A stretch of DNA of 64,000 nucleotides, from contig NZ_CP041616.1 in the NCBI RefSeq assembly GCF_007197575.1, positions 1,488,001-1,552,000 on the forward strand, read 5' to 3'. Shown one piece after another: positions 1 to 64,000 of the stretch. This stretch comes from Ornithinimicrobium ciconiae (GTDB lineage Bacteria; Actinomycetota; Actinomycetes; Actinomycetales; Dermatophilaceae). Position 1 is the first letter of the stretch, and every line of letters begins with the position of its first letter. A program made the translations under genes and the position numbers. A model generated the notes under the pieces. The model was not told the origin of the DNA and did no database searches. It saw nothing but the letters and a program-made list of their open reading frames with translations.

Positions 1-477
1 GGCGCGGCGCCGTGGAAGCGGGTCGTGGCGACCGAGTGGTACGAAAACCACAACTTCCCGGTGCCACACGTCGACTGCATCGAGTGCGTCATCGACTACG
101 CAGTGTCGCCGGAGAAGCTGAGCGAGTTGGCCCTCTTCGACGGCAGTATCCGGGTCGACCGCACGGCAGGAGAGGTGTCGGTGCGGTGTCGCAGCATCGC
201 CAGCGACACCCTCAAGTTCAACTTGGTGCACGACATCGTGACGGGCAAGCGCACCGCGCAGGACGCCCGTGACTATCACGTCAAGGAAGTCCTCGACGCC
301 ACGCGCGGCGAGCCCACGCCCTATCGCGACAAGTTGCGCATCCCGCCGCAGGTGAACACCAAGGACCCTGGTGAGCAGGTCCTCAACGAGGAAGAGTTGC
401 GCACCATCGCAGACAGCGACGTCGCGCTGATCGCGCCGCTGGCACTGGCCCGCCAGGCAGCGCCCCGCCACCCCTGA
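1..477 (+). CDS. Hypothetical protein, 5' end outside the window
   Basis: The reading frame is open from base 1, and the GTG at 25 has no ribosome binding site in the few bases before it, so the gene most likely starts upstream of the window. The visible part is about 158 residues. It is soluble-looking, with no signal peptide or membrane segment, and ends in an Ala/Pro/Arg-rich tail. It contains two close cysteines (DCIEC). I do not recognise the family. It converges on the luciferase-like gene at 609-1628, and a short tandem repeat lies between them. Its codon use fits a real high-GC gene. Confidence 0.6.
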   Translation, partial: GAAPWKRVVATEWYENHNFPVPHVDCIECVIDYAVSPEKLSELALFDGSIRVDRTAGEVSVRCRSIASDTLKFNLVHDIVTGKRTAQDARDYHVKEVLDATRGEPTPYRDKLRIPPQVNTKDPGEQVLNEEELRTIADSDVALIAPLALARQAAPRHP

Positions 478-501
478 GGGAAGTCGGAGCGCGGCTGGCC
501 G

Positions 502-591
502 GGCAAGTCCCTGGTTGGGGCGCCGCCGACCGGTAAGTCCCGGGTCGGGGCGCCGCCGACCGGTAAGTCCCGGGTTGGAGCGCCGCCGGCC
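502..591. repeat. Three tandem copies of a 30-bp repeat
   Basis: Three head-to-tail 30-bp units (502-531, 532-561, 562-591) each begin GGYAAGTCCCKGGT and end in GCGCCGCCGRCC. A diverged partial copy follows at 592. They fill the gap between two convergent genes. No coding role is apparent. Confidence 0.85.
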
Positions 592-608
592 GGTGGGACC
601 CGGCAGGG

Positions 609-1628
609 TCAGACGCGGGGCGTGATCCCCCAGGCGTCGGCGAGGAGCTCGAAGGAGCGCTGCCGCATGCCGGGGTCGTGGGTGTAGGTCGTGATGATGA
701 GTTCGTCGAGGTCGTAGGCCGCAGCGAACTCCTCCAGCACCGGCACCACCTGCGTGGGGTCGCCGACCGCCTTGACGGAGTGGAACTCGTTGATCATCGG
801 CAGAGCGGCCTCGGGGATCACGGTGGCCAGGTCGTCGACCGGGGGAGCCAGCGGTGCCGAGCCGCCGGTCCGGATCGCCGCGACCATCTGCTGGGCCGTC
901 GTGAACAGGTAGTGCGCCTCGGCCTCCGACGGGGCGACGAGGACATTGATGCCGGCCATCACGGTGGGCCGGTCGACCTGGGCGGTCTCGGCGTCGGCGT
1001 TGAACCGGTCGCGATAGATGGCCAGTGCCTCGCGCATCTGCTGCGGGGCGAAGTGGCTGGCAAAGCTGAACGGCAGGCCCAGCGCGGCGGCGACCTGCGC
1101 ACCGCCGGTGGACGAGCCGAGCATCCAGATCGGGACGTTGGTGCCCTCGCCGGGCAGGGCGCGCACCCGCGTGGTCGCGCCGTCACCGAGATAGCTGACC
1201 AGGTCGAGCACGTTGCCGGCGAAGTCGTTGAGGCCGCTGGCGCTGCGGGCCAGGGCAGCCGCGGTCAGGGGATCGGTGCCGGGCGCGCGGCCCAGCCCGA
1301 GGTCAAAACGGTCACCGTGGAGGGTGGCCAGGGTGCCGTAGTACTCGGCGACCATCAGCGGAGAGTGGTTGGGCAGCATGACCCCACCCGAACCCAGCCG
1401 TATGCCGTGCGGGGTGTGGTTGGCGAAGTGCCCCAGGATCAGGGAGGTCGCCGAGGACATGAACGCCTCGGTGCCGTGGTGCTCGGCCACCCAGAGCCGC
1501 TCGTAGCCCAGCTCGTCCAGCCGCGTGGCCAGTGCCGTCGAGTGCCGCATCGCGTCAGCGGGCGTCATGCCCTGCGAGCGCGGAACCAGTTCGAGGACGG
1601 ACAGAGGCACACGTGAGTTCGTCGGCAT
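609..1628 (-). CDS. LLM-class flavin-dependent oxidoreductase (luciferase-like monooxygenase)
   Basis: The 339-residue protein matches the bacterial luciferase-like monooxygenase superfamily over its length. Visible hallmarks are the early LWVAEHHG motif, the SGGVMLPNHSP segment and the DLGLGRAPGTDP segment typical of the MsnO8-like subgroup. Members use FMNH2 supplied by a separate reductase to oxygenate an organic substrate, which cannot be deduced here. It starts at ATG 1628 and has no signal peptide. The gene stands next to a DUF72 gene read in the same direction, 60 bp away, so co-transcription is possible. The family call is secure; the substrate is unknown. Confidence 0.88.
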   Translation of the reverse strand: MPTNSRVPLSVLELVPRSQGMTPADAMRHSTALATRLDELGYERLWVAEHHGTEAFMSSATSLILGHFANHTPHGIRLGSGGVMLPNHSPLMVAEYYGTLATLHGDRFDLGLGRAPGTDPLTAAALARSASGLNDFAGNVLDLVSYLGDGATTRVRALPGEGTNVPIWMLGSSTGGAQVAAALGLPFSFASHFAPQQMREALAIYRDRFNADAETAQVDRPTVMAGINVLVAPSEAEAHYLFTTAQQMVAAIRTGGSAPLAPPVDDLATVIPEAALPMINEFHSVKAVGDPTQVVPVLEEFAAAYDLDELIITTYTHDPGMRQRSFELLADAWGITPRV

Positions 1629-1688
1629 GACTAGGTCAACCCGCCTCAGCCTGACTTGTTCCCGCCGTGGCGCTGCGGGACGGTCTGG

Positions 1689-2552
1689 TCACCGGGGGGT
1701 GTGGCGCGGCTCACCGGCTGCGGGAGGTGGGGCCACCTCGAGCAGCCCGACGAGTTCCTGGGCGTTGAACGGCGCATGGACCTTGGCGTCGTTGTCGAAG
1801 TAGACGTAGACGTCGTGGGTGCGCCGCCAGCTCCTGATCCGCTCGGCCCAGCGCTGCAGCGCCGCCGGTGAGTAGCCGCTGACATAGAGCTCGGTGTCGC
1901 CGTGCAGCCGCACGTAGACCACCGGAGAGGTCACCGCGTCCAGCTCGGGCCAGCGGTGCGCCGTGTCGGCGACCACCAGACCTATGGCGTGCTCACGCAG
2001 CAGCCCGATGAACTCCGGGTTGTCGGCGAACTCTGGGCTGCGCACCTCCAGGACGTGCTGGATCTCGCGCTCGGCGGAAGTCTGCAACCAGGTGCGGTCG
2101 GCGACCTTGTCGTCGTGCTCCCGGGCCAGCTCCGCGGCAGCGGTCGTGGACCGGGGCAGCAGCGCGAAGAAGTCGGCCAGCTGCTCGGGGTCATACCCGT
2201 GGCGTTCGGGCAGCTGCCACAGGACCGGCCCGAGCCGGTCGCCCAGCGCCAGCACCCCGGAGGCAAAGAAGTTGGCCAGCGGCACCCGTGCCCGGCGCAG
2301 CCGGAGCATATGCGTGATGAACCGGGGACCCTTCACCGAGAAGACAAAACCCTCAGGTGTCTCGGCGGCCCACCGCTGATAGCTCGACGGACGCTGCAGG
2401 GCATAGAACGAGCCGTTGATCTCGATCGTGTCAAAGCACCGTGCCGCGTGCTCCAGCTCGCGGCGCTGAGGCAGCCCGGTGGGATAGAAGACCCCGCGCC
2501 ACGGGCGGTAGCGCCAGCCGGAGATGCCGATGCGCACCGGGTGGTTGCTCAC
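1689..2552 (-). CDS. DUF72 (YecE-like) domain protein
   Basis: The 287-residue protein shows the DUF72 TIM-barrel signatures: GISGWRY near the N-terminus, FDTIEINGSFYA, FVFSVKGPRFITH, YVRLHG and the C-terminal VYVYFDND. The family is widespread and structurally a TIM barrel; its biochemical function is unproven. It starts at GTG 2552. Only 10 bp separate it from the stop-distal end of the P450 gene upstream on the same strand, so these minus-strand genes may form a loose operon. Nothing is missing compared with the usual family length of about 240-290 residues. Confidence 0.85.
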   Translation of the reverse strand: MSNHPVRIGISGWRYRPWRGVFYPTGLPQRRELEHAARCFDTIEINGSFYALQRPSSYQRWAAETPEGFVFSVKGPRFITHMLRLRRARVPLANFFASGVLALGDRLGPVLWQLPERHGYDPEQLADFFALLPRSTTAAAELAREHDDKVADRTWLQTSAEREIQHVLEVRSPEFADNPEFIGLLREHAIGLVVADTAHRWPELDAVTSPVVYVRLHGDTELYVSGYSPAALQRWAERIRSWRRTHDVYVYFDNDAKVHAPFNAQELVGLLEVAPPPAAGEPRHTPR

Positions 2553-2562
2553 CCCATCGACG

Positions 2563-3909
2563 TTAGGTGCCAGAGGAGGGCGGTGCCTCCCGGCGCCGCA
2601 CGGAGGTCAGCAGCACCCCGTTGCGGGGACCGGTCGGCATGCGCCGCGTCGACCAGCCCAGACCGTCGGTCACGACCCGGGCGTCCAGGGTGGACAGCTC
2701 GCTGACCGTCTGGGCGAGCAGCGCCAGCGTGATCCGCTCACCGGGGCACCGGTGACCGGTCTGGGGGCGGCCGCCGCCCTGAGGGACGAAGTGGTCGGCG
2801 TAGTGGACGCCGAGCTCGTCATCCCAGGGGACGCCGTCGGTCCCCAGGAAGCGGGCGGGGTCGAACAGGTCGGGGTCCTGCCAATGGCGCTCGTCACGGT
2901 TGGTGCCGAGGATGTCGATGAGCACCCGCTGCCCCTCCTGCACCGAGGCGCCGTCCACCTCAAGGCTGTGGCGGGCGACGGCCGGCAGCATCGGGACGAA
3001 GGGGTAGTAACGCCGCACCTCGTCGGCGAACGCCAGCGCCACCGGCCCGCCCCGGGTGGACCACCGCGAGAGGACCTCGTCGTGGATCCGCTCGCGCCAC
3101 TGCGGGTGCTCGTGCATCGCCAGGGCCGCGAAGGCAGCAAACCGGGCCACAGCGATGCCCGGGCGAATGCCGTTCTGCAGCTCCACGGCGGCGACGGCGT
3201 CGCTCAGCGGCCGACCGTCAAGATCCCGGTGCTCCAGGACGGTCGCGAAGTGCGTGCCCGCCGGTGGGGTGACCTTGCCCGCGCGAGCGCGGCGGACCTC
3301 GTGGCGGAACCAGTGGTCGCACCACCGGCGCATCACCTGGGTGCGGACCCAGGCCGGACCCGGCACCGCGAAGCCGTCGACGATCGCGGCCTCGGCGTGA
3401 GCCAGACGGGTCGCCGTGCCTTGGTGAGTGGACACCCCGGCCCACCGCAGCAGGGCGCGCCCGTAGACCTCTGTTGCCACGTCATACACCGAGGCACTGC
3501 CCCCGGACAACCACCGCTCTCGGATGGCCTTCTCCCACTCCCGCCCGGCCTGCTCAAGCACTCTGTCGGCCGCGCCCGGACCCATCAGCGAGGTGACGAA
3601 CATCGCCTTGCGGTGCCCGTGCTGCTCACCATCGAGCCCGTGCACGGAACCCTGGCCGAACAGCCCACCCGTGATGAAGGAGGGCATGGCACCCCGCCGT
3701 CGCACCGCGCTGGTGTCATAGAAGAGCTGGACTCCCTCGGCGCCGCGCACCAGGAGTGCGTCCGAGCCGAGGAGACGCACCGGCAGACGGCCGCGCGCGC
3801 GGGGGTCGTCGGACTCGGCGCGCAGGGTCTGCGCGAAGCGGTAGCCGTGACGCAGGAAGTCGAGGCTGCGGTCGGTCAGCGGATCGGTGGACAGCGAATC
3901 GGTGGACAT
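2563..3909 (-). CDS. Cytochrome P450 of the CYP152 (fatty-acid peroxygenase) type
   Basis: The 448-residue protein has the P450 heme loop GHRCPGE with the thiolate Cys at about residue 388. In helix I the usual acid-alcohol pair is replaced by Arg249-Pro250 (NGIRPGIAVAR). This is the hallmark of H2O2-using CYP152 enzymes, in which the substrate carboxylate acts as the general acid. Such enzymes hydroxylate or decarboxylate fatty acids without a redox partner, and none is encoded nearby. The ExxR motif is visible as EVRR at about 297-300. The start is ATG 3909. It lies downstream of an amino acid ABC transporter on the same strand, with a direct repeat in the gap. Alpha- versus beta-hydroxylation or decarboxylation cannot be told from sequence alone. 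Confidence 0.88.
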   Translation of the reverse strand: MSTDSLSTDPLTDRSLDFLRHGYRFAQTLRAESDDPRARGRLPVRLLGSDALLVRGAEGVQLFYDTSAVRRRGAMPSFITGGLFGQGSVHGLDGEQHGHRKAMFVTSLMGPGAADRVLEQAGREWEKAIRERWLSGGSASVYDVATEVYGRALLRWAGVSTHQGTATRLAHAEAAIVDGFAVPGPAWVRTQVMRRWCDHWFRHEVRRARAGKVTPPAGTHFATVLEHRDLDGRPLSDAVAAVELQNGIRPGIAVARFAAFAALAMHEHPQWRERIHDEVLSRWSTRGGPVALAFADEVRRYYPFVPMLPAVARHSLEVDGASVQEGQRVLIDILGTNRDERHWQDPDLFDPARFLGTDGVPWDDELGVHYADHFVPQGGGRPQTGHRCPGERITLALLAQTVSELSTLDARVVTDGLGWSTRRMPTGPRNGVLLTSVRRREAPPSSGT

Positions 3910-3963
3910 GGTGCCAGTCGCTCACACGCGGCGGGTGATCTCCACGCGAGGCCGGCCGTGCGC

Positions 3964-4016
3964 CGATGCCACACAGCTCTGGTGTGCCCTGCGATGCCAC
4001 ACAGTTCTCGTATGCC
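3964..4016. repeat. Two direct copies of a 25-bp sequence before the P450 gene
   Basis: Two units (3964-3988 and 3992-4016), both starting CGATGCCACACAG, match at 22 of 25 positions with a 28-bp period. They lie between the ABC ATPase stop and the P450 start, upstream of the P450 in transcription. Their position and spacing suit a regulator-binding array, but no regulator gene is adjacent. Confidence 0.6.
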
Positions 4017-4035
4017 GTGTGGTCGCGGGCGTCGG

Positions 4036-4824
4036 TCAGCGGTCCTCGTGGAGCGGGTTGAGGATCCGGTCCAGGAACTGGCGGGTCCGCTCGTGCTGCG
4101 GGTTGGTGAACATCTCCTTCGGGCCGGAGCGCTCGACGATGACCCCACCGTCCATGAACAGGACCTCGTCGGCGGCGGCACGGGCAAAGCTCAGCTCGTG
4201 CGTGACCACGACCATGGTCCAGCCCTCGTCGGCCAGCTCCTTGATGACGGTCAGCACATCGCCCACCAGCTCGGGGTCGAGGGCCGAGGTCGGCTCGTCA
4301 AAGAGCAGCAGGCTCGGCTGGAGGGCGAGCGCGCGCACGATGTCGACGCGCTGCTGCTGCCCGCCGGAGAGCTGGAAGGGATAGACGTCGCGCTTCTCCA
4401 GCAGCCCGACCCGGTCCAGCAGGGCCTCGGCCTCGGCGATGGCCTGGGCCCGGGGCACCTTCTGCACCTGGACCGGGCCCTCGATGATGTTCTGCAGCAC
4501 GGTGAAGTGGGGGAAGAGGTTGTGCTGCTGGAAGACCATCGCCGAGCGGCCGCGCAGCGCCAACCGGTCACGCTTGCGCAGCGGTGCGGCGAAGTCGATG
4601 TCCGGGCCACCGGCAAAGGAGATGCGTCCCCCGTCTGGGATCTCCAGACCGTTGAGGGAGCGCAGGACCGTCGTCTTGCCCGAGCCGCTGGGGCCGATCA
4701 GGACGACCACCTCGCCCTTGGTGACGGTGAGGTCGATCGAGCGCAGCACCTGCAGGTCGCCGAAGCTCTTGCTCAGCCCGCTGGCCTGCAGCAGGGGGGT
4801 GCTCGTGGGGTTAGTGTGCGACAT
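4036..4824 (-). CDS. Polar amino acid ABC transporter, ATP-binding protein
   Basis: The 262-residue ATPase has Walker A GPSGSGKT (residues 44-51), a Q-loop near 99, signature LSGGQQQR (152-159) and Walker B LLLFDEP followed by the D-loop SALD. This arrangement is typical of the GlnQ/HisP polar amino acid uptake family. It would energise import through the permease encoded just upstream, whose 3' end overlaps this gene by 14 bp, which indicates translational coupling. It is the last gene of a substrate-binding protein - permease - ATPase operon read on the minus strand. The transported amino acid cannot be deduced. Confidence 0.92.
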   Translation of the reverse strand: MSHTNPTSTPLLQASGLSKSFGDLQVLRSIDLTVTKGEVVVLIGPSGSGKTTVLRSLNGLEIPDGGRISFAGGPDIDFAAPLRKRDRLALRGRSAMVFQQHNLFPHFTVLQNIIEGPVQVQKVPRAQAIAEAEALLDRVGLLEKRDVYPFQLSGGQQQRVDIVRALALQPSLLLFDEPTSALDPELVGDVLTVIKELADEGWTMVVVTHELSFARAAADEVLFMDGGVIVERSGPKEMFTNPQHERTRQFLDRILNPLHEDR

Positions 4825-5476
4825 ACCTGTCCAATCGGGTCTCCAGGGCGCTCTGCGCCATCGACAGCACCAGGCAGAACACCCAGTAGACCAGGGCGGC
4901 CTGGAGATAGAGCAGCATGAACTCCTGGGTGAAGGCCGCGATCTTCTGCGACTCCTTGAACAGCTCAGTGACCAGGATCATCGAGGCCAGTGAGGTGTCC
5001 TTGACCAGCGAGATGAAGGTGTTGGACAGCGGCGGGACGGACACCCGGGCCGCCTGCGGCAGGATCAGCCGACGCAGCGACTGGGCATGCGACATACCGA
5101 TCGTGTAGCCCGCCTCCCACTGGCCCTTGGGCACCGACAGGATCGCGGCCCGAATCACCTCGGCGGCATAGCCACCCACGTTGAGGGAGAAGGCGACGAT
5201 CGCGCTGGGCCAGGGGTCGATCAGGATGCCGAGAGAGGGCAGGCCGTAGAAGATCACGAACAGCTGCACCAGCAGAGGCGTGCCGCGGATGACCGAGATG
5301 TAGGCCCGGGCGACCCACGACACGAACCAGTTGTTCGACAGCCGCATCAGGGCGACGACCAGCGCCAGCACCAACCCGATGGCGAAGGAGGCCAGCGCCA
5401 GCGGGATGGTGCCCATCAGCCCGCCGCGGACGATGGGCCACAGCGAGTCCAGGAAGAGTTGCGCGGAGTCAGGCAT
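4811..5476 (-). CDS. Polar amino acid ABC transporter, permease
   Basis: The 221-residue integral membrane protein belongs to the His/Glu/Gln/Arg/opine permease family. It has an N-terminal hydrophobic helix, the conserved VIRGTPLLVQL segment, and the EAA loop (EVIRAAILSVPKGQWEAG) that contacts the ATPase. About five membrane segments are visible, which is normal for the family. The start is only 3 bp after the stop of the binding-protein gene, and its 3' end overlaps the ATPase gene, so the three genes form one operon. Confidence 0.92.
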   Translation of the reverse strand: MPDSAQLFLDSLWPIVRGGLMGTIPLALASFAIGLVLALVVALMRLSNNWFVSWVARAYISVIRGTPLLVQLFVIFYGLPSLGILIDPWPSAIVAFSLNVGGYAAEVIRAAILSVPKGQWEAGYTIGMSHAQSLRRLILPQAARVSVPPLSNTFISLVKDTSLASMILVTELFKESQKIAAFTQEFMLLYLQAALVYWVFCLVLSMAQSALETRLDRYVAH

Positions 5477-5479
5477 GCG

Positions 5480-6301
5480 TCACTGGGAGACGTCGGCGCC
5501 GAAGTACTTCTCGCCCAGCTCGGCGAGGGTGCCGTCGGCCTCCAGCTCGTCCAGCGCCTCGTCGAAGGCGGTGACCAGATCCTCCTTGTCCTTGCCGAAG
5601 GCGAAGGCGTTGAGCGAGACCTCGTCCAGCTCGGCGGCGATCGTGACCGGGCTGTCCGGGTGCTCCTTGGCATAGTCCAGGAAGGTCAGCTTGTCGTTGA
5701 CCGTCGCATCGACCCGGCCCTGCTCCAGCAGCGCCACGGCCTGGGCCCAGCCCTCGACGGACTCGACGTTGGCACCGGCGTCCTCGGCGATCGTGCCCCA
5801 GTTGCTGGTCAGCGACTGCGCGGTGGTCTTGCCCGCCAGGTCGTCCAGGCCGGCGATGTCGGTGGTGCCCTCGGCGACCACGATGACACCGGGGGAGACG
5901 GTGTAGGGGGTGCTGAACAGGTAGGCCTCCTCGCGCTGCGGGTTGATCGAGACCTGGTTGGCGATCACGTCGAAGCGTCCGGCCTCCAGGCCAGCAAAGA
6001 TCGCGTCCCACTGGGTCTCCTGGAACTTGATCTCCAGGTCCAGCTTCTCGGCGACCGCCTCGACCACCTCGACGTCATAGCCGACCAGGTCGCCGCTGCC
6101 GCCCTCGTGATAGCTGAACGGGCGATAGGTCCCCTCGGTGGCGACCACGAGGACACCCTCGGTGGCGAGGCCGTATGCCGAGTCGCCGCCGGCGGTCTGG
6201 CCGTCACCGTCGGCGCCTCCGTTGCCGTCGCTTGAGCAAGCGGTCAGGATCAGGGCAGAAGCGGTGAGGGTGACAGCGGTCAGGGTGCGGCGCAGAGACA
6301 T
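5480..6301 (-). CDS. Polar amino acid ABC transporter, substrate-binding lipoprotein
   Basis: I chose the ATG at 6301 because AAGGA stands about ten bases before it, and translation then begins with a signal peptide and lipobox ending LTAC (lipidated Cys22). The longer in-frame start would place 24 unlikely residues before the signal. The mature protein of about 250 residues shows the SBP family-3 fold, including a DLVGYDVEVVEAVAEKL segment and the FDVIANQVSINPQR ligand-pocket region. It would capture an amino acid outside the membrane for the downstream permease and ATPase. It is the first gene of its operon. Confidence 0.92.
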   Translation of the reverse strand: MSLRRTLTAVTLTASALILTACSSDGNGGADGDGQTAGGDSAYGLATEGVLVVATEGTYRPFSYHEGGSGDLVGYDVEVVEAVAEKLDLEIKFQETQWDAIFAGLEAGRFDVIANQVSINPQREEAYLFSTPYTVSPGVIVVAEGTTDIAGLDDLAGKTTAQSLTSNWGTIAEDAGANVESVEGWAQAVALLEQGRVDATVNDKLTFLDYAKEHPDSPVTIAAELDEVSLNAFAFGKDKEDLVTAFDEALDELEADGTLAELGEKYFGADVSQ

Positions 6302-6465
6302 GGGGTTGGGGTGTCCTTCGGGTCGTGAGGTGGGTGCTACCGAAGGCGCCAACCGCGCCCTCGCGGGTCCCATTCCCCAAGATGGTGCACTAGCTATCCC
6401 TAGTGCGTGTTATGTGTCGAAGGGCACATCACCCGTGCCCGCCCGGCCCCCGGGCCGAGCGTGTG

Positions 6466-6906
6466 TCATGCCCCGTTGAGGGACTCCAGAATCTTGGCGA
6501 TCCGCCGCTCGCGGGTCGCAGCGGCCTTGGCTGTCGACACCTGACGCGCGTGCTCCTTGCGCTGGGTGTAGGACAGCGCCTCGAAGGCGGTTCTGGCCTT
6601 GGGGTCCGCGTCGAGCGCCGCGGCGAGCTCGGGTGGGACCTCCACGGTGCGCTCGGCCGTGTCCGCTGCGATGGTGGCGGTGACCTCCTGCCCGATCTCG
6701 ACCCCGAGCGAGGCGCGGGCCGCCTTGGACAGGCCGATGCAGTTGCGCCCACCCATCCGGGCGACGCGAAGCCGCTCGCTCCTGTCGCTGATGGTCACGA
6801 TCACCGGCGGGTTCTTCACGCTCGCCAGCTCGGCCACCTGCTCGTCGGTGAGGAAGATGGCGCACGCCGGACCGAAGGGCTCAAGGGTTGTCTGCAGCGT
6901 CAGCAT
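6466..6906 (-). CDS. DUF1905/YdeI-like protein
   Basis: The 146-residue reading from ATG 6906 starts like other DUF1905 proteins (LEPFGPACAIFL) and carries GRNCIGLSKAARASLG. It is followed by the C-terminal helical YdeI/OmpD-associated segment, EALSYTQRKEHARQV to ERRIAKILESL. Starts at 6942 (ATG) or 6945 (GTG) would add up to 13 residues with two more cysteines, and an AAGAAGG lies about 12 bases before them, so the start is uncertain. The biochemical function of this family is not established. It is a single gene flanked by non-coding gaps. Confidence 0.75.
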   Translation of the reverse strand: MLTLQTTLEPFGPACAIFLTDEQVAELASVKNPPVIVTISDRSERLRVARMGGRNCIGLSKAARASLGVEIGQEVTATIAADTAERTVEVPPELAAALDADPKARTAFEALSYTQRKEHARQVSTAKAAATRERRIAKILESLNGA

Positions 6907-7078
6907 CACATCACAGTAGGGGCAGGCGGCCCCCGCGGTCATCACCGCACGGGAAGGCCTTCTTTCGTGACCTCAAGCGGGACAGAATTCTTTGCGCCGA
7001 CCCGGGTTCAGCGCATGTCGGCACGGGCGCGGGGAGCGGGTTTCGACGCAAAAGGGTGAGCGGATTGTGGTGCGGGGT

Positions 7079-7879
7079 TTAAGGGCAGGTTGCGGTGAGA
7101 TTTCCCGTCTGCACGGTGTCCCAGTCCTCATAGGTGACGAAGGATGCGTCGGCGTAGATTTCTTGCCCCGTGATCTCGATGGTCGGATCGACGTCGGTGA
7201 TGAACTCACTCAGGCCTGGGTCGGCAGCTGCTGAGTCGTTGAACTCGATGTAGGTGTAACCCGGATCGATGGCGGCGTAGACCATGGTTGACCCGTCGCT
7301 GGCCCGCAGGTTGAACTCCGATCCCTCGACGCCGGTCTCCTCCTCGCCGAAGGCGCAGACGACCTGCCCGAACTCCCAGCTGTGGTCTCCGATGGTCAAG
7401 GACGCCGTCGCGGCACCCGAGCCGTCGGCAACCTCCGCGTCTCCCGCGGAATCCTCTGGGCTGCAGTCGCGCTCGCCATCGGGATAGACCAGGATGACGG
7501 TGTGTCCCTCGTCGACGACGGAGCCAGCAGCAGAGCAGTTGATGTGGGCGGAGACGTCCTCGCGGCTGCCCTCACTGAAGTGCAGCCGGACGGTCGTGCC
7601 GTCGACGCTGAAGCTGTCGGCGCCGGTCCCCGCCTTGAGGGCCGTCCCCAGGGTCTCGAGCTCGCCGCTGTAGATGCTTGAGTCCTCGTCGGCTGGTGCA
7701 TCGGCCTGGTCGGCCTCGTCAGCAGGAGCGTTGGCGTCGTTGTCCGCCTCGATCGCTGGCGCTGGCTCGTCGGCTGCCGGCTCAGGGTCCGGGCCGCCAT
7801 TGCCACAACCAGCAGCGATCAGCGTCACGAAAATTGTTGTCGAGATGAAAACGCCGAACCGGCGATTCTTCGTCAGCAC
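7079..7879 (-). CDS. Hypothetical secreted lipoprotein
   Basis: From GTG 7879, preceded by AAGGGG six bases upstream, the protein starts with a basic residue stretch and one hydrophobic segment ending in the lipobox IAAGC (Cys25). An acidic Glu/Asp/Ala/Pro-rich linker of about 50 residues follows, typical of actinobacterial lipoproteins that hold a domain away from the membrane. The remaining 190 residues have four cysteines, likely in disulfides, and look like a small beta-rich extracellular domain. I do not recognise a named family. A TTG start at 7897 is possible. Confidence 0.75.
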   Translation of the reverse strand: MLTKNRRFGVFISTTIFVTLIAAGCGNGGPDPEPAADEPAPAIEADNDANAPADEADQADAPADEDSSIYSGELETLGTALKAGTGADSFSVDGTTVRLHFSEGSREDVSAHINCSAAGSVVDEGHTVILVYPDGERDCSPEDSAGDAEVADGSGAATASLTIGDHSWEFGQVVCAFGEEETGVEGSEFNLRASDGSTMVYAAIDPGYTYIEFNDSAAADPGLSEFITDVDPTIEITGQEIYADASFVTYEDWDTVQTGNLTATCP

Positions 7880-8043
7880 GGATAGCCCCTTGCACAAAGA
7901 GTGTGGATAGTGGCGTCAGACTATGTTCTTTCGCAGGGTTGGACAAGAGCACGTTTTTTCTTCGGCGGGCACGCAGCGCTGGGGCGGACCCGAGCGGGCA
8001 GCGAGGGAGGCGGGGGCGGCGTGCCACGCGCTAACCTCCACGT

Positions 8044-8595
8044 ATGCGAACTCTTGTGGTCAGCGTGATTGCCGATGAGCGGCCGGGCCTGGTCGCAGAG
8101 CTTGCCAGCACGGTTGCCGAGCACGGTGGCAACTGGCTGGAGAGCCAGATGGGACGACTGGGCAGCAAGTTTGCCGGCGCGGTCCTGATCGAGGCCGCCG
8201 AGGAGCAGGTGGAGGCGTTGACCTCGGCGTTGCAGGGGCTCAGCGCGATCGGGGTGGTGGATGTCTCCGAGGCTGGCGACGGCGCCGTGGAGGCTGGCTC
8301 CGAGCCGGTGGGGCTGCACGTCGTGGGTCAGGACCAGCCCGGCATCGTGCGGGAGGTCACCCAGGCACTCGCCCAGCGCGGACTGAGCATCCAGGAGTTC
8401 CACACCTCCACCAGCGACGCACCGATGACCGGTGACCGGCTGTTCGAGGCCCTCGCGGTCGTGGGGCTGCCCGAGGGGACCGACCTCACCGACCTGCGCA
8501 CCGCGTTGGATGAGGTGTCCGCTGGCTTGAGCCTCGACATACAGCTCGATGATGGTGAGGCCTCGGCGTGGGGCGAGGTGCCTGACCCGACCTGA
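8044..8595 (+). CDS. Two-ACT-domain protein (GcvR-like)
   Basis: The 183-residue protein contains two ACT domains, roughly residues 4-80 and 93-170. The first has the motif ADERPGLVAELASTVAEHGGNW and the second QDQPGIVREVTQALAQRG, the pattern of the glycine-cleavage repressor GcvR family. Such proteins sense small molecules, often amino acids, and act through partner proteins; the partner here is unknown. No good ribosome binding site precedes the ATG, so the transcript may be leaderless. It converges on the gene at 8645. Confidence 0.82.
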   Translation: MRTLVVSVIADERPGLVAELASTVAEHGGNWLESQMGRLGSKFAGAVLIEAAEEQVEALTSALQGLSAIGVVDVSEAGDGAVEAGSEPVGLHVVGQDQPGIVREVTQALAQRGLSIQEFHTSTSDAPMTGDRLFEALAVVGLPEGTDLTDLRTALDEVSAGLSLDIQLDDGEASAWGEVPDPT

Positions 8596-8644
8596 GCCAG
8601 GTGCCTGACCTGCCTGAGCCGGCGTAGGCAGAGGTGGCCCTGGG

Positions 8645-10423
8645 TCAGGAGCTCGGGACGAACGGATCCCGGGCCTTGTTCAGGACCGCCTCGCGGATCA
8701 CCGCCGCGCGCTCGGGTGTCCAGTCCTCGAGACCAAGCACCTGGGCCCAGGCGTCGACGTGCTCGCCCGCAAAGTTGTGGCCGTAGCCCGGGCCGGGCTC
8801 CATCGCCAGACCAAGGTCGGCGCTGACCTGCCAGAACGTCACGAAGGGCACCCATCGGGTCTGGTCGGGCACATCGCTGCCGCGGGGCTCCTCCAGCCAG
8901 TCGGGACGGTGCAGCATCAGGTCGGTGCTCCACCAGGTGATCGCGTCGGAGGGGTGCACCATGTAGAGCACCCGGGTGCCCTCCCACGGCTGGTCGACCG
9001 GCTCGGCTGGCAGTCGCGGGTCCTGGGTGAAGCGCACCGTGCGGCCGTCGCGATAGACCGGGGCGATCTCCGTGCTTCCTGGCTCCCGGTCCCGCAGGAA
9101 CTCCCCGAAGTGGTGATTGAACCGCGGAGGTCCGGTGAAGACCGCGCCGCTGAGCCGGTTACTCATGTCGTACTCGCCACTGAACGCTGCCTCCGCGCCG
9201 TAGGAGCCCAGGCTCTCGCCAAAGGCGTAGAGCTGAGGACGGCTGTCGGCGGGTAGCTGGCTCCACCGGTTGTAGACGGCGTCGAAGAGTGCGCGCCCGG
9301 CATTGCGGGCGTTGTCCTTGTCGGCGATGAAGGACAGGGGCGAGGGCAGGAAGGAGTACTGCATCGAGACGGTCGCGCTATCACCCAGGGTGAGGTGCTC
9401 GAATGCGCTCACCGAGGTCGGCTCGACCCACCCGGTGCCGGTCGTCGTCACGACCAGCAGGTGGGAGCGCTCGAACCCGCCCGCGCGCTCCAGATCCTGC
9501 ACCGCCAGCAGCGCACGGGACTCCACGTCAGGGGCGGAGTCCAACCCGGCATACGCCCGGATCGGATCCATGGTCTCTTGCGCGGGGTGACCGGAGCGCT
9601 CGGCCACCGCCGCGATCTGCGTGGCGCCGGGGCCCTGGGCGACGAACCCGCGCCCCTGGAAGCCGAGGGTGTCCCACTCGATGGCGGATTCGGGACTGCC
9701 TGAGCGCAACGGGCTGGTCGGGGCGCTCAGGTCCTCGGGGGTGCCTCCGTTGGAGAGCGAGAAGACGCTGTTGACGGCGACGGTGAGCCGGTCGAAGATC
9801 ACGCCGTTGAAGAGCAGTGCCACCGCGGTGATGACCGCGATCGCACCCAGCACCCGTGCTGGTCGGGGTCCCATGTGCCGGCCCAGCCAGCGGGTGACCA
9901 GGCGGGTCAGGGCGCGCAGGAGGCGGCCGATGCCCAGGATCAGCAGGAGGACCAGCACCGCGACCGGCAGGACCAGGATCGCGGCCAGGGGTGACTCCGG
10001 CTCGAGACCGACGAGCGGGGCGGACCAGCGCTGCCAGAATACGCCCATGATCACGGCCGCGACCAGGGCAACCGGTGCCACCAGCGCCAGGACGCGCAGT
10101 TGGCGGTCCGTGGTCGGGTGCGGCTCCCGGTCAGCCAGGGCACGCCACAGCCACGCGCCGAACACGCCCAGCCCGTAGCCGATGGCCGCGCTCGCGCCGG
10201 CGAGGGCGCCCTGAAAGAGGGAGGGGCGGGGGATCAGCGAGGGCAAGAAGGACAGGCACGCAAAGAGCAGCGCCACCCAGCAGCCGGGGATCGACAGGGC
10301 GAGTCGGGACCACCATTGCGGGGGAGGAGTGCCAGGCCCAGGGCGCTCGGAGGAGTCGGACGATCGTGGGTCTGGACGCGCTGGGCGTGGGTCATCCGTG
10401 GACTGCGCTGAGTGGCTGGTCAT
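8645..10423 (-). CDS. Membrane-anchored alpha/beta hydrolase (Abhydrolase_9 type)
   Basis: From ATG 10423 the protein has 592 residues. The N-terminal half holds four or five hydrophobic helices (for example LSIPGCWVALLFACLSFLP and the long ILVLPVAVLVLLLI segment). The C-terminal half has an alpha/beta-hydrolase domain with nucleophile elbow GESLG inside AFGESLGSYGAEAAF. This layout matches the actinobacterial Abhydrolase_9 family, whose substrates are unknown. A start at 10510 would add 29 residues and run into the promoter of the divergent resorcinol operon, so I prefer 10423. Confidence 0.85.
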   Translation of the reverse strand: MTSHSAQSTDDPRPARPDPRSSDSSERPGPGTPPPQWWSRLALSIPGCWVALLFACLSFLPSLIPRPSLFQGALAGASAAIGYGLGVFGAWLWRALADREPHPTTDRQLRVLALVAPVALVAAVIMGVFWQRWSAPLVGLEPESPLAAILVLPVAVLVLLLILGIGRLLRALTRLVTRWLGRHMGPRPARVLGAIAVITAVALLFNGVIFDRLTVAVNSVFSLSNGGTPEDLSAPTSPLRSGSPESAIEWDTLGFQGRGFVAQGPGATQIAAVAERSGHPAQETMDPIRAYAGLDSAPDVESRALLAVQDLERAGGFERSHLLVVTTTGTGWVEPTSVSAFEHLTLGDSATVSMQYSFLPSPLSFIADKDNARNAGRALFDAVYNRWSQLPADSRPQLYAFGESLGSYGAEAAFSGEYDMSNRLSGAVFTGPPRFNHHFGEFLRDREPGSTEIAPVYRDGRTVRFTQDPRLPAEPVDQPWEGTRVLYMVHPSDAITWWSTDLMLHRPDWLEEPRGSDVPDQTRWVPFVTFWQVSADLGLAMEPGPGYGHNFAGEHVDAWAQVLGLEDWTPERAAVIREAVLNKARDPFVPSS

Positions 10424-10511
10424 GGGCGGAGTCGCATCCTCATGACGAGAGGTTAGCGTCGCTGGTCGGCGAGCGTCGGGGGGCCCGTGTGGCGCAAAGC
10501 CGTCGAACACC

Positions 10512-10541
10512 TTGACAAAGGCCTATTGAATAGGTTCAATA
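10512..10541 (+). promoter_or_regulatory. Promoter with perfect palindromic operator before the resorcinol operon
   Basis: A -35-like TTGACA at 10512-10517 is followed by the perfect inverted repeat TATTGAA-tagg-TTCAATA at 10524-10541. The repeat overlaps the region where the -10 box would lie, about 78 bp before the hydroxylase ATG. A repressor bound there would block the promoter. The GntR-type regulator encoded at 15006-15677, at the end of the same gene block, is the natural candidate. Confidence 0.6.
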
Positions 10542-10618
10542 CAGGGCATGCCCCTAGTGTGGGTGTTCAGTCAATGGAGACAGGCGGTACGGTGCCGCCC
10601 CCGGAGAGGAATCCCGAC

Positions 10619-12256
10619 ATGGAACACGAGTCGATCCCATCACTCGACCAGGACACCGATCTCATCGTTGTGGGACTTGGCCCTGTCGGGTTGCTCACCA
10701 CGATCCTCGCGGCCCAGAAGGGCCACCGGGTGGTGGCGATCGAGCGCTGGCCCACGCCCTACGCGTTGCCACGCGCTGTCACGTTCGACCACGAGATCGC
10801 CCGGATCCTGAACGCGGTGGGGATCGACGCGGAGAATGACCCGACGATCGACTACTACGACAAGCTCTACTACCTCTACAACGGGGAGATGGAGCCGCTC
10901 AATGTGATCGACTGGGCCTCGAAGGCGTCCGACGGGTGGCGCAACCGCTACTGGTTCGACCAGCCAGGGCTGGAGAAGCGTCTGCGGGTGCTGGCCTCCT
11001 CGTTGCCCAACGTCACGATGCTCGAGGGCTATGAGGTGACCGGCCTGGACCAGGATGCGGACTCAGTGTCCGTGACCTTCCAACCCACCGATTTCAGAGG
11101 TGAGGGGACCAGGATCGCGGATAACGCCACGACCTACTCCGTCCAGGGCAAGCTCCTGGTCGGGTCGGACGGGGCGAACAGCTTCGTGCGCAGGTCACTG
11201 GGACTGACGATGACCGACCTGGAGTTCAACTACGACTGGGTGGTGGTTGACCTCATCGAGCACGAAGAGCACGACTACGACCCGCCCTACTACCAGGTGT
11301 GCAAGCCCGAGCGTCCCCTGACCGTGGTGCCTGGCGGCCCGGGCCGTCGTCGTTGGGAGTTCATGGTCCTGCCGGGAGAGAGCGCTGAGGAGTTCGAGAA
11401 GCCCGAGCGCATCTGGGAACTCCTCGAGGAGTTCGATGTGCGCCCGGACAACGCCGAGCTCATCCGGCACAAGGTGTGGCGCTTCCAGGCCCGCCACCTC
11501 GACGACTGGCGGCTGGGACGCGTCGCAATCGCGGGAGATGCCGCACACCTGATGCCACCCTTCGCCGGCGAGGGGATGTGCGCCGGCCTGCGGGACGTCA
11601 TGAGCCTGTCGTGGCGGCTGGACCTGATCCTGTCGGGTCGCTCGGACGTGGACCTCCTGGACTCCTATGGTGCCGAACGTGGCCCACACGCGCGCTGGTT
11701 CATCGACTTTTCTGTTGGTCTGGGCGAGGTCATTTGCGTGAGCGACCCCGAGGAGGCGAAGCAGCGTGACGAAACGCTGAAGGCGGCGCTGGCCGAGCAG
11801 CTGAAGACCGGCCCCGTGCAGCCTTACGACGCCAAGCTCGGTCCCGGTGTCTGGGACGAGAACTCGCCTGGCGGTGGCTTCCCCACCTGGCAGGGTGCCG
11901 TGGTCCACAACGGCGTCGTGGGCCGCTTTGACCAGGTCGTGACACGAGGGTGGGCGCTGCTCACCAAGCACGATGCGGGTCAGGTCTCGCCCGAGGCTCG
12001 CGGACTGGTCGAGCGCATGGGCGGCATCGCCGTCACGGTCGGCCCGCCCGGATCGGGGGCGGGAGTGCTGGACGTCGACGGAGTGTACGAGCGATGGTTC
12101 GCCGAGCTCGAGGTCGAGCACATCCTGACTCGTCCGGACTTCCACACTGCGGCAACTGCCCGCCGCGGTGAGGACATCGACGCCCTGGTCCGCGGGATTG
12201 CCGAGAAAGTCCTGTCGCAGGACCACCTCAGTAGGTCGTCGCTGGCCTACACCTGA
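10619..12256 (+). CDS. FAD-dependent aromatic hydroxylase (MhpA/resorcinol hydroxylase type)
   Basis: The ATG at 10619 follows GGAGAGGAA at proper spacing and gives 545 residues; the longer frame start is rejected. The protein is a single-component FAD monooxygenase of the p-hydroxybenzoate hydroxylase fold, with VGLGPVGL near residue 18 for FAD, LLVGSDGANSFVRR (DG motif) and GDAAHLMPPFAGEGMCAGLRD (GD motif). The genes downstream encode maleylacetate reductase and hydroxyquinol dioxygenase. It therefore most likely hydroxylates resorcinol (or a related phenol) to hydroxyquinol using NAD(P)H and O2. Its closest named relatives include 3-(3-hydroxyphenyl)propionate hydroxylase, so the substrate is inferred from context. 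Confidence 0.85.
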   Translation: MEHESIPSLDQDTDLIVVGLGPVGLLTTILAAQKGHRVVAIERWPTPYALPRAVTFDHEIARILNAVGIDAENDPTIDYYDKLYYLYNGEMEPLNVIDWASKASDGWRNRYWFDQPGLEKRLRVLASSLPNVTMLEGYEVTGLDQDADSVSVTFQPTDFRGEGTRIADNATTYSVQGKLLVGSDGANSFVRRSLGLTMTDLEFNYDWVVVDLIEHEEHDYDPPYYQVCKPERPLTVVPGGPGRRRWEFMVLPGESAEEFEKPERIWELLEEFDVRPDNAELIRHKVWRFQARHLDDWRLGRVAIAGDAAHLMPPFAGEGMCAGLRDVMSLSWRLDLILSGRSDVDLLDSYGAERGPHARWFIDFSVGLGEVICVSDPEEAKQRDETLKAALAEQLKTGPVQPYDAKLGPGVWDENSPGGGFPTWQGAVVHNGVVGRFDQVVTRGWALLTKHDAGQVSPEARGLVERMGGIAVTVGPPGSGAGVLDVDGVYERWFAELEVEHILTRPDFHTAATARRGEDIDALVRGIAEKVLSQDHLSRSSLAYT

Positions 12257-12312
12257 TATTGCCACCTGATATTTCAGGGACAAGAACACGACTCGGACAG
12301 GAGGGAGTTGGT

Positions 12313-13425
12313 ATGTCGTTCGTGCACGACACACTCGCCCAGCGAGTCATCCTTGGGTCGGGTCTGGCGGCGCAGGCTGTGGCAGATGAGGTGACCAGGC
12401 TTGGACGCCGGCGGGTGATGGTGGTCGCCGGCGGCTCCGAGGCTGGGCTTGCCGACCAGATTGCTGAAGGCTTGGTGTCGGCGGGCCTGCAGGTGACCCT
12501 GCGGTGGGGTGAGGTGCGTCAGCACGTCCCGCTGGAGTTGGCCAGACGTGCCCAAGCGGCGGCTGCGCGGGCGGACATCGATGTCATCGTCAGCGTCGGC
12601 GGTGGATCGACAACGGGACTCGCCAAGGCCATCGCGATGGAGGTCGACGCACCGATCCTGGCAGTGCCCACGACCTATGCCGGTTCCGAAGCCACCACCA
12701 TGTGGGGTTTGACCGACGGGGGCACGAAGACCACGGGTGATGATCCCCGGGTGCTGCCGGCCACCGTCATCTACGACGCCGAGCTCACCACATCGCTGCC
12801 GGTCGATCTGACGGTTGCTTCTGGGCTCAACGGTCTGGCGCACTGCGTCGACTCGCTCTGGGCGCCCCGGGCCAATCCGATCAACGCAGCCATGGCGCTG
12901 GAGGGGGCCCGCGCGCTTGCCACCGGGTTGCCTGCGGTCGTGGCTGATCCGGGCGACCTGGAGGGGCGCGAGCGGTGTCTCTATGGTGCCTACCTTGCGG
13001 CACTCTCGTTTGCTTCCGCGGGATCTGGCATGCACCACAAGATCTGCCACGTGCTGGGCGGCACCTACGACCTGCCACATGCCCAGACCCATGCGGTGGT
13101 GCTGCCCTATGTGCTGGCGCACAACGCGTGGGCCGTCCCGGCCGAGGCCGGACGTCTGGCTCTCGCCCTCGGCGCGGCACCCGGTCGCGTCGAGGAGGCC
13201 CCCGCGGCGGCAGCCATCGAAGTGCTGGAGCAGTTGCGTGTGAGCCTCGGTGCACCGCGCGACCTGGCCGGAACCGGCCTGGCCGAGTCGGCCCTAGCCG
13301 AAGCCGCAGTCGCCTGCCTGGCGGTGATCCCCGCCTCCAACCCCGCACCGGTGACCGAAGCCTCGGTGAGCGCGCTCCTGCGCGCAGCCTGGGCCGGTGA
13401 CACCCCGACCCTGATCCGCTCGTGA
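12313..13425 (+). CDS. Maleylacetate reductase
   Basis: The ATG at 12313 is preceded by GGAGGGAG six bases upstream and gives 370 residues; an upstream in-frame ATG at 12259 lacks such a site. The sequence is an iron-type alcohol dehydrogenase fold with the nucleotide loop VGGGSTTGLAKAIA and the GMHHKICHVLGGTYDLPHAQ region holding the metal/active-site histidines. Maleylacetate reductases convert maleylacetate to 3-oxoadipate with NAD(P)H, the last special step of hydroxyquinol catabolism. Position between the hydroxylase and the dioxygenase supports this. Confidence 0.9.
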   Translation: MSFVHDTLAQRVILGSGLAAQAVADEVTRLGRRRVMVVAGGSEAGLADQIAEGLVSAGLQVTLRWGEVRQHVPLELARRAQAAAARADIDVIVSVGGGSTTGLAKAIAMEVDAPILAVPTTYAGSEATTMWGLTDGGTKTTGDDPRVLPATVIYDAELTTSLPVDLTVASGLNGLAHCVDSLWAPRANPINAAMALEGARALATGLPAVVADPGDLEGRERCLYGAYLAALSFASAGSGMHHKICHVLGGTYDLPHAQTHAVVLPYVLAHNAWAVPAEAGRLALALGAAPGRVEEAPAAAAIEVLEQLRVSLGAPRDLAGTGLAESALAEAAVACLAVIPASNPAPVTEASVSALLRAAWAGDTPTLIRS

Positions 13426-13455
13426 CCTACCACCGTGACCGACCAAGGAGTCGCC

Positions 13456-14475
13456 ATGACTAACCAGTGCAGCCCCACGGCATACCCCGCTCCGATGCCG
13501 CCGGAACGCTCCCCGGGGGATGAGGGGACCCACACGGTGGAGGTGTCCGCCGAGCAGGCCGCCCGCGAGACGGCACTGGTGGAGCAGGTAGTCGCCTCCT
13601 TCGAGGGGGCGGAATCGCCGCGGTTGAAGCAGCTGATGCAGGCGCTCACCCGGCACCTGCACGCGTTCGCCCGGGAAGTGCGGCTGACCGAGGAGGAGTG
13701 GGGTGGCGCAATCGACTTCCTCACCCGGGCGGGGCACATCACGACCGAGACACGGCAGGAGTTTGTCCTGCTCTCAGACACGCTGGGCCTATCCATGCAG
13801 ACGATCGCGATCAACAATGAGGCCTACCAGGACGCGACCGAGGCCACGGTGTTCGGTCCCTTCTTCGTCGAGGGCGCGCCACGCATCGACAATGGCGCAG
13901 ACCTGGCCTTTGGTGCCGCCGGGCAGCCGTGCTGGGTCGAGGGCCGGGTCACTGGCACCGACGGCAACCCCGTGTCGGGGGCGCGGATCGAGGTGTGGGA
14001 GGCCGATGAGGATGGCTTCTACGACGTGCAGTATGACGATGGCCGCACCGCCGCCCGCGCCCACCTGTTCAGTGACCAGGACGGGACCTACCGGTTTTGG
14101 GGCATCACGCCCACCCCTTACCCGATTCCCTATGACGGGCCAGTCGGGGAGATGCTGCAGGCCGTTGGGCGCTCGCCGATGCGCACCTCTCACCTGCACT
14201 TCATGGTCTCGGCTGAAGGCTCGCGCACCCTGGTGACGCACATCTTCGTGGACGGTTGCGACTATCTGGACCGGGACTCCGTCTTTGGGGTCAAGGAGTC
14301 GCTCATCAAGGACTTCGTGCTGCAGCCCCCCGGGACCCCGACCCCCGACGGCCGCGACATCGGCGAGCGTGAGTGGGCCAGCGTCCGCTTCGACATCGTG
14401 CTGGCACCGGCTCCGGCGGAGGAGACCGCCGACGTCCACCGGATCGCAGTGCTCGGGTCCGGGGCAGGTCGCTGA
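13456..14475 (+). CDS. Hydroxyquinol 1,2-dioxygenase
   Basis: AAGGAG stands six bases before the ATG at 13456, giving 339 residues. The N-terminal helical dimerisation domain is followed by the intradiol dioxygenase beta-barrel. Fe(III) ligands are visible as the tyrosine in DEDGFYDV, the tyrosine in [11 protein letters not shown], and the two histidines of SHLHF. It opens hydroxyquinol between the hydroxyls to give maleylacetate, which the preceding gene product reduces. It is about 30 residues longer at the N-terminus than many catechol dioxygenases. It is third in the operon. Confidence 0.92.
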
Positions 14476-14504
14476 CACCGACGCAGGCAGCCGCACACGA
14501 CGAC

Positions 14505-14556
14505 CACGAACGACGGTCATGAACGACGACCACGAACGACGGCCACGAACGACGAC
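14505..14556. repeat. Four tandem copies of a 13-bp repeat
   Basis: Four consecutive 13-bp units of the form CAYGAACGACGRY fill the gap between the dioxygenase stop and the NTF2-like gene. They alternate, so the array can also be read as two 26-bp units. It is inside the operon and not in a genuine gene. Confidence 0.8.
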
Positions 14557-14577
14557 CCGGATACGCAGGAGATACAC

Positions 14578-14955
14578 ATGACGACGACCGACGAGCAGCA
14601 ACTACGTGACCTGGAGGATGCGCGCTACCAGGCGATGGAGAGAGGCGATGCCGATGCGGTCGCCGCCCTCTGCCACCCCGACCTGACTTACGCCCACTCC
14701 AACGGTGCACGGGACAGCCTGGAAACCCTGGTGAAGAAGATCGCGGACAAGGTCTTCGTCTACGGACCTATCGATCACCCCATCGCCCAGGTCATCATCA
14801 ACGGCTCGACAGGGGTCGTGGTCGGGGGCATGCGGGCACGGGTCGAGGTCAACGGCGAGGAGCGCAATCTCAACAACACGGCCATCGCCGTGTGGGCCAG
14901 GGGTGACGCTGGCTGGCGCCTGGTGGCGTATCAGCCCACGCCGTTGCTCCCCTGA
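14578..14955 (+). CDS. NTF2-like (SnoaL/DUF4440) protein
   Basis: The 125-residue protein starts at ATG 14578 behind AGGAG. It has the NTF2-like cone fold signature: an N-terminal helix with ARYQAMERGDADAVAALCHPDLTYAHS, then a central GARDSLETLVKKI and the final beta-strand GWRLVAYQPTPL. Such proteins serve as small hydrolases, isomerases or binding proteins. Its place right after the dioxygenase suggests a role in resorcinol or related aromatic catabolism, but the exact step is unknown. Confidence 0.82.
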   Translation: MTTTDEQQLRDLEDARYQAMERGDADAVAALCHPDLTYAHSNGARDSLETLVKKIADKVFVYGPIDHPIAQVIINGSTGVVVGGMRARVEVNGEERNLNNTAIAVWARGDAGWRLVAYQPTPLLP

Positions 14956-15005
14956 ATCGGACCTAGGTGGGAGAATGCTGGGAAAGCAAACAAAGGGGTT
15001 AACAG

Positions 15006-15677
15006 ATGTCTCTGTTGGTTGATGTGCCTCGCTCCTTGGCGGCTGAGGTGGCTGAGCGGCTGTCCGCGCGCTGCGCAGAGGTGCCGGCGAACACCAGGCT
15101 GGGCACCAAGAAGGAACTGCAGGTTGAGACGGGCGTGGCCGCGGCGACCCTGAACGAGGCGCTCCGCATGCTGCAGTCCCAGGGCCTGCTGACGCTCAAG
15201 ACCGGTCCCAACGGGGGAGTGTTCACCGCCGAGCCAGACCCCCTTGTCAGCATCGGTCAGGCGCTGGTCCGGGTGCGGGGTAGTTCCCAGGTTGCCGAAG
15301 TGCTGCCACTGCGCGATGCCCTCGACCCGCTCACGGTGAGGGAGGCCGCCAGGCACCGCACGGCCGCTGACCTGCGCATGCTCAAGGGCAAGATGACGCA
15401 CATGAAGGACGTCCTTGAGGACGACCTGGAGTTTGCCAAGGCAGTCTGGGACTTTCACCGAGGCATCTGCAGCGTCGGACGCAACGAGATCCTGAAGTCG
15501 GTGTCTCTGGGGCTGCTAGAGATCATCGTGCGCAGCACAGATGCCGTTGTGGGCAAGACCATGGAGCAGAAGCTGCAGCGGATCGCCCTGCACCAGGCGC
15601 TCTATGATGCCATCGAGTCACAGGACCCTGAGGAGTGCGACCGCGCTTCCCACGCGCACCACGTCGAGGGCGGCTGA
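15006..15677 (+). CDS. GntR-family regulator with FCD domain
   Basis: The 223-residue protein has an N-terminal winged helix (about residues 10-78, with LGTKKELQVETGVAAATLNEALRML and the wing TGPNGGVF) and a C-terminal helical FCD effector domain (DFHRGICSVGRNEIL). The FCD subfamily usually represses catabolic operons and releases DNA on binding an acid intermediate. It is the last gene of the resorcinol block, so it probably controls the operon through the palindrome at 10524-10541. AGGGG lies upstream of the ATG. Confidence 0.85.
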   Translation: MSLLVDVPRSLAAEVAERLSARCAEVPANTRLGTKKELQVETGVAAATLNEALRMLQSQGLLTLKTGPNGGVFTAEPDPLVSIGQALVRVRGSSQVAEVLPLRDALDPLTVREAARHRTAADLRMLKGKMTHMKDVLEDDLEFAKAVWDFHRGICSVGRNEILKSVSLGLLEIIVRSTDAVVGKTMEQKLQRIALHQALYDAIESQDPEECDRASHAHHVEGG

Positions 15678-15768
15678 CAGAGCGCCGCCCACCGAGGGCC
15701 TCTGAACGTGCGCGCCAGAAGCGAGTGCGGCTGGAGAGGCAGCGCGGGCGCGGGGGACAGTCAGAGTG

Positions 15769-16533
15769 TTAGCGCAGGCCAGCGAGGTGGCGCGCGCCGT
15801 TCTGGGCGACGCCACCGGAGACCAGTGACTCCACGAACTCCTCGACCAGGTCGCCGTTGGTCAGTGCTTCCTCGCGCAGCAGCAGGGCCTTGGTGTTGGT
15901 GACGGAGTAGTCCACTGTGTCGCTCAGATCGCGGAGCACTGCGTGCAGCGCCTCATCCAGGTCGCCGACCGGGACGATCTGATCGACCAGTCCCACGCGC
16001 AGGCAGTGCTCGGCGTCCAGGCGCCGGGCGAGCAGCAGGATCGCTCGGGCGGTGCCGGGGCCGGCGAGGGAGAGTAGTCGGCGGACCGTGAGCCGGTCTG
16101 GCACCAGGCCCATGCGTGCCACCGGGATGGAGAAGAGGATGTCGTCCTGGGCCAGGCGCAGGTCGCAGGCCATCGCGATCTCTGCACCGCCTCCGGACAC
16201 GTGCCGGGCCAGCAGGGCCACGGTGAGTTTGCTGCTGGTGGCCAGGGCAACCAGAGCGGCTGCGACCTCCTCGCAGAACGCCTGGGCGGACTCGCGTGCC
16301 CCGGCAGCCTCGATCACCTCGGGCAGGTCGGCGCCGGAGGAAAAGACCGAGCCCTTGCCGCGCACGGTGATGACCCGGATCTGCGGGTCATCGTCTAGCT
16401 CGCGCACCAACTCGGTCAGCTGGCGCCACATGGCGCGGGTGAGGGAGTTGTGCTTCCCGGGACGGGAGAGCGTCAGGGTTGCCACCTGCCCCTCGACGTG
16501 CGACAGGACCTCACCGGCCGTGTCTGCAGACAT
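15769..16533 (-). CDS. Enoyl-CoA hydratase/isomerase family protein
   Basis: The 254-residue protein has the crotonase fold: the VFSSGADLPEV oxyanion loop and the second oxyanion segment SGGGAEIAMACDLRLA. Family members hydrate, isomerise or hydrolyse acyl-CoA thioesters. It is encoded just downstream of a class III CoA-transferase on the same strand (64 bp), so the two may act in one acyl-CoA degradation route. The substrate is not evident. The two genes converge on the GntR gene. Confidence 0.88.
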   Translation of the reverse strand: MSADTAGEVLSHVEGQVATLTLSRPGKHNSLTRAMWRQLTELVRELDDDPQIRVITVRGKGSVFSSGADLPEVIEAAGARESAQAFCEEVAAALVALATSSKLTVALLARHVSGGGAEIAMACDLRLAQDDILFSIPVARMGLVPDRLTVRRLLSLAGPGTARAILLLARRLDAEHCLRVGLVDQIVPVGDLDEALHAVLRDLSDTVDYSVTNTKALLLREEALTNGDLVEEFVESLVSGGVAQNGARHLAGLR

Positions 16534-16597
16534 GGTTCCTCCTCAGGACGTGGGCTGTGAGTCATTGACCCACAGGTGGGGATGATGACCAGTGGTC

Positions 16598-17842
16598 TCA
16601 GGACGACGTGGGGTCGGTGCTGGCCAACCACGCACGGATGGCCGCACCGTCCTGGTCGAGCAGCGGTGGCGCCTGGTGCCCGGTGCGAGTCACCTCACCC
16701 GAGCCCTCCAGCTCGAAGTAGCGCAGGGGCGGTCCGGGCAACTGGATGTCGCCCAGCCCGGGGTGCTCGACGTCGATGAGGAGTCCCTGGGAGCGGGTCT
16801 GCTCCCAGTCATAGACCTCCTGCATGTCGCGCACCCGTCCGGCGGCGATGCCGGCCTCATTCATGAGGGTGAGCACCTCAGCGATGTCTAGCGCGGCCAG
16901 CGCATCCTCGATCAGGGTGATGACCTCACCGCGGCGCTGCACCCGATCGGTGTTGGTGGCCAGTTCACCCTCGGGCACGGACAGGGCGAGCGCCGCGCAC
17001 AGGCTCTGCCACTGGCGGTCGTTGCCGCAGGCGATCTGCACCGCGCCGTCCTGGCAGTGGAACAGTCCGTAGGGGGCGATGCTGGGGTGGTGGTTGCCGA
17101 ACGGTTCGGGGACCTGGCCGGCCACGGTCCACCGGGTGCCCTGGAAGGCGTGCACCCCGACCGCGGAGGCCAGCAGGGAGGTCCGCACGATCTGTCCGCG
17201 ACCGGTTCGCTGCCGCTCCAAGAGCGCGGCCAGCACCCCGTAGGCGCCGTGCATCCCGGCCAGCAGGTCGCTGATCGCGACACCGACCCGTTGCGGGTCC
17301 TGCGGTCCGGAGCCGGTGATCGACATCAGGCCGGCCTCGCCCTGGGCGATCTGGTCATAGCCGGCGCGGCCACCCTCGGGTCCGTCGTGCCCGAAGCCGG
17401 TGATCGAGAGCACGATCAGGGCCGGGTTGAGTTCGGCCAGCCGGTCGGCGTCGAAGCCGAGCCGGTCGAGGACTCCGGTGCGGAAGTTCTCCACGAGCAC
17501 GTCGGCCCGTTCAATGAGGGCGGTCAGGGTCGCGCGTCCGTCGTCGGACTTCAGGTCCAGGGCGATGGACTCCTTGTTGCGGTTGCACGCCAGGAAGTAG
17601 GCACTGGTCGAGCCCTCGCCGTCGGTGTTGGGCACCAGCGGGCCCCAGGTGCGCGACTCATCTCCCTGCCCGGGAGACTCCACCTTGATGACGCGGGCAC
17701 CGAGGTCGGCCATCATCATCGCCGCGTGCGGCCCCGCCAGCGCCCGGCTCAGGTCGACCACCAGGGTGCCGGCCAGTGGGCCGCGGCCCGGGGGTGTATG
17801 CCGTGGGGCTGTGTCAGCGGGATGTCCCGGGGATGTCGTCAT
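16598..17842 (-). CDS. CaiB/BaiF family (class III) CoA-transferase
   Basis: From ATG 17842 the protein has 414 residues. It shows the family core: VVDLSRALAGPHAAMMMADLGARVIKVE near the N-terminus, NRNKESIALDLK, and the ISDLLAGMHGAYGVLAALLERQ helix that carries the catalytic aspartate. These enzymes move CoA between carboxylic acids through an aspartyl-CoA thioester. With the hydratase gene downstream it forms a likely two-gene operon for activating and processing a carboxylic acid. An upstream start at 17878 would add 12 residues. Confidence 0.88.
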   Translation of the reverse strand: MTTSPGHPADTAPRHTPPGRGPLAGTLVVDLSRALAGPHAAMMMADLGARVIKVESPGQGDESRTWGPLVPNTDGEGSTSAYFLACNRNKESIALDLKSDDGRATLTALIERADVLVENFRTGVLDRLGFDADRLAELNPALIVLSITGFGHDGPEGGRAGYDQIAQGEAGLMSITGSGPQDPQRVGVAISDLLAGMHGAYGVLAALLERQRTGRGQIVRTSLLASAVGVHAFQGTRWTVAGQVPEPFGNHHPSIAPYGLFHCQDGAVQIACGNDRQWQSLCAALALSVPEGELATNTDRVQRRGEVITLIEDALAALDIAEVLTLMNEAGIAAGRVRDMQEVYDWEQTRSQGLLIDVEHPGLGDIQLPGPPLRYFELEGSGEVTRTGHQAPPLLDQDGAAIRAWLASTDPTSS

Positions 17843-17898
17843 GTGGCCTCGCGTTGATCCTGGTGAAGTCCACAGCATGCCCTACAGCGGCGCTGCTC

Positions 17899-19230
17899 CT
17901 AGACGGGGCTGAGCTGGTGGCACAGGTACTCGTCGTGGTCGGGCTCATAGTGATACGTCGCCCGGGGGCCGTGGTCAGCAAGGTCACCGAGAGCCTGGAC
18001 CAGCCGGTCCACGTCGGCGGACGTGGTCCCCAGTCCGATGCTCGCCCGGACCGCACCGGGGATCGCCGGCTGCTGACCGGCGTGGAACTGCGCACTCAGC
18101 GCCTGCAGCTCTTCCGTCGTCAGGCCGAGCAGTCGTGCCATCAGCAGGTGGGCGCAGAAGCAGCCGTTTCGGACGCCGATCGCGTGCTCGGCGCTGAGGA
18201 TGGCGGCCAGCAGCGGGTGTCGATAACCGGGCAGCTGGAAGGTGGCCACACCCACCCGGTCGATGTCCGCACCCGACCACAGCCCGAACAGTTCCAGCCC
18301 GGGGGTCTGCTCCAGTCCGGCGCGCAGCTGGGCAGCGAGCACGCGCTCGTGGCGGGCGACCTCGTCCATGCCGACCGCTGACAGGGCACGGCAGGCCGCG
18401 GCGAGCGCGACGGCACCGACGACATTGGGTGACCCGGCTTCGTGGCGCTCCGGCCCGACCTCCCAGATGACCTCGTCCGCAGTCACCATCAGGACCGCGC
18501 CACCCCCACGCATGAAAGGAGCGGAGTGCGAGAGGGCGCCGAGATCACCGACGAGGGCGCCCGCACCGAAGGGCGCATAGATCTTGTGTCCCGAGAAGGC
18601 CAACAGGTCGATGCCGTCCGCCGCCATGTGGATCGCCCGGTGCGCGGCGAGCTGGGCTGCGTCGACAAACAGCCGGGCGCCGTGGCGGTGGGCAATCTGC
18701 GCCAGGCGGGCCAGGGGCCAGACCTCACCGGTCACATTCGACGCGGCTGTGACAGCGACGAGGTCAAACGGTCTCTCGGCCTCCCTCAGGGCCTGGTCGC
18801 ACGATGCGCACAGCTCGTCCGCGGACGCCGGGAAGGGCAGCATCTCGAAGTCGTGACGCCGCCACGGAAGGAGGTTGGCGTGGTGCTCGACTGGTGTGCC
18901 CAGCACCCGGGTGCCCGCGGGCAGCGCACCGGAGAGGACATTGATCGCCTCCGTCGTGTTGCGCACCAGCACGACCTGGTCACTCGGACGCGCCCCGACA
19001 AAGGCAGCCACCGTGTCACGGGTCGACTCGAAGACCTCGGTCGACCGGCGCGACTTGACGCCGGTGCCCCGGTGGACGCTGCTGTACCAGGGCAGGAACT
19101 CCTCGACCTCGCGCACGACTTCCGTCAGTGCCGGGGTGCTCGCGGTGTTGTCCAGGTGCACATAGCGGCGTGACTGGCCGTCGGCGCAGAGGACCTCCAC
19201 GTCTTGGCCCACAAACTGGGGCGCTTCCAC
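17899..19230 (-). CDS. Cysteine-desulfurase-like aminotransferase class V
   Basis: From GTG 19230, with GAGG nine bases upstream, the protein has 443 residues. It is a fold-type I PLP enzyme: the PLP lysine sits in AFSGHKIYAPFGAGALVG, VEHHANLLPWRR binds the cofactor phosphate region, and RNGCFCAH carries two cysteines where NifS/SufS enzymes have the persulfide cysteine. It could mobilise sulfur from cysteine. It is next to a MobA-like gene and the CO-dehydrogenase-like cluster, whose cofactor needs a sulfido ligand, so a role in cofactor sulfuration is a reasonable inference. The start is uncertain (frame open to 19329). Confidence 0.8.
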   Translation of the reverse strand: MEAPQFVGQDVEVLCADGQSRRYVHLDNTASTPALTEVVREVEEFLPWYSSVHRGTGVKSRRSTEVFESTRDTVAAFVGARPSDQVVLVRNTTEAINVLSGALPAGTRVLGTPVEHHANLLPWRRHDFEMLPFPASADELCASCDQALREAERPFDLVAVTAASNVTGEVWPLARLAQIAHRHGARLFVDAAQLAAHRAIHMAADGIDLLAFSGHKIYAPFGAGALVGDLGALSHSAPFMRGGGAVLMVTADEVIWEVGPERHEAGSPNVVGAVALAAACRALSAVGMDEVARHERVLAAQLRAGLEQTPGLELFGLWSGADIDRVGVATFQLPGYRHPLLAAILSAEHAIGVRNGCFCAHLLMARLLGLTTEELQALSAQFHAGQQPAIPGAVRASIGLGTTSADVDRLVQALGDLADHGPRATYHYEPDHDEYLCHQLSPV

Positions 19231-19325
19231 GGCTGACCGCCTCACGGGAAAGAGCGAAAAAACTGTACCGCCGAATATCCCCACCGGTCTAGGCCCGCGC
19301 GGCGTGCCGGACGGCGCCGTCGCCC

Positions 19326-19715
19326 TCACGATCCAGGGGTTGCGTCCTCAAGTGGTCGACAGTCGTTGCCGCAGTCGCTCGCCGCGGACTGTGGCTCGTG
19401 TGCTCCAGCCCGGTGCAGGACCGCGGTCGAGGGCGCGACCTGCAGCCCACCCTCTGCGTCGAGGGACCCCTCTCCGTCGATGATGAGGCTGTAACCGCCA
19501 GCCTCCCGCGGCGGGAGCAGCAGGGACACCGACGGATGGTCCACGACGACCCGGCGCGCGGTGCGGCCCGGCTGCGCCGCCACCAGCACCCCGTCCACCA
19601 GCTCGGGCGAGACCTGCACGACGTGCGGTCGCGCCTCACCAGAGACCAGCAGGTATGCCGTGTCGTGACGGCCGAGCGCTTCGCCGAGGGCGGCCAGGTC
19701 AACAGGGATGCTCAT
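19326..19715 (-). CDS. Small pyridoxamine 5'-phosphate oxidase-like protein
   Basis: ATG 19715 has GGAGGG directly upstream and gives 129 residues. The first 85 resemble the split-barrel FMN-binding fold of PPOX-like proteins (AYLLVSGEARPHVVQVSPELVDGVLV, then RTARRVVVDHPSVSLLLPP). It is shorter than typical enzymes and ends in a Cys-containing tail. Whether it binds flavin or heme is unknown. It is divergent from the MobA-like gene with about 43 bp between starts, so they share a promoter region. Confidence 0.7.
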   Translation of the reverse strand: MSIPVDLAALGEALGRHDTAYLLVSGEARPHVVQVSPELVDGVLVAAQPGRTARRVVVDHPSVSLLLPPREAGGYSLIIDGEGSLDAEGGLQVAPSTAVLHRAGAHEPQSAASDCGNDCRPLEDATPGS

Positions 19716-19758
19716 GCCCTCCATCATGGCCGGTGGAGCGGTGGGCACACTAGAGCCT

Positions 19759-20379
19759 GTGACCTCCCATCCGACCCGCACCCGCACGACCGGCCTGCTC
19801 CTGGCCGCCGGCGCCGGACGCCGCTACGGCCAGCCCAAGGGCACCGTGGTGGACGCCGACGGCGCCTGGGTGGTCAGCGCCGCGCGAGCCCTGCTCGACG
19901 GGGGCTGCGCCGACGTGCTGGTCGTCACCGGTGCCGAGGCCGAGCACGTCGAGGCGCTCCTCGCCGCGGACGATGACCTCACTGAGTTAGACACCGTGAC
20001 GACGACCCGGTGCGGCACCTGGGAGCAGGGGATGGGGGAGTCGTTGCGGGCCGGCCTCACCGCACTGGCCACCCGTGGTCGGACCATCCCGCAGCAGGCA
20101 CTGCTGCACCTCGTCGACCTGCCCGACGTCGGCGCCCAGGTGGTTGCCCGGGTGCTTGCCAGCGCCGGTGCGGGGACCGCGGCCCTGGCGCGCGCGGCAT
20201 ACGACGGTCGTCCGGGCCACCCGGTGCTGATCGGGCGTGACCACTGGGAGGGAGTGCTGGGCCGTGCCGACGGCGACGCCGGAGCCCGCGGTTATCTGCG
20301 GACGGTCCCGCCGCTGTTGGTCGAGTGCGGCGACCTGGCCGGCGGGGCCGATGTCGACGAACCCACCTGTCGGGGCTAG
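19759..20379 (+). CDS. MobA-like nucleotidyltransferase (molybdenum cofactor cytidylyltransferase type)
   Basis: From GTG 19759 the protein has 206 residues. It shows the nucleotide-binding signature LLLAAGAGRRYGQPKGTVV and the metal site HLVDLPDV of the MobA/MocA family, which attaches CMP or GMP to molybdopterin. MocA-type enzymes make the MCD cofactor used by CO dehydrogenases and xanthine dehydrogenases. It opens a plus-strand run with MoxR, a CoxE-like protein and XdhC, all maturation factors for the hydroxylase encoded at 24991-28798. Confidence 0.85.
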   Translation: MTSHPTRTRTTGLLLAAGAGRRYGQPKGTVVDADGAWVVSAARALLDGGCADVLVVTGAEAEHVEALLAADDDLTELDTVTTTRCGTWEQGMGESLRAGLTALATRGRTIPQQALLHLVDLPDVGAQVVARVLASAGAGTAALARAAYDGRPGHPVLIGRDHWEGVLGRADGDAGARGYLRTVPPLLVECGDLAGGADVDEPTCRG

Positions 20380-20388
20380 CGTGTCGCT

Positions 20389-21336
20389 ATGTCAGACGAG
20401 GACGTCTTCGCGAGCCCACAGGCACTCTCCGACGCCCTGGCGGGGACGGGATATCTCGCCGACGCGGGGCTGACGACCGTCACCTGGCTGGCCCAGCACC
20501 TCGATCGACCGCTGCTTCTGGAGGGCGAGCCCGGCACAGGCAAGACGGCGCTGGCCGAGGCCCTCGCCGAGTTGCTGGCAGTGCCGCTGATCCGCCTGCA
20601 GTGCTATGAAGGGATCGAGGCGTCCCAGGCGCTCTATGACTGGGACTTCCCGCGGCAGATCCTGCACCTGCGAGCCGTGCAGGCACTGACCGAGCAGGGC
20701 AGCTCCGGCCGTGCCGGCGTCGGCACGGACGAGGCCGGGGGAGGCGCTGCCGCACCGGAGCGGGTGGCCGAGCTCGAGGCAAACCTTTTTGACGAGCGGT
20801 TCCTGCTGGCGCGCCCGGTCCTGCGGGCGCTGCGCGAGGCACCCTGCGTGCTGCTGGTCGACGAGATCGACCGGGCCGACGACGAGTTTGAGGCCTTCCT
20901 GCTGGAGGTGCTCTCGACCTGGTCGGTGACGATCCCCGAGCTCGGGACGGTCCGGGCCCAGACGCCGCCGCTGGTGGTGCTCACCTCCAACCGCACCCGC
21001 GAGCTGCACGACGCGCTCAAGCGCCGTTGCCTCTATCACTGGATCGAGCACCCGGGGATGGAGCGCGAGCTGGCGATCGTCCGGGCGCGCCTGCCCGAGG
21101 TCGAGGAGTCGCTCGCCGCTGAGGTGGTCCGCCTGGTCCAGCGGCTGCGCTCGGAGGAGGATCTCGTCAAGCCGCCGGGCGTGGCCGAGACCCTGGACTG
21201 GACGCGGGCCGTGGTCGCTCTCGGTGTCAGCCGGCTCGACCCCGAGGTGGCAGCCGCGACGATGGGGGCGGCTGTGAAGTACCGCGAGGACACCGAGCGC
21301 ATCCGCGTCGCCCTCGACCGGATGCTCACGAGGTAA
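20389..21336 (+). CDS. MoxR-family AAA+ ATPase (CoxD-like)
   Basis: The 315-residue ATPase has Walker A GEPGTGKT, Walker B VLLVDEIDRAD and the sensor segment VLTSNRTRELHDALKRRCLYHW. MoxR ATPases paired with a VWA protein act as chaperones that mature metalloenzymes; CoxD does this for the active-site metal of CO dehydrogenase. It lies 5 bp before the VWA gene, so the pair is co-translated. Confidence 0.9.
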   Translation: MSDEDVFASPQALSDALAGTGYLADAGLTTVTWLAQHLDRPLLLEGEPGTGKTALAEALAELLAVPLIRLQCYEGIEASQALYDWDFPRQILHLRAVQALTEQGSSGRAGVGTDEAGGGAAAPERVAELEANLFDERFLLARPVLRALREAPCVLLVDEIDRADDEFEAFLLEVLSTWSVTIPELGTVRAQTPPLVVLTSNRTRELHDALKRRCLYHWIEHPGMERELAIVRARLPEVEESLAAEVVRLVQRLRSEEDLVKPPGVAETLDWTRAVVALGVSRLDPEVAAATMGAAVKYREDTERIRVALDRMLTR

Positions 21337-21341
21337 CCGAC

Positions 21342-22505
21342 ATGACCGCGGGTGCAGCAGGCACGAACGCGCCGGACACGAGCACTGAGGCCGCCGGGTG
21401 GAGCGCGGTGCAGACCCTCGGCGGATTCGCGCGGGCCTGCCGTGCCGCGGGCCTGCCCGTCACCGCCGATCGGGAGCGCACCTTCCTGCAGGCGTGCGCT
21501 GCCGTCGGGCTGGCCGAGCGCGACCCGGTCTACTGGGCCGGGCGGGCGACGCTGACCGCCTCCCTGGCCGACATCGAGCCCTATGACCAGGTCTTCACCA
21601 GCTGGTTCGGCGGACGGGCGATGCACGGCGTCGCCAGCCCGGACCGCCCGCAGCCAACCGTCCTGCAGGCCTCTCTCGAGGACCCGGGTCAGGGCGGCGG
21701 TGACGGCGCTGACGAGGACGAGGAGGAGATCGTCAAGGTCGCCGCATCGGCCACCGAGGTGTTGCGCCACCGCGACGTCGCCGGACTCTCACCACAGGAC
21801 CAAGCCACCCTGCGCCGGCTGTTCGCCACGCTCACGGTGCGGCCGCCGACGAGGCCGACCCGTCGGCATACGCCCAGTCACCGGGGCAGCATCGACGGGC
21901 GGGCCACCGTGCGCGCCCACCTGCGTGCGCTCGGTGAGCCCGGCCAGATCGCCCGGCGCCGCCGGATGGTGCGACCGCGCCGCGTCGTGCTGCTGGTGGA
22001 CGTGTCCGGCTCGATGAGCTCCTATGCCGACAACCTGCTGCGCCTGGCGCACCGGATGGTGCAGGCCGCCCCGCGCACCACTGAGGTCTTCACCCTCGGC
22101 ACCCGGCTCACCCACGTCACCCGTGCCCTGCGCGAGCGGGACGCGGACCGGGCCCTCGTGGCGGCGGGGGAGACGGTGCCCGACTGGTCCGGGGGCACCC
22201 GGCTGGGTGAGTCCCTGAGCGTCTTCCTGCGCAGGTGGGGTCGACGCGGCATGGCGCGCGGCGCGGTGGTGGTGGTCTTCAGCGACGGGTGGGAGCGGGA
22301 GGGGCCCGAGCAGCTGGGGGAGGCGATGCGTCAGCTGAGGTCGCTGGCGCACCGGGTCGTGTGGGTCAACCCGCACCGGGGCAAGGCCGGATATCTGCCG
22401 GTGCAGGCGGGGATCGTGGCGGCCCTGCCGCACGTCGATGAGTTCGTCGCGGGGCACTCGCTCGCGGCTTTTGAGGAAGTCCTGGAGGTGGTCTCGGGTG
22501 CGTGA
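21342..22505 (+). CDS. VWA-domain protein, CoxE-like
   Basis: The 387-residue protein carries a C-terminal von Willebrand A domain with MIDAS motif DVSGSMSS (about residue 222) and the later SGGTRLGESL. The N-terminal part with an acidic DEDEEE stretch is typical of CoxE proteins that pair with MoxR ATPases. It lies directly after the MoxR gene and overlaps the XdhC gene by 8 bp. Role: assistance in maturation of the molybdenum hydroxylase, inferred from context. Confidence 0.88.
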   Translation: MTAGAAGTNAPDTSTEAAGWSAVQTLGGFARACRAAGLPVTADRERTFLQACAAVGLAERDPVYWAGRATLTASLADIEPYDQVFTSWFGGRAMHGVASPDRPQPTVLQASLEDPGQGGGDGADEDEEEIVKVAASATEVLRHRDVAGLSPQDQATLRRLFATLTVRPPTRPTRRHTPSHRGSIDGRATVRAHLRALGEPGQIARRRRMVRPRRVVLLVDVSGSMSSYADNLLRLAHRMVQAAPRTTEVFTLGTRLTHVTRALRERDADRALVAAGETVPDWSGGTRLGESLSVFLRRWGRRGMARGAVVVVFSDGWEREGPEQLGEAMRQLRSLAHRVVWVNPHRGKAGYLPVQAGIVAALPHVDEFVAGHSLAAFEEVLEVVSGA

Positions 22506-23631
22506 TGTGCTGGAGGAGTTGGTGGCCTGGTGGCAGGCCGGTGAGAGCGTCGCGCTCGGCACCGTGGTCGGGACCTGGAAGTCCGCACCGCGCCAGCCGG
22601 GTGCCTCGATGCTCGTCGGCCCCGGCGGTGAGGCCGTCGGCTCGGTCTCCGGGGGCTGCGTCGAGGGTGCCGTCTATCAGCTGGGGGAGGAGGTGATCGC
22701 CTCGGGATCGCCTGTCCTGCAACGTTATGGGATCTCCGACGACGAGGCGATGGGCGTCGGTCTGACGTGCGGCGGCATCCTGGATGTCTTCGTCGAGCGC
22801 ATCTCTCCGGAGGACTTCCCCGAGCTGGGGGAGGTGGTCGCAGACATAGAGGCGGGACGTCCGGTCGCTGTCGCCACGGTCACGGCGCACCCCGACCCGA
22901 CCGAGGTCGGGCGGCACCTCGTGGTGCGCCCCGAGGGTGAGCCGACCGCGGGCTCGCTGGGCACGGACCGGTTGGACGACACTGTCGTCGACGACGCGCG
23001 CGGCATGCTGGCCCAGGGCCGCACCGCGACACTGGAGTACGGCCCCGAGGGGCAACGCCGCGGTGAGGGCATGCGCGTCTTCATCGCCTCCTACGCCCCG
23101 CGGCCCAGGATGCTCGTCTTCGGCGCGATCGACTTCGCCGCGGCGGTGGCGCGCGTCGGGTCCTTCCTCGGCTATCGGGTCACGGTCTGTGACGCGCGGC
23201 CGGTCTTTGCCACCCACAGCCGGTTCCCCGACGCGGACGAGGTCATCGTCAAGTGGCCCCACAAGTATGTCGAGGAGCAGGTCGCGCAGGGCGCCCTCGA
23301 TCCGCGCACGGTCGCCTGTGTGCTGACCCACGACCCGAAGTTCGACGTGCCACTGCTCGAGGTGCTGCTGGGCGACGACGCACCCGAACTAGCCTATGTC
23401 GGGGCGATGGGATCGCGTCGCACGCACGACGACAGGTTGGCCCGCCTCCGCGAGTCCGGCCTGACCGGCGAGCAGCTGTCCCGGCTGCGCAGCCCGATCG
23501 GTCTCGACCTGGGTGCCCGCACCCCAGAGGAGACGGCGGTGAGCGTTGCTGCCGAGATCATCGCGCTGCGCTGGGGCGGGTTGGGCGATCCGCTGAGCGA
23601 GACCGAGGGTGCGATCCACCGGCACGGATGA
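22498..23631 (+). CDS. XdhC-family molybdenum cofactor insertion protein
   Basis: GTG 22498, inside the end of the VWA gene, gives 377 residues. The N-terminal XdhC/CoxI domain has GSVSGGCVEGAV and the DEAMGVGLTCGG segment. The C-terminal Rossmann domain has VTVCDARPVFATHSRFPDADEV and YVGAMGSRRTHDDRL. XdhC binds the molybdenum cofactor, helps install its sulfido ligand, and delivers it to xanthine-dehydrogenase-type enzymes. It ends the plus-strand maturation run and converges on coxG. Confidence 0.9.
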   Translation: MRDVLEELVAWWQAGESVALGTVVGTWKSAPRQPGASMLVGPGGEAVGSVSGGCVEGAVYQLGEEVIASGSPVLQRYGISDDEAMGVGLTCGGILDVFVERISPEDFPELGEVVADIEAGRPVAVATVTAHPDPTEVGRHLVVRPEGEPTAGSLGTDRLDDTVVDDARGMLAQGRTATLEYGPEGQRRGEGMRVFIASYAPRPRMLVFGAIDFAAAVARVGSFLGYRVTVCDARPVFATHSRFPDADEVIVKWPHKYVEEQVAQGALDPRTVACVLTHDPKFDVPLLEVLLGDDAPELAYVGAMGSRRTHDDRLARLRESGLTGEQLSRLRSPIGLDLGARTPEETAVSVAAEIIALRWGGLGDPLSETEGAIHRHG

Positions 23632-23702
23632 CCAGCTCCGGCAGCCCTTCAGCTTGTCGGGCAGTGTCCTGTCTGCTGTCGCCCGGCGGCGCACGTGCAT
23701 GA

Positions 23703-23738
23703 ATCCTTCACACGATCGCGCCTTCTCGTGTGAAGGAT
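23703..23738. repeat. Hairpin repeat, copy 1
   Basis: A perfect 13-bp inverted repeat (ATCCTTCACACGA and its complement) surrounds a 10-nt loop (TCGCGCCTTC). It lies just after the XdhC gene, between convergent transcription units, so it may terminate transcription from both sides, although there is no T-run. Two further copies follow. Confidence 0.85.
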
Positions 23739-23754
23739 GCGTTCAGGTGCATGA

Positions 23755-23790
23755 ATCCTTCACACGATCGCGCCTTTTCGTGTGAAGGAT
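23755..23790. repeat. Hairpin repeat, copy 2
   Basis: Same 13-bp inverted repeat as copy 1 with one loop change. It follows copy 1 at a 52-bp period and begins the segment that duplicates the coxG 3' region. Confidence 0.85.
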
Positions 23791-23869
23791 GCGTTCAGGT
23801 GGACGCTGACGTGTGGCCACAGTGGCTTGTGGGACCACCGCGGGCATGACCAGCGTCATCAGCGCGACG

Positions 23870-23998
23870 TCAGTGTCCGCCCAGGGCACGTCCGATCACG
23901 ATGCCCAGGACCAGCCCGACGACCAGCCCGACGACCAGCCCGACGACCCCGGCGGCCAGCCCGACGACCCCGACGACCAGCCCGACGACCCCGGCCGA
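23870..23998 (-). pseudogene. Duplicated 3' tail of coxG with expanded 12-bp repeats
   Basis: Reading on the minus strand, this stretch encodes a Gly-Val-Leu-rich tail ending IVIGRALGGH and a stop, almost the same as the last residues of the coxG product (IVIGRALGRH). It has no start codon and no body. The 12-bp unit GACCAGCCCGAC is repeated several times, lengthening the hydrophobic tail. The segment 23755-23960 is a direct duplicate of 24015-24190 with few differences. Confidence 0.75.
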
Positions 23999-24007
23999 TG
24001 GCGCACG

Positions 24008-24057
24008 TGCATGAATCCTTCACACGATCGCGCCTTCTCGTGTGAAGGATCCATGCA
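24008..24057. repeat. Hairpin repeat, copy 3 (longest stem)
   Basis: Here the inverted repeat extends to TGCATG/CATGCA on the outside, giving a 20-bp stem with one mismatch around the 10-nt loop. It stands about 70 bp after the coxG stop in coxG's direction of transcription, so it is the likely terminator or mRNA-end element of the coxSLMG arm. Confidence 0.85.
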
Positions 24058-24128
24058 GGTGGACGCTGACGTGTGGCCACAGTGGCTTGTGGGACCACGC
24101 GGGCATGGCCAGCGTCATCAGCGCGACG

Positions 24129-24986
24129 TCAGTGTCTGCCCAGCGCACGTCCGATCACGATGCCCAGGACCAGCCCGACGACCCCGACGGCCAGCGCCAT
24201 GCCGTAACGCTCGCGCAGCACCGGCCCGACCAGCTCGCCGAGGTCGATCGCGTCGTCCACGGACGACGGTGTGCCGCCCACCGACGGTGTCCCGGAGCCC
24301 GATCGCCGTGGCTCGGCCAGGGGAGGGGTCTCGGAGCCGGACGGACCCGGAGCCGGGTCGGCCGCGGGCTGCGGCGTTGACCCGACAGCGGGTTCGATCA
24401 CGGGCTCCGACGCAGACGCTGGCTCCGATGCGGACTCTGGCTCCGATGCAGCCGGCGACGCAGACACCGCCGCAGCCGTAGCCGCAGCCGCAGACACCGC
24501 TGCCTCAGCCGCTTCTGCCTCAGCAGTCGGCTCCTCGTCAGCCCCGAGCGTGGACTCCAGGCACCCGACGAACTGGCCCAGCAACTTGTCCGAGACGTCT
24601 TGCATGACGCCGCGGCCAAACTGTGCCGGCTTGCCGGTGACCGTCAGGTCGGTGAGGACCTCCACCTTGGTGCCGTCCCCGTCGGGGGTCAGGGTCATCG
24701 TCGCGGTGGCGCTGGCGGTGCCATTGCCGCGCTTGTCCTTGCCCTTGCCCTCGATGACGGCCCGGTGTGCCGCGTCGTCACGTTCGAGGAAGGAGCCGGT
24801 CCCGGCATACTGCATCTGGATCGGCCCGAGCTTGACCTTGACCGTCCCGGAGAAGGTGTCGCCGTCAGTCTCGGTGACCGTCGCGCCCGGGAAGCAGCCC
24901 CCGACCTGTTTGAGGTCGGTCAGCAGCGCCCAGGTGCTCTCGGGCGAGGCCGGGACGGTGAAGGTGTGCTTGAGCTCCATGCCCAT
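24129..24986 (-). CDS. coxG: CoxG-like SRPBCC protein with membrane anchor
   Basis: ATG 24986 has GGAGG eight bases upstream and lies 4 bp after the CoxM-like gene. Of 285 residues, the first 150 are a CoxG/SRPBCC domain (FTVPASPESTWALLTDLKQVGGCFPGA...FSGTVKVKLGPI). An Ala/Ser/Glu/Pro-rich linker of about 90 residues follows. The C-terminus has one hydrophobic helix (ALAVGVVGLVLGIVIG) that would tether it to the membrane. CoxG anchors CO dehydrogenase to the cytoplasmic membrane in aerobic CO oxidisers. The 3' end of this gene has been duplicated downstream. Confidence 0.88.
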   Translation of the reverse strand: MGMELKHTFTVPASPESTWALLTDLKQVGGCFPGATVTETDGDTFSGTVKVKLGPIQMQYAGTGSFLERDDAAHRAVIEGKGKDKRGNGTASATATMTLTPDGDGTKVEVLTDLTVTGKPAQFGRGVMQDVSDKLLGQFVGCLESTLGADEEPTAEAEAAEAAVSAAAATAAAVSASPAASEPESASEPASASEPVIEPAVGSTPQPAADPAPGPSGSETPPLAEPRRSGSGTPSVGGTPSSVDDAIDLGELVGPVLRERYGMALAVGVVGLVLGIVIGRALGRH

Positions 24987-24990
24987 CGGC

Positions 24991-25851
24991 TCAGCCTCCC
25001 GCCGCAGCCAGCACCGCGCGCCGGGTGAGGACGCCCGCCAGGTGCCGCCGATAGTCCGCCTTGCCGTTGAGGTCCGACGGTGGCTCGGTGCCCTCGCCGG
25101 CCCGGGCGCAGATCTCGGCGATGGCCTCCTCGGTGGCCGGCTGCCCCGCCAGGGCCGCCTCGACGGCTGTGGCACGCAGCGGCTTGGAGCCCATGTTGGT
25201 CATGCCGACCTTGGCCTCGGCGATGACGCCGCCCTCGGACCGCACCGCGGCCGCGATGCCGATGATCGCCCACTGGTGGGAGACCCGGACGAACTTCTCA
25301 TAGCGGCTGCCCCACCCGGTGTGCTTGGGGATCGTCACCGCGGTGAGCAGCTCGCCCTCGCCGACGGCGGTCTCAAACAGGTCGACGAAGAAGTCGGCCC
25401 CAGCCACCTGACGGGGACCGACGACACCGAGTGCCTGGACCTCCATGGTGGCGTCCAGGGCCAGCACCGGCGCGCCGACGTCACCGGCTGGGTCGGCGTG
25501 GGCCAGGGCCCCGCAGACCGTGCCGCGGTGGCGGATCTGCGGGTCGGCGACCTCCGAGACGGCCTTGTGCAACAACCCCAGGTGCTCGCGCACCAGGTCG
25601 GAGTCCAGGACCTCCTGGTATGTCGCACCCGCACCGATGCGGATGCCGTCACCGGTGTCGGTGATCCCCTTGAGGGACTCGATGCCGGAGATGTCGACGA
25701 CCAGCTCGGGGGCGTTGAGGCGCATCCGCAGGACCGGCAGGAGGGACTGCCCTCCGGCCATCACCTTGGCCTCATCGCCGTGCTCGGCCAGCAGGGCCAG
25801 GGCCTCCTCGACGGTGGCCGGTGCCGCATAGTCAAAGGGCGCGGGGATCAC
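24991..25851 (-). CDS. coxM: Molybdenum hydroxylase FAD-binding (medium) subunit, CoxM-like
   Basis: The 286-residue subunit shows the FAD-domain motif AGGQSLLPVLRMRL near residue 32 and the second FAD loop RHRGTVCGALAHADPAGD near 105. The usual TIGG of the second loop is TVCG here. It transfers electrons from the iron-sulfur subunit to the acceptor. Its GTG start overlaps the stop of the large-subunit gene by 4 bp. Confidence 0.9.
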   Translation of the reverse strand: MIPAPFDYAAPATVEEALALLAEHGDEAKVMAGGQSLLPVLRMRLNAPELVVDISGIESLKGITDTGDGIRIGAGATYQEVLDSDLVREHLGLLHKAVSEVADPQIRHRGTVCGALAHADPAGDVGAPVLALDATMEVQALGVVGPRQVAGADFFVDLFETAVGEGELLTAVTIPKHTGWGSRYEKFVRVSHQWAIIGIAAAVRSEGGVIAEAKVGMTNMGSKPLRATAVEAALAGQPATEEAIAEICARAGEGTEPPSDLNGKADYRRHLAGVLTRRAVLAAAGG

Positions 25852-28322
25852 AGCGTGCCGCCTTCCGTCTCAGGGGTGTCTTGGTTGGGCGCCGACTCCT
25901 CGAAGTGAGGTGCGGCCGACTCGACGGTTGGCTGGTCTCCCTTGCCGCTCTGGATGGCGTTCCAGACCCGCTCGGGGGTGCACGGCATGAGGATGTCCGT
26001 GACGCCGTACTGTCGCAGCGCGTCGAGGACGGCGTTGACGACGGCCGGGGTGGAGGCGATCGTGCCGGCCTCGCCGACACCCTTGGCGCCCAGGTCGTTG
26101 GTCGTCGACGGGGTGACCGTGCGGTCGGTGACAAAGCTGATCGTGTCGGCCGAGGTGGGCAGGGTGTAGTCGACGAAGGAGCCGGTGATCAGGGTGCCCT
26201 GATCGTCATACACCGCCTCCTCCCACAGTGCCTGCGCGATGCCCTGGACCAGACCGCCGTGGATCTGCCCGTCGACGATCAGTGGGTTGACCACGGTGCC
26301 GACGTCGTCGACGCAGACATAGGAGCGCATCGTGGACTCGCCGGTCTCGGTGTCGATCTCCATGGCGCACAGGTGGGTGCCGTGCGGATAGGAGAAGTTG
26401 ACCGGGTCGTAGGTGGCGTCCGCGTCCAGTCCCGGCTCGACCCCGTCGGGCAGGTCGTGGGCGGCGAAGACGCGCAGGGCCAGGTCGGTGATCGCCACGC
26501 CCTCCTGTCCCTCGCCGGCGCCCTTGACGGTGAATCGTCCGCCGGAGAACTCCAGGTCGTCCACGTTGGCCTCGAGGGCGTCCGCCGCCAGTGGCTTCGC
26601 CTTCTCCACGACCTTGCGCGCCGCCTTGATGACCGCCTGGCCGCCGACGACGAGGGAGCGTGAGCCATAGGTGTCCAGGCCCTTGTGGGAGATCTGGGTG
26701 TCGCCGTGCAGCACCTCGATGTCCTCAAAGGGCACGCCCAACTCGTCGGCCACGATCTGGCTCCAGGCCGTCTCGTGGCCCTGGCCGTGCGCGGAGGACC
26801 CGGTGATGACCTCGACCTTGCCCGAGGGCAGCATCCGCACGGACGCGTGCTCCCAGCCGCCGGCGCCATAGGCCAGCGAGCCCAGCACCCGGCTGGGCGC
26901 CAGTCCGCACATCTCGGTGAAGGTGGACACTCCGATGCCCAGCTGGATCCGGTCGCCGCTCTCGCGGCGAGCGGCCTGCTCAGCCCGCAGCTCGTCATAC
27001 CCGAAGAGCTCCTTGGCCCGGGCGGTGGCGGCCTCATAGTTGCCGGTGTCGTACTCCAGCCCGGCGACGGTGGTGAACGGGAACTCCTCGTGCTTGATCC
27101 AGTTCTGCTCGCGCACCTCGAGGGGGTCACGTCCCAGCTCGATGGCGAGCTCGTCCATCATCCGCTCGATCGCGAAGGTCGCCTCCGGCCGCCCGGCGCC
27201 GCGGTAGGCGTCGGTCCAGGTCAGGTTGGTGAAGACGTTCTGACACTCGAAGCGATAGGACGGGAACTTGTAGATCGCGTTGAACATGAAGGCGCCCAGC
27301 ACCGGCACGCCCGAGGTCACCAGGCCCAGATAGGCACCCATGTTGGCGGTCAGGTGCACCTTGAGTCCGGTGACGGTGCCGTCCTTCTTGGCCGCCAGGG
27401 TCAACTTCTGCCACTGGTCGCGCCCGTGGTGCGCGGACAGCAGGGACTCGGAGCGGGTCTCGTTCCACTTGCACGGCTTGCCGGTATGCCGGGCCGCCAG
27501 GAAGGTGATCACCTCCTCCGGGGTGACCTGCAGCTTGCCGCCGAACCCACCGCCCACGTCCGGGGCGATGACCCGCACCTTGGACTCGGGCACGCCCAGG
27601 GTCAGGGCGAGCATCAGCCGCAGGATGTGGGGCACCTGGGTCGAGGACCACATCACGAACTGCTCACCCGTGGGGTCGACGACCACGCTGCGCGGCTCCA
27701 TGAAGGAGGGGATCAGACGCTGCTGGCGGAACTCCCGCTCGATGAGCACCTCGGCGTCGCGGATCGCGGCCTCGACGTCCTCGCCGGTGCCGGCCTCGGC
27801 AGAGTCAAAGATCCACAGGGCTGACTCGTTGGTGCCGAGCTCGGGGTGGGCCAGGACCTCGTCGGCGGCTGCGGCCTTGAGGTCGATCACGGCGGGCAAC
27901 TCGTCATAGTCGACGTCGACCAGCTCGGCGGCGTCCCGGGCCGCAGCCGCGGAACGGGCGATCACACAGGCGACGATCTCGCCGGAGAAGGCGACCCGGT
28001 CCACGGCGATCGCTGGGTGCGGTGGGGCCTTCTGCTCGGGGGTCACGGGCCAGGCGTTGGGCAGCGAGCCCTGCAGGTCCTTGACGTCCGCACCGGTCAG
28101 CACGGCGATGACGCCCGGCGCGGCCTTGGCCTCGCTGGTGTCGATGTTGGTGATCGTGGCGTGGGCGAAGGGGCTGCGGACCATCGACAGGTGCAGCATC
28201 CCGGTCATCTGCAGGTTGTCGGTCCACTTGGTGCGGCCGGTGATCAGACGCTGGTCCTCCTTGCGGCGCCGGTCCTTGCCGACCTCACGGTTGCCGGTCT
28301 GGGGCTCCTCGGTGATGGTCAT
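25848..28322 (-). CDS. coxL: Molybdenum hydroxylase large subunit, CO-dehydrogenase form II-like
   Basis: The 824-residue catalytic subunit binds the molybdopterin cofactor. The active-site loop reads AYRGAGR, the form II signature, rather than the AYRCSFR of proven form I CO dehydrogenases. The catalytic glutamate is in GVGEAG near the C-terminus. Form II enzymes may oxidise CO slowly or act on other substrates, so the substrate is open. Compared with relatives it has a C-terminal acidic tail of about 35 residues. It is co-transcribed with coxS upstream (4-bp overlap) and coxM downstream (4-bp overlap). Confidence 0.9.
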
Positions 28323-28798
28323 GCCTGCTCACCGCTCGGGCTCGCGTCGGCCGCCTGCAGGACGGCCTTGACGATGTTGTGATAGCCGGTGCACCGGCAC
28401 AGGTTGCCCTCCATATGCTGTCGCACATAGGCCTCGTCGGGGGAGGGGTTCTCCTTGAGCAGGTCGGTGGCCTGCATGATCATCCCCGGGGTGCAGTAGC
28501 CGCACTGCAGCGCGTGGCAGTCGCGGAAGGCCTCTTGGACGGGGGAGAGGGTGTCTCCGTCGGCCAGTCCCTCGATCGTGGTCACCTCGTGCCCGTCGGC
28601 CTGGACGGCCAGCATGTTGCAGGACTTCACGCTGCGCCCGTCGAGGTGGACCGTGCAGGCACCGCAGTTGCTGGTGTCACACCCCACCACCGTGCCGGTC
28701 TTGCCGAGCTGCTCTCTCAGATAATGGACGAGGAGCGTGCGGGGCTCGACCTCGTCCTGATAGTTCACGCCATCAACGGTCACGGAGATCTTGGTCAC
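28319..28798 (-). CDS. coxS: Molybdenum hydroxylase [2Fe-2S] small subunit, CoxS-like
   Basis: GTG 28798 follows GGAGG and gives 159 residues, the normal CoxS length; a longer open frame upstream is not used. The plant-type cluster is ligated by [13 protein letters not shown] plus the downstream SCNM cysteine. The second cluster is held by QCGYCTPGM and NLCRCTGY. It passes electrons from the molybdenum centre to FAD. It is the first gene of the minus-strand arm coxS-L-M-G. Confidence 0.92.
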
Positions 28799-28913
28799 TG
28801 GGGCCTCCAACACGGGGGACGGACATCGTTGTCCCTCGTCATCTTTGCTTGCCAACCAGGTTCCCGCAAGAGGTGGATCCCGGTCTGTCCCTCGGCTATT
28901 CAGGCCTGCGGCG

Positions 28914-29732
28914 TCAGGGGTTGAGCACGAAAAACTGTTCGCCGTCTCCTGGGCCAGAGCAGGCACCAGCAATGGGCGGATAGGGCTCGTACGGCACGAC
29001 TGTGCACTCCCAGCCTCCGGGTGCCGGCACGAGTTCGTCCCAGGAACCAGGGTGGCCTGTCGCGGCGGCGGCCCACACGGCACGCGCGTCCTCGCAGCTG
29101 ACCGCAGCAAGGTCTGCGTATGTCGTGCCGAAGATCTCTGTCTCGACCGTGCAATCCGACGACGGTGGGTTGTCCGCCGGTGGTGGCTGGTCGGGCGGAT
29201 ACATCACGTCACACGGGAGCACGTCCACCACGACGGACGGTGGCGCGCCCATGTCCAGGAGTTCGTCCTGACAGGTGGTCGATCCCATGCCCATCACCCT
29301 GACCCAGACGCCATCCACGCGCTGGGCGATGAACTCAGTGTCGCCGGTGCCTCCGATGGACGTGGCGTAGGCCCAACCTGCCTCGCACTCAAAGATCTCA
29401 ACGGCCCCGCCATAGCCGAGGTCGATGCCCATGTCGTAGGCCGAGCACGGGTCCGGGGCAGGAGACGGCGCAGCCTCAGTCTGAGTTGGGGGAGGTGTGG
29501 TGCTCTCCTCCGGATCGTCATCGGTTGTCGGCTCGGCGCTGGTGGTCACCGACGGAGCCGGGCTTGTAATCCGTGATGCGTCATCTGCCGGGGAACTGGT
29601 TGTTGGAGCCTCATCGGGAGTGACGGCGGCAGAGGACGCTGTGACGTCGTGGACGTCGGGGGAGTCTGACATGTCTGATGAGCAGGCAGTAAGGAGAAGG
29701 AGGGCGGCAACCATGGCCCCGTGACGTCGCAT
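28914..29732 (-). CDS. Hypothetical secreted lipoprotein
   Basis: The 272-residue protein starts with MRRHG, a hydrophobic segment and lipobox LLTAC (Cys17). About 70 residues of Ser/Thr/Pro/Asp-rich linker follow, then a compact domain with several cysteines ([44 protein letters not shown]). It resembles the lipoprotein at 7079-7879 in overall plan but not in sequence. Function unknown. It is divergent from nrdR. Confidence 0.78.
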
Positions 29733-29887
29733 GCAGTGATCCTCTCAGTGCGGAGAGGGCGTCTGAGAGGCGGTCGGTCCGCACGACACGCGCGCCCGTT
29801 CCGCGACACGCCGGACGCGCCACGCCCGCCCATAACGCCCTGACCTGCGACGTCACACCCGTCACAAAATCCGACAGGCCGGGGGCA

Positions 29888-29934
29888 TTGCATCTAGTGC
29901 CCATCGTGCCTAGTATCCCTACATCTAGTAGTTA
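29888..29934 (+). promoter_or_regulatory. Tandem NrdR-box-like sites before nrdR-nrdJ
   Basis: Two related 16-bp sites, centred on CTAG at 29894-29897 (GCATCTAGTGC) and 29925-29928 (ACATCTAGTAG), are spaced exactly 31 bp apart, three helical turns. This pairing and spacing are known for NrdR repressor sites. They lie in the 348-bp gap between the divergent lipoprotein gene and nrdR; I see nothing else in that gap except the ribosome binding site at 30067. Confidence 0.72.
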
Positions 29935-30080
29935 CAGCAGTGTGGTTCGTCCACATGTTGTGCACAGCGGATCGGCGTGACCCACACGTCATCCACAGGT
30001 CGTCCCCATGGAAACCCACAGGGAGACCAGCAGCAACACCACCGACGACGCACCAGCCCGAACACCCGAGGAGGTTCGAG

Positions 30081-30581
30081 ATGCACTGCCCATTTTGCCG
30101 TCACACGGACTCGCGGGTGGTCGACAGCCGCGTCCAGGAGGACGGGACGGTCATCCGTCGCCGCCGCCAGTGCCCCGAGTGCGGGCGCCGGTTCGGCACG
30201 GTCGAGTCGGCCACCCTCTCGGTGATCAAGCGCTCCGGGGCGAACGAGCCGTTCAGCCGGGAGAAGGTGCTGACCGGCGTGCGCAAGGCCTGCCAGGGCC
30301 GACCGGTGACCGAGGACGAGCTGCAGATCCTGGGGCAGCAGGTCGAGGAGACCATCCGCTCCCAGGGGCAGGCCGAGATCGACGCCCACGAGGTGGGCCT
30401 GGCGATCCTGGCGCCGCTGCGGTGCCTGGACGAGGTGGCCTACCTGCGCTTCGCCAGCGTCTATCAGGCGTTTGAGTCCCTGGAGGACTTTGAGGGGGCG
30501 ATCACCTTGTTGCGCACCGAGCGGGACGCGGCCGGGAGTGACTCCGAGGCGCAGGCAGAAGCGACGCAGGGTTCGCCGTAG
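30081..30581 (+). CDS. nrdR: Transcriptional repressor NrdR
   Basis: ATG 30081 follows GAGGAGG and gives 166 residues. The N-terminal zinc ribbon uses Cys3, Cys6, Cys31 and Cys34 (CPFC...CPECG). It is followed by the [15 protein letters not shown] start of the ATP-cone domain. NrdR binds ATP/dATP and represses ribonucleotide reductase genes through paired boxes. Here nrdR precedes the reductase gene nrdJ, the usual actinobacterial order, and the tandem boxes upstream suggest autoregulation. Confidence 0.95.
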
Positions 30582-30729
30582 GAACAGTATTTCTGCAGGT
30601 CACCGGGGGTTTGAAAGGACTGTCAGTGGTTGGTGGGACGGTGGTTGGGAACCGCCGGAGCAGGACTAGAACAGCAGAGCACGACGTTGAAACAACAGGG
30701 TCAGCACACACCAGAGGAGAGTCAGGATT

Positions 30730-33618
30730 ATGACGGAGACGAGCGCGGCACGGTCCCGTTCCCGACGGGCCGGCAAGGGCCTGAAGATCGAGCGCATCTA
30801 CACCACCCCCGGGGTGCACCCCTACGACGAGGTGACCTGGGAGAAGCGTGACGTCGTCCAGCAGAACTGGAAGACGGGCGAGACCATCTTCGAGCAGCGC
30901 GGCGTGGAGTTCCCCGACTTCTGGTCGGTGAACGCCTCCACCATCGTCACCACCAAGTACTTCCGCGGCGCCCTGGGCACCGAGGCCCGCGAGACCGGCC
31001 TCAAGCAGCTCGTCGACCGGGTCGTGCTGACCTATGTCAAGGCGGGCAAGGAGCACGGCTACTTCGCGACCGACGAGGACGCGGAGGTCTTCGAGCACGA
31101 GCTGACCTACGCGCTGATCCACCAGATCTTCAGCTTCAACTCCCCGGTGTGGTTCAACGTCGGCACCGCCAGCCCCCAGCAGGTTTCGGCGTGCTTCATC
31201 CTCGCCGTGGACGACTCGATGGACAGCATCCTCAACTGGTACAAGGAGGAGGGCTTCATCTTCAAGGGCGGCTCCGGTGCCGGCCTGAACCTGTCGCGCA
31301 TCCGCTCCTCCAAGGAGCTGCTCTCCTCCGGTGGCACCGCCTCCGGCCCGGTCTCCTTCATGCGTGGTGCCGACGCCTCCGCGGGCACCATCAAGTCCGG
31401 TGGGGCGACCCGCCGCGCGGCCAAGATGGTCGTGCTCGACGTCGACCACCCGGACATCGAGGAGTTCATCGAGACCAAGGCGCGTGAGGAGCACAAGATC
31501 CGCGCGCTGCGCGACGCCGGCTTCGACATGGACCTGGGCGGCACGGACATCGTGTCGGTGCAATACCAGAACGCCAACAACTCGGTGCGCGTCTCTGACG
31601 AGTTCATGCGCGCGGTCGAGGACGGCGATGAGTTCGGCCTGCGCTCGCGCATGGACGGCTCGGTCATCGAGACCGTCGACGCCCGTGGCCTGTTCAACAA
31701 GATGGCTCAGGCCGCGTGGGAGTGCGCCGACCCGGGCATTCAATATGACGACACGATCAACGACTGGCACACCAACCCCGAGACCGGCCGGATCACCGCG
31801 TCCAACCCGTGCTCGGAATACATGTCGCTGGACAACTCGTCCTGCAACCTGGCCTCGCTGAACCTGCTGAAGTTCCTGCGCGAGGACAACAGCTTCGACG
31901 TGCAGAAATATCAGGCGGTGGCCGAGCTGGTCATCACCGCGATGGACATCTCGATCTGCTTCGCGGACTTCCCGACCGAGCCGATCGGTGAGACGACCCG
32001 CAACTATCGCCAGCTGGGCATCGGCTATGCCAACCTTGGCGCGCTGCTGATGGCCACCGGCCGCGGCTATGACTCCGAGGGTGGCCGCGCCCTGGCTGCC
32101 TCGCTGACCTCGCTGCTGACCGGCGCTGCCTACAAGCGCTCGGCCGAGCTGGCTGGTGTGGTCGGTCCCTACAACGGCTATGCCCGCAACGCCGACGCGC
32201 ACAAGCGCGTCATGCGCAAGCACCAGGCGGCCAACGACGAGATCCGCAGCCTGCACGTGATGGACTCCGACATCCACAAGGCCGCCACCAAGGCCTGGGA
32301 CGCGGTCGTCAAGGTGGGGGAGAAGCAGGGCTATCGCAACGCCCAGGCCTCCGTCCTGGCACCGACCGGCACCATCGGCTTCATGATGGACTGCGACACC
32401 ACCGGCATCGAGCCGGACTTCTCGCTGGTCAAGTTCAAGAAGCTGGTCGGCGGCGGCTCGATGCAGATCGTCAACCAGACCATCCCGCGCGCGCTGAAGA
32501 TGCTCGGCTATGCCGAGGAGACCATCGAGGCGATCGTCGAGCACATCGCTGACAAGGGTCACGTCATCGACGCCCCGGGCCTGAAGACTGAGCACTACGA
32601 GATCTTTGACACCGCGATGGGTGAGCGGTCCATCAAGCCGATGGGCCACGTGCGGATGATGGCTGCCGTGCAGCCGTTCCTGTCCGGTGCGATCTCCAAG
32701 ACGGTCAACCTGCCGGAGACCGCCACGGTCGAGGAGATCGGTGACGTCTATCTGCAGGGCTGGAAGCTCGGCCTGAAGGCGCTGGCCGTCTACCGCGACA
32801 ATTGCAAGGTCGGTCAGCCGCTGTCCGACGGTGGCTCCACCGCCAAGGACAAGGCCAAGGACGCCGCCGAGGCCAAGGTCGAGAAGGTCGTGGAATATCG
32901 CCCGGTCCGCAAGCGTCTGCCCAAGCGCCGCACCAGCCAGACCACGTCGTTCTCGGTCGGTGGCGCGGAGGGTTATCTGACCGCCGGCACCTATGACGAC
33001 GAGACCCTCGGCGAGATCTTCCTGAAGTTCGGCAAGCAGGGCTCGACCCTGGCCGGCGTGATGGACGCCTTCTCGATCGCCGTCTCGATCGGGCTGCAGT
33101 ATGGCGTGCCGCTGGAGACCTTCGTCGAGAAGTTCACCAACCTGCGCTTCGAGCCGGCCGGCCTGACCGACGACCCGGACGTGCGCATGGCACAGTCGAT
33201 CATGGACTACGTCTTCCGCCGCCTGGCGCTGGACTACCTGGACTTCGAGACCCGCGACTACATGGGCATCCACTCCGCCGAGGAGCGGTCCCGCGAGCTG
33301 GAGACCGGGTCCTACCAGGCAGGTTCGGGCTCGGACGACTCTGGCGACGAGGCGCTGGAGGACGAGCTGGAGTCCTACAGCCAGTCCGTGGCCACCTCCA
33401 CCAAGAAGGAGCGGCCCGAGGTCGAGGAGAAGGCCGCCACCGGCGCGGCTCTGGCCCGCCCGGTTGAGGGCGGCATCAACTCCTCCGCCGAGCTGATGGA
33501 CAAGTTCCAGGGCAAGTCGGCCGACGCCCCGATGTGCATGACCTGCGGCACGAAGATGCAGCGCGCCGGCTCGTGCTACGTGTGCGAGGGCTGCGGTTCC
33601 ACCAGCGGTTGCAGCTGA
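30730..33618 (+). CDS. nrdJ: Adenosylcobalamin-dependent (class II) ribonucleoside-diphosphate reductase
   Basis: The 962-residue protein starts at ATG 30730 behind GAGGAGAG. It has the reductase barrel core with NPCSEYMSLDNSSCNLASLN and the ASVLAPTGTIGFMMDCDTTG segment. It ends in a Cys-rich tail (MCMTCGTKMQRAGS, CYVCEGCG) that re-reduces the active-site disulfide. Class II enzymes make the thiyl radical with coenzyme B12 and need no NrdB subunit or oxygen. I found no convincing cobalamin riboswitch in the 148-bp leader, so control probably rests with NrdR. Confidence 0.96.
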   Translation: MTETSAARSRSRRAGKGLKIERIYTTPGVHPYDEVTWEKRDVVQQNWKTGETIFEQRGVEFPDFWSVNASTIVTTKYFRGALGTEARETGLKQLVDRVVLTYVKAGKEHGYFATDEDAEVFEHELTYALIHQIFSFNSPVWFNVGTASPQQVSACFILAVDDSMDSILNWYKEEGFIFKGGSGAGLNLSRIRSSKELLSSGGTASGPVSFMRGADASAGTIKSGGATRRAAKMVVLDVDHPDIEEFIETKAREEHKIRALRDAGFDMDLGGTDIVSVQYQNANNSVRVSDEFMRAVEDGDEFGLRSRMDGSVIETVDARGLFNKMAQAAWECADPGIQYDDTINDWHTNPETGRITASNPCSEYMSLDNSSCNLASLNLLKFLREDNSFDVQKYQAVAELVITAMDISICFADFPTEPIGETTRNYRQLGIGYANLGALLMATGRGYDSEGGRALAASLTSLLTGAAYKRSAELAGVVGPYNGYARNADAHKRVMRKHQAANDEIRSLHVMDSDIHKAATKAWDAVVKVGEKQGYRNAQASVLAPTGTIGFMMDCDTTGIEPDFSLVKFKKLVGGGSMQIVNQTIPRALKMLGYAEETIEAIVEHIADKGHVIDAPGLKTEHYEIFDTAMGERSIKPMGHVRMMAAVQPFLSGAISKTVNLPETATVEEIGDVYLQGWKLGLKALAVYRDNCKVGQPLSDGGSTAKDKAKDAAEAKVEKVVEYRPVRKRLPKRRTSQTTSFSVGGAEGYLTAGTYDDETLGEIFLKFGKQGSTLAGVMDAFSIAVSIGLQYGVPLETFVEKFTNLRFEPAGLTDDPDVRMAQSIMDYVFRRLALDYLDFETRDYMGIHSAEERSRELETGSYQAGSGSDDSGDEALEDELESYSQSVATSTKKERPEVEEKAATGAALARPVEGGINSSAELMDKFQGKSADAPMCMTCGTKMQRAGSCYVCEGCGSTSGCS

Positions 33619-33645
33619 CAGGCTGACCGCCCACGAGATCCGTCG

Positions 33646-33679
33646 TGGTGCGGGGGAGTAACCAACCTTCCCCGCACCA
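33646..33679 (+). terminator. Hairpin terminator after nrdJ
   Basis: A perfect 10-bp stem (TGGTGCGGGG with CCCCGCACCA) and 14-nt loop starts 28 bp after the nrdJ stop. No T-run follows, which is common in actinobacterial terminators. The rest of the gap to 33893 shows no gene. Confidence 0.7.
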
Positions 33680-33893
33680 TGGCGGCGCCAATTCCGGGGT
33701 CATGGCGGGAGGGGTCGCCGATCGTGCGGTCTCTCTATGGCAACGTCAAAGGCGGCGGATGGACGCAACACGTGGATCGTGGGCTGTGGTCTGTCACTCT
33801 GGTGTCTGGAGCGGCGGTTCGTGATCAGATCAGCGGCGGCGTCCCCGGTCGGACAGTCCGGGTGCGACTAGCACTTCGATGTGGAAGCCAAGC

Positions 33894-34208
33894 CTATGGG
33901 AGGTACTTGCCGAGCCAGCGCAGCTTTCCGCCGATGACCCTGTTCTGGTGCCACCCTCGGCGGATCATCTCAGCGCGCAGGTTGCGGAACTGATCCCGGA
34001 CGAGCACGGCCGGCCCGCGCTTCCCCTCGTCCTCGATCTCCCGCGCCCGTTGGTGCACGAAGTGCGCGCATTGCAGACAGAGGTGAACCTCAGGGTGGCC
34101 GCCGAGCTGAACCATCCGGGCGGGGGCATCGGTGGAGCCGCAGCACCAGCACTCGGCGCTCGCATCATCGTGCTCACCGATGGCGGTGTTGACGGGCTCG
34201 GCGCTCAT
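33894..34208 (-). CDS. Small cysteine-rich (zinc-ribbon-like) protein
   Basis: ATG 34208, with GAGG just upstream, gives 104 residues. Cysteines at about 20, 22 and 23 (ECWCCG) and 44 and 47 (HLCLQCAHFVH) look like a zinc-binding pair set. The C-terminal half is basic and ends GGKLRWLGKYLP. I do not recognise a characterised family. It is divergent from the DinB-like gene. Confidence 0.65.
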   Translation of the reverse strand: MSAEPVNTAIGEHDDASAECWCCGSTDAPARMVQLGGHPEVHLCLQCAHFVHQRAREIEDEGKRGPAVLVRDQFRNLRAEMIRRGWHQNRVIGGKLRWLGKYLP

Positions 34209-34333
34209 ATGCCTCAGTGTGCGCGTCCACAGGGCCGGACGGAAGCCTTGAGGGTGAGCGCTGCTGCATCGACACGAGCGGAACCGGGCATGAGCAGCCG
34301 TTGGCTTGCAGCGCGGCTGCCAGGTGGGACACT

Positions 34334-34870
34334 GTGGTGGTGTCGCCGGCTTTCGACCGTCAGCCAATTCACGCGGAGTTGGAGCGTGCACGCCTCGACC
34401 TTCACGGTCTCGTTGAGCAGGCCACCGCATCCGATCTGCGTCGGTGCACCGACGGGACCAGGTGGACCAACGAGCAGATGCTGTGGCACATGGCGTTCGG
34501 CTACCTCATCGTGTGGCGGTTACTCCCCGTTGTTCGCTTGTTCGGGCGGCTCCCCGACGGGTACGGTCGACGGTTCGCGGCGGTCCTGAACGCGTCCACG
34601 CGTCCCTTCCACCTGGTCAATTATCTTGGCGGGTGCGGCGGCACGCTCGTGTTCCACGGTCCGCGCCTGACCCGGTTGCTCGACAGCACCGTGGACAAGC
34701 TCCACCGCCGCTTGGACGCCGAGACCGAGGATTCCCTGCAACGCCGGATGCACGTCCCGGTCCGGTGGGACCCCTTCTTCGCCGACTCGATGACCGTGGC
34801 GGACGTCTACCACTACGGCACCCAGCATTACGACTTCCATCGAGCCCAACTCACCCTGCTGCGGCTCTGA
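34334..34870 (+). CDS. DinB-superfamily protein
   Basis: From GTG 34334 the protein has 178 residues. It shows the four-helix DinB pattern with TNEQMLWHMAFGYLIVWRLLP near the N-terminus and the histidines HYGTQHYDFHRAQL at the C-terminus, matching a metal site. DinB-like proteins include mycothiol-dependent transferases. The function here is unknown. GTG codons at 34337 and 34340 are alternative starts. It sits just outside the arsenic island. Confidence 0.72.
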   Translation: MVVSPAFDRQPIHAELERARLDLHGLVEQATASDLRRCTDGTRWTNEQMLWHMAFGYLIVWRLLPVVRLFGRLPDGYGRRFAAVLNASTRPFHLVNYLGGCGGTLVFHGPRLTRLLDSTVDKLHRRLDAETEDSLQRRMHVPVRWDPFFADSMTVADVYHYGTQHYDFHRAQLTLLRL

Positions 34871-34942
34871 CGCCTCGCGTGGCATCGGGTGACAGGGGAT
34901 GTCACGACCGGCGTCGGCGGCACACAGGGCCGCCCGTGGGGT

Positions 34943-36295
34943 TCAGAGCATCGAGCCGAGGTCTGATCCGACCGTGGGGTAGGCGGCGGTCACGGACTTG
35001 AGCTGACGGGTGGTCAGATCGAGTTTCATCGCGAGACCGAGGACGTTGATCAGTTCGGCGTAGTCGGGGCCGAGCAGGTGCGCGCCGACGATCCGGTCGG
35101 TAGTGCGGTCGATGAGGATCTTGGCCGCGGCGGTCGTCTCCCCGATGCGGTAGTTGGAGTACCAGCTGCTCGTGTCGTGGTGGCGGACCTCGAGGTCGAT
35201 GCCCTGGTCGCGGGCCTCTTGTTCGAGCATCCCGACCCGGGCGAGTTCGGGGATCGTGAACACCGCGGTCGGGACGCCTGTGTAGTCGGGTGCCTTCGTG
35301 GTGGCGTTGAGCATGTTGGACGCGGCGACCTTGCCCTCGATCACGGCGACCGGGGTCAGCGGCATCCCCGGGGTGTCGGCTGAGTCTCCGGCGGCGTATA
35401 CGGCCGGGTTGGTGGTGCTCTGCAGGTGGGGCGCGACGTGCACCCCGTGCTCGTCCCACGCGACGCCGGCCGAGTCCAGGTCCAAGCTGGTCAGCTCGGG
35501 CGTCCGGCCGGCGCCGTGCACGATCAGGTCGAACACCATCGTCTCGGTGCGGCCGGATCGGTCCACGGTGACCTGGTAGCCGGCCTCGGACTTCTCGATC
35601 GAGGTGATGGTGGTGGAGCGCAGCAGCTCGATCCCGGAGGCGGCGCCACGGGCGATGAGGAGGTGGACGAGGTCGGGGTCGAACGCCTTGAGGGGGCGGG
35701 GCCCGCGGTCGATGATGGTCGGGGCGCTACCGGCCCGGGCCGCGATGTGGGCGAACTCGAAGGAGACGAAGCCGCCGCCGACGAACAGGATCCGCTGCGG
35801 GAGCTCGGGCAGCTGCAGGAAGTCGGTGCTGTCGACCAGGTGCTGGTCGCCCGGGAAGCCCAGCGTGCGCGGGCGGGCGCCGGTGGCGATCAGGAAGTGT
35901 CTCGCCGTGTGGTGGGCGTCCTCGATCTCGAGGTTGTTCTTGCCGGTGAACCGGGCCGGACCGTGCAGGGTGTCGACGCCGTTGGCCCTGAGGGTGTCCT
36001 CCATACGTGCTGGGACCGGGTCGGTGAAGCCGTGCTTGTGTTTCATCAGGTCCGCCCAGCTGATCGCCAGGCCGTCGCTGGTGATGCCCTTGCCGCGCAT
36101 CAGCCGGGCGCTGTCGATGATCTCGGCGCCGCGGCGCAGGATCTTCTTCGGGTCGCACCCGCGTAACGCGCACGTGCCCCCGTAGGGCAGCGCGTCGACG
36201 ATGCCGACGCTCCAGCCCCGCGACGCGCACATGTTGGCCGCCGCGACCCCGGCCATGCCGGCGCCGATCACGATCAGGTCGTAGCTGCGGCTCAT
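34943..36295 (-). CDS. Mercuric-reductase-like FAD/NAD(P) disulfide oxidoreductase
   Basis: The 450-residue flavoprotein begins with the FAD motif VIGAGMAGVAAANM. The redox pair is in GGTCALRGCDPKK (Cys-x4-Cys) instead of the common GGTCLNVGCIPSK. A second Rossmann motif VGGGFVSFEFAHIA binds NAD(P)H, and the second FAD contact is YAAGDSADT. The C-terminal His-Glu pair of glutathione reductases is absent (AAYPTVGSDL), so it probably reduces something other than a small disulfide through a base. Its ATG overlaps the stop of the thioredoxin-like gene (TAATG). The pair is driven by a MerR-type promoter. Confidence 0.85.
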   Translation of the reverse strand: MSRSYDLIVIGAGMAGVAAANMCASRGWSVGIVDALPYGGTCALRGCDPKKILRRGAEIIDSARLMRGKGITSDGLAISWADLMKHKHGFTDPVPARMEDTLRANGVDTLHGPARFTGKNNLEIEDAHHTARHFLIATGARPRTLGFPGDQHLVDSTDFLQLPELPQRILFVGGGFVSFEFAHIAARAGSAPTIIDRGPRPLKAFDPDLVHLLIARGAASGIELLRSTTITSIEKSEAGYQVTVDRSGRTETMVFDLIVHGAGRTPELTSLDLDSAGVAWDEHGVHVAPHLQSTTNPAVYAAGDSADTPGMPLTPVAVIEGKVAASNMLNATTKAPDYTGVPTAVFTIPELARVGMLEQEARDQGIDLEVRHHDTSSWYSNYRIGETTAAAKILIDRTTDRIVGAHLLGPDYAELINVLGLAMKLDLTTRQLKSVTAAYPTVGSDLGSML

Positions 36296-36606
36296 TAGTT
36301 GTCCTTCTGCGCCACGCCGAGAACGACCCGAAGCTGCTCCAGCGTGGGCGCCCCGGCCAAGCCGTCCCGGGTGCGGTAGACCCGGCACGAGAGCCCGACC
36401 CCGGCGTTCGGTTCGGCGAAGGCATCGACTCCGTCGACCAGGATGCTGGGCGAGCCGAGGAAACCGAGCCGTTCGGCCTCCTCCGGGGTCTCGACCCGGC
36501 GACGCTTCACGACGACGTCCGCGTGGTCGGCGGCGATCGCGGCAAGGCGTTGATCGATGAGCGCCCAGTTCGGGCAGTCGTCGAAGTACAACAGCGTGAT
36601 GTCCAT
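36295..36606 (-). CDS. Small thioredoxin-fold protein
   Basis: ATG 36606 gives 103 residues. The start DITLLYFDDCPNW places one cysteine where thioredoxins have CxxC, and the segment FLGSPSILVDGVDAF contains the cis-proline loop. A second cysteine is in VGLSCRVY. Small proteins of this type occur in mercury and arsenic resistance operons and may feed electrons from the flavoprotein encoded directly downstream. The specific partner is unknown. Confidence 0.78.
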   Translation of the reverse strand: MDITLLYFDDCPNWALIDQRLAAIAADHADVVVKRRRVETPEEAERLGFLGSPSILVDGVDAFAEPNAGVGLSCRVYRTRDGLAGAPTLEQLRVVLGVAQKDN

Positions 36607-36614
36607 GAGACCGA

Positions 36615-36645
36615 CCGTAAACGTTGTACCGGGGTGCAATGTCAA
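36615..36645 (-). promoter_or_regulatory. MerR-type promoter with long spacer and dyad
   Basis: On the minus strand TTGACA (36645-36640) and the -10-like TACGGT are separated by 20 bp, longer than normal. A near-perfect dyad TTGCACC-CC-GGTACAA (36639-36624) fills the spacer. This is the design of mer-like promoters, where a MerR protein twists the DNA to align the boxes. It drives the thioredoxin-like and flavoprotein genes. The adjacent merR gene is broken. Confidence 0.72.
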
Positions 36646-36661
36646 ACGGAAGGACGAAGAG

Positions 36662-36893
36662 GTGCTGATCGGAGAGCTTGCTGACGCGGCCGGGCTGTAC
36701 GGCCAGACCATTCGCTTCTACGAGCGCAAGCGCCTCCTGCCCAGCCCCAAGCGGGGCGCCAACGGCTACCGGAACTACGACGAGTCCAGCGCCCTTGCCC
36801 TCCAGCGAGCGGCGCATCCGCTACACCCGCGCCCGCGCGGGCGAACGCGCCGCCGTCGAAGCCCGACGCCTCAACCTCGGGGCAATCTGAGGA
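36662..36893 (+). pseudogene. Truncated MerR-family regulator
   Basis: GTG 36662 begins a good MerR N-terminus (LIGELADAAGLYGQTIRFYERKRLLPSP...NGYRNYD), the winged-helix DNA-binding half. After about residue 46 the similarity breaks. A frame-shifted piece (RIRYTRARAGE) resembles the next helix, and the effector domain with metal-binding cysteines is missing. The rest of the frame to about 37060 looks non-coding and runs into the 3' end of arsA. Confidence 0.72.
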
Positions 36894-36964
36894 CTCCCTC
36901 CAGCACAGCGACATCGACGGACGCAGCCTCAAGGGGCTCGGTTCCCGACGTTCACAGGTGCGAG

Positions 36965-38731
36965 CTACACCGGGACCACCTGTCCGGTAACGATCGATCC
37001 GAGCCGTTCCACGCCCACCGGCTCATCCGACAACAGGGGAACGACCGCGACCCGGTCTGACAGGGACTCGACGCGGGCGACCTGGTCGACCTCGTTCTGT
37101 GCGCGAACCTGCAAGAACGGGGATTCTGGTCGTGCGGCGAGCAGCGAGTTGTTGATGACCCACGCCCAAGGATGAATTCCGGCGCGTTCGAGATCTTGCT
37201 GGAGGACCTCGGCCTCAGTGACCGGCGTGGGTTCGGCGAGGGTGATGAGCAGGACTTTGGTCTGGGTGGGGTCCTGGAGTCGCATCAGGGGGGTGGTGTA
37301 AGCCATCGCATCTCCCATCTGCCGTGCGACGTCGCGGTGGTAGGACCCGGCCGCGTCCAGCAGGAGCAGAGTGTGACCGGTGGGTGCGGTGTCGATGACT
37401 ACGAACTCGCGCCGTGACTCGTGCACAGCTTTGGAGAACTGTTGGAAGACCGCGACTTCCTCGGTGCACGGTGAGAGCAGGTCTTCGGCGAGGTTGCGGC
37501 GCCCGGCCTCGTCGAGGTTCTTGCCCTTGGTAGCCAGGACCCGGTCGCGGTACTCCCTGGTCGCCTCTAGTGGGTCGATGCGGGAAACCCGTAGACCGGT
37601 GACGGAGCCGTGCAGGGTCTCCTCCAGGTGGGCCGCGGGGTCGGTCGTGGTCAGGTGTACGGGGTGGCCTCGGTGAGCGAGTTCGACGGCGATGGCTGCG
37701 GCGATGGTGGTCTTCCCGACTCCGCCCTTGCCCATGCACAGGACCAGGCCGTGCTCGCCCTTCTCGATCTCGTCGACCAGCGCTGCCAACGGCCCCGGGA
37801 GCGTGACTTCCAGGGCTGCAGCGCCCGCGTCCTCGGACGCATCAACCGTGTCGTTGCTCAACAGGGACCTCAGCGCGGGCAGGCCGACCATGTTGGTCGG
37901 CCGGAGGCCGATCACGTCTCGGGTCAGTGTCGCGACACCGGCCGGCATCGCGGTGAGTGCCGCGGTCTCGCGGGCTCGGACGGCGGCGGCGAGTGCCTCG
38001 TCTCCGGCTTCGGGCGGCAGGACGCCGTTGATGACCACGTGGGTGGCGTGGATGCCGATCTCGCCGAGTTCGTCGTTGGTCCGCTCGATCTCCTTCAACG
38101 AGGATGTCTGCGCGCGGGCGACCAGGACCAGACGGGTGCGGGTCGGGTCCTTGAGGGCTTCGACTGCGGCGGCGTAGGTCGAGCGTTGCTTGTCCAGGCC
38201 GGCCAGCGGACCCAGGCAGGAGGCGTCACCCTTGCCGGACTGGAGGAAGTCGGTCCAGGAGCCGGGGAGCTGGAGCAGGCGGACGGTGTGGCCGGTGGGT
38301 GCGGTGTCGAACAGGACATGGTCGTAGCCGCCGTAGACGGCCGGGTCGGCGAGGAAGGCGGTGAACTCGTTGAAGGAGGCGACCTCGGTGGTGCAGGACC
38401 CGGAGAGCTGCTCGGTGATGGAGGCCAGTTCCTTGTCCGGTAGGAGTCCTCGCACGGGGCCGACGATCCGTTCCCGATAGGCCTCGGCTGCCTGTTCCGG
38501 ATCGATCTCCAACGCCGACAGTCCCGGAACGCCTTCGATCGCCGTGATGGTGTTGCCGATCACGACATCGAAGACCTGGCCGACGTTTGACGCCGGATCT
38601 GTGCTGACCAACAGGACCCGTTTGCCCTGCCCGGCCAGCGTGACGGCCGTGGCGCAGGCGACCGAGGTCTTCCCGACACCACCCTTGCCGGTGAAGAACA
38701 GGAATTGGGGAGCGTCCTGAAGGAACTGCAT
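36965..38731 (-). CDS. arsA: Arsenite-transporting ATPase ArsA
   Basis: The 588-residue protein has two homologous halves, each with GKGGVGKT (near residues 16 and 335) and the DTAPTGHT signature. The three cysteines that bind As(III) are present, in SGSCTTEV, CLGPL and LSPCTEEV. ArsA uses ATP to drive arsenite through ArsB, after receiving it from ArsD. The ATG at 38731 lies beside the stop of the arsM::arsD fusion, so the two are co-translated. The only ArsB in the window is encoded on the other strand 10 kb away (46901-48337). Confidence 0.94.
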   Translation of the reverse strand: MQFLQDAPQFLFFTGKGGVGKTSVACATAVTLAGQGKRVLLVSTDPASNVGQVFDVVIGNTITAIEGVPGLSALEIDPEQAAEAYRERIVGPVRGLLPDKELASITEQLSGSCTTEVASFNEFTAFLADPAVYGGYDHVLFDTAPTGHTVRLLQLPGSWTDFLQSGKGDASCLGPLAGLDKQRSTYAAAVEALKDPTRTRLVLVARAQTSSLKEIERTNDELGEIGIHATHVVINGVLPPEAGDEALAAAVRARETAALTAMPAGVATLTRDVIGLRPTNMVGLPALRSLLSNDTVDASEDAGAAALEVTLPGPLAALVDEIEKGEHGLVLCMGKGGVGKTTIAAAIAVELAHRGHPVHLTTTDPAAHLEETLHGSVTGLRVSRIDPLEATREYRDRVLATKGKNLDEAGRRNLAEDLLSPCTEEVAVFQQFSKAVHESRREFVVIDTAPTGHTLLLLDAAGSYHRDVARQMGDAMAYTTPLMRLQDPTQTKVLLITLAEPTPVTEAEVLQQDLERAGIHPWAWVINNSLLAARPESPFLQVRAQNEVDQVARVESLSDRVAVVPLLSDEPVGVERLGSIVTGQVVPV

Positions 38732-38733
38732 GA

Positions 38734-39987
38734 TCAGCAGCAACCCGTCGAGCCACAGCCGGTGCTCTCCGCGACGGTGAGCTCGATCGCTCCCGCCGGA
38801 ACGACGGGCGCCTGGGTCAGGCCGGTGTAGCGGAGCAGTTGGTCCCGGGTGGGGTAGGTGCCGGTCAGGACGGTGACCCCGTCGACGGTCGTCAGCGGTA
38901 GCCCCTCGGAACCAGCGACTTCGAGGAAACCGCGGACCGACTCATCCGCGGCGAAGGCGAGGGGATCGTTGGCCAGGTTGTGTCGAGCGATGTCGGCGCC
39001 CTGCTCGGTCAGGTGGTTGAGGTCGGCGCTGAACTCGACGAGCCGTTGGTCGACATCCTCACCACAGACTCCGGTGTTGCAGCACAGTGCCGGTTCGTAG
39101 ACGCGGACGCTGTGCACGTGGATCTCCCGAGATTCGGTCGCGGGGCGGGTGGCGAGTGTGCCGGGCTTGGTCCCACGCAGGGAAGCGCTGCGGATCACGC
39201 CGTCGAAGTCCGCGACAAGCGATCCGAGGTCACCGACTCCAGCCAGATCCTCTGAGCTGAGACCGGAGGCGAGTCCTTCAAGCTCACTGCGCCCGAAGAC
39301 GTTCGTCGGTTCGATGCTCACCTGCTCGAAACCGGCGGCTTCCATCAGCTTGATGGCCTCCTCCTCGACGAGAGCGCCGGTGATGCAGCCGGTCCACAGC
39401 GCCATCACCGCGGTGAGTTCCGGGGTCAGTGGCCGGGACAAGACCACATCGGAGATCGCGAGCCGTCCGCCGGGGCGTAGGACCCGGAATGCTTCTCGGA
39501 AGACCTGGCCCTTGTCGACGGACAGGTTGACCACGCAGTTGGAGATGATCACGTCGACCGAGTCGTCGGGGAGTGGGATGTCCTCGATGGTCCCGAGCAG
39601 GAACTCGACGTTCTCGACCCCGGCCTTGGCCTTGTTGGCGTTGGCGAGTTCGAGCATTTCAGGTGTCATGTCCAGGCCGTAGGCCATGCCGTCGGGGGCC
39701 ACCCGGCGTGCGGAGAGCAGCACGTCGATGCCGCCTCCCGAGCCCAGGTCCAGCACCACGTCGCCTGGCTTGAGAGCAGCCAGCAGCGTCGGGTTTCCGC
39801 AGCCCAGTGATGCCGTGACGGCCTCGTGGGGCAGCGAGGTCCGATCGGAGTCGTCGTACTGGGATTGTCCGAAGGGGTCAGTGTCGGAGCAGGCGGCCGG
39901 ACCGCAGCAGGACGACACGTTGCGTGCCGCGTCGGCGTACCGTTCCTGGACGGCGCTGCGGATGTCTTCCGCTTGATTCATGGGCAT
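38734..39987 (-). CDS. ArsM-ArsD fusion: arsenite methyltransferase with metallochaperone domain
   Basis: ATG 39987 behind GAGGAG gives 417 residues. Residues 1 to about 275 are an ArsM SAM methyltransferase: [13 protein letters not shown] binds SAM, and the three catalytic cysteines appear in [15 protein letters not shown] and WTGCITGAL. Residues from about 290 are a complete Ars[20 protein letters not shown] matches the CC-x4-C arsenite site, and the end [10 protein letters not shown] matches the terminal cysteine pairs. ArsD normally hands As(III) to ArsA, encoded next. The fusion could pass arsenite to either methylation or efflux. Confidence 0.93.
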
Positions 39988-39997
39988 GATCGGCTCC

Positions 39998-40318
39998 TCA
40001 GTCGGTGGGGCAGTTGGTGGTGCCGGCCAGGGTGGACAGCAGGGCGATCGGTTCGGCGACGGCGTCGCAGCACAGGGCGTAGACGTTGGAGCGACCGACC
40101 GGCGTCGCGATGACCAGGCCGTTCTCGCGCAGGCTCTTGAGGTGATGGCTCACCAGGGTCTGTCCGAGTCCCGTGGTCGCGACCAGCTCGGTGACCGTCG
40201 ACTCCTGGTCCGCGACCGCGAGCAGGATCATCAGCCGGTTCTCATCCGAGAGAGCCTTGAGGACCGGAGCGATCTGTCGGGCTCGGTCAGCCGGAGTGGT
40301 GCGGGTTCGAGTCGCCAT
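39998..40318 (-). CDS. arsR: ArsR-family repressor
   Basis: The 106-residue winged-helix protein has the ArsR core LKALSDENRLMILL and recognition helix TLVSHHLKSLRENGL. Candidate As(III) ligands are Cys83-Cys84 and Cys103 at the C-terminus, not the CVC motif of the E. coli type. The gene heads the arsR - arsM::arsD - arsA operon, 10 bp before the fusion gene. Its promoter and operator lie directly upstream, and the ATG appears to be at the transcription start. Confidence 0.93.
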   Translation of the reverse strand: MATRTRTTPADRARQIAPVLKALSDENRLMILLAVADQESTVTELVATTGLGQTLVSHHLKSLRENGLVIATPVGRSNVYALCCDAVAEPIALLSTLAGTTNCPTD

Positions 40319-40324
40319 ACATCG

Positions 40325-40360
40325 AACGTAACATCAGCGATCACTGCTGTCAACAGTGAT
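40325..40360 (-). promoter_or_regulatory. arsR promoter with overlapping ArsR operator
   Basis: A perfect 21-bp inverted repeat, ATCACTG-N7-CAGTGAT (40340-40360), contains the -35 box TTGACA (minus strand, 40353-40348). A -10-like TACGTT follows 17 bp later (40330-40325). Transcription would begin at about the A of the arsR ATG, so the mRNA should be leaderless. A repressor at the repeat would cover the -35 box. Confidence 0.75.
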
Positions 40361-40438
40361 GACTGTTGAAAGGGTCTCACTTCGACCGGTAAGGTCGGCC
40401 GACGACGCGGCCCCCCGGGGCGGGTCCCGTCCCGGGTC

Positions 40439-40537
40439 CTACAGCCACTTGTGGTCGTCGCGCCATACGACGACCAGCGCGACCACACAAGCGATCGGGG
40501 TCAGCAGGCACACGCCGATCTGCACCGCTTCGATCAC
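40439..40537 (-). CDS. Possible single-pass membrane microprotein
   Basis: From GTG 40537, with AGAGG a few bases upstream, the 32-residue peptide is VIEAVQ followed by one hydrophobic helix (IGVCLLTPIACVVALVVVW) and a charged end RDDHKWL. It lies 37 bp after the arsC stop on the same strand. No named family is recognised. A membrane helix with a polar tail is unlikely by chance in such GC-rich DNA, but the coding case rests on this alone. Confidence 0.4.
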   Translation of the reverse strand: MIEAVQIGVCLLTPIACVVALVVVWRDDHKWL

Positions 40538-40574
40538 GGCCTCTGTACCCCACTCACCGAGGTTGGTCGCGTTC

Positions 40575-41237
40575 TCAGAGCGGCTGGCGGCGGGCGGCCT
40601 GCGGGACGCCGAGCTCATCCAAGAGCTTGAGGACTCGCTGCTCGATCTCGTCGCGGATGGGTCGTACCGAGGCGATGTCCTGCCCGGCCGGATCATCGAG
40701 GGCCCACTCCTCATACTTCTTGCCGGGGAAGATCGGGCAGGCGTCGCCACAGCCCATGGTGATGACGGCGTCGGCGGCCTGGACGACCTCGTCGGTCCAC
40801 GGTTTGGGGAACTCCCCGGAGATGTCGATGCCCTTCTCGGCCATCGCGGCGACTGCGACCTTGTTGATCTCGGTGCCGGGTTCCGACCCGCCCGACCAGG
40901 CGATCGCCTGGTCCGCGGCGTGGTGGGTGAAGAAGCCGAGGGCCATCTGTGAGCGGCCGGCGTTGTGAACGCACAGGAACAGCACCACCGGATTGGTGTC
41001 GGTGACATGTCCCTCGATCCGCGCCAGCGCCTGAAGGCGCTGGCGGGCGAACCGCTCGGCCAGCAACGGCAAGAAGTTGGGGATCGTTGACTTGTCGGCG
41101 AACTCATCGAAGGAGGAGTTCAGAAACCGCTCGATCGTCTCGGTGTTGAAGGCGGTCGAGAACTCCTCGGCCAGTCGTGACGCGGACCTCTTGAGGGCGA
41201 GCTGCTGGTCAAGGGAGATGGTCGGGTTCGTGCTCAT
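40575..41237 (-). CDS. arsC: Arsenate reductase with N-terminal three-helix bundle (mycothiol-type ArsC)
   Basis: The 220-residue protein has an N-terminal helical domain (about 10-75, with ERFLNSSFDEFA and FLPLLAERFARQRL). A low-molecular-weight phosphatase fold follows, with P-loop CVHNAGRS at Cys89-Arg95 and the segment MGCGDACPIFPGKKYEEW. This is the actinobacterial ArsC class that joins arsenate to mycothiol. It follows the arsR::arsC fusion gene by 27 bp on the same strand. Confidence 0.93.
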   Translation of the reverse strand: MSTNPTISLDQQLALKRSASRLAEEFSTAFNTETIERFLNSSFDEFADKSTIPNFLPLLAERFARQRLQALARIEGHVTDTNPVVLFLCVHNAGRSQMALGFFTHHAADQAIAWSGGSEPGTEINKVAVAAMAEKGIDISGEFPKPWTDEVVQAADAVITMGCGDACPIFPGKKYEEWALDDPAGQDIASVRPIRDEIEQRVLKLLDELGVPQAARRQPL

Positions 41238-41264
41238 CGTGGAGCCTCCAGTTCGTGGTGCAGA

Positions 41265-41936
41265 TCAGGATGCGAGGCGAGGGGCGAGGGCGAGTACGCG
41301 ACTCTCGATCTGCTCATAGGCGGCGTCAAACGCGGCACCGGTGCCGACCCGCACTGGATCGGGGATCGACCAGTGCAACTCGTGAGACACGCCTAGCTCC
41401 TCGTGCGCCAGGTCGCACACCGTGATCACCAGGTCGCCCTCGCCGACCACGTCCGCCAGTGCGCGCGGTCGCAGGCGTGGAAGCGGCAACCCGCGGCGGC
41501 CGGCCACCTCGATCGCGCCCGGATCGATCCGGGCGGCCGGGTGCGTGCCCGCCGAGGTCGAGGGCACATCACTGGCCTGTCGCCACAGGGCGGCAGCCAG
41601 ATGGGACCGCGCGGAGTTGGCCGTACACACGAACACCACCCGCGGCGGTGGCGGCACGGCCGCCTGAGGAGCGACGCTCAGGGTGTGCTCGACCAGGCGC
41701 AGGTACTGCCGGCGCCCATCGCCCTGGGATCGGTGACTGGAGACCAGGCCCACCTCGCGCAGAACCTTGAGGTGGTGCGCCAGGAGATTCGACGGCATCC
41801 CCAGGGCCTCGGCCAGCTCCGAGGGCGCGGCATCCCCGGTGGTGAGGATGTCCACGATGCGCAGACGCGCCGGATCGCCCAACGCGGCATAGATGGCAGC
41901 CCGCCGATCAAGAGATCCATCAGACTCAAAGTTCAT
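41265..41936 (-). CDS. ArsR-ArsC fusion: HTH regulator with phosphatase-type arsenate reductase domain
   Basis: Of 223 residues, about 10-90 form an ArsR winged helix (IYAALGDPARLRIVDIL, MPSNLLAHHLKVLREVGLV). About 97-220 form a low-molecular-weight phosphatase domain with P-loop CTANSARS and the later VITVCDLAHEEL. The HTH part contains no cysteine, so it cannot sense arsenite like standard ArsR, and sensing may involve the enzymatic domain. It is divergent from the flavoprotein at 42053 and heads the unit with arsC downstream. A TTGAC-rich region with TTGA-N10-TCAA lies just before the ATG. Confidence 0.9.
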   Translation of the reverse strand: MNFESDGSLDRRAAIYAALGDPARLRIVDILTTGDAAPSELAEALGMPSNLLAHHLKVLREVGLVSSHRSQGDGRRQYLRLVEHTLSVAPQAAVPPPPRVVFVCTANSARSHLAAALWRQASDVPSTSAGTHPAARIDPGAIEVAGRRGLPLPRLRPRALADVVGEGDLVITVCDLAHEELGVSHELHWSIPDPVRVGTGAAFDAAYEQIESRVLALAPRLAS

Positions 41937-42052
41937 TGACTCAAGTTTGACTGGGATATATCAACAGGTCAAGATGTTGCCGTGCTCCGGCCCGTGCCGA
42001 CGACGCTGCGACCGCCGCACACCCCTGACCTCCGAGCATCAAGGACGAGACC

Positions 42053-43462
42053 ATGAGACTCATCGCCATTGGCGGCAGTGACGCAGGCATCTCCGCTGCT
42101 CTGCGTGCGCGAGAGCTCGACCCGTCGGTCGAGGTCACCGTTGTCGTCGCCGACGCCTATCCCAACTTCTCGATCTGCGGGATCCCGTATTACATCTCCG
42201 GGGAGGTCACCCACTGGCGCAACCTGGCCCACCGCACCCACGCCGATCTCGAAGCCACCGGGATGAAGTTGCGCCTCGACACTTGGGCGTCCTCGATCGA
42301 CGTCGGTGGGCAACGCCTCGCGGTCCGTAACCCCGATGGCAGCAGCGACTTCCTGGAGTACGGCGAGCTGATCGTTGGCACCGGTGCCGTCCCGGTCCGC
42401 CCGCCCATTGAGGGACTCGACTCCCTGGACGCGGTCGACGGGGTGCACCTGCTGCACTCGATGGGCGACACCTTCGCCCTCACCGAATCCCTGGACCGGA
42501 TCCAGCCCAAGAGGGCGCTCATCGTCGGGGCCGGCTACGTCGGCCTGGAGATGGCCGAAGGTCTCACGATGCGCGGGATCGAGGTCATCCAGGTCGAGAT
42601 GCTCCCCGAAGTCCTCCACACCGTCGAGGTCGAGCTCGGCGCTCTGGTTCACGACGAGCTCGTCAAGAACGGCGTCGACGTCCACACCAACTCCACCGTC
42701 ACCAAGATCAGCAAGACCGCCACTGGTTTGCACGTCGACGGCGCCACCACCGACGGCGAGACGCTCGCCTGGGACGTCGACCTCGTCCTCGTAGTCGTGG
42801 GAGTTCGGCCCGACACTGAGCTCCTCGTCGAGGCAGGCGCCAAGACTGGCCCACGGGGCGCTGTGCTCGTCGACGAGACCATGTCCACTGGGCTCCCGCA
42901 TGTCTGGGCCGCTGGCGACTGTGTCGTCACGCATCACCGCCTGCTCGGCACCACGTACCTGCCGCTGGGCACCACCGCCCACAAGCAGGGCCGCGTCGCC
43001 GGGGAGAACGCGCTCGGCGGATCGGTGAGGTACTCCGGATCCCTCGGCACCCAGGTCGTGAAGGTCTTCGACCTCGTCGCTGCCCGCACAGGCTTGCGCG
43101 ACCACGAAGCGTTCGCGGCAGGCTTCGCCCCGATCAGCACCACGGCCACCCCCGACGACCACAAGGCCTACTACCCGGGCGCGACGCCGATCTCCATCCG
43201 CATCACCGGCGACGCGAACACCGGCCGACTGCTCGGCGCACAGCTCATCGGCACCCGCGGAGCCGAGATCTCCAAGCGGGTCGACACCTATGCCACCGCG
43301 CTGTTCCACGAGATGACCGTCTCCGCGATGACCGAGCTCGACCTCTCCTACACCCCACCCCTGGGCTCACCCTGGGACGCCGTCCAGATGGCCACCCAAG
43401 CATGGGTCAAGGAACACCAGCTCGACACCGAACGCGCCACCATCCAGAAGGACAACCGATGA
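42053..43462 (+). CDS. CoA-disulfide-reductase/NADH-oxidase-like flavoprotein
   Basis: The 469-residue protein starts behind AAGGACGAG. It has the FAD start IAIGGSDAGISAALRARE and a single redox cysteine (Cys42) in SICGIPYYISG, the arrangement of coenzyme A-disulfide reductases and NADH oxidases. The NAD motif is VGAGYVGLEMAEG and the second FAD motif is VWAAGDCV. It overlaps the next gene by 4 bp (ATGA), so its product probably works with the ArsC-like protein encoded there, perhaps recycling thiols. The substrate is not proven. Confidence 0.87.
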   Translation: MRLIAIGGSDAGISAALRARELDPSVEVTVVVADAYPNFSICGIPYYISGEVTHWRNLAHRTHADLEATGMKLRLDTWASSIDVGGQRLAVRNPDGSSDFLEYGELIVGTGAVPVRPPIEGLDSLDAVDGVHLLHSMGDTFALTESLDRIQPKRALIVGAGYVGLEMAEGLTMRGIEVIQVEMLPEVLHTVEVELGALVHDELVKNGVDVHTNSTVTKISKTATGLHVDGATTDGETLAWDVDLVLVVVGVRPDTELLVEAGAKTGPRGAVLVDETMSTGLPHVWAAGDCVVTHHRLLGTTYLPLGTTAHKQGRVAGENALGGSVRYSGSLGTQVVKVFDLVAARTGLRDHEAFAAGFAPISTTATPDDHKAYYPGATPISIRITGDANTGRLLGAQLIGTRGAEISKRVDTYATALFHEMTVSAMTELDLSYTPPLGSPWDAVQMATQAWVKEHQLDTERATIQKDNR

Positions 43463-43920
43463 CCAAGCCGACCCTGCTCTTCATCTGCACGCACAACGCC
43501 GGCCGCTCCGCCCTCGGCGCCGCGCTCGCACGAGAACAGGCCGGCGACCGAGCCGTCGTGCTCTCCGCAGGCATCGACCCGGCCGAGACCGCAAGCGCCG
43601 GCACCATCGCCAGCCTCGCGGAGATCGGCATTGACGACTCCGCATACATTCCGACCAAAGTGACCGAAGAGCTCGTTCGCAACGCGACCGTCGTGATCTC
43701 GATGAAGCCCGGCCTGGACGTCCCGCAGATCGAGGGGATCTCTTATGAGACCTGGGACCTGCCGAACCCGGACGGCTGGGACGTGGAGGCCATCCGCCCG
43801 CTCCGAGACCATATCGACGGACGGGTCGCCGACCTGGGTTTAAACGGAAGCCCCGCGCCTACTCCGGGAGGTCTGAGACTGGCCCATCACCTGATCGCGC
43901 GTCCCCACATCCGCCACTGA
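43459..43920 (+). CDS. Low-molecular-weight phosphatase family ArsC-like protein
   Basis: The 153-residue protein has P-loop CTHNAGRS at residues 10-17. Instead of the MGCGDACP segment of the other ArsCs here it has SMKPGLDVPQIEG followed by YETWDLPNPDGWD. After DGRVADL the last 30 residues (Pro/Gly then His/Arg-rich) do not look like the family and begin at a GTTTAAAC stretch unusual for this GC content. The C-terminus may have been replaced by recombination. It is coupled to the flavoprotein gene. Confidence 0.82.
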   Translation: MTKPTLLFICTHNAGRSALGAALAREQAGDRAVVLSAGIDPAETASAGTIASLAEIGIDDSAYIPTKVTEELVRNATVVISMKPGLDVPQIEGISYETWDLPNPDGWDVEAIRPLRDHIDGRVADLGLNGSPAPTPGGLRLAHHLIARPHIRH

Positions 43921-44042
43921 ACTAGTCGATCTGTCCCACGTGTCCCGAACTCGCGGGTATTGCCCAAGGTCCCTCCCCGCCGACACGGGCATCCGGACAG
44001 GCGTCTGAGCATCGGCCCCAAGACGAGCGCCTCGAGCGCGTC

Positions 44043-44076
44043 ATAGTGGGCAGATCGCGGCGTTATGACGCACCTC
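44043..44076. repeat. 34-bp direct repeat, left copy
   Basis: It begins ATAGTGGGC and ends TATGACGCACCTC, and matches 45417-45450 at 29 of 34 positions in the same direction. The two copies bracket the DUF4037 gene 1374 bp apart. A weaker third relative starts at 62132. Confidence 0.75.
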
Positions 44077-44082
44077 GCCGAC

Positions 44083-44109
44083 ACGCTTGCCGTGGAGGCC
44101 GGCAAGCGT
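44083..44109. terminator. 9-bp stem hairpin before the DUF4037 gene
   Basis: ACGCTTGCC and its perfect complement GGCAAGCGT enclose a 9-nt loop. It could end transcription from the upstream ArsC-like gene or act in the leader. There is no T-run. Confidence 0.4.
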
Positions 44110-44244
44110 TCACAAGCCGGCCCGAGTAGTGGCTGGGTCAGTAGGTCTTCACTAGCAACTCGCGCGGTTCGCAGAAACGGCCCCCTGAGGTTTCCACGGA
44201 GGGGTGCATGGGTCCACACTGAGTTCCCTGAGGAGGCCGATGGC

Positions 44245-45255
44245 ATGTCCATGTTCGTTCCGGGGGCCGTCTTGAGTCGGCGGCTGTACGAGGAAGTCGT
44301 GCAGCCCATCCTGAGCGCCAGGTTCCCTAACCTGCCGCACTCCGCGGCACTGCTGGGCCGCGGGTCGGAGGTGCTCGGATTCGACGACGAGATATCGACC
44401 GACCACGACTGGAAGCCCCGTGCCCTGATCTTTCTCGCCGAGGACGACGAGGCGCGCCGCGGCGCCCAGGTCCGGGAGGCGCTGCAAGGGGATCTGCCGC
44501 TGACCTTCGCCGGTTGCCCGATCGACTACGAGGTCCACACCGTCCGCGGCTACGTCCGGCAACAGCTGGAGCTGGACCTCGACCGTGACCTCGCCCCCCG
44601 CGACTGGCTGACACTGCCGGAACACGGTCTGCGCATGTTCACCGCGGGGGTCGTCTTCCCCGACGAGGTGGGCCTGCAGTCAGCCCGGGACCGTCTGGCC
44701 TACTACCCCCACGACGTCTGGCTGTACCTGCTCATCACCGGTTGGTGGCGCGTCCACCCGGAGATGAACCTGGTAGGCAGAGCAGGAGCCGCGGGCGATG
44801 AACTGGGCTCCGCACTGATTGGGGCACGTCTTGTCGGTGATCTCATGCGGCTCCCCTTCCTGATGGAACGGCAGTACGCGCCGTACTCGAAGTGGTTCGG
44901 GACGGCCTTCTCACGCCTCGGGTGTGGCCCGGAGCTCACCCCGGTCCTGCAGAACGTCAGCCGCGCGCAGTCCTGGCAAGACCGCGAAGCCGCCCTGATG
45001 ACGGCCTACGAAATGCTGATCCTGATGCACAACTCACTCGGCCTGACCGCCCCGGTAGGAACGGAGGTCGTGCACCTGTGGAACCGACCCTTTAAAGTCG
45101 CCTGGGCCGCGATCCCGGATCTACTCCTCCCCCTACTCCGTGACCCAGCGGTCGTGCCCATTGCGCAGAGATGGCCGGTCGGACCCGTAGACCAGTTCCG
45201 AGAGCTGTACTGGGCACCGAAGAACCGCCACCTGCTCCTGCGTCTCTTCGACTAG
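44245..45255 (+). CDS. DUF4037 (nucleotidyltransferase-like) protein
   Basis: ATG 44245 behind GAGGAGG gives 336 residues. The N-terminal part has LLGRGSEVLGFDDEISTDHDW, the GS...D-x-D pattern of minimal nucleotidyltransferases that defines DUF4037. The middle and C-terminal parts are helical (YEMLILMHNSLGL; NRHLLLRLFD). Some relatives are annotated as aminoglycoside nucleotidyltransferase-like, but no function is proven. It is flanked by direct repeats and does not belong to any ars operon, so it may be an inserted cargo gene. Confidence 0.82.
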   Translation: MSMFVPGAVLSRRLYEEVVQPILSARFPNLPHSAALLGRGSEVLGFDDEISTDHDWKPRALIFLAEDDEARRGAQVREALQGDLPLTFAGCPIDYEVHTVRGYVRQQLELDLDRDLAPRDWLTLPEHGLRMFTAGVVFPDEVGLQSARDRLAYYPHDVWLYLLITGWWRVHPEMNLVGRAGAAGDELGSALIGARLVGDLMRLPFLMERQYAPYSKWFGTAFSRLGCGPELTPVLQNVSRAQSWQDREAALMTAYEMLILMHNSLGLTAPVGTEVVHLWNRPFKVAWAAIPDLLLPLLRDPAVVPIAQRWPVGPVDQFRELYWAPKNRHLLLRLFD

Positions 45256-45553
45256 AACAGCGCTCGGGAACCCGGACTAGGCCGACACCCAGGGCGCATC
45301 GTCATCCAGGGTGCTTGAACACCAGCAACTCGGCGCATTCAGGCCACCGATGGCCCGGCTGCTCAGCATCCGCACATCGGCAGATGATCGAGATCCCCGA
45401 ATCCCGAGGATAGGCCATAGCGGGCGAAACGCGGCGATATGACGCACCTCCGGAACGACAGACCCGCGGCAAATCCGTGTGTTGCCGGTGGCGCTAGAAC
45501 TTGCATACCTATGCAGCGGCGAGGACCTTGGGGGCTGTCCCGCTCGCCCGTCG
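45256..45553. other. Gene-free stretch with right repeat copy
   Basis: Between the DUF4037 stop and the P-type ATPase remnant there is only the second copy of the 34-bp repeat. I see no supported gene. Confidence 0.55.
45417..45450. repeat. 34-bp direct repeat, right copy
   Basis: It begins ATAGCGGGC and ends TATGACGCACCTC, the partner of 44043-44076. The bases just before it (CCGAATCCCG... TAGGCC) also resemble those before the weak third copy near 62132. Confidence 0.75.
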
Positions 45554-46328
45554 TTACCTGTGCTCAAGTGGTTCGTGGTGTTCGAATGGGTCGTCTATCG
45601 GGCCACTGCGACCCTTGCGAGTGAGCCGGGTCCTCGTCGGCACGTCACAGGGAGTGCCCCTGCGCCCAACGCTGCCGATGGCCTGGAATTGCAGGGAGGG
45701 TCGTCCGCCGATGGAGTTGATGAAGATGGTTGTGGCGGATAGGGCCATCGCGACCATCGCCCACACCGGGTACACCAGCCCGGTGGTGGCCAAGGGGATG
45801 CCGACGCCGTTGAACAAGTAGGCTAACGCGACGTTCTGGCGGGTGCTTCGGTAGCTGGAGCGGCTAATTGTCCGGGCGGTGATGACCGAGCGCAGGTCCT
45901 CGCGCGCGACGATGATGTCAGCGGACTCGACTGCGATGTCGGTGCCGCCGCCCGATCGCGATGCCGACGTCGGCCTGCATGAGGGCGGAGGCGTCGTTGA
46001 TGCCGTCCCCGACCCATAACCACCCGGGTCCCGTCGGCTTAGAGGTCTCGGACGATGTCGGCTTGCCCTCGGGCAACACCCCGGCGCGGACGTCTTCGAT
46101 GCCCAGCTGGGCGGCGACGTGGCGGGCAGCGCGTTCGTTGTCGCCGGTGACCAGCACCGGATCCAGGCCGGCGTCGCGCATCTGGGCCAGGGCCTCGATG
46201 GCGTCAGCGCGAATCTCATCCCCCGGAGCAATCACCCCGAGCGGTTCGCAGTCGGCGGCCACGGCCACCACGGTTCTGGTGGAATCATCTGCCACTTTGA
46301 CCTGTGGCGCCGTGTCGAGTAATGTCAT
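45554..46328 (-). pseudogene. Broken heavy-metal P-type ATPase (C-terminal part)
   Basis: Two frames together encode the last third of a P1B-type ATPase. The first has the P-domain LVTGDNERAARHVAAQLGIE and WVGDGINDASALMQADVGIAIG. After a shift it continues GGGTDIAVESADIIVAREDL and the final two membrane helices. One extra C near 45951-45953 causes the frameshift: without it GIAIG reads straight into GGGTDIAVE. The metal-binding, A-domain and DKTG regions are missing, so the gene is both truncated and frameshifted. The homology ends abruptly at the operator in front of the DUF2180 gene. Confidence 0.85.
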
Positions 46329-46345
46329 ATTGACACACGTCGATA
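46328..46345 (+). promoter_or_regulatory. Candidate operator before DUF2180-arsB
   Basis: The imperfect inverted repeat TATTGAC-acac-GTCGATA (6 of 7 pairs) stands 13 bp before the DUF2180 ATG and contains a TTGACA. Its position suggests a binding site for one of the island's ArsR-type repressors. Confidence 0.5.
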
Positions 46346-46358
46346 CAAGGAGTTTTCC

Positions 46359-46631
46359 ATGAACTGTTGGGATCATGAGTTGGGTGGTCAGGCCTCGGTG
46401 AGGGCTGTGGCTGTGTGTATGCACTGTGGCGCGGGGGTCTGTTTGGAGCATGCCTCGGTTCGCGAGACGGAGCGGTACCGACAGAACGGAGTGGGGTCGC
46501 CGTCGAGGCTGCTACCCAACAGCCGAGAGATCTCTTGTGCGGCATGCGCAGAGGCCTCCATGAACGGATCACGCACGGCCGTGCCCGGCTCGCGCCCGCA
46601 CAAGATAGCTGCGGCTACCGCTGCGCGGTAG
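46359..46631 (+). CDS. DUF2180-like small cysteine-rich protein
   Basis: ATG 46359 follows AAGGAG and gives 90 residues. The N-terminus NCWDHELGGQ, AVCMHCGAGVCLEHA and the later SCAACAEA match DUF2180, a small probable zinc protein often found beside ArsB-type permeases in actinobacteria. The last 25 residues are not typical. Function unknown; it is probably co-regulated with arsB. Confidence 0.72.
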   Translation: MNCWDHELGGQASVRAVAVCMHCGAGVCLEHASVRETERYRQNGVGSPSRLLPNSREISCAACAEASMNGSRTAVPGSRPHKIAAATAAR

Positions 46632-46681
46632 CAAACTCGCGAGCGTAGGCACTCGCCTCGCTCGGCTGAACCAGCCACTCT

Positions 46682-46706
46682 CGCCCGCCACTATGCGTGG
46701 CGGGCG
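46682..46706. terminator. 10-bp stem hairpin between DUF2180 and arsB
   Basis: CGCCCGCCAC and its perfect complement enclose a 5-nt loop (TATGC). It lies 51 bp after the DUF2180 stop and about 195 bp before arsB. It may terminate or attenuate transcription into arsB. The gap otherwise holds no supported gene. Confidence 0.55.
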
Positions 46707-46900
46707 TCGCTACGCCCAAGCCCCGACATCTCAAAGAACTGGAGCACTCCTTATGGCAGCCCCGGCAACGCGTCGTGCCCGTCCTCCCGGTGCGTTCTGC
46801 CCCCCACGGCGGGATCCTGGTGGGGGTCGAGCGCCTCCCGCAGCGCGACCAGCCTCACGCACGTCTTCTCGACACCCTCGGCGACGAGGAGGAACTGACG

Positions 46901-48337
46901 ATGCTGCTCGCCGTCATCATCTTCCTTGCCACCCTCGTGCTGGTGATCTGGCAGCCCAAGGGCCTGGGCATTGGATGGAGCGCCCTGGGTGGCGCGGTTG
47001 TTGCTCTGCTTGCCGGGGTGGTTCATCTCGCAGACATCCCCGTCGTGTGGGACATCGTGTGGAACGCCACCCTCACCTTCGTCGCGGTCATCATCATCTG
47101 CTCGATCCTCGATGAGGCTGGGTTCTTTGAGTGGGCCGCGCTTCACGTGGCGCGCTGGGCGCGGGGTAACGGCAGTGCCCTGTTCAACCTGATCGTCGTT
47201 CTGGGTGCAGCAATCGCTGCACTCTTCGCCAACGACGGCGCCGCCCTGACCCTGACGCCCATCGTTTTCGGGATGATCGTGGGGTTGAAGTTCGAACCGA
47301 AAGTCGCTTTTGGCCTCGTCATCGCCACTGGGTTTATCGCCGACACCGCGAGCTTGCCGTTCGTCGTTTCCAACCTGGTCAACATCGTGGTCGCTGACTT
47401 CTTCGACATCGGCTTTGCGCGTTATGCGTTAGTGATGGTGCCCGTCGCACTGGTTTCTCTGGCCGCGAGCCTGGCTGTGCTGCGGATCTTCTTCCGCAAG
47501 TCCATCCCAGGCTCGTATGACGTGTCAGCTTTGCCGCGCCCCAGAGCGGCAGTGACGGACCCGATGACCTTCCGCGCTGGCGTGGTCGTCCTGGTTGTCC
47601 TGCTCGGCGGCTACTTCGCAACGGACGCCATCGGAGTGCCCGTTGCCGCTGTCGCCGTGCTGTGCGCGCTGGTCCTCGCCCTCATCGCGGCGCGCCAACC
47701 ACACGCACTCTTTCGCCGTCTGTCCGGCGTCGAGCGCGCCACGGACGTGAACGAGGGTCTGGTTGCGGCCCAGGCCACCGGAGGCGCTCCGCTGACCGTA
47801 GGGGCAGATCCTGCCAGGACGACGGTAATCCCTGCTGCTCAGCCCCAGATTGCAGTGTGGTCGGTGGTGAAGTCTGCGCCGTGGCAGATCGTGGTGTTCA
47901 GCCTGGGCATGTATCTCGTCGTGTACGGCCTCCGGAGCGAAGGTCTGACCGACCATCTGGGCCAGCTACTCGCGAACCTTGCCCAGCACGGAGATCTGGC
48001 CACCGCGACGGGCACCGGGTTCCTCGTGGCAGGGATGTCCTCGGTCATGAACAATATGCCGACGACCCTGATCGCCGCCCTTGGCATTGAGGCCTCCGGC
48101 GCCACCGGGCTGACGGGACAGATGATGGCCTACGCCGCCGTGATCGGTGCCGACCTCGGCCCCAAGATCACACCGATCGGCTCCCTAGCGACCTTGCTGT
48201 GGCTGTCGGTACTAGACCGCAAGGGCATGCACATCGGGTGGGGCACCTACTTCAAGGTCGGGATCGTCCTGACCATCCCCGTCCTCGCCGTGACGCTGCT
48301 TGCCCTGGCTCTCTGGCTCACCATCCTCGGCCCGTGA
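46901..48337 (+). CDS. arsB: Arsenite efflux permease ArsB
   Basis: ATG 46901 follows GAGGAGGA and gives 478 residues; the longer open frame upstream is not membrane-like. About eleven or twelve membrane helices are visible. Family segments of the ArsB/NhaD permeases include [48 protein letters not shown] and [20 protein letters not shown]. It extrudes As(III), alone by proton exchange or with ArsA. ArsA is encoded in a separate operon on the opposite strand. Confidence 0.94.
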
Positions 48338-48416
48338 CCGGCGCCTCGACCCCGCGTCACAGAGGTCGACAAGGGCAGGTCGACGGCGGAGGCGGTTCAA
48401 AGATAGGCGATAGGCT

Positions 48417-48752
48417 ATGGCTATGAGTGCCCAGCGGAAACCCGAGCCCTCAGCGCCCAACGAAGCCCCGAGGGGACTGCAGCGGGAGCACGCTGCTTTG
48501 GTGGCCCGATCTCTGCGGGTCCTGGCCAACGCCACCCGACTCCAGTTGCTCAGCGGCATCCTGGGCGCTGCAGATGGTCGGGCAACGGTGCGTACCCTGA
48601 CGGATGCCGTGGGGCTGCGGCAGCCGACCGTCTCTCAGCACCTACATCTGATGCTCGAGTCCGGGGTCGTGGAGCGCGAGCCCATCGGCCGGGAAGTTTG
48701 GTACTCGATTCACCCTGACCTGATCGACACGGTCACCGACCTCGTGACGTAG
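48417..48752 (+). CDS. ArsR-family regulator without cysteines
   Basis: The 111-residue winged-helix protein has LRVLANATRLQLLSGIL and the recognition helix RQPTVSQHLHLMLESGVV. It has no cysteine at all, so it cannot bind As(III) in the classic way; His/Asp residues near the end (HPDLID) may bind a metal. The gene follows arsB by 79 bp and abuts the next gene (TAG then ATG). No clear ribosome binding site precedes its ATG. Confidence 0.85.
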   Translation: MAMSAQRKPEPSAPNEAPRGLQREHAALVARSLRVLANATRLQLLSGILGAADGRATVRTLTDAVGLRQPTVSQHLHLMLESGVVEREPIGREVWYSIHPDLIDTVTDLVT

Positions 48753-49763
48753 ATGACACGAGAAACGCCTCCGGGCACTGGTTCACCGGGGCCCAGCGAG
48801 GTGCTGCGCCGGCGCGCGGCCCAGCTCCAAGCCCTGACGGAGCCAGTGCGGCTGCTCGCGCTCTCCTTCCTGGCCCAGGAGCCAGACCACGCACTCAGCA
48901 AGTCAGACCTGGCGGCCCAGCTGCATCTGACGCCTTCGGACCTGGAGGTGCAGCTCGAGGTCCTGGTCGACAGCGGGTTGGTCGCGCTCCTAGATGAGGT
49001 CGTGACCCTCACCGTGGACTCCTGGCAGCATTTCCGCGCCATTATTGCCCCCAAGTCGACTGGCCCCGGGGGACTTCCGCAGGGGTTCCCGATGGCCCGC
49101 GAGACCGACTGGAGCGGATACCCAGCGGTGGTCAGGCGGATCGCCGACCAGTTGGCACAGCGCTTCCGGACCACCTTCTCGCGTAACACGGTGCATCGCT
49201 ACGTTGCGGAGAGCTATGACGAGCTGTCCTCCCGGTCGAAGGTGAGCCGCCACATCCCCATGCTCACCAACCGATTGGCCACCGAACGGCTCGCCGGTGT
49301 CGCCGCGGCACGCGGCATCGTGCTTCATCCGGTGCCCTCGATCCTGTTCGTCTGCGTGCACAATGCCGGCCGGTCGCAAATGGCGATGGCCTGGGCGGAG
49401 CACCTGGCTGGAGACCTGATCACTGTGCAATCGGCGGGGTCGACACCAGCCGTCGTCGTCCATCCGACTGTGCTGACCTACCTAGGGGAGGCCGGCCTGG
49501 AGCTGCCGCGCCACGGCCCGCGGGTCCTGACCGAGGATCTGGTGCGGACAGCCGACATCATCGTGACCATGGGATGCGGTGATGCCTGCCCCGTCATCCC
49601 GGGTAGAAGATACTTCGACTGGGACGTCCCTGACCCTGGCGGTCAGCCGCTAGAAGCGGTCCGGGAGATCGCCGAGGAGATCCGCGGTCGGGTGGATCAC
49701 CTGCTCGCCGAGCTGGGGATCGGGGAGGTCACTACGCGGCCACGCGGTATCCCTGACCCCTGA
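48753..49763 (+). CDS. HTH - three-helix bundle - ArsC triple fusion
   Basis: The 336-residue protein has three parts. Residues about 17-100 form a winged-helix-like domain (RRRAAQLQALTEPVRLLALSFLAQ, then LHLTPSDLEVQLEVLVDSGLV). Residues about 115-190 form the three-helix bundle found before mycothiol-type ArsCs (TFSRNTVHRYVAESYDEL, IPMLTNRLATERL). Residues about 195-325 form a low-molecular-weight phosphatase domain with P-loop CVHNAGRS and MGCGDACPVIPGRRYFDW. The HTH part has no cysteine. It follows the cysteine-less arsR gene with no gap and its 3' end overlaps the convergent regulator gene by 32 bp. Confidence 0.9.
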   Translation: MTRETPPGTGSPGPSEVLRRRAAQLQALTEPVRLLALSFLAQEPDHALSKSDLAAQLHLTPSDLEVQLEVLVDSGLVALLDEVVTLTVDSWQHFRAIIAPKSTGPGGLPQGFPMARETDWSGYPAVVRRIADQLAQRFRTTFSRNTVHRYVAESYDELSSRSKVSRHIPMLTNRLATERLAGVAAARGIVLHPVPSILFVCVHNAGRSQMAMAWAEHLAGDLITVQSAGSTPAVVVHPTVLTYLGEAGLELPRHGPRVLTEDLVRTADIIVTMGCGDACPVIPGRRYFDWDVPDPGGQPLEAVREIAEEIRGRVDHLLAELGIGEVTTRPRGIPDP

Positions 49764-50442
49764 CGTTCTCCAGAAGGTCGGCTGTGCAACCGGACTCGAT
49801 GAGGCGTCTGCGCAGCCGGTGCACGACCCGGCGCGTTCGCTCGTCCGCGTTCGCGCCCAGCAGGCCAAGCTCGTCGGCCAGCTCCGCGGTGGACAGGAAC
49901 GCCGGAGCAGCCCGGAGCAGGCGCACCAGACAGGCGAACTGCAGGGAGGACAAGGTGACCTCCCGCCCCCCGGGGGCGAGCACCCGCATGGCGTCGAGGT
50001 CGACCTGGAGTCCCGGGACGGCCAGCACCCCCCGAGCGCGGCTGTGCACCTGCACCCCTAAGACATCGCGTATCCGCGCCGCGATCTCCGTGGTCGTCAG
50101 GGGGACACTCAGCAGGCCGTGACACCCCGCGGCGACCGCCTCAGCGGCCACGGTGATGGCCGTGACATCTTGCCCGAGAGCGACCACTACCGGCACCCCG
50201 GACCACTGACGCACCCCGCTTACCAAAGCTGCCGTTGAGACTCCGACGACATCGGTGGGCACCACCAGGGCATCGGGCACGAGGTGGTCGAGCGCGAGTA
50301 GTGCAGTAACAGGGTCGGCGATGTAGTCCAGCGACAGGGACGCCTGATCACCGGTAATCGAGCCGGCCGGCAGCGACGGGGACTGGATCACCACGACGCG
50401 CGGCGGCCAGGACCTCAGCGACGGTCTCGCGTGGTTTATCAC
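49732..50442 (-). CDS. Winged-helix regulator with degenerate receiver domain, last gene of pst operon
   Basis: The 236-residue protein has an N-terminal receiver-like fold (about 12-130). The position of the phospho-accepting aspartate reads [10 protein letters not shown] instead of the usual hydrophobic-Asp pattern, so phosphorylation is unlikely. A C-terminal OmpR/PhoB-type winged helix follows ([20 protein letters not shown]...[13 protein letters not shown]...RGQGYRVAA). Its GTG overlaps the pstB stop by 4 bp. No sensor kinase is nearby. It probably regulates the pst genes without phosphorelay. Confidence 0.82.
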
Positions 50443-51296
50443 CCGAAACGGCCGCTTATGTAGTCCTCGGTGCGCTTGTCCGACGGGGTCCCAAAGATTT
50501 TGGAGGTTTTGTCGAACTCGACGAGCAGCCCGGTCCGGTTCCCGGTCGTCTCATCCGGACGGGCCGTGAAGAACGCCGTGCGATCCGACACCCGGGCCGC
50601 CTGCTGCATGTTGTGGGTGACGATGATGATCGTGTACTCCTCCCGCAGGTTGAGCATCAGGTCCTCGATGGCGCTCGTAGCGATCGGGTCAAGCGCTGAG
50701 CACGGCTCGTCCATCAGGATAATGTCGGGCTTGGTGGCGATGGCGCGCGCGATGCACAGGCGCTGCTGCTGCCCACCGGAGAGGCTGTAGCCGGACTCCT
50801 TCAGCTTGTCCTTGACCTCGTCCCACAACGCTGCCGACCGCAGGCACTGCTCCACGTGGTCGTCCATGCTGTCAACCTTCATGCCGATCACCCGTGGCCC
50901 GTAGGCGACGTTGTCGTAGATGGACTTGGGGAAGGGGTTGGCCTTCTGGAAGACCATGCCGATGTGTCGTCGAACCTCGATCGGGTCGACCTTGGGGCCG
51001 TAGACGTCGATGTCGTGATAGAGCACCGTGCCCTCGACCCGCGCACTGGGCACCAGGTCGTTCATCCGGTTCAGGCAACGCAGCACGGTCGACTTGCCGC
51101 AACCGGACGGGCCGATGAGGGCGGTGATCTCGTGGCGGCCGAACTTGAGGTCGACGTCGTGCACGGCATGGAAGTCGCCGTAGAAGACGTTGAGCGCCCG
51201 CGTCTCCATGACGGGCAGCGGCTGGTTCGGGAGATCCTCACCCGGGTTGCGGACCGTGGGCCTCTTGGTTTCGGCGGTGGCCGTGGCATTACTCAC
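50439..51296 (-). CDS. pstB: Phosphate ABC transporter, ATP-binding protein PstB
   Basis: I chose GTG 51296 because AAGGAG stands six bases before it, giving 285 residues. The ATG at 51326, overlapping the pstA stop, would add ten residues and lacks a site. The ATPase has GPSGCGKST, the PstB-specific [27 protein letters not shown] and [12 protein letters not shown]. It powers phosphate import through PstCA. Confidence 0.94.
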
Positions 51297-51325
51297 TGGG
51301 TGCTCCTTGGGAGTGTTGCTAGTCA

Positions 51326-52249
51326 TCACAGGTCGCGGGTGAACTTGTTGCGGATCCAGATAGCGATGGAGTTCATCGCCAGCAGCACCGCCAGGAGCAC
51401 GATGACTCCGGCGGAGGCCAGGATGCGGAACTCCTCCTGTGGGCGACTCGCCCACTGGTAGATCTGTACAGGGAGGGCGGTGTAGGCACCGTCGAAGAAC
51501 CCGTCCGGGTTATAGGTGACGAACACCGTCGCCCCGACGAGCAGCAGCGGTGCGGTCTCGCCGATGGCCCGGGACAGCGCCAGGATCGTTCCGGTGACCA
51601 TGCCGGGTACCGCCGAGGGCAGCACCTGGTGCCAGATGGTCTGCCACTTCGTCGCGCCCAGCCCCAGCGAGCCGTTGCGCAGGGTGACCGGCACCGAGCG
51701 GATCGCCTCACGGGAGGCCAAGATGATGGTCGGCAGCACGAGCATGGCCAGCGTGAGGGACCCGGCGTATACCACCGTCCCCAAGCTCAGCGGGCCGCGT
51801 ACGATGAGCGCGAGGCCGAGTATGCCGAAGACGATCGAGGGGACCGCCGCGAGGTTCTGGATGTTGAGGTCGATGAAGCGGACCCACCACTTGGACTGGT
51901 CGGCGAACTCCTCCATGTAGATCGCCGCGGAGACGCCGATCGGGACCACTGTGAGGACCAGGCCGATCATGAGGTAGATCGTGCCGAAGAGCGCGGACTG
52001 CATGCCCGAGCTCTCACGGTCCAGAGTCGAGGGCATCTGCCTGATGAGGTTCCAGTCCAGCCGCGGCCACCCCTTGACTGCCGCTTGGATGATCACCGCG
52101 ACGAGGGTGACGAACGCGACCACCAGGCAGAGGATGAGCAGTGCCCGGAAGACCTCTCCCTTCCATTTCCCTCGGCGGGCTCCGTTCTCCAGGTTCAGCT
52201 GGGTGGTCCGGCGTGCGCTTGCCGTTGCGGTTCGGGTCACGCTGTTCAT
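51326..52249 (-). CDS. pstA: Phosphate ABC transporter permease PstA
   Basis: The 307-residue membrane protein has six hydrophobic helices. The PstA-typical [11 protein letters not shown] region and the [24 protein letters not shown] loop, which contacts PstB, are visible. It overlaps pstC at its start by 4 bp. Confidence 0.94.
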
Positions 52250-53226
52250 TCGTAGGTCTCCCGGAAGCGACGGACCAGTGCAATGCTGATCATGTTCATG
52301 ATGAAGGTCATGGCGAAGAGCAAGGCACCGACCGCGAAGATCGTGTAGTACGTGGTCGTGCCGTGCCCGATATCGCCGGTTGAGGTTCGCGCGATGAACG
52401 TGGTCATCGTCAGGACCGAGTCATTGGGCCACAACGACAGGCTGGCGGCCGCCCCAGCCGCGAGCAGGACGATCATGGTTTCACCGATGGCGCGGGACAC
52501 GCCCAGGATGAAACTGGCCACGATGCCCGACAGAGCGGCCGGAACCACCACCTTGGTAGCGACCTGCATCCTGGTGCTCCCCAGGCCGTAGGCGGCTTGC
52601 CGAAGACCCGACGGGACGGCAGACATGGCGTCCTGCGAAATGGAAGCCACCGTCGGGATGATCATGACGCCCATGACGATGCCGGCCGACGCTGCGGAGA
52701 AGACTCCGGGCGGCTCACCGAGCTGGCCGGGCAGGAAGGTGGGCCAGTAGTCACGGAGCAGCGGGGTGACGAAGGTGAGTGCGAACACACCGTAGGCGAC
52801 CGTGGGGACGCCTTCCAGCACTTCCAGGATGGGCTTGAGCACCTTGCGGGCACGTCGGCTCGCGTACTCGCTGAGGTAGATCGCGGCGCCGAGCCCGGCC
52901 GGGATCGCGATCACGAGAGCCCACAGGGTCACGTTCAGGGTGCCGACGACGAGTCGATAAACACCGTAGCCGGGGTTGCCCGCGTTGAAAGGTGCCCATG
53001 CCTCGGTGGAGAAGAAGTTGGCGGGTGAGACCCGGTTGAAGAACTCGATGGTCGGGGTCAGCAGGGACACGACGATCCCGGCTGTGACCAGGACCGAGAA
53101 GGCCGCGCAGAGGAAGAGCCACCCGACGATGGCCTTCTCCCCGTAGCGCCGCGAGCTGGCGCTCAGGCTGACGGGCTCCTGCCGGTCCCCGCCGGGCGGG
53201 GACTGGGTGTGCGTGGCAGAGCTCAC
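52246..53226 (-). CDS. pstC: Phosphate ABC transporter permease PstC
   Basis: The 326-residue permease has six helices and the PstC features AAIYLSEYASRRARKVLKPILEVLEGVP and LRQAAYGLGSTRMQVATKVVVPAAL. It follows pstS by 43 bp and overlaps pstA. It forms the membrane channel with PstA. Confidence 0.94.
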   Translation of the reverse strand: MSSATHTQSPPGGDRQEPVSLSASSRRYGEKAIVGWLFLCAAFSVLVTAGIVVSLLTPTIEFFNRVSPANFFSTEAWAPFNAGNPGYGVYRLVVGTLNVTLWALVIAIPAGLGAAIYLSEYASRRARKVLKPILEVLEGVPTVAYGVFALTFVTPLLRDYWPTFLPGQLGEPPGVFSAASAGIVMGVMIIPTVASISQDAMSAVPSGLRQAAYGLGSTRMQVATKVVVPAALSGIVASFILGVSRAIGETMIVLLAAGAAASLSLWPNDSVLTMTTFIARTSTGDIGHGTTTYYTIFAVGALLFAMTFIMNMISIALVRRFRETYE

Positions 53227-53269
53227 GGCGACCTCCTCGGTCCTGGTCTGCAGGGATTGCGGTCAGCGG

Positions 53270-54274
53270 TCAGCGACCACCGGTGAGGCTGGCAACCTTG
53301 TCGAGCGCCTCCTGGGTCTGCTCCTCGGTCAGGCCGATGAACCCGGCGGCCTCAGCCGCCGGGCCGGAGTTCTCCACGTGGAACTCGACAAAGGCCAGGA
53401 CCTCGGGCTTCTCCAGGGCCTCAGCCGAGGGGTAAATGAACAGCTGGCGACCCAGCGGGTTGTAGTCCCCGGCCTGCACGGTCTCCTCGGACGGCGCGAC
53501 ACACTCGCCGGCCTCGTTCTCGACCTCGATGGCCTTGACCTGGTCACCGGCCGCCGTGACATAGGACAGCGGGATGAAGGCCATCGCGCCGGTGCTCCCG
53601 GACACACCGATGACGGCTGCGTTGTCGTCCTCGCCGATGTCGTTGTAGTTCTGGGTGATGTTCCCCTCCTCACCATTGATGGCCTCGGTGAAGTAGTCGA
53701 ACGTGCCGGAATCGGTGCCCGGGCCGTAGAGCTCGAGCGCCTCGTCCGGGTAGTCGGGGTTGATGTCAGCCCATGTCGTGGCGGTGGACCCGTCCTTCCA
53801 CGCTGCGTTGATCTCCTCAACGGTCATGCAGGTCACCCAGTCGTTCGCCGGGTTGACGACAATGGCCAGTCCGTCGTTGGCCACGCCGAGCTCCTCGAAC
53901 TCCACCCCGTTGGCGGCACAAAGGTCAATCTCCTCCTGCTTGACCTCCCGGGAGGCCATCGAGACGTCAGTCTCGCCGTTGCAGAACTTGTCGAAGCCAC
54001 CACCGGTGCCGGAGGTGCCCACAGCAATACGAACGTCCGGGTTCTCGTTCATGAACAGCTCGGCCGCGGCCTCGGTCAGCGGGGTCACGGTCGAGGACCC
54101 GTCGACCGCGATGTCACCGGACAGCTCGTCGCCCTCGGACTCGCCGCCCTCCTCAGCAGCCGCCGGTGGGTCTTCGGTCCCGGTGTCACCATCGTCGCTG
54201 CCACAGGCCGCAAGGGAAATTGTCGCCAGTGCCGCCACGGACACGCGTGCCAGGGTCATGCGTCGCACAGACAT
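53270..54274 (-). CDS. pstS: Phosphate-binding lipoprotein PstS
   Basis: ATG 54274 behind AAAGGAAC gives 334 residues with a signal peptide and lipobox SLAAC (Cys24). An acidic linker and then the PstS fold follow, with phosphate-loop segments GSSTVTP, TSGTGGGF and SGSTGAMAF. It captures phosphate outside the membrane and is the first gene of pstSCAB. In an arsenic island, a PstS that discriminates phosphate from arsenate would be useful, but specificity cannot be read from the sequence. Confidence 0.94.
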   Translation of the reverse strand: MSVRRMTLARVSVAALATISLAACGSDDGDTGTEDPPAAAEEGGESEGDELSGDIAVDGSSTVTPLTEAAAELFMNENPDVRIAVGTSGTGGGFDKFCNGETDVSMASREVKQEEIDLCAANGVEFEELGVANDGLAIVVNPANDWVTCMTVEEINAAWKDGSTATTWADINPDYPDEALELYGPGTDSGTFDYFTEAINGEEGNITQNYNDIGEDDNAAVIGVSGSTGAMAFIPLSYVTAAGDQVKAIEVENEAGECVAPSEETVQAGDYNPLGRQLFIYPSAEALEKPEVLAFVEFHVENSGPAAEAAGFIGLTEEQTQEALDKVASLTGGR

Positions 54275-54356
54275 GTGCCGTTCCTTTCGATCACGGGAGC
54301 GGCGAGCAAGAGCCCGACGCCGCTGGTCGTACAACCAGCAGACCCATAGAAGTCTC

Positions 54357-54378
54357 CCTATATGAACGGAAGGTGACG
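54357..54378 (-). promoter_or_regulatory. PHO-box-like direct repeat before pstS
   Basis: On the minus strand two 11-nt units, CGTCACCTTCC and GTTCATATAGG, stand in tandem about 83 bp before the pstS ATG. This fits the PhoP-box pattern of actinobacteria (GTTCAYY units of 11 nt). A weaker inverted repeat CATAG-N8-CTATG lies at 54401-54418. The remaining 54275-54634 gap shows no supported gene. Confidence 0.6.
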
Positions 54379-54634
54379 AGTGAGGTACGTACGACTATCC
54401 CATAGGTGGCTATCTATGCATTCCCACAGGGAGCATCATGGCGGAAATCGGGAGTGCCCATGCGCGCGGTGGGATGTCGAGTTCACAACAAGCCCTGGGA
54501 TATCACCGAACACCGCGGCTCCCGCGGGGACGTCGGCCCGTCGGATGCGGTTGAACGTTCGTCACCGATCGGCGCGTGGGCGAACTGCCACCCCTCACCC
54601 GCCGCATGGGCGGCGGGAGTGACCTTTGAGTGCG

Positions 54635-55483
54635 TCAGTTGACCTCGGAGCGGCGCTCCAGCAGGACCGTGTCGCGCCAGATGCCGTCGAGTCGTGCGAT
54701 GCGGTGGCGGATCGCCAGGGTTCGGTAGCCGGCGGCGTGGTGCAGGGCCAGGCTGGCACGGTTCTCCGGGAAGATCGTGGCCTGCAACGTCCACAGGCCA
54801 GCACCGTCTGCTTCGTTCACCTGGCGCCACAGGAGCGCCTTGCCGACGCCCGCGCCGCGGGCTGAGGTGGTGACATACACGGTGGATTCGGCAACCCCGG
54901 CATAGCACTTGCGCTCGGACGCAGGGCTCAGCGCGGCCCAGCCGACGACAGCAGCGTCACACTCGGCTACCCACGCAAGGTTCGGCAGCCAGCGGCGCTG
55001 CAGCGCCTGGGCCGCGGGGACCTCTCTCTCGAACGTGGCGTCTCCGGTGGCAATCCCTTCGGCGTAGATGTCGAGCACCGCCGACATGTCGCGCTCCTCG
55101 ACGGCTCGGACGGTGACGTCATCAGGCAGGTCACTCGGACAGCACGGCGCGTTCTGAAGCGTTCCCATCACGACGTCGGCCGCGTGTGGCAGGCCGACGC
55201 AGCAGGTCTGGTTGATCGAGACGAGGCTGGTGGTGCCCACTCGGTCCACGATCAGAAACCCGACCTCGGCTAGCTTGCGGACGTGGTGGGAACAGGTTGA
55301 CTGGCTGATCTCCAGCTGCGCGGCGAGGTCCCCGACCCGAACCGAACCGCTGGGCGCCGTGGCCACGGTATGCAACAGGCGCACCCTGGTGGAGTCAGCC
55401 AGGGTGGCGAACCACTCGGCATACGTGCCGGCGGTCTCCGCTGGCAGGTCTTCGGCCCGCACGTGCTGCACGATCGACGTCAT
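54635..55483 (-). CDS. ArsR-ArsN fusion: HTH regulator with GNAT acetyltransferase
   Basis: Of 282 residues, about 22-95 form an ArsR winged helix (WFATLADSTRVRLLHTV, ISQSTCSHHVRKLAEVGF). Cysteines are present in the recognition helix (STCSHH) and after it (QTCCVGL, APCCPSD), consistent with As(III) sensing. Residues about 118-275 form a GNAT N-acetyltransferase (VRAVEERDMSAVLDIYAEGIATGDATFE; acetyl-CoA loop ARGAGVGKALL) of the phosphinothricin acetyltransferase/ArsN1 type. ArsN1 acetylates arsinothricin, an arsenical antibiotic. The gene is divergent from a decayed flavoprotein gene and an MFS exporter. Confidence 0.87.
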   Translation of the reverse strand: MTSIVQHVRAEDLPAETAGTYAEWFATLADSTRVRLLHTVATAPSGSVRVGDLAAQLEISQSTCSHHVRKLAEVGFLIVDRVGTTSLVSINQTCCVGLPHAADVVMGTLQNAPCCPSDLPDDVTVRAVEERDMSAVLDIYAEGIATGDATFEREVPAAQALQRRWLPNLAWVAECDAAVVGWAALSPASERKCYAGVAESTVYVTTSARGAGVGKALLWRQVNEADGAGLWTLQATIFPENRASLALHHAAGYRTLAIRHRIARLDGIWRDTVLLERRSEVN

Positions 55484-55485
55484 AC

Positions 55486-56490
55486 CGGGTCAGCGGAGTC
55501 GCTCGAACCGGTCGTGACGTGACGATGGAGGCGGGACGCGACGCGGATCCCTTCATCGTGCATGCCCAGACGGCCGCCGGGCCGGTCCGGCTGATCGCGG
55601 GTGCTGTCATCGATGCCTCCGGCACGTGGGGTCGGCCAAATCCGCTGGGGGCCGACGGCTACCCCGCAGCGGGGGAGGTCGAGCACGCTGACCGGATCGC
55701 CAACGGCATCCCCGACCTGTCCGTGGCCACGACCCGGGCATGGTAGGCCGGCCGGCACGTCGTCGTGGCAGGAACCGGGGCGTCGGCGCAGGGCGCCCTC
55801 GTCTCCCTCGGGAAGCTCGTGGCCGAGCACCCGACGACGAGAGTGACGTGGCTGGTCCGCCGCACGGGTGCCTCCTTCGGCGGTGGAGACAACGACCAGC
55901 TGGTCGAGCGCGGCGCCCTGGGCCTCCACGCGCGACAGGTGGTCGAGTCACCGGCCGTGGACCGGCGCACGACTTTCCGCACCGTCGCCGTCCGCACTCA
56001 GCCCTCTGGTCAGCTGGCGGTGGAGGCCTTGGACGGCCAGGTGGTTGAGGACGTCGACGAGATCGTCGTCGCTACCGGGTTCCGACCGGACCTGTCCTAC
56101 CTCTCCGAAGTTCGGGTCGACCTCGACCCTGCCCTGCAGGCACCTCGACGACTCGCGCCCTTGATCGACCCGAACGTGCACTAATGCGGGACTGTCTATC
56201 CTCATGGCGCCAAGGAGCTGGCTCAACCGGAGTCGGGGTTGTACCTCGCCGGGATGAAGTCCTACGGTCGCGCCACCTCGTTCCTCGCGCTCACCGGTTT
56301 CGAGCAGGTCCGCAGCATCGTCGCGGCAGTCGCCGGTGACGCTGAGGCCGCAGCCCGTGTCGAGCTGGTGCTCCCCGAGACCGGGGTCTGCGGTGGTTCC
56401 GGGTTGTTTGATGAGCCGGAAACCTCAGCAGGGTGCTGCGGCTCGGCCGAGCCGCAACTGGTGGAACTCTCACGACCAGGTGCCCACTGA
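55486..56490 (+). pseudogene. Decayed FAD-dependent oxidoreductase with two in-frame stops
   Basis: One reading frame encodes the last two-thirds of a flavoprotein seen in arsenic islands: VIDASGTWGRPNPLGADG, VVVAGTGASAQGALVSL, VVATGFRPDLSYL, LAGMKSYGRATSFLALTGFEQVRS, and a Cys-rich end. It is interrupted by TAG at 55744-55746 (where relatives have Tyr) and TAA at 56182-56184 (where relatives have Ser before CGTV). The first 100 or so residues with the FAD motif are missing. No frameshift is needed to join the three segments. The gene is therefore truncated and carries two nonsense mutations. Confidence 0.85.
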
Positions 56491-56503
56491 GCCAGGCCAG
56501 GCC

Positions 56504-57712
56504 GTGACGACAGGGACGAGGGACCAGGCCGCCCTGGGCGTCTCCGCTCTACGCCGGGTGAGTGCCACACTGTGCCTGACGCAGGTGACCAGCTGGGGCG
56601 TGCTGTTCTATGCCTTCCCGCTTCTGGCCCCCGTCATCAGTGGTGACACCGGATGGAGCCCTGAGCACATCACCGGCGCCTTCACTCTCGGACAGCTCAC
56701 TGCGGCACTCCTGGGCATCTGGGTCGGGCGCCACCTGGATCGTCGTGGTCCGCGTTGGGTGATGAGTGGCGGTTCGGTGCTGGCAGTGTCGGCGGTCGTC
56801 CTACTCGCCTGGGCCCCTGGACTCACCTGGTTCGTGCTGGCTTGGCTGCTGGCGGGTGTCGCCATGTCGATGGTGCTCTATCCCCCGGCGTTCGCGGCCA
56901 TCACCCGATGGCACGGTGCTCACGGTCGGGTCCGCGCCCTCACGATCCTCACGATCGCTGGCGGCCTGGCCAGCACCGTGTTCGCCCCATTGACAGCGGC
57001 ACTGTCTGCGTCGGTCGGGTGGAGGCAGACGTTCCTCGTCCTTGCCCTGATCCTGGCCGTGGTCACCGTGCCGGCCCACCTGTGGGGACTGCGCGGACCG
57101 TGGCTACCTAGCCAGCACGGCCCCGCGGGCAGGTCCATGCCCCGCCGAATTGTCGTCAGTGGACCCTTCATCGCACTCGCTGCTGCGCTGAGCCTCACGG
57201 CACTCTCTGCCTTCGCGGTGGTCGTCACCCTCGTGCCACTGCTGGCCGAGCGTGGCATCAACCTCACCACGGCCGGTGTGGTCCTCGGTCTGGGCGGGGT
57301 GGGCCAAGTCGTCGGTCGACTCGGATTCGCCGCCCTCAACCGGCGACTGTCGGCCATGACGAGCACCGCCCTGGTGATCGCCGTTCTGGCCGCCACCACC
57401 GCGATGCTCGGGTTCGTGCAGGCACTGCTCCCCATCGTGGCAGTGGTGCTCCTAGCCGGGGCCGGCAGGGGCTTGTTCACCCTGATCCAGGCCACCGCGA
57501 TCACTGACCGGTGGGGCACCGGCCACTACGGGCAGCTCACCGCCGTGCTCACCGCACCGATCACCATCGCGATCGCCCTCGCGCCCTGGGTCGGTGCGCA
57601 ACTGGCCGCGCTGCTAGGCAGCTACTCAGCCGCCTTCCTCGCCCTGTCGGCCCTCAACGCGGTCGCCGTCGGCCTCAGCCTGCTCACCTACCCGAAGAGC
57701 ACTCGACCCTGA
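56504..57712 (+). CDS. MFS transporter
   Basis: From GTG 56504 the protein has 402 residues and about twelve membrane helices. The MFS loop 2-3 motif appears as GIWVGRHLDRRGPRWVM. The family is the general monocarboxylate/drug-type MFS; in arsenic islands such exporters sit with flavoprotein and arsN genes and may export arsenicals, but no substrate is proven here. An earlier GTG at 56480 overlaps the end of the pseudogene frame, hinting at past translational coupling. Confidence 0.83.
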   Translation: MTTGTRDQAALGVSALRRVSATLCLTQVTSWGVLFYAFPLLAPVISGDTGWSPEHITGAFTLGQLTAALLGIWVGRHLDRRGPRWVMSGGSVLAVSAVVLLAWAPGLTWFVLAWLLAGVAMSMVLYPPAFAAITRWHGAHGRVRALTILTIAGGLASTVFAPLTAALSASVGWRQTFLVLALILAVVTVPAHLWGLRGPWLPSQHGPAGRSMPRRIVVSGPFIALAAALSLTALSAFAVVVTLVPLLAERGINLTTAGVVLGLGGVGQVVGRLGFAALNRRLSAMTSTALVIAVLAATTAMLGFVQALLPIVAVVLLAGAGRGLFTLIQATAITDRWGTGHYGQLTAVLTAPITIAIALAPWVGAQLAALLGSYSAAFLALSALNAVAVGLSLLTYPKSTRP

Positions 57713-57724
57713 TCAGAGACACCC

Positions 57725-58484
57725 ATGAACATCGACACCCTCATCGTCGGCGGCGGGCAGGCAGGACTAGCGACCGCCCACCACCTGGCCCGGGCTGGAC
57801 GGTCCGCGGTCCTGCTCGAGGCCGGGACCGCACCCGTGGGTTCCTTCGCGGATCAGCGGGTCGTCATCGTCGGCGGGGGCAACACCGCCGTCCACGTCGC
57901 TCACGAGCTGGCCCAGCACGCTCGAGTCACGCTCGCGACCCGGCGGCCGATCACCTTCGCCAACCCGAACCTGCTCGGCCGGGATCTGCACTGGTGGTTC
58001 GTGCGCACCGGCCTGGACCGACTCCCGCTCGGCCCACACCTACACGGCATACCGACCGCTCCCGTGTCCGATCCGGGACACTACGGCCCTCGAGGTCGGT
58101 GAGCCCGACCGTCGCGACCTATTCACAGCCATCGACGGGCGGACCGTCACCTGGGGCGACGGCATCACCGAAGAAATCGACACGCTCATCCTGGCCACTG
58201 GCTACCGACCTGCGGTGGAATACCTCAAGCCCCTGGGCGCCCTCGACCGGAACGGCAACCCGCTCCACCAGGCCGGCTGGTCCACGACCGTCCCCGGTCT
58301 CGGCTTCGTCGGACTCGAGTGGCAGCGCAGCTTCGGCTCGGCCACGCTACGCGGTGTCGGTCGCGACGCGCGACATGTCATCAGGCGCCTCCACCAGCAA
58401 GCCAACGCGTCCATCCACCCACTCCGAGCGGCGGACGTGGAAGAACCTCCTCGGAAGAACGCGCATGGACGCTCCTCGATATGA
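57725..58484 (+). pseudogene. Decayed ArsO-like flavin monooxygenase
   Basis: ATG 57725 begins IDTLIVGGGQAGLATAHHLARAG, like the intact gene at 60820, but soon jumps from the first FAD motif to the NADPH motif (RVVIVGGGNTAVHVAHEL). About 120 residues are missing. One extra G near 58075 then shifts the frame; the other frame continues ALEVGEPDRRDLF and LILATGYRPAVEYLKPLGAL to the end near 58484. So the copy has an internal deletion and a frameshift. Confidence 0.82.
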
Positions 58485-58500
58485 GGCGTAGCCTGGCGTG

Positions 58501-58890
58501 ATGATGCCCCAGGTCACCGAACGCGCGACCCAGACCCACGCAGGTCCCGAGGAGTGCTGCGCGGGCACGGACTGCGAGATGCTGCCCAGAGAGCCGGCCG
58601 AAGACCTGGCAAACGTCTTCAAGGCCCTCGCCGACCCGACCAGGGTCCGCCTGCTGCAGTACCTCGCCGAGTCAGCCTCCGGAACCACCTGCGCCTGCCA
58701 CCTTCCGGCCGCGCTGGGGATCACACAGCCCACCCTGTCGTTCCACATGCGCAAGCTACACGATGCGGGGCTAGTCGAGCGGGACCGGCGCGGTCGGTGG
58801 GTGCACTACACGGTCCTACCCGAGGCGCTGGACAGGGTGCGCAGGTTCCTGGCGCTACCCGAACGCAGAGACCACGACAACGGCTGCTGA
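58501..58890 (+). CDS. ArsR-family repressor with cysteine-rich N-terminus
   Basis: From ATG 58501 the protein has 129 residues. The core FKALADPTRVRLLQYL and the recognition region TTCACHLPAALGITQPTLSFHMRKLHDAGL place a C-x-C pair like the CVC of E. coli ArsR. An extra EECCAGTDCE cluster near the N-terminus resembles extended metalloid sites. It lies between the decayed arsO and convergent arsC genes. It probably represses nearby ars units. Confidence 0.88.
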   Translation: MMPQVTERATQTHAGPEECCAGTDCEMLPREPAEDLANVFKALADPTRVRLLQYLAESASGTTCACHLPAALGITQPTLSFHMRKLHDAGLVERDRRGRWVHYTVLPEALDRVRRFLALPERRDHDNGC

Positions 58891-58935
58891 GCCTCAGAGT
58901 CGCAGACGGGAGCCTCGACGAACCGGTCGCTCGGC

Positions 58936-59352
58936 TCAGCCAGCGGCGATCTGAACGTCGAGCGATCGGATCAGGTCGCTGACTCGCTGCTTAATTTCAT
59001 CCCGGATCGGGCGCACACCGTCGATCCCCTGCCCTGCCGGGTCCTCCAAGACCCAGTCCTCGTAACGCGTGCCCGGATAGATCGGGCAGGTGTCCCCGCA
59101 CCCCATCGTGATCACGACGTCGGAAGAGCGGACAGCCCCGTCGGTCAGCACCTTGGGTTGCTCAGCGGCGATGTCGATGCCGTCCTCGGCCATGGCCGCC
59201 ACGGCCGCGGGATTCACTTGATCCGCCGGCTCGGAACCGGCGGAGAGAACCTCCACCTGCCCGGCGGCCAGGTGCTGCAGGTAGCCGGCGGCCATTTGGG
59301 AGCGGCCGGCATTGTGCACGCAGACAAACAGGACGGTGGGCTTCTCGCTCAC
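58936..59352 (-). CDS. arsC: Arsenate reductase, low-molecular-weight phosphatase type
   Basis: The 138-residue protein has P-loop CVHNAGRS at Cys11 and MGCGDTCPIYPGTRYEDW. It lacks the three-helix bundle and is the compact ArsC form. It follows another ArsC gene on the same strand by 28 bp, so two arsenate reductases are co-transcribed. Confidence 0.92.
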   Translation of the reverse strand: MSEKPTVLFVCVHNAGRSQMAAGYLQHLAAGQVEVLSAGSEPADQVNPAAVAAMAEDGIDIAAEQPKVLTDGAVRSSDVVITMGCGDTCPIYPGTRYEDWVLEDPAGQGIDGVRPIRDEIKQRVSDLIRSLDVQIAAG

Positions 59353-59380
59353 GACAGTTCCTCTCGGCGATCGGGACTAC

Positions 59381-60031
59381 TCACAGGTCAAGGTCACGCA
59401 GAAGGGCAGTAACCCGCCGCTGAACATCATCGCGGATGTCGCGCACCACCGACAACGGCTGACCGTCGGGGTCGGCCACGTCCCAATCCTCATACCGCTT
59501 CCCGGGCAACACGGGACAGGCATCACCACACCCCATGGTGATCACCACGTCAGCTGCGCGCACCACGTCCATGGACAGCGGCTTGGGATAGGCCTCGGTC
59601 AGACTGACGCCGCGCTCGGCGAGAGCTTCCACGACCTGCGGGTTGAGCTCACCGGTGGGGCGCGACCCAGCCGAGCGCACATGAACTCGGCTCGGAGCCA
59701 AGTGGGCCGCAAGAGCAGCAGCCATCTGGGAACGCCCAGCGTTGTGGACACAGACGAAGAGCAGTTCGGGGACCGTCTTGACGACCCGACCGTCGGCCTG
59801 CGCTCCAGCGGTCAGCCGCTCCTTGGCAAGCCGGGCCGCGAGCACCGGCACGTAGGTTCTTACCGTTGAGACGGCGGTGAGCTCACTGAAGGCGGTGCGC
59901 ACAGCGGCCTCGACCTCCTCCCGTGCGAACGTACCGTCCAGGGCGTATGCGAGATCCTCCACCACCCCCTGCACCACGTGCTGCGAGATCTCAGCTCGAG
60001 TGGATCGGACTGCCTGGTCGCCGACGGACAT
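59381..60031 (-). CDS. arsC: Arsenate reductase with three-helix bundle (mycothiol-type ArsC)
   Basis: AGGAGG stands six bases before ATG 60031, giving 216 residues; the long open frame upstream is not used. Residues 10-85 are the helical domain (EEVEAAVRTAFSEL, YVPVLAARLAKERL). About 92-214 form the phosphatase fold with CVHNAGRS and MGCGDACPVLPGKRYEDW. It is closely similar in plan to the ArsC at 40575-41237. It is the first gene of the two-arsC unit. Confidence 0.92.
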   Translation of the reverse strand: MSVGDQAVRSTRAEISQHVVQGVVEDLAYALDGTFAREEVEAAVRTAFSELTAVSTVRTYVPVLAARLAKERLTAGAQADGRVVKTVPELLFVCVHNAGRSQMAAALAAHLAPSRVHVRSAGSRPTGELNPQVVEALAERGVSLTEAYPKPLSMDVVRAADVVITMGCGDACPVLPGKRYEDWDVADPDGQPLSVVRDIRDDVQRRVTALLRDLDL

Positions 60032-60147
60032 CAACATCCTCCTGAGGTGGAAAGCGGCCGCGCACGCACGACGTGGGGACCCGAAACTCCGACTCATGAA
60101 CAGCGGGATCCATAGGCGTGTTTCAACAAACATCATCGCCAACCAAT

Positions 60148-60172
60148 AGACATCTGTCAATATGACCTGTCT
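60148..60172. promoter_or_regulatory. Possible operator between divergent arsC units
   Basis: AGACA and TGTCT, 15 bp apart, surround TGTCAATATGAC in the gap between the arsC at 60031 and the plus-strand unit at 60404. A TTGACA box is present on the minus strand. This suits a repressor site, but the symmetry is weak. Confidence 0.4.
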
Positions 60173-60403
60173 CGTTGCTCTTCGCACCCGGCATCCGCAA
60201 CCGTCCCGGACGGCAATACACCGTTCGGAGACCCAGCGACGATGTATGTCACGATGCCGTGCATGGACAGCGTCCGTCGGGCAGACGGAACCATCACCCT
60301 GCAAATGCCTGAGGGCGAAGCGGTCGTTACTGCACTAGTACGCGAGCCGCACGCTCATACCGGCCACCTATCCGCCCAGCCGTCCTCACCCGAAAGGTTC
60401 ACC

Positions 60404-60823
60404 GTGACTGATACCCCAACAGTCCTGTTCGTTTGCATCAAGAACGCTGGCAAGTCGCAGATGGCCGCCGCTCTGATGCGCCACGGCTATGGAGACGCTG
60501 TGCGTGTGGTCTCCGCAGGTACACGTCCGAGCAGTGCACTGAACCAGGAATCGGTGGCCGCTCTGGAGGAGGTAGGCGCCGCTCCGACCGGCGAGCACCC
60601 CAAGCTGGTCGACCCTCAGATGCTGGCCGCAGCAGACCTCGTCGTGCTACTCGGCCCGGAGGTCCAACTGGACCCCGGAACCACACCGGTGCGGCGCTGG
60701 GTCACCGACGAGCCGTCGCACCGCGGCATCCACGATATGGAACGCATGCGGCTCGTGCGCGACGACATCGCGGCCCGTGTCTCGGCCCTCGCCGACGAGC
60801 TGGCCCTACGACCGCGGGTATGA
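60404..60823 (+). CDS. ArsC-like phosphatase-fold protein with Lys in the P-loop
   Basis: GTG 60404 behind GAAAGG gives 139 residues. The low-molecular-weight phosphatase fold is clear (VLFVCIKNAGKSQMAAALM, VVSAGTRPSSALN), but the catalytic loop reads CIKNAGKS: the conserved arginine of C-x5-R is lysine. The MGCGDACP segment is replaced by LLGPEVQLDPGT. It may be a weak reductase, a binding protein or act on another substrate. It overlaps the ArsO-like gene by 3-4 bp (ATGA). A frame extension back to 60242 is unlikely to be used. Confidence 0.83.
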   Translation: MTDTPTVLFVCIKNAGKSQMAAALMRHGYGDAVRVVSAGTRPSSALNQESVAALEEVGAAPTGEHPKLVDPQMLAAADLVVLLGPEVQLDPGTTPVRRWVTDEPSHRGIHDMERMRLVRDDIAARVSALADELALRPRV

Positions 60824-61851
60824 CGACCCGCACCCTCACATCGCAGGCCCTCGTGGTCGGCGGCGGACAGGCAGGTCTGGCGACCGCGTACTTCCTGCGC
60901 CGCGCAGGAGTCGAACACGTCGTTCTCGATGATCAGGACCGCCCCGGCGGTGCCTGGCTCCATACCTGGGAGTCGCTGAGACTGTTCTCACCGGCCGCGT
61001 ACTCCTCGCTGCCAGGCTGGCAGATGCCACCGACCGGCGGCTATCCCGACGCCGAGCACGTCGTCGACTACCTCACCCAGTACGAGCAGCGGTACGCCGT
61101 GCCGGTTCGGCGCGGGGTGAACGTCTCCGAGGTCGCGGCGCAGGGGGCCGGCTACCGCGTGACCACCTCGGAAGGCACTTGGCACGCCGACGTTGTCTTC
61201 AACGCCACAGGCACGTGGTCGCGGCCCTTCATCCCGACGTATCCAGGTGCCGCCACGTTCTCGGGCGAACAACTTCACTCCGCGCAGTACAGATCCGGGG
61301 AGCCCTACACAGGGCGACGGGTGATCGTCGTCGGTGGCGGCAACTCCGGCGCCCAGGTCGCCGCCGACCTGAGCGGGCAGGCGGAGGTCACGTGGTGCAC
61401 CACCGAACCGCCGCGGTTCCTGCCCGACGAGGTGGACGGCCGCGAACTGTTCCGGGTCGCTAGCCTTAGGGCGCGCGGGCAGGGCCAGGGCGTCGGCGGC
61501 CTAGGGGACATCGTGGCGGTGCCCCCCGTGCGCACCGCTCGCGATGCCGGACTCCTGCACCGGGTGCCGATGTTCGAGCGGTTCACTCCTCAGGGCGTCA
61601 CCTGGCCCGACGGCACCACCCGCCCCGTGGACGCCGTCATTTGGTGCACCGGCTTCCGCCCCCAGCTCAGCCACCTGACACCCTTGAGGCTGCACCGCGA
61701 CGACGGACTGCCTCGCACGGACGGGCCGGTCGCGGCGAATCGTCCGACCCTCGGGTTCGTCGGCTACGGCGACTGGTGCGGCCTGGCCTCGGCCACCCTC
61801 ATCGGGGTCGGCCAGTGGGCAAGGCAGGCCGTGCAACGAGCCCTGACCTAG
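60820..61851 (+). CDS. ArsO-like flavin-dependent monooxygenase
   Basis: The 343-residue protein has VVGGGQAGLATAYFLRRAG for FAD, the ATGTW segment after the first domain, the NADPH motif VIVVGGGNSGAQVAADL, and WCTGFRPQLSHL near the C-terminus. This is the small flavin monooxygenase family called ArsO when found in ars operons. Its role there is unproven; oxidation of organoarsenicals is one idea. It is translated together with the ArsC-like gene before it and is the intact relative of the remnant at 57725-58484. Confidence 0.82.
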   Translation: MTTRTLTSQALVVGGGQAGLATAYFLRRAGVEHVVLDDQDRPGGAWLHTWESLRLFSPAAYSSLPGWQMPPTGGYPDAEHVVDYLTQYEQRYAVPVRRGVNVSEVAAQGAGYRVTTSEGTWHADVVFNATGTWSRPFIPTYPGAATFSGEQLHSAQYRSGEPYTGRRVIVVGGGNSGAQVAADLSGQAEVTWCTTEPPRFLPDEVDGRELFRVASLRARGQGQGVGGLGDIVAVPPVRTARDAGLLHRVPMFERFTPQGVTWPDGTTRPVDAVIWCTGFRPQLSHLTPLRLHRDDGLPRTDGPVAANRPTLGFVGYGDWCGLASATLIGVGQWARQAVQRALT

Positions 61852-62240
61852 TCACCCCAGACCTGCACCGCCGACCCGAGTGTGGTCCGCCAGCAGCAGG
61901 CGTCTGCGTCGGAGACGGAAGGGCACACGAAGCGCCAGACCTGCTACAGGCCTCGGGTCGGACGGTGTAGTACACCCAGCGGGCCGACGCTCCACCAACG
62001 GTGGATAACCCATCCTCACTAGTGCATGATCATGCCAACTAACAAGAGCACATATCAAGCATGACAGCAATGTCACGACCCTCTGCCGCCACGCCTCCAG
62101 GCGGCTGAATGTCGCCGAGTCCCGGTAGCCCATAGTGGGCGGTAGGACGCTCGTGGCTCGCCGATGAGCATGCTGGCCTGAGGGCTGACGAGTGCTGGGA
62201 CGCCAGCGGTTGCGAACTCATCAATCGAGGTGGATCGCTC
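61852..62240. other. Gene-free stretch at the right end of the arsenic island
   Basis: No supported gene is seen between the ArsO-like stop and the insertion sequence. The segment CATAGTGGGC at 62131-62140, with the CCGAGTCCCG before it, resembles the 34-bp repeat copies at 44043 and 45417. AT-richer sequence near 62000-62060 stands out from the surroundings. Confidence 0.5.
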
Positions 62241-62265
62241 GGGACTGCTGCACGGGTAGGTGACA
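62241..62265. repeat. IS left inverted repeat
   Basis: 25 bp, perfect complement of 63496-63520. The target-site copy CTC lies at 62238-62240. Confidence 0.9.
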
Positions 62266-62310
62266 CCGAGTCTGTGGTGCTGTGAGGCGCTGCAGGGAAG
62301 GATGTGCACC

Positions 62311-62604
62311 ATGCCCAAGCCGTATCCCCAGGAGTTCCGTGACGATGTTGTCCGGGTCGCCCGACAACGCGAGGAGGGGGTGACGATCAAGCAGGTGGCC
62401 AAGGACTTCGGGATCTCCGAGTCGTGTCTGACGAACTGGATGACCCAAGCCGACCGCGACGCCGGGATCAGGCCGGGTCCGGACCGTGAGGAGCTGGCCG
62501 AGCTGCGGGAGGCCAAACGGCGCATCCGGCTGCTGGAGCAGGAGAACGAGGTCCTGCGCCGCGCCGCGGCGTACCTGTCCCAGGCGAACATCTCCCCAAA
62601 ATGA
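62311..62604 (+). CDS. IS3-family transposase OrfA
   Basis: ATG 62311 gives 97 residues: a helix-turn-helix (KQVAKDFGISESCLTNWM) followed by a leucine-zipper-like coiled coil (LAELREAKRRIRLLEQENEVLRRA). This is the DNA-binding half. It ends at CCCCAAAATGA, where ribosomes of IS3 elements slip back one base to make the OrfAB transposase. Confidence 0.92.
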   Translation: MPKPYPQEFRDDVVRVARQREEGVTIKQVAKDFGISESCLTNWMTQADRDAGIRPGPDREELAELREAKRRIRLLEQENEVLRRAAAYLSQANISPK

Positions 62605-63488
62605 TGTACCCGCTCGTCCGAGAGCTGGCCGTCGACGGGATCCCCGTCACGGTGACGTGCCGGGTGCTGAAGATCGCTCGCCAGCCGTACTACCGCTGGC
62701 TGAAGGGACCGGTCACCGACGCCGAGCTGGCGGCGGCCCACCGCGCCAACGCCCTGTTCGACGCCCACCGCGACGACCCGGAGTTCGGGCACCGGCTGCT
62801 GGCCGACGAGGCCCGCGACGTCGGGGAGGGCATGTGCGACCGGACCGCGTGGCGGATCTGCTCGGAGAACGGCTGGTGGAGCGTCTTCGGCAAGAAGCGA
62901 GGCAAGAACGGCAGGAAGCCGGGGCCACCCGCGCACGAGGACCTTGTCGAGCGGGACTTCACCGCGGCCGGCCCGAACCAGCTGTGGTTGACCGACATCA
63001 CCGAGCACGGCACCGGTGAGGGCAAGCTCTACCTGTGCGCGGTCAAGGACGTCTGGTCGGGCCGCATCGTCGGATACTCCATCGACGCCCGGATGAAGTC
63101 GCGCCTGGCGGTGCAGGCCCTGGACAACGCCGTGGCGACCCGTGCCGCGCACGGCATGGACGTTGCCGGCTGCATCGTCCACTCCGACCGCGGCAGCCAG
63201 TTCCGGTCGCGGAAGTACCTGGCCGCGCTGCGTCGCCACCACCTGGTCGGATCCATGGGCCAGGTCGGCACGAGCGCCGACAACGCCGCGATGGAGTCCT
63301 TCTTCGCCCTCCTGCAGAAGAACGTCCTGGACCGCCGCCGATGGGCCACCCGCCAGGACCTGCGCATCAGCATCGTGACCTGGCTCGAGCGCACCTACCA
63401 CCGGCGCCGTCGCCAGGACCGACTCGGCCGGTTGACGCCCATCGAGTACGAAGCCACCATGGCCACAGCCGCCCCTCAGGCGGCCTGA
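62601..63488 (+). CDS. IS3-family transposase OrfB
   Basis: The 295-residue protein holds the HTH_21 segment and the rve integrase core. Catalytic residues are visible as LTDITEH (Asp), VHSDRGSQF (Asp) and NAAMESFFALLQKN (Glu). The frame is -1 relative to OrfA and overlaps it by 4 bp at AAAATGA, the slip site. No disruption is seen. Confidence 0.93.
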   Translation: MMYPLVRELAVDGIPVTVTCRVLKIARQPYYRWLKGPVTDAELAAAHRANALFDAHRDDPEFGHRLLADEARDVGEGMCDRTAWRICSENGWWSVFGKKRGKNGRKPGPPAHEDLVERDFTAAGPNQLWLTDITEHGTGEGKLYLCAVKDVWSGRIVGYSIDARMKSRLAVQALDNAVATRAAHGMDVAGCIVHSDRGSQFRSRKYLAALRRHHLVGSMGQVGTSADNAAMESFFALLQKNVLDRRRWATRQDLRISIVTWLERTYHRRRRQDRLGRLTPIEYEATMATAAPQAA

Positions 63489-63495
63489 CCCAACC

Positions 63496-63520
63496 TGTCA
63501 CCTACCCGTGCAGCAGTCCC
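63496..63520. repeat. IS right inverted repeat
   Basis: 25 bp, perfect complement of the left end. The second CTC target copy is at 63521-63523. Confidence 0.9.
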
Positions 63521-63632
63521 CTCCCACCCCAGAGCTCGCGTGGTGGGCACGGAAGCACCAATCGTTTGAGGCTGACACGCCGCCTACGGGGGCCGTCCGA
63601 GCGCTATCGGCCGGAGGTGCCAAGCTGCGGGT

Positions 63633-64000
63633 GTGCACGAGGGAATCTATGAGGCATTACTCACCACGGAGTTGGTGGCTCGACTTGGGGGTTTGCCCCG
63701 CGATGCCACTACGGAGTTCAAGGCCGTCCACGCTGCCGACCAGCCGCATGCCTTCGCGCGTCATGTGGCGATGGTGGTTGAGCGGGCACTGCGCGATGTG
63801 CGCGACGACAACGAGCGCCTTGCGCTGGCCAACAACCTGCTCGAGCAGCTCTCCGGTGACGAGGTTGTCGTTGCGCCGGGCCGTCACCTCACCGCCGTCC
63901 GGACCACTGCTGCGCCGGGGCAACCGCACCGCGTGGGGTCTCGACCGGCCACCCCGCTAAGTGAGGCCGCCCTCCTCACGAACGCCAAGGGCGAGCCCAA
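63633..64000 (+). CDS. DUF3427-type DEAD/DEAH helicase, N-terminus only
   Basis: A frame opening at GTG 63633 stays open to the window end. It reads HEGIYEALLTTELVARLGGLP, then ARHVAMVVERALRDV, LALANNLLEQL and PLSEAALLTNAKGEP. This is how large DUF3427/phospholipase-D-type DEAD/DEAH helicases begin: the YE-x-L-x-T-x-EL start and the final LLTNAKGEP lead into the PLD domain. Such helicases of about 1000 residues occur in defence or repair settings. The rest lies outside the window. The exact start codon is uncertain. Confidence 0.75.
   Translation, partial: MHEGIYEALLTTELVARLGGLPRDATTEFKAVHAADQPHAFARHVAMVVERALRDVRDDNERLALANNLLEQLSGDEVVVAPGRHLTAVRTTAAPGQPHRVGSRPATPLSEAALLTNAKGEP

Follow-up and report, generated by a model that had tools for sequence, protein, structure and literature searches.

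An in-frame ArsM–ArsD fusion with a putative internal arsD start beside arsA in Ornithinimicrobium ciconiae

The arsMD gene and its surroundings

The gene arsMD belongs to Ornithinimicrobium ciconiae, whose genome is a single contig of 4.09 Mb that is 99.99% complete, and lies in a stretch of 64,000 nucleotides (NZ_CP041616.1, positions 1,488,001 to 1,552,000), hereafter the window. Reading of the open frame shows a single uninterrupted chain of 417 amino acids from ATG to TGA, with no internal stop (Table 1). Its N-terminal half matches the arsenite methyltransferase model NF008823 at residues 4–275 (304 bits against a cut-off of 263, covering model positions 2–268 of 272), while the C-terminal half matches the ArsD model NF033727 at residues 293–387 (114 bits, cut-off 90) and PF06953 at residues 293–417 (126 bits, above the cut-off). 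The earlier note had described a full ArsM with its three cysteine motifs, followed in frame by a full ArsD with CC-x4-C and a terminal Cys-Cys, and these matches, together with the cysteine alignments given below, bear that description out.

In phmmer alignments to solved structures, from which the positions were counted, Cys63, Cys151 and Cys201 fall at positions 72, 174 and 224 in the chains of algal ArsM (4kw7 and 4fr0), and the available sections of PMC3877260 name the same positions of CmArsM as As(III)-binding residues. The CC-x4-C site of the ArsD half, Cys302-Cys303-x4-Cys308, aligns with positions 12, 13 and 18 of ArsD 3mwh, where the cysteines bind As(III) and are needed, according to the accessible text of PMC12607644 and PMC4562236. 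The chain ends in GCGSTGCC, so that the final cysteine pair is present and is preceded by one further cysteine; Cys411, Cys416 and Cys417 are the only cysteines after Cys308. ArsD has two vicinal pairs in this region (112-113 and 119-120), and the three cysteines of arsMD do not make up both. In the part of PMC4562236 at hand, the C-terminal pairs are tied to repression and the three N-terminal cysteines to the chaperone role.

In an AlphaFold model built with 47 rows, both the ArsM and the ArsD domain are confident, with pLDDT below 50 in the linker at residues 279–287 and a pTM of 0.65. Values under 50 also occur at residues 27–29, around the N-terminal cysteine pair, and at the final three residues. 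The model looks as expected for two domains on a flexible tether.

Table 1. Positions of arsMD, its parts and the neighbouring genes in the window
Feature	Positions	Strand	Basis
arsA, arsenical pump-driving ATPase	36965..38731	-	TIGR04291 821 bits; ATG 2 nt past the arsMD stop (TGA)
arsMD, ArsM-ArsD fusion gene	38734..39987	-	417 aa plus stop
ArsD half, residues 291-417	38737..39117	-	PF06953/NF033727, 3mwh alignment
GTG (Val291), putative internal start codon for free ArsD	39115..39117	-	sequence
Linker, residues 276-290; residues 279-287 pLDDT below 50	39118..39162	-	AlphaFold
CGGGAG, putative Shine-Dalgarno for internal arsD start	39124..39129	-	6-nt spacer
ArsM half, residues 1-275; As ligands Cys63, Cys151, Cys201; N-terminal Cys27-Cys28	39163..39987	-	NF008823, alignment to solved ArsM chains
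arsR, ArsR/SmtB regulator, upstream of arsMD	39998..40318	-	profile matches
ArsC-like LMW phosphatase fold, N-terminal three-helix domain	40575..41237	-	under the cut-offs of ArsC models
ArsR-ArsC-like fusion (HTH_5 plus LMWPc)	41265..41936	-	profile matches
FAD-dependent disulfide reductase, nearest CoA-disulfide reductase, under its cut-off	42053..43462	+	profile matches
Second ArsC-like LMW phosphatase fold	43402..43920	+	profile match
arsB, arsenite efflux permease	46901..48337	+	PF02040 473 bits; ORF opens 46697, likely ATG 46901 judged by eye

ArsD is a chaperone for the ArsA pump, and arsA lies directly downstream of arsMD, as the earlier note had it. Since both arsA and arsB are found by arsMD, a full ArsAB pump is encoded here. 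A search of the O. ciconiae genome found one ArsD, that of arsMD; because this sole ArsD adjoins arsA and arsB, it must be the one that serves ArsA, if any does. Acr3 is present elsewhere in the genome, and no ArsP was found in it. Given the arsR upstream, arsR-arsMD-arsA would form a unit under arsenite regulation. The ArsR-ArsC-like gene is a second fusion in the cluster, of a kind already published.

Several other genes flank the cluster on the arsA side. A frame at 36557-37060 (+) encodes a MerR-family regulator with a good helix-turn-helix start (PF00376) that turns Arg/Pro-rich after about residue 84, which, on inspection by eye, suggests a frameshift or truncation. It adjoins a MerA/glutathione-reductase-like gene (34943-36289), which shows about 75% DNA identity to genes on plasmids of Mycobacterium marinum and Mycobacteroides. 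Between this gene and the broken merR sits an ORF at 36295-36711 (-) resembling DF-family (seleno)proteins (NF049942, 66.6 bits against a cut-off of 70, with the match beginning at residue 38).

A putative internal start for arsD

At the junction of linker and ArsD half, the window reads CGGGAG-ATCCAC-GTG, i.e., a putative ribosome-binding site followed by a possible start codon in the frame of the fusion. An ATG or GTG placed exactly seven codons before EPALCC, after GGAG or AGGA with a spacer of 5–6 nt, is found in six of the seven distinct fusions described below. As a background, a Shine–Dalgarno core (counted when it stood before ATG or GTG with a spacer of 4–9 nt) occurs at 16 of 246 other internal ATG/GTG codons, comprising 6/128 in nine neighbouring genes of the window and 10/118 in the fusions; this background excludes every TTG and, in the six locus ORFs, the codons upstream of about −285, which are true arsM starts. 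The Fisher test of 6/6 start codons at this place (L204, which has none, being left out) against 16/246 gives p 2e-7, a value that is descriptive only, because the fusions of the window, L032, L033 and L034 are related and the place was picked after looking. A start-like codon with a Shine–Dalgarno sequence also stands at the same place in five other ArsD frames (L165, L197, L199, L201 and L203), and L206 has a start-like codon at −18. By anti-Shine–Dalgarno energy alone, the GTG of the window is third of 18 in-frame starts, and the L202 site is also third.

The linkers of the fusions grouping with the window are 9, 15 or 16 codons long and always in frame. In L204 the linker is shorter, CAA takes the place of the start codon and a Shine–Dalgarno core is missing; as the ArsD of this locus is intact, the chaperone there seems to be made only as part of the fusion. 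Since arsD of the window appears to retain its Shine–Dalgarno sequence and start codon within the fused frame, free ArsD is probably produced, and arsMD would then yield both ArsM-ArsD and free ArsD, with the internal start in use. It would represent a case of an in-frame fusion keeping an internal start. The earlier note, whose domains, motifs and arsA all stood, had overlooked this site, as it had the occurrence of the fusion with at least three ArsM lineages.

Distribution and lineages of the fusion

The seven distinct fusions are those of the window and of the loci numbered L034, L032, L033, L204, L202 and L037. A search across genomes found the two-domain architecture to be rare: four of 79 loci are fused in a scan of genome contigs covering the best 80 of 334 relatives (L032, L033, L034 and L037), and six of 63 loci in ArsD surveys, among the matches listed, with three of these six coming from the same genomes as L032, L033 and L034. 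The surveys took best matches only, at most 30 from each, and comprised 77 loci, of which 14 were dropped for want of an ArsD by phmmer. At the other 57 of the 63, the flanks of about 1.5 kb contain no ArsM, and a separate neighbouring ArsM was found beside ArsD at none of the 63, within 1.5-kb flanks some of which were ended by the contig edge. In three further loci, from the genome scan, both genes are present but apart: they diverge at L056, lie about 1 kb from each other on one strand at L078, and are separated by about 6 kb at L084. ArsD-positive genomes number 40/396 in the window's order, 10/394 in its class, 30/396 in its phylum and 16/166 in the order of genome G1017. The last order holds five of the fusions, namely G1017 itself (a 480-codon frame, equal to L034), G1193 and G1195 (equal to L032 and L033), L202 and L204. 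Among 31 genomes of the genus, O. ciconiae alone has a full-length match to the fusion, and G416 has an ArsD-like stretch alone. Matches were found in 2137 plasmid records, none of which spans 80% of the fusion at a single place.

Some candidates were set aside. Five ArsM relatives on viral contigs have matches that end by residue 234, none reaching into the ArsD half. At L035, L044 and L054, the match runs past residue 300, but the ORF ends in ArsM, the extension being due to chance or, in L054, to a short Cys-rich tail. This Gemmatimonadetes ArsM (L054:2255-3373, +) ends in EGACCAPGCCT, and an acetyltransferase-like (ArsN-like) frame was seen by eye just downstream. ArsD proteins with a long C-terminal extension bearing NCEPCxKxH are present at L170, L171, L173 and L056, and in a degenerate form at L176; the extension resembles AhpD-type proteins, so that these may represent a different type of ArsD fusion.

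All seven fusions have the As-ligand cysteines of both halves without exception, and arsA starts within 12 nt of the fusion TGA in each; arsR is directly upstream in the window, L034, L032 and L033. The nearest unfused ArsM proteins, L035 and L036, are of similar length and form arsR-arsM pairs, with no ArsD or ArsA matches in the locus. Two loci carry remnants: L067 (Nocardioides zhouii) has an ArsM tail followed by ArsD, and L205, in the order of G1017, retains the beginning of ArsM, including its Cys pair, followed by the linker and ArsD. The L205 relic (L205:1501-2190, -) is in frame, with about 30 N-terminal ArsM residues left and the methyltransferase core gone; at L210 it still stands between arsR and arsA. 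As L067 and L205 lost most of ArsM and kept ArsD, methylation is dispensable there.

Placing all seven fusions in one ArsD clade was rejected (p-AU 1e-7, with L067, L205, L199, L206 and rows under 80 bits removed). For ArsM, a single clade of six fusions (L202 left out) was weakly rejected (p 0.043), and holding L202 with the window group was rejected at p 1.5e-4, both with the unfused L035 and L036 removed. The rejection of one clade for all seven (ArsD) or six (ArsM) fusions is due mostly to L037, whose ArsD pairs with a separate Mycobacterium ArsD (100/96); without L037, one clade is not rejected (ArsD p 0.15; ArsM p 0.62). The ArsM of L202 sits on a distant branch, where its nearest row is L096 at 55% identity, and the row nearest to its ArsD is the separate L203 (96/90). 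The ArsD tests differ on L202, with p 0.15 in one tree and 0.033 when L202 is added to the window group plus remnants. The window group with both remnants as one ArsD clade is not rejected (p 0.36), nor is L202 with L204 as an ArsD pair (p 0.45). L204 is not separable from the window group (ArsM p 0.62; ArsD p 0.43) and hence is not counted as a further lineage. The supports 100/96 and 96/90 and the values 0.36, 0.033 and 0.45 come from one careful tree, as do the two discarded ArsD values given next (6e-64 and 0.003), and the other tests come from quick trees.

Three results were discarded as affected by nested rows. The ArsD one-clade test at p 6e-64 was inflated, as the remnants L067 and L205 nest among the fusions, and the same rows inflated the test of the window, L034, L032, L033 and L204 as a clade (p 0.003); in the first ArsM test (p 7e-4), the unfused L035 and L036 were nested among the fusions. 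The claim of three lineages rests on the repeats without nested rows (ArsD 1e-7; ArsM 0.043 and 1.5e-4). Judging by these trees, three ArsM lineages are found joined to ArsD. Because the trees separate them, the fusion is probably not one inherited accident: either three or more separate joinings took place, or there were fewer and the ArsM half was exchanged later, and a single joining followed by such exchange may have taken place.

Possible working of arsMD and comparison with known systems

The reading that we favour, and hold with fair but not full confidence, is that arsMD is a true fusion within an arsR-arsMD-arsA unit and that its product acts as a bifunctional hub for As(III), either supplying ArsA/ArsB or carrying out methylation. 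When begun at the arsM start, translation would yield a chain of two domains, in which a flexible linker of about 15 residues connects an As(III) S-adenosylmethionine methyltransferase to an As(III) metallochaperone; the retained internal start would give free ArsD too. The ArsD half would take As(III) on Cys302, Cys303 and Cys308 and hand it to ArsA for ArsB-driven export. The tether would put the methylating site (Cys63, Cys151 and Cys201) at the same hub, so that As(III) not exported at once might be methylated by the ArsM half. The fused protein would have to accumulate, and either As(III) would move between the halves or ArsA would dock on the fused form. That a single chain routes As(III) between methylation and ArsA is plausible and agrees with the repeated joining; moreover, the same joining in relatives with different versions of ArsM suggests that export and methylation work better when coupled.

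The main rival is operon coupling without a functional fusion: the arsM stop would have been lost, arsD would be translated mostly from its own start, and the joined protein would be a tolerated by-product. The Shine–Dalgarno sequence and start kept in six of the seven fusions agree with it, as do L067 and L205, where ArsD outlasted most of ArsM. Nevertheless, three ArsM lineages are joined, a separate arsM directly before arsD was not seen in the loci examined, and L204 has neither internal start nor Shine–Dalgarno sequence, and we regard this explanation as unlikely. Less probable still is that ArsD now works solely as the As(III)-loading domain of ArsM, where long ArsM proteins have their extra C-terminal domain, and no longer serves ArsA. 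The fused ArsM is indeed short, its match to algal ArsM chains of 377–383 amino acids stopping at their position 248, and NCBIfam contains ArsM fused to AhpD and DUF2284 domains; against this, arsA is the next gene in all seven fusions, the O. ciconiae genome holds no other ArsD, and unfused ArsM of similar length exist (L035 and L036). An assembly or sequencing error concealing a stop or start between residues 275 and 290, which the earlier note had raised, is very improbable even though six of the seven fusions, L204 included, come from assemblies that include metagenome ones, because the genome is one contig, the same architecture recurs in six other assemblies at distinct loci, and the linkers of relatives stay in frame.

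Returning to the As(III) hub, a broader version of it can be put forward tentatively, namely that ArsM and ArsD are natural physical partners and that in these actinobacteria ArsD is a switchable hub delivering to ArsA/ArsB or to the tethered methyltransferase, with fusion and free ArsD setting the balance of export and methylation. If true, the repeated joining would count as evidence that ArsD hands As(III) over to ArsM, perhaps also between separate proteins elsewhere. No account of As(III) delivery to ArsM was met in the accessible portion of the literature searched. The joining across ArsM lineages hints directly, and in a way open to testing, at a channelling of metalloid that links export with methylation, and seven natural fusion variants are at hand for such tests.

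The earlier note knew the two proteins as separate and took the fused form to be undescribed, and no ArsM-ArsD fusion was found in the literature searched, which lay mostly outside subscription papers and preprints and was available in part. Fusions published for ars genes comprise ArsR-ArsC, Acr3-ArsC, aquaglyceroporin-ArsC, ArsN-ArsD and ArsN-ArsC (PMC6205960). Like arsMD, these unite two resistance functions per chain, and ArsD already appears as a partner of ArsN, but in the available text of that paper none links a methyltransferase to a chaperone. According to the accessible sections of PMC6514093, arsM is generally rare in Actinobacteria, in which ArsR-ArsC and Acr3-ArsC fusions have been shown, and those of PMC2963123 describe the association of ArsD with ArsA, without an ArsM-ArsD fusion. 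The ArsM-AhpD (NF041537) and ArsM-DUF2284 selenoprotein (NF041536) families likewise add a domain to ArsM; however, this domain is not ArsD, and arsMD falls far under their cut-offs (182 of 510 and 155 of 575 bits, respectively).

With bacterial ArsM (NF008823; solved relatives 4kw7, 4fr0 and 5evj) arsMD shares the full domain, the three As-ligand cysteines and the short bacterial length, but adds a complete ArsD behind a flexible linker. With ArsD (NF033727, PF06953; 3mwh and 3kgk) it shares CC-x4-C, the terminal Cys pair and the adjacent arsA, whereas its ArsD lies C-terminal to ArsM, has three C-terminal cysteines rather than two pairs, and has its start codon inside the frame. The domains and their chemistry are known; what appears to be new is how they are put together, that this arrangement occurs with several ArsM lineages, and that the internal start has been kept.
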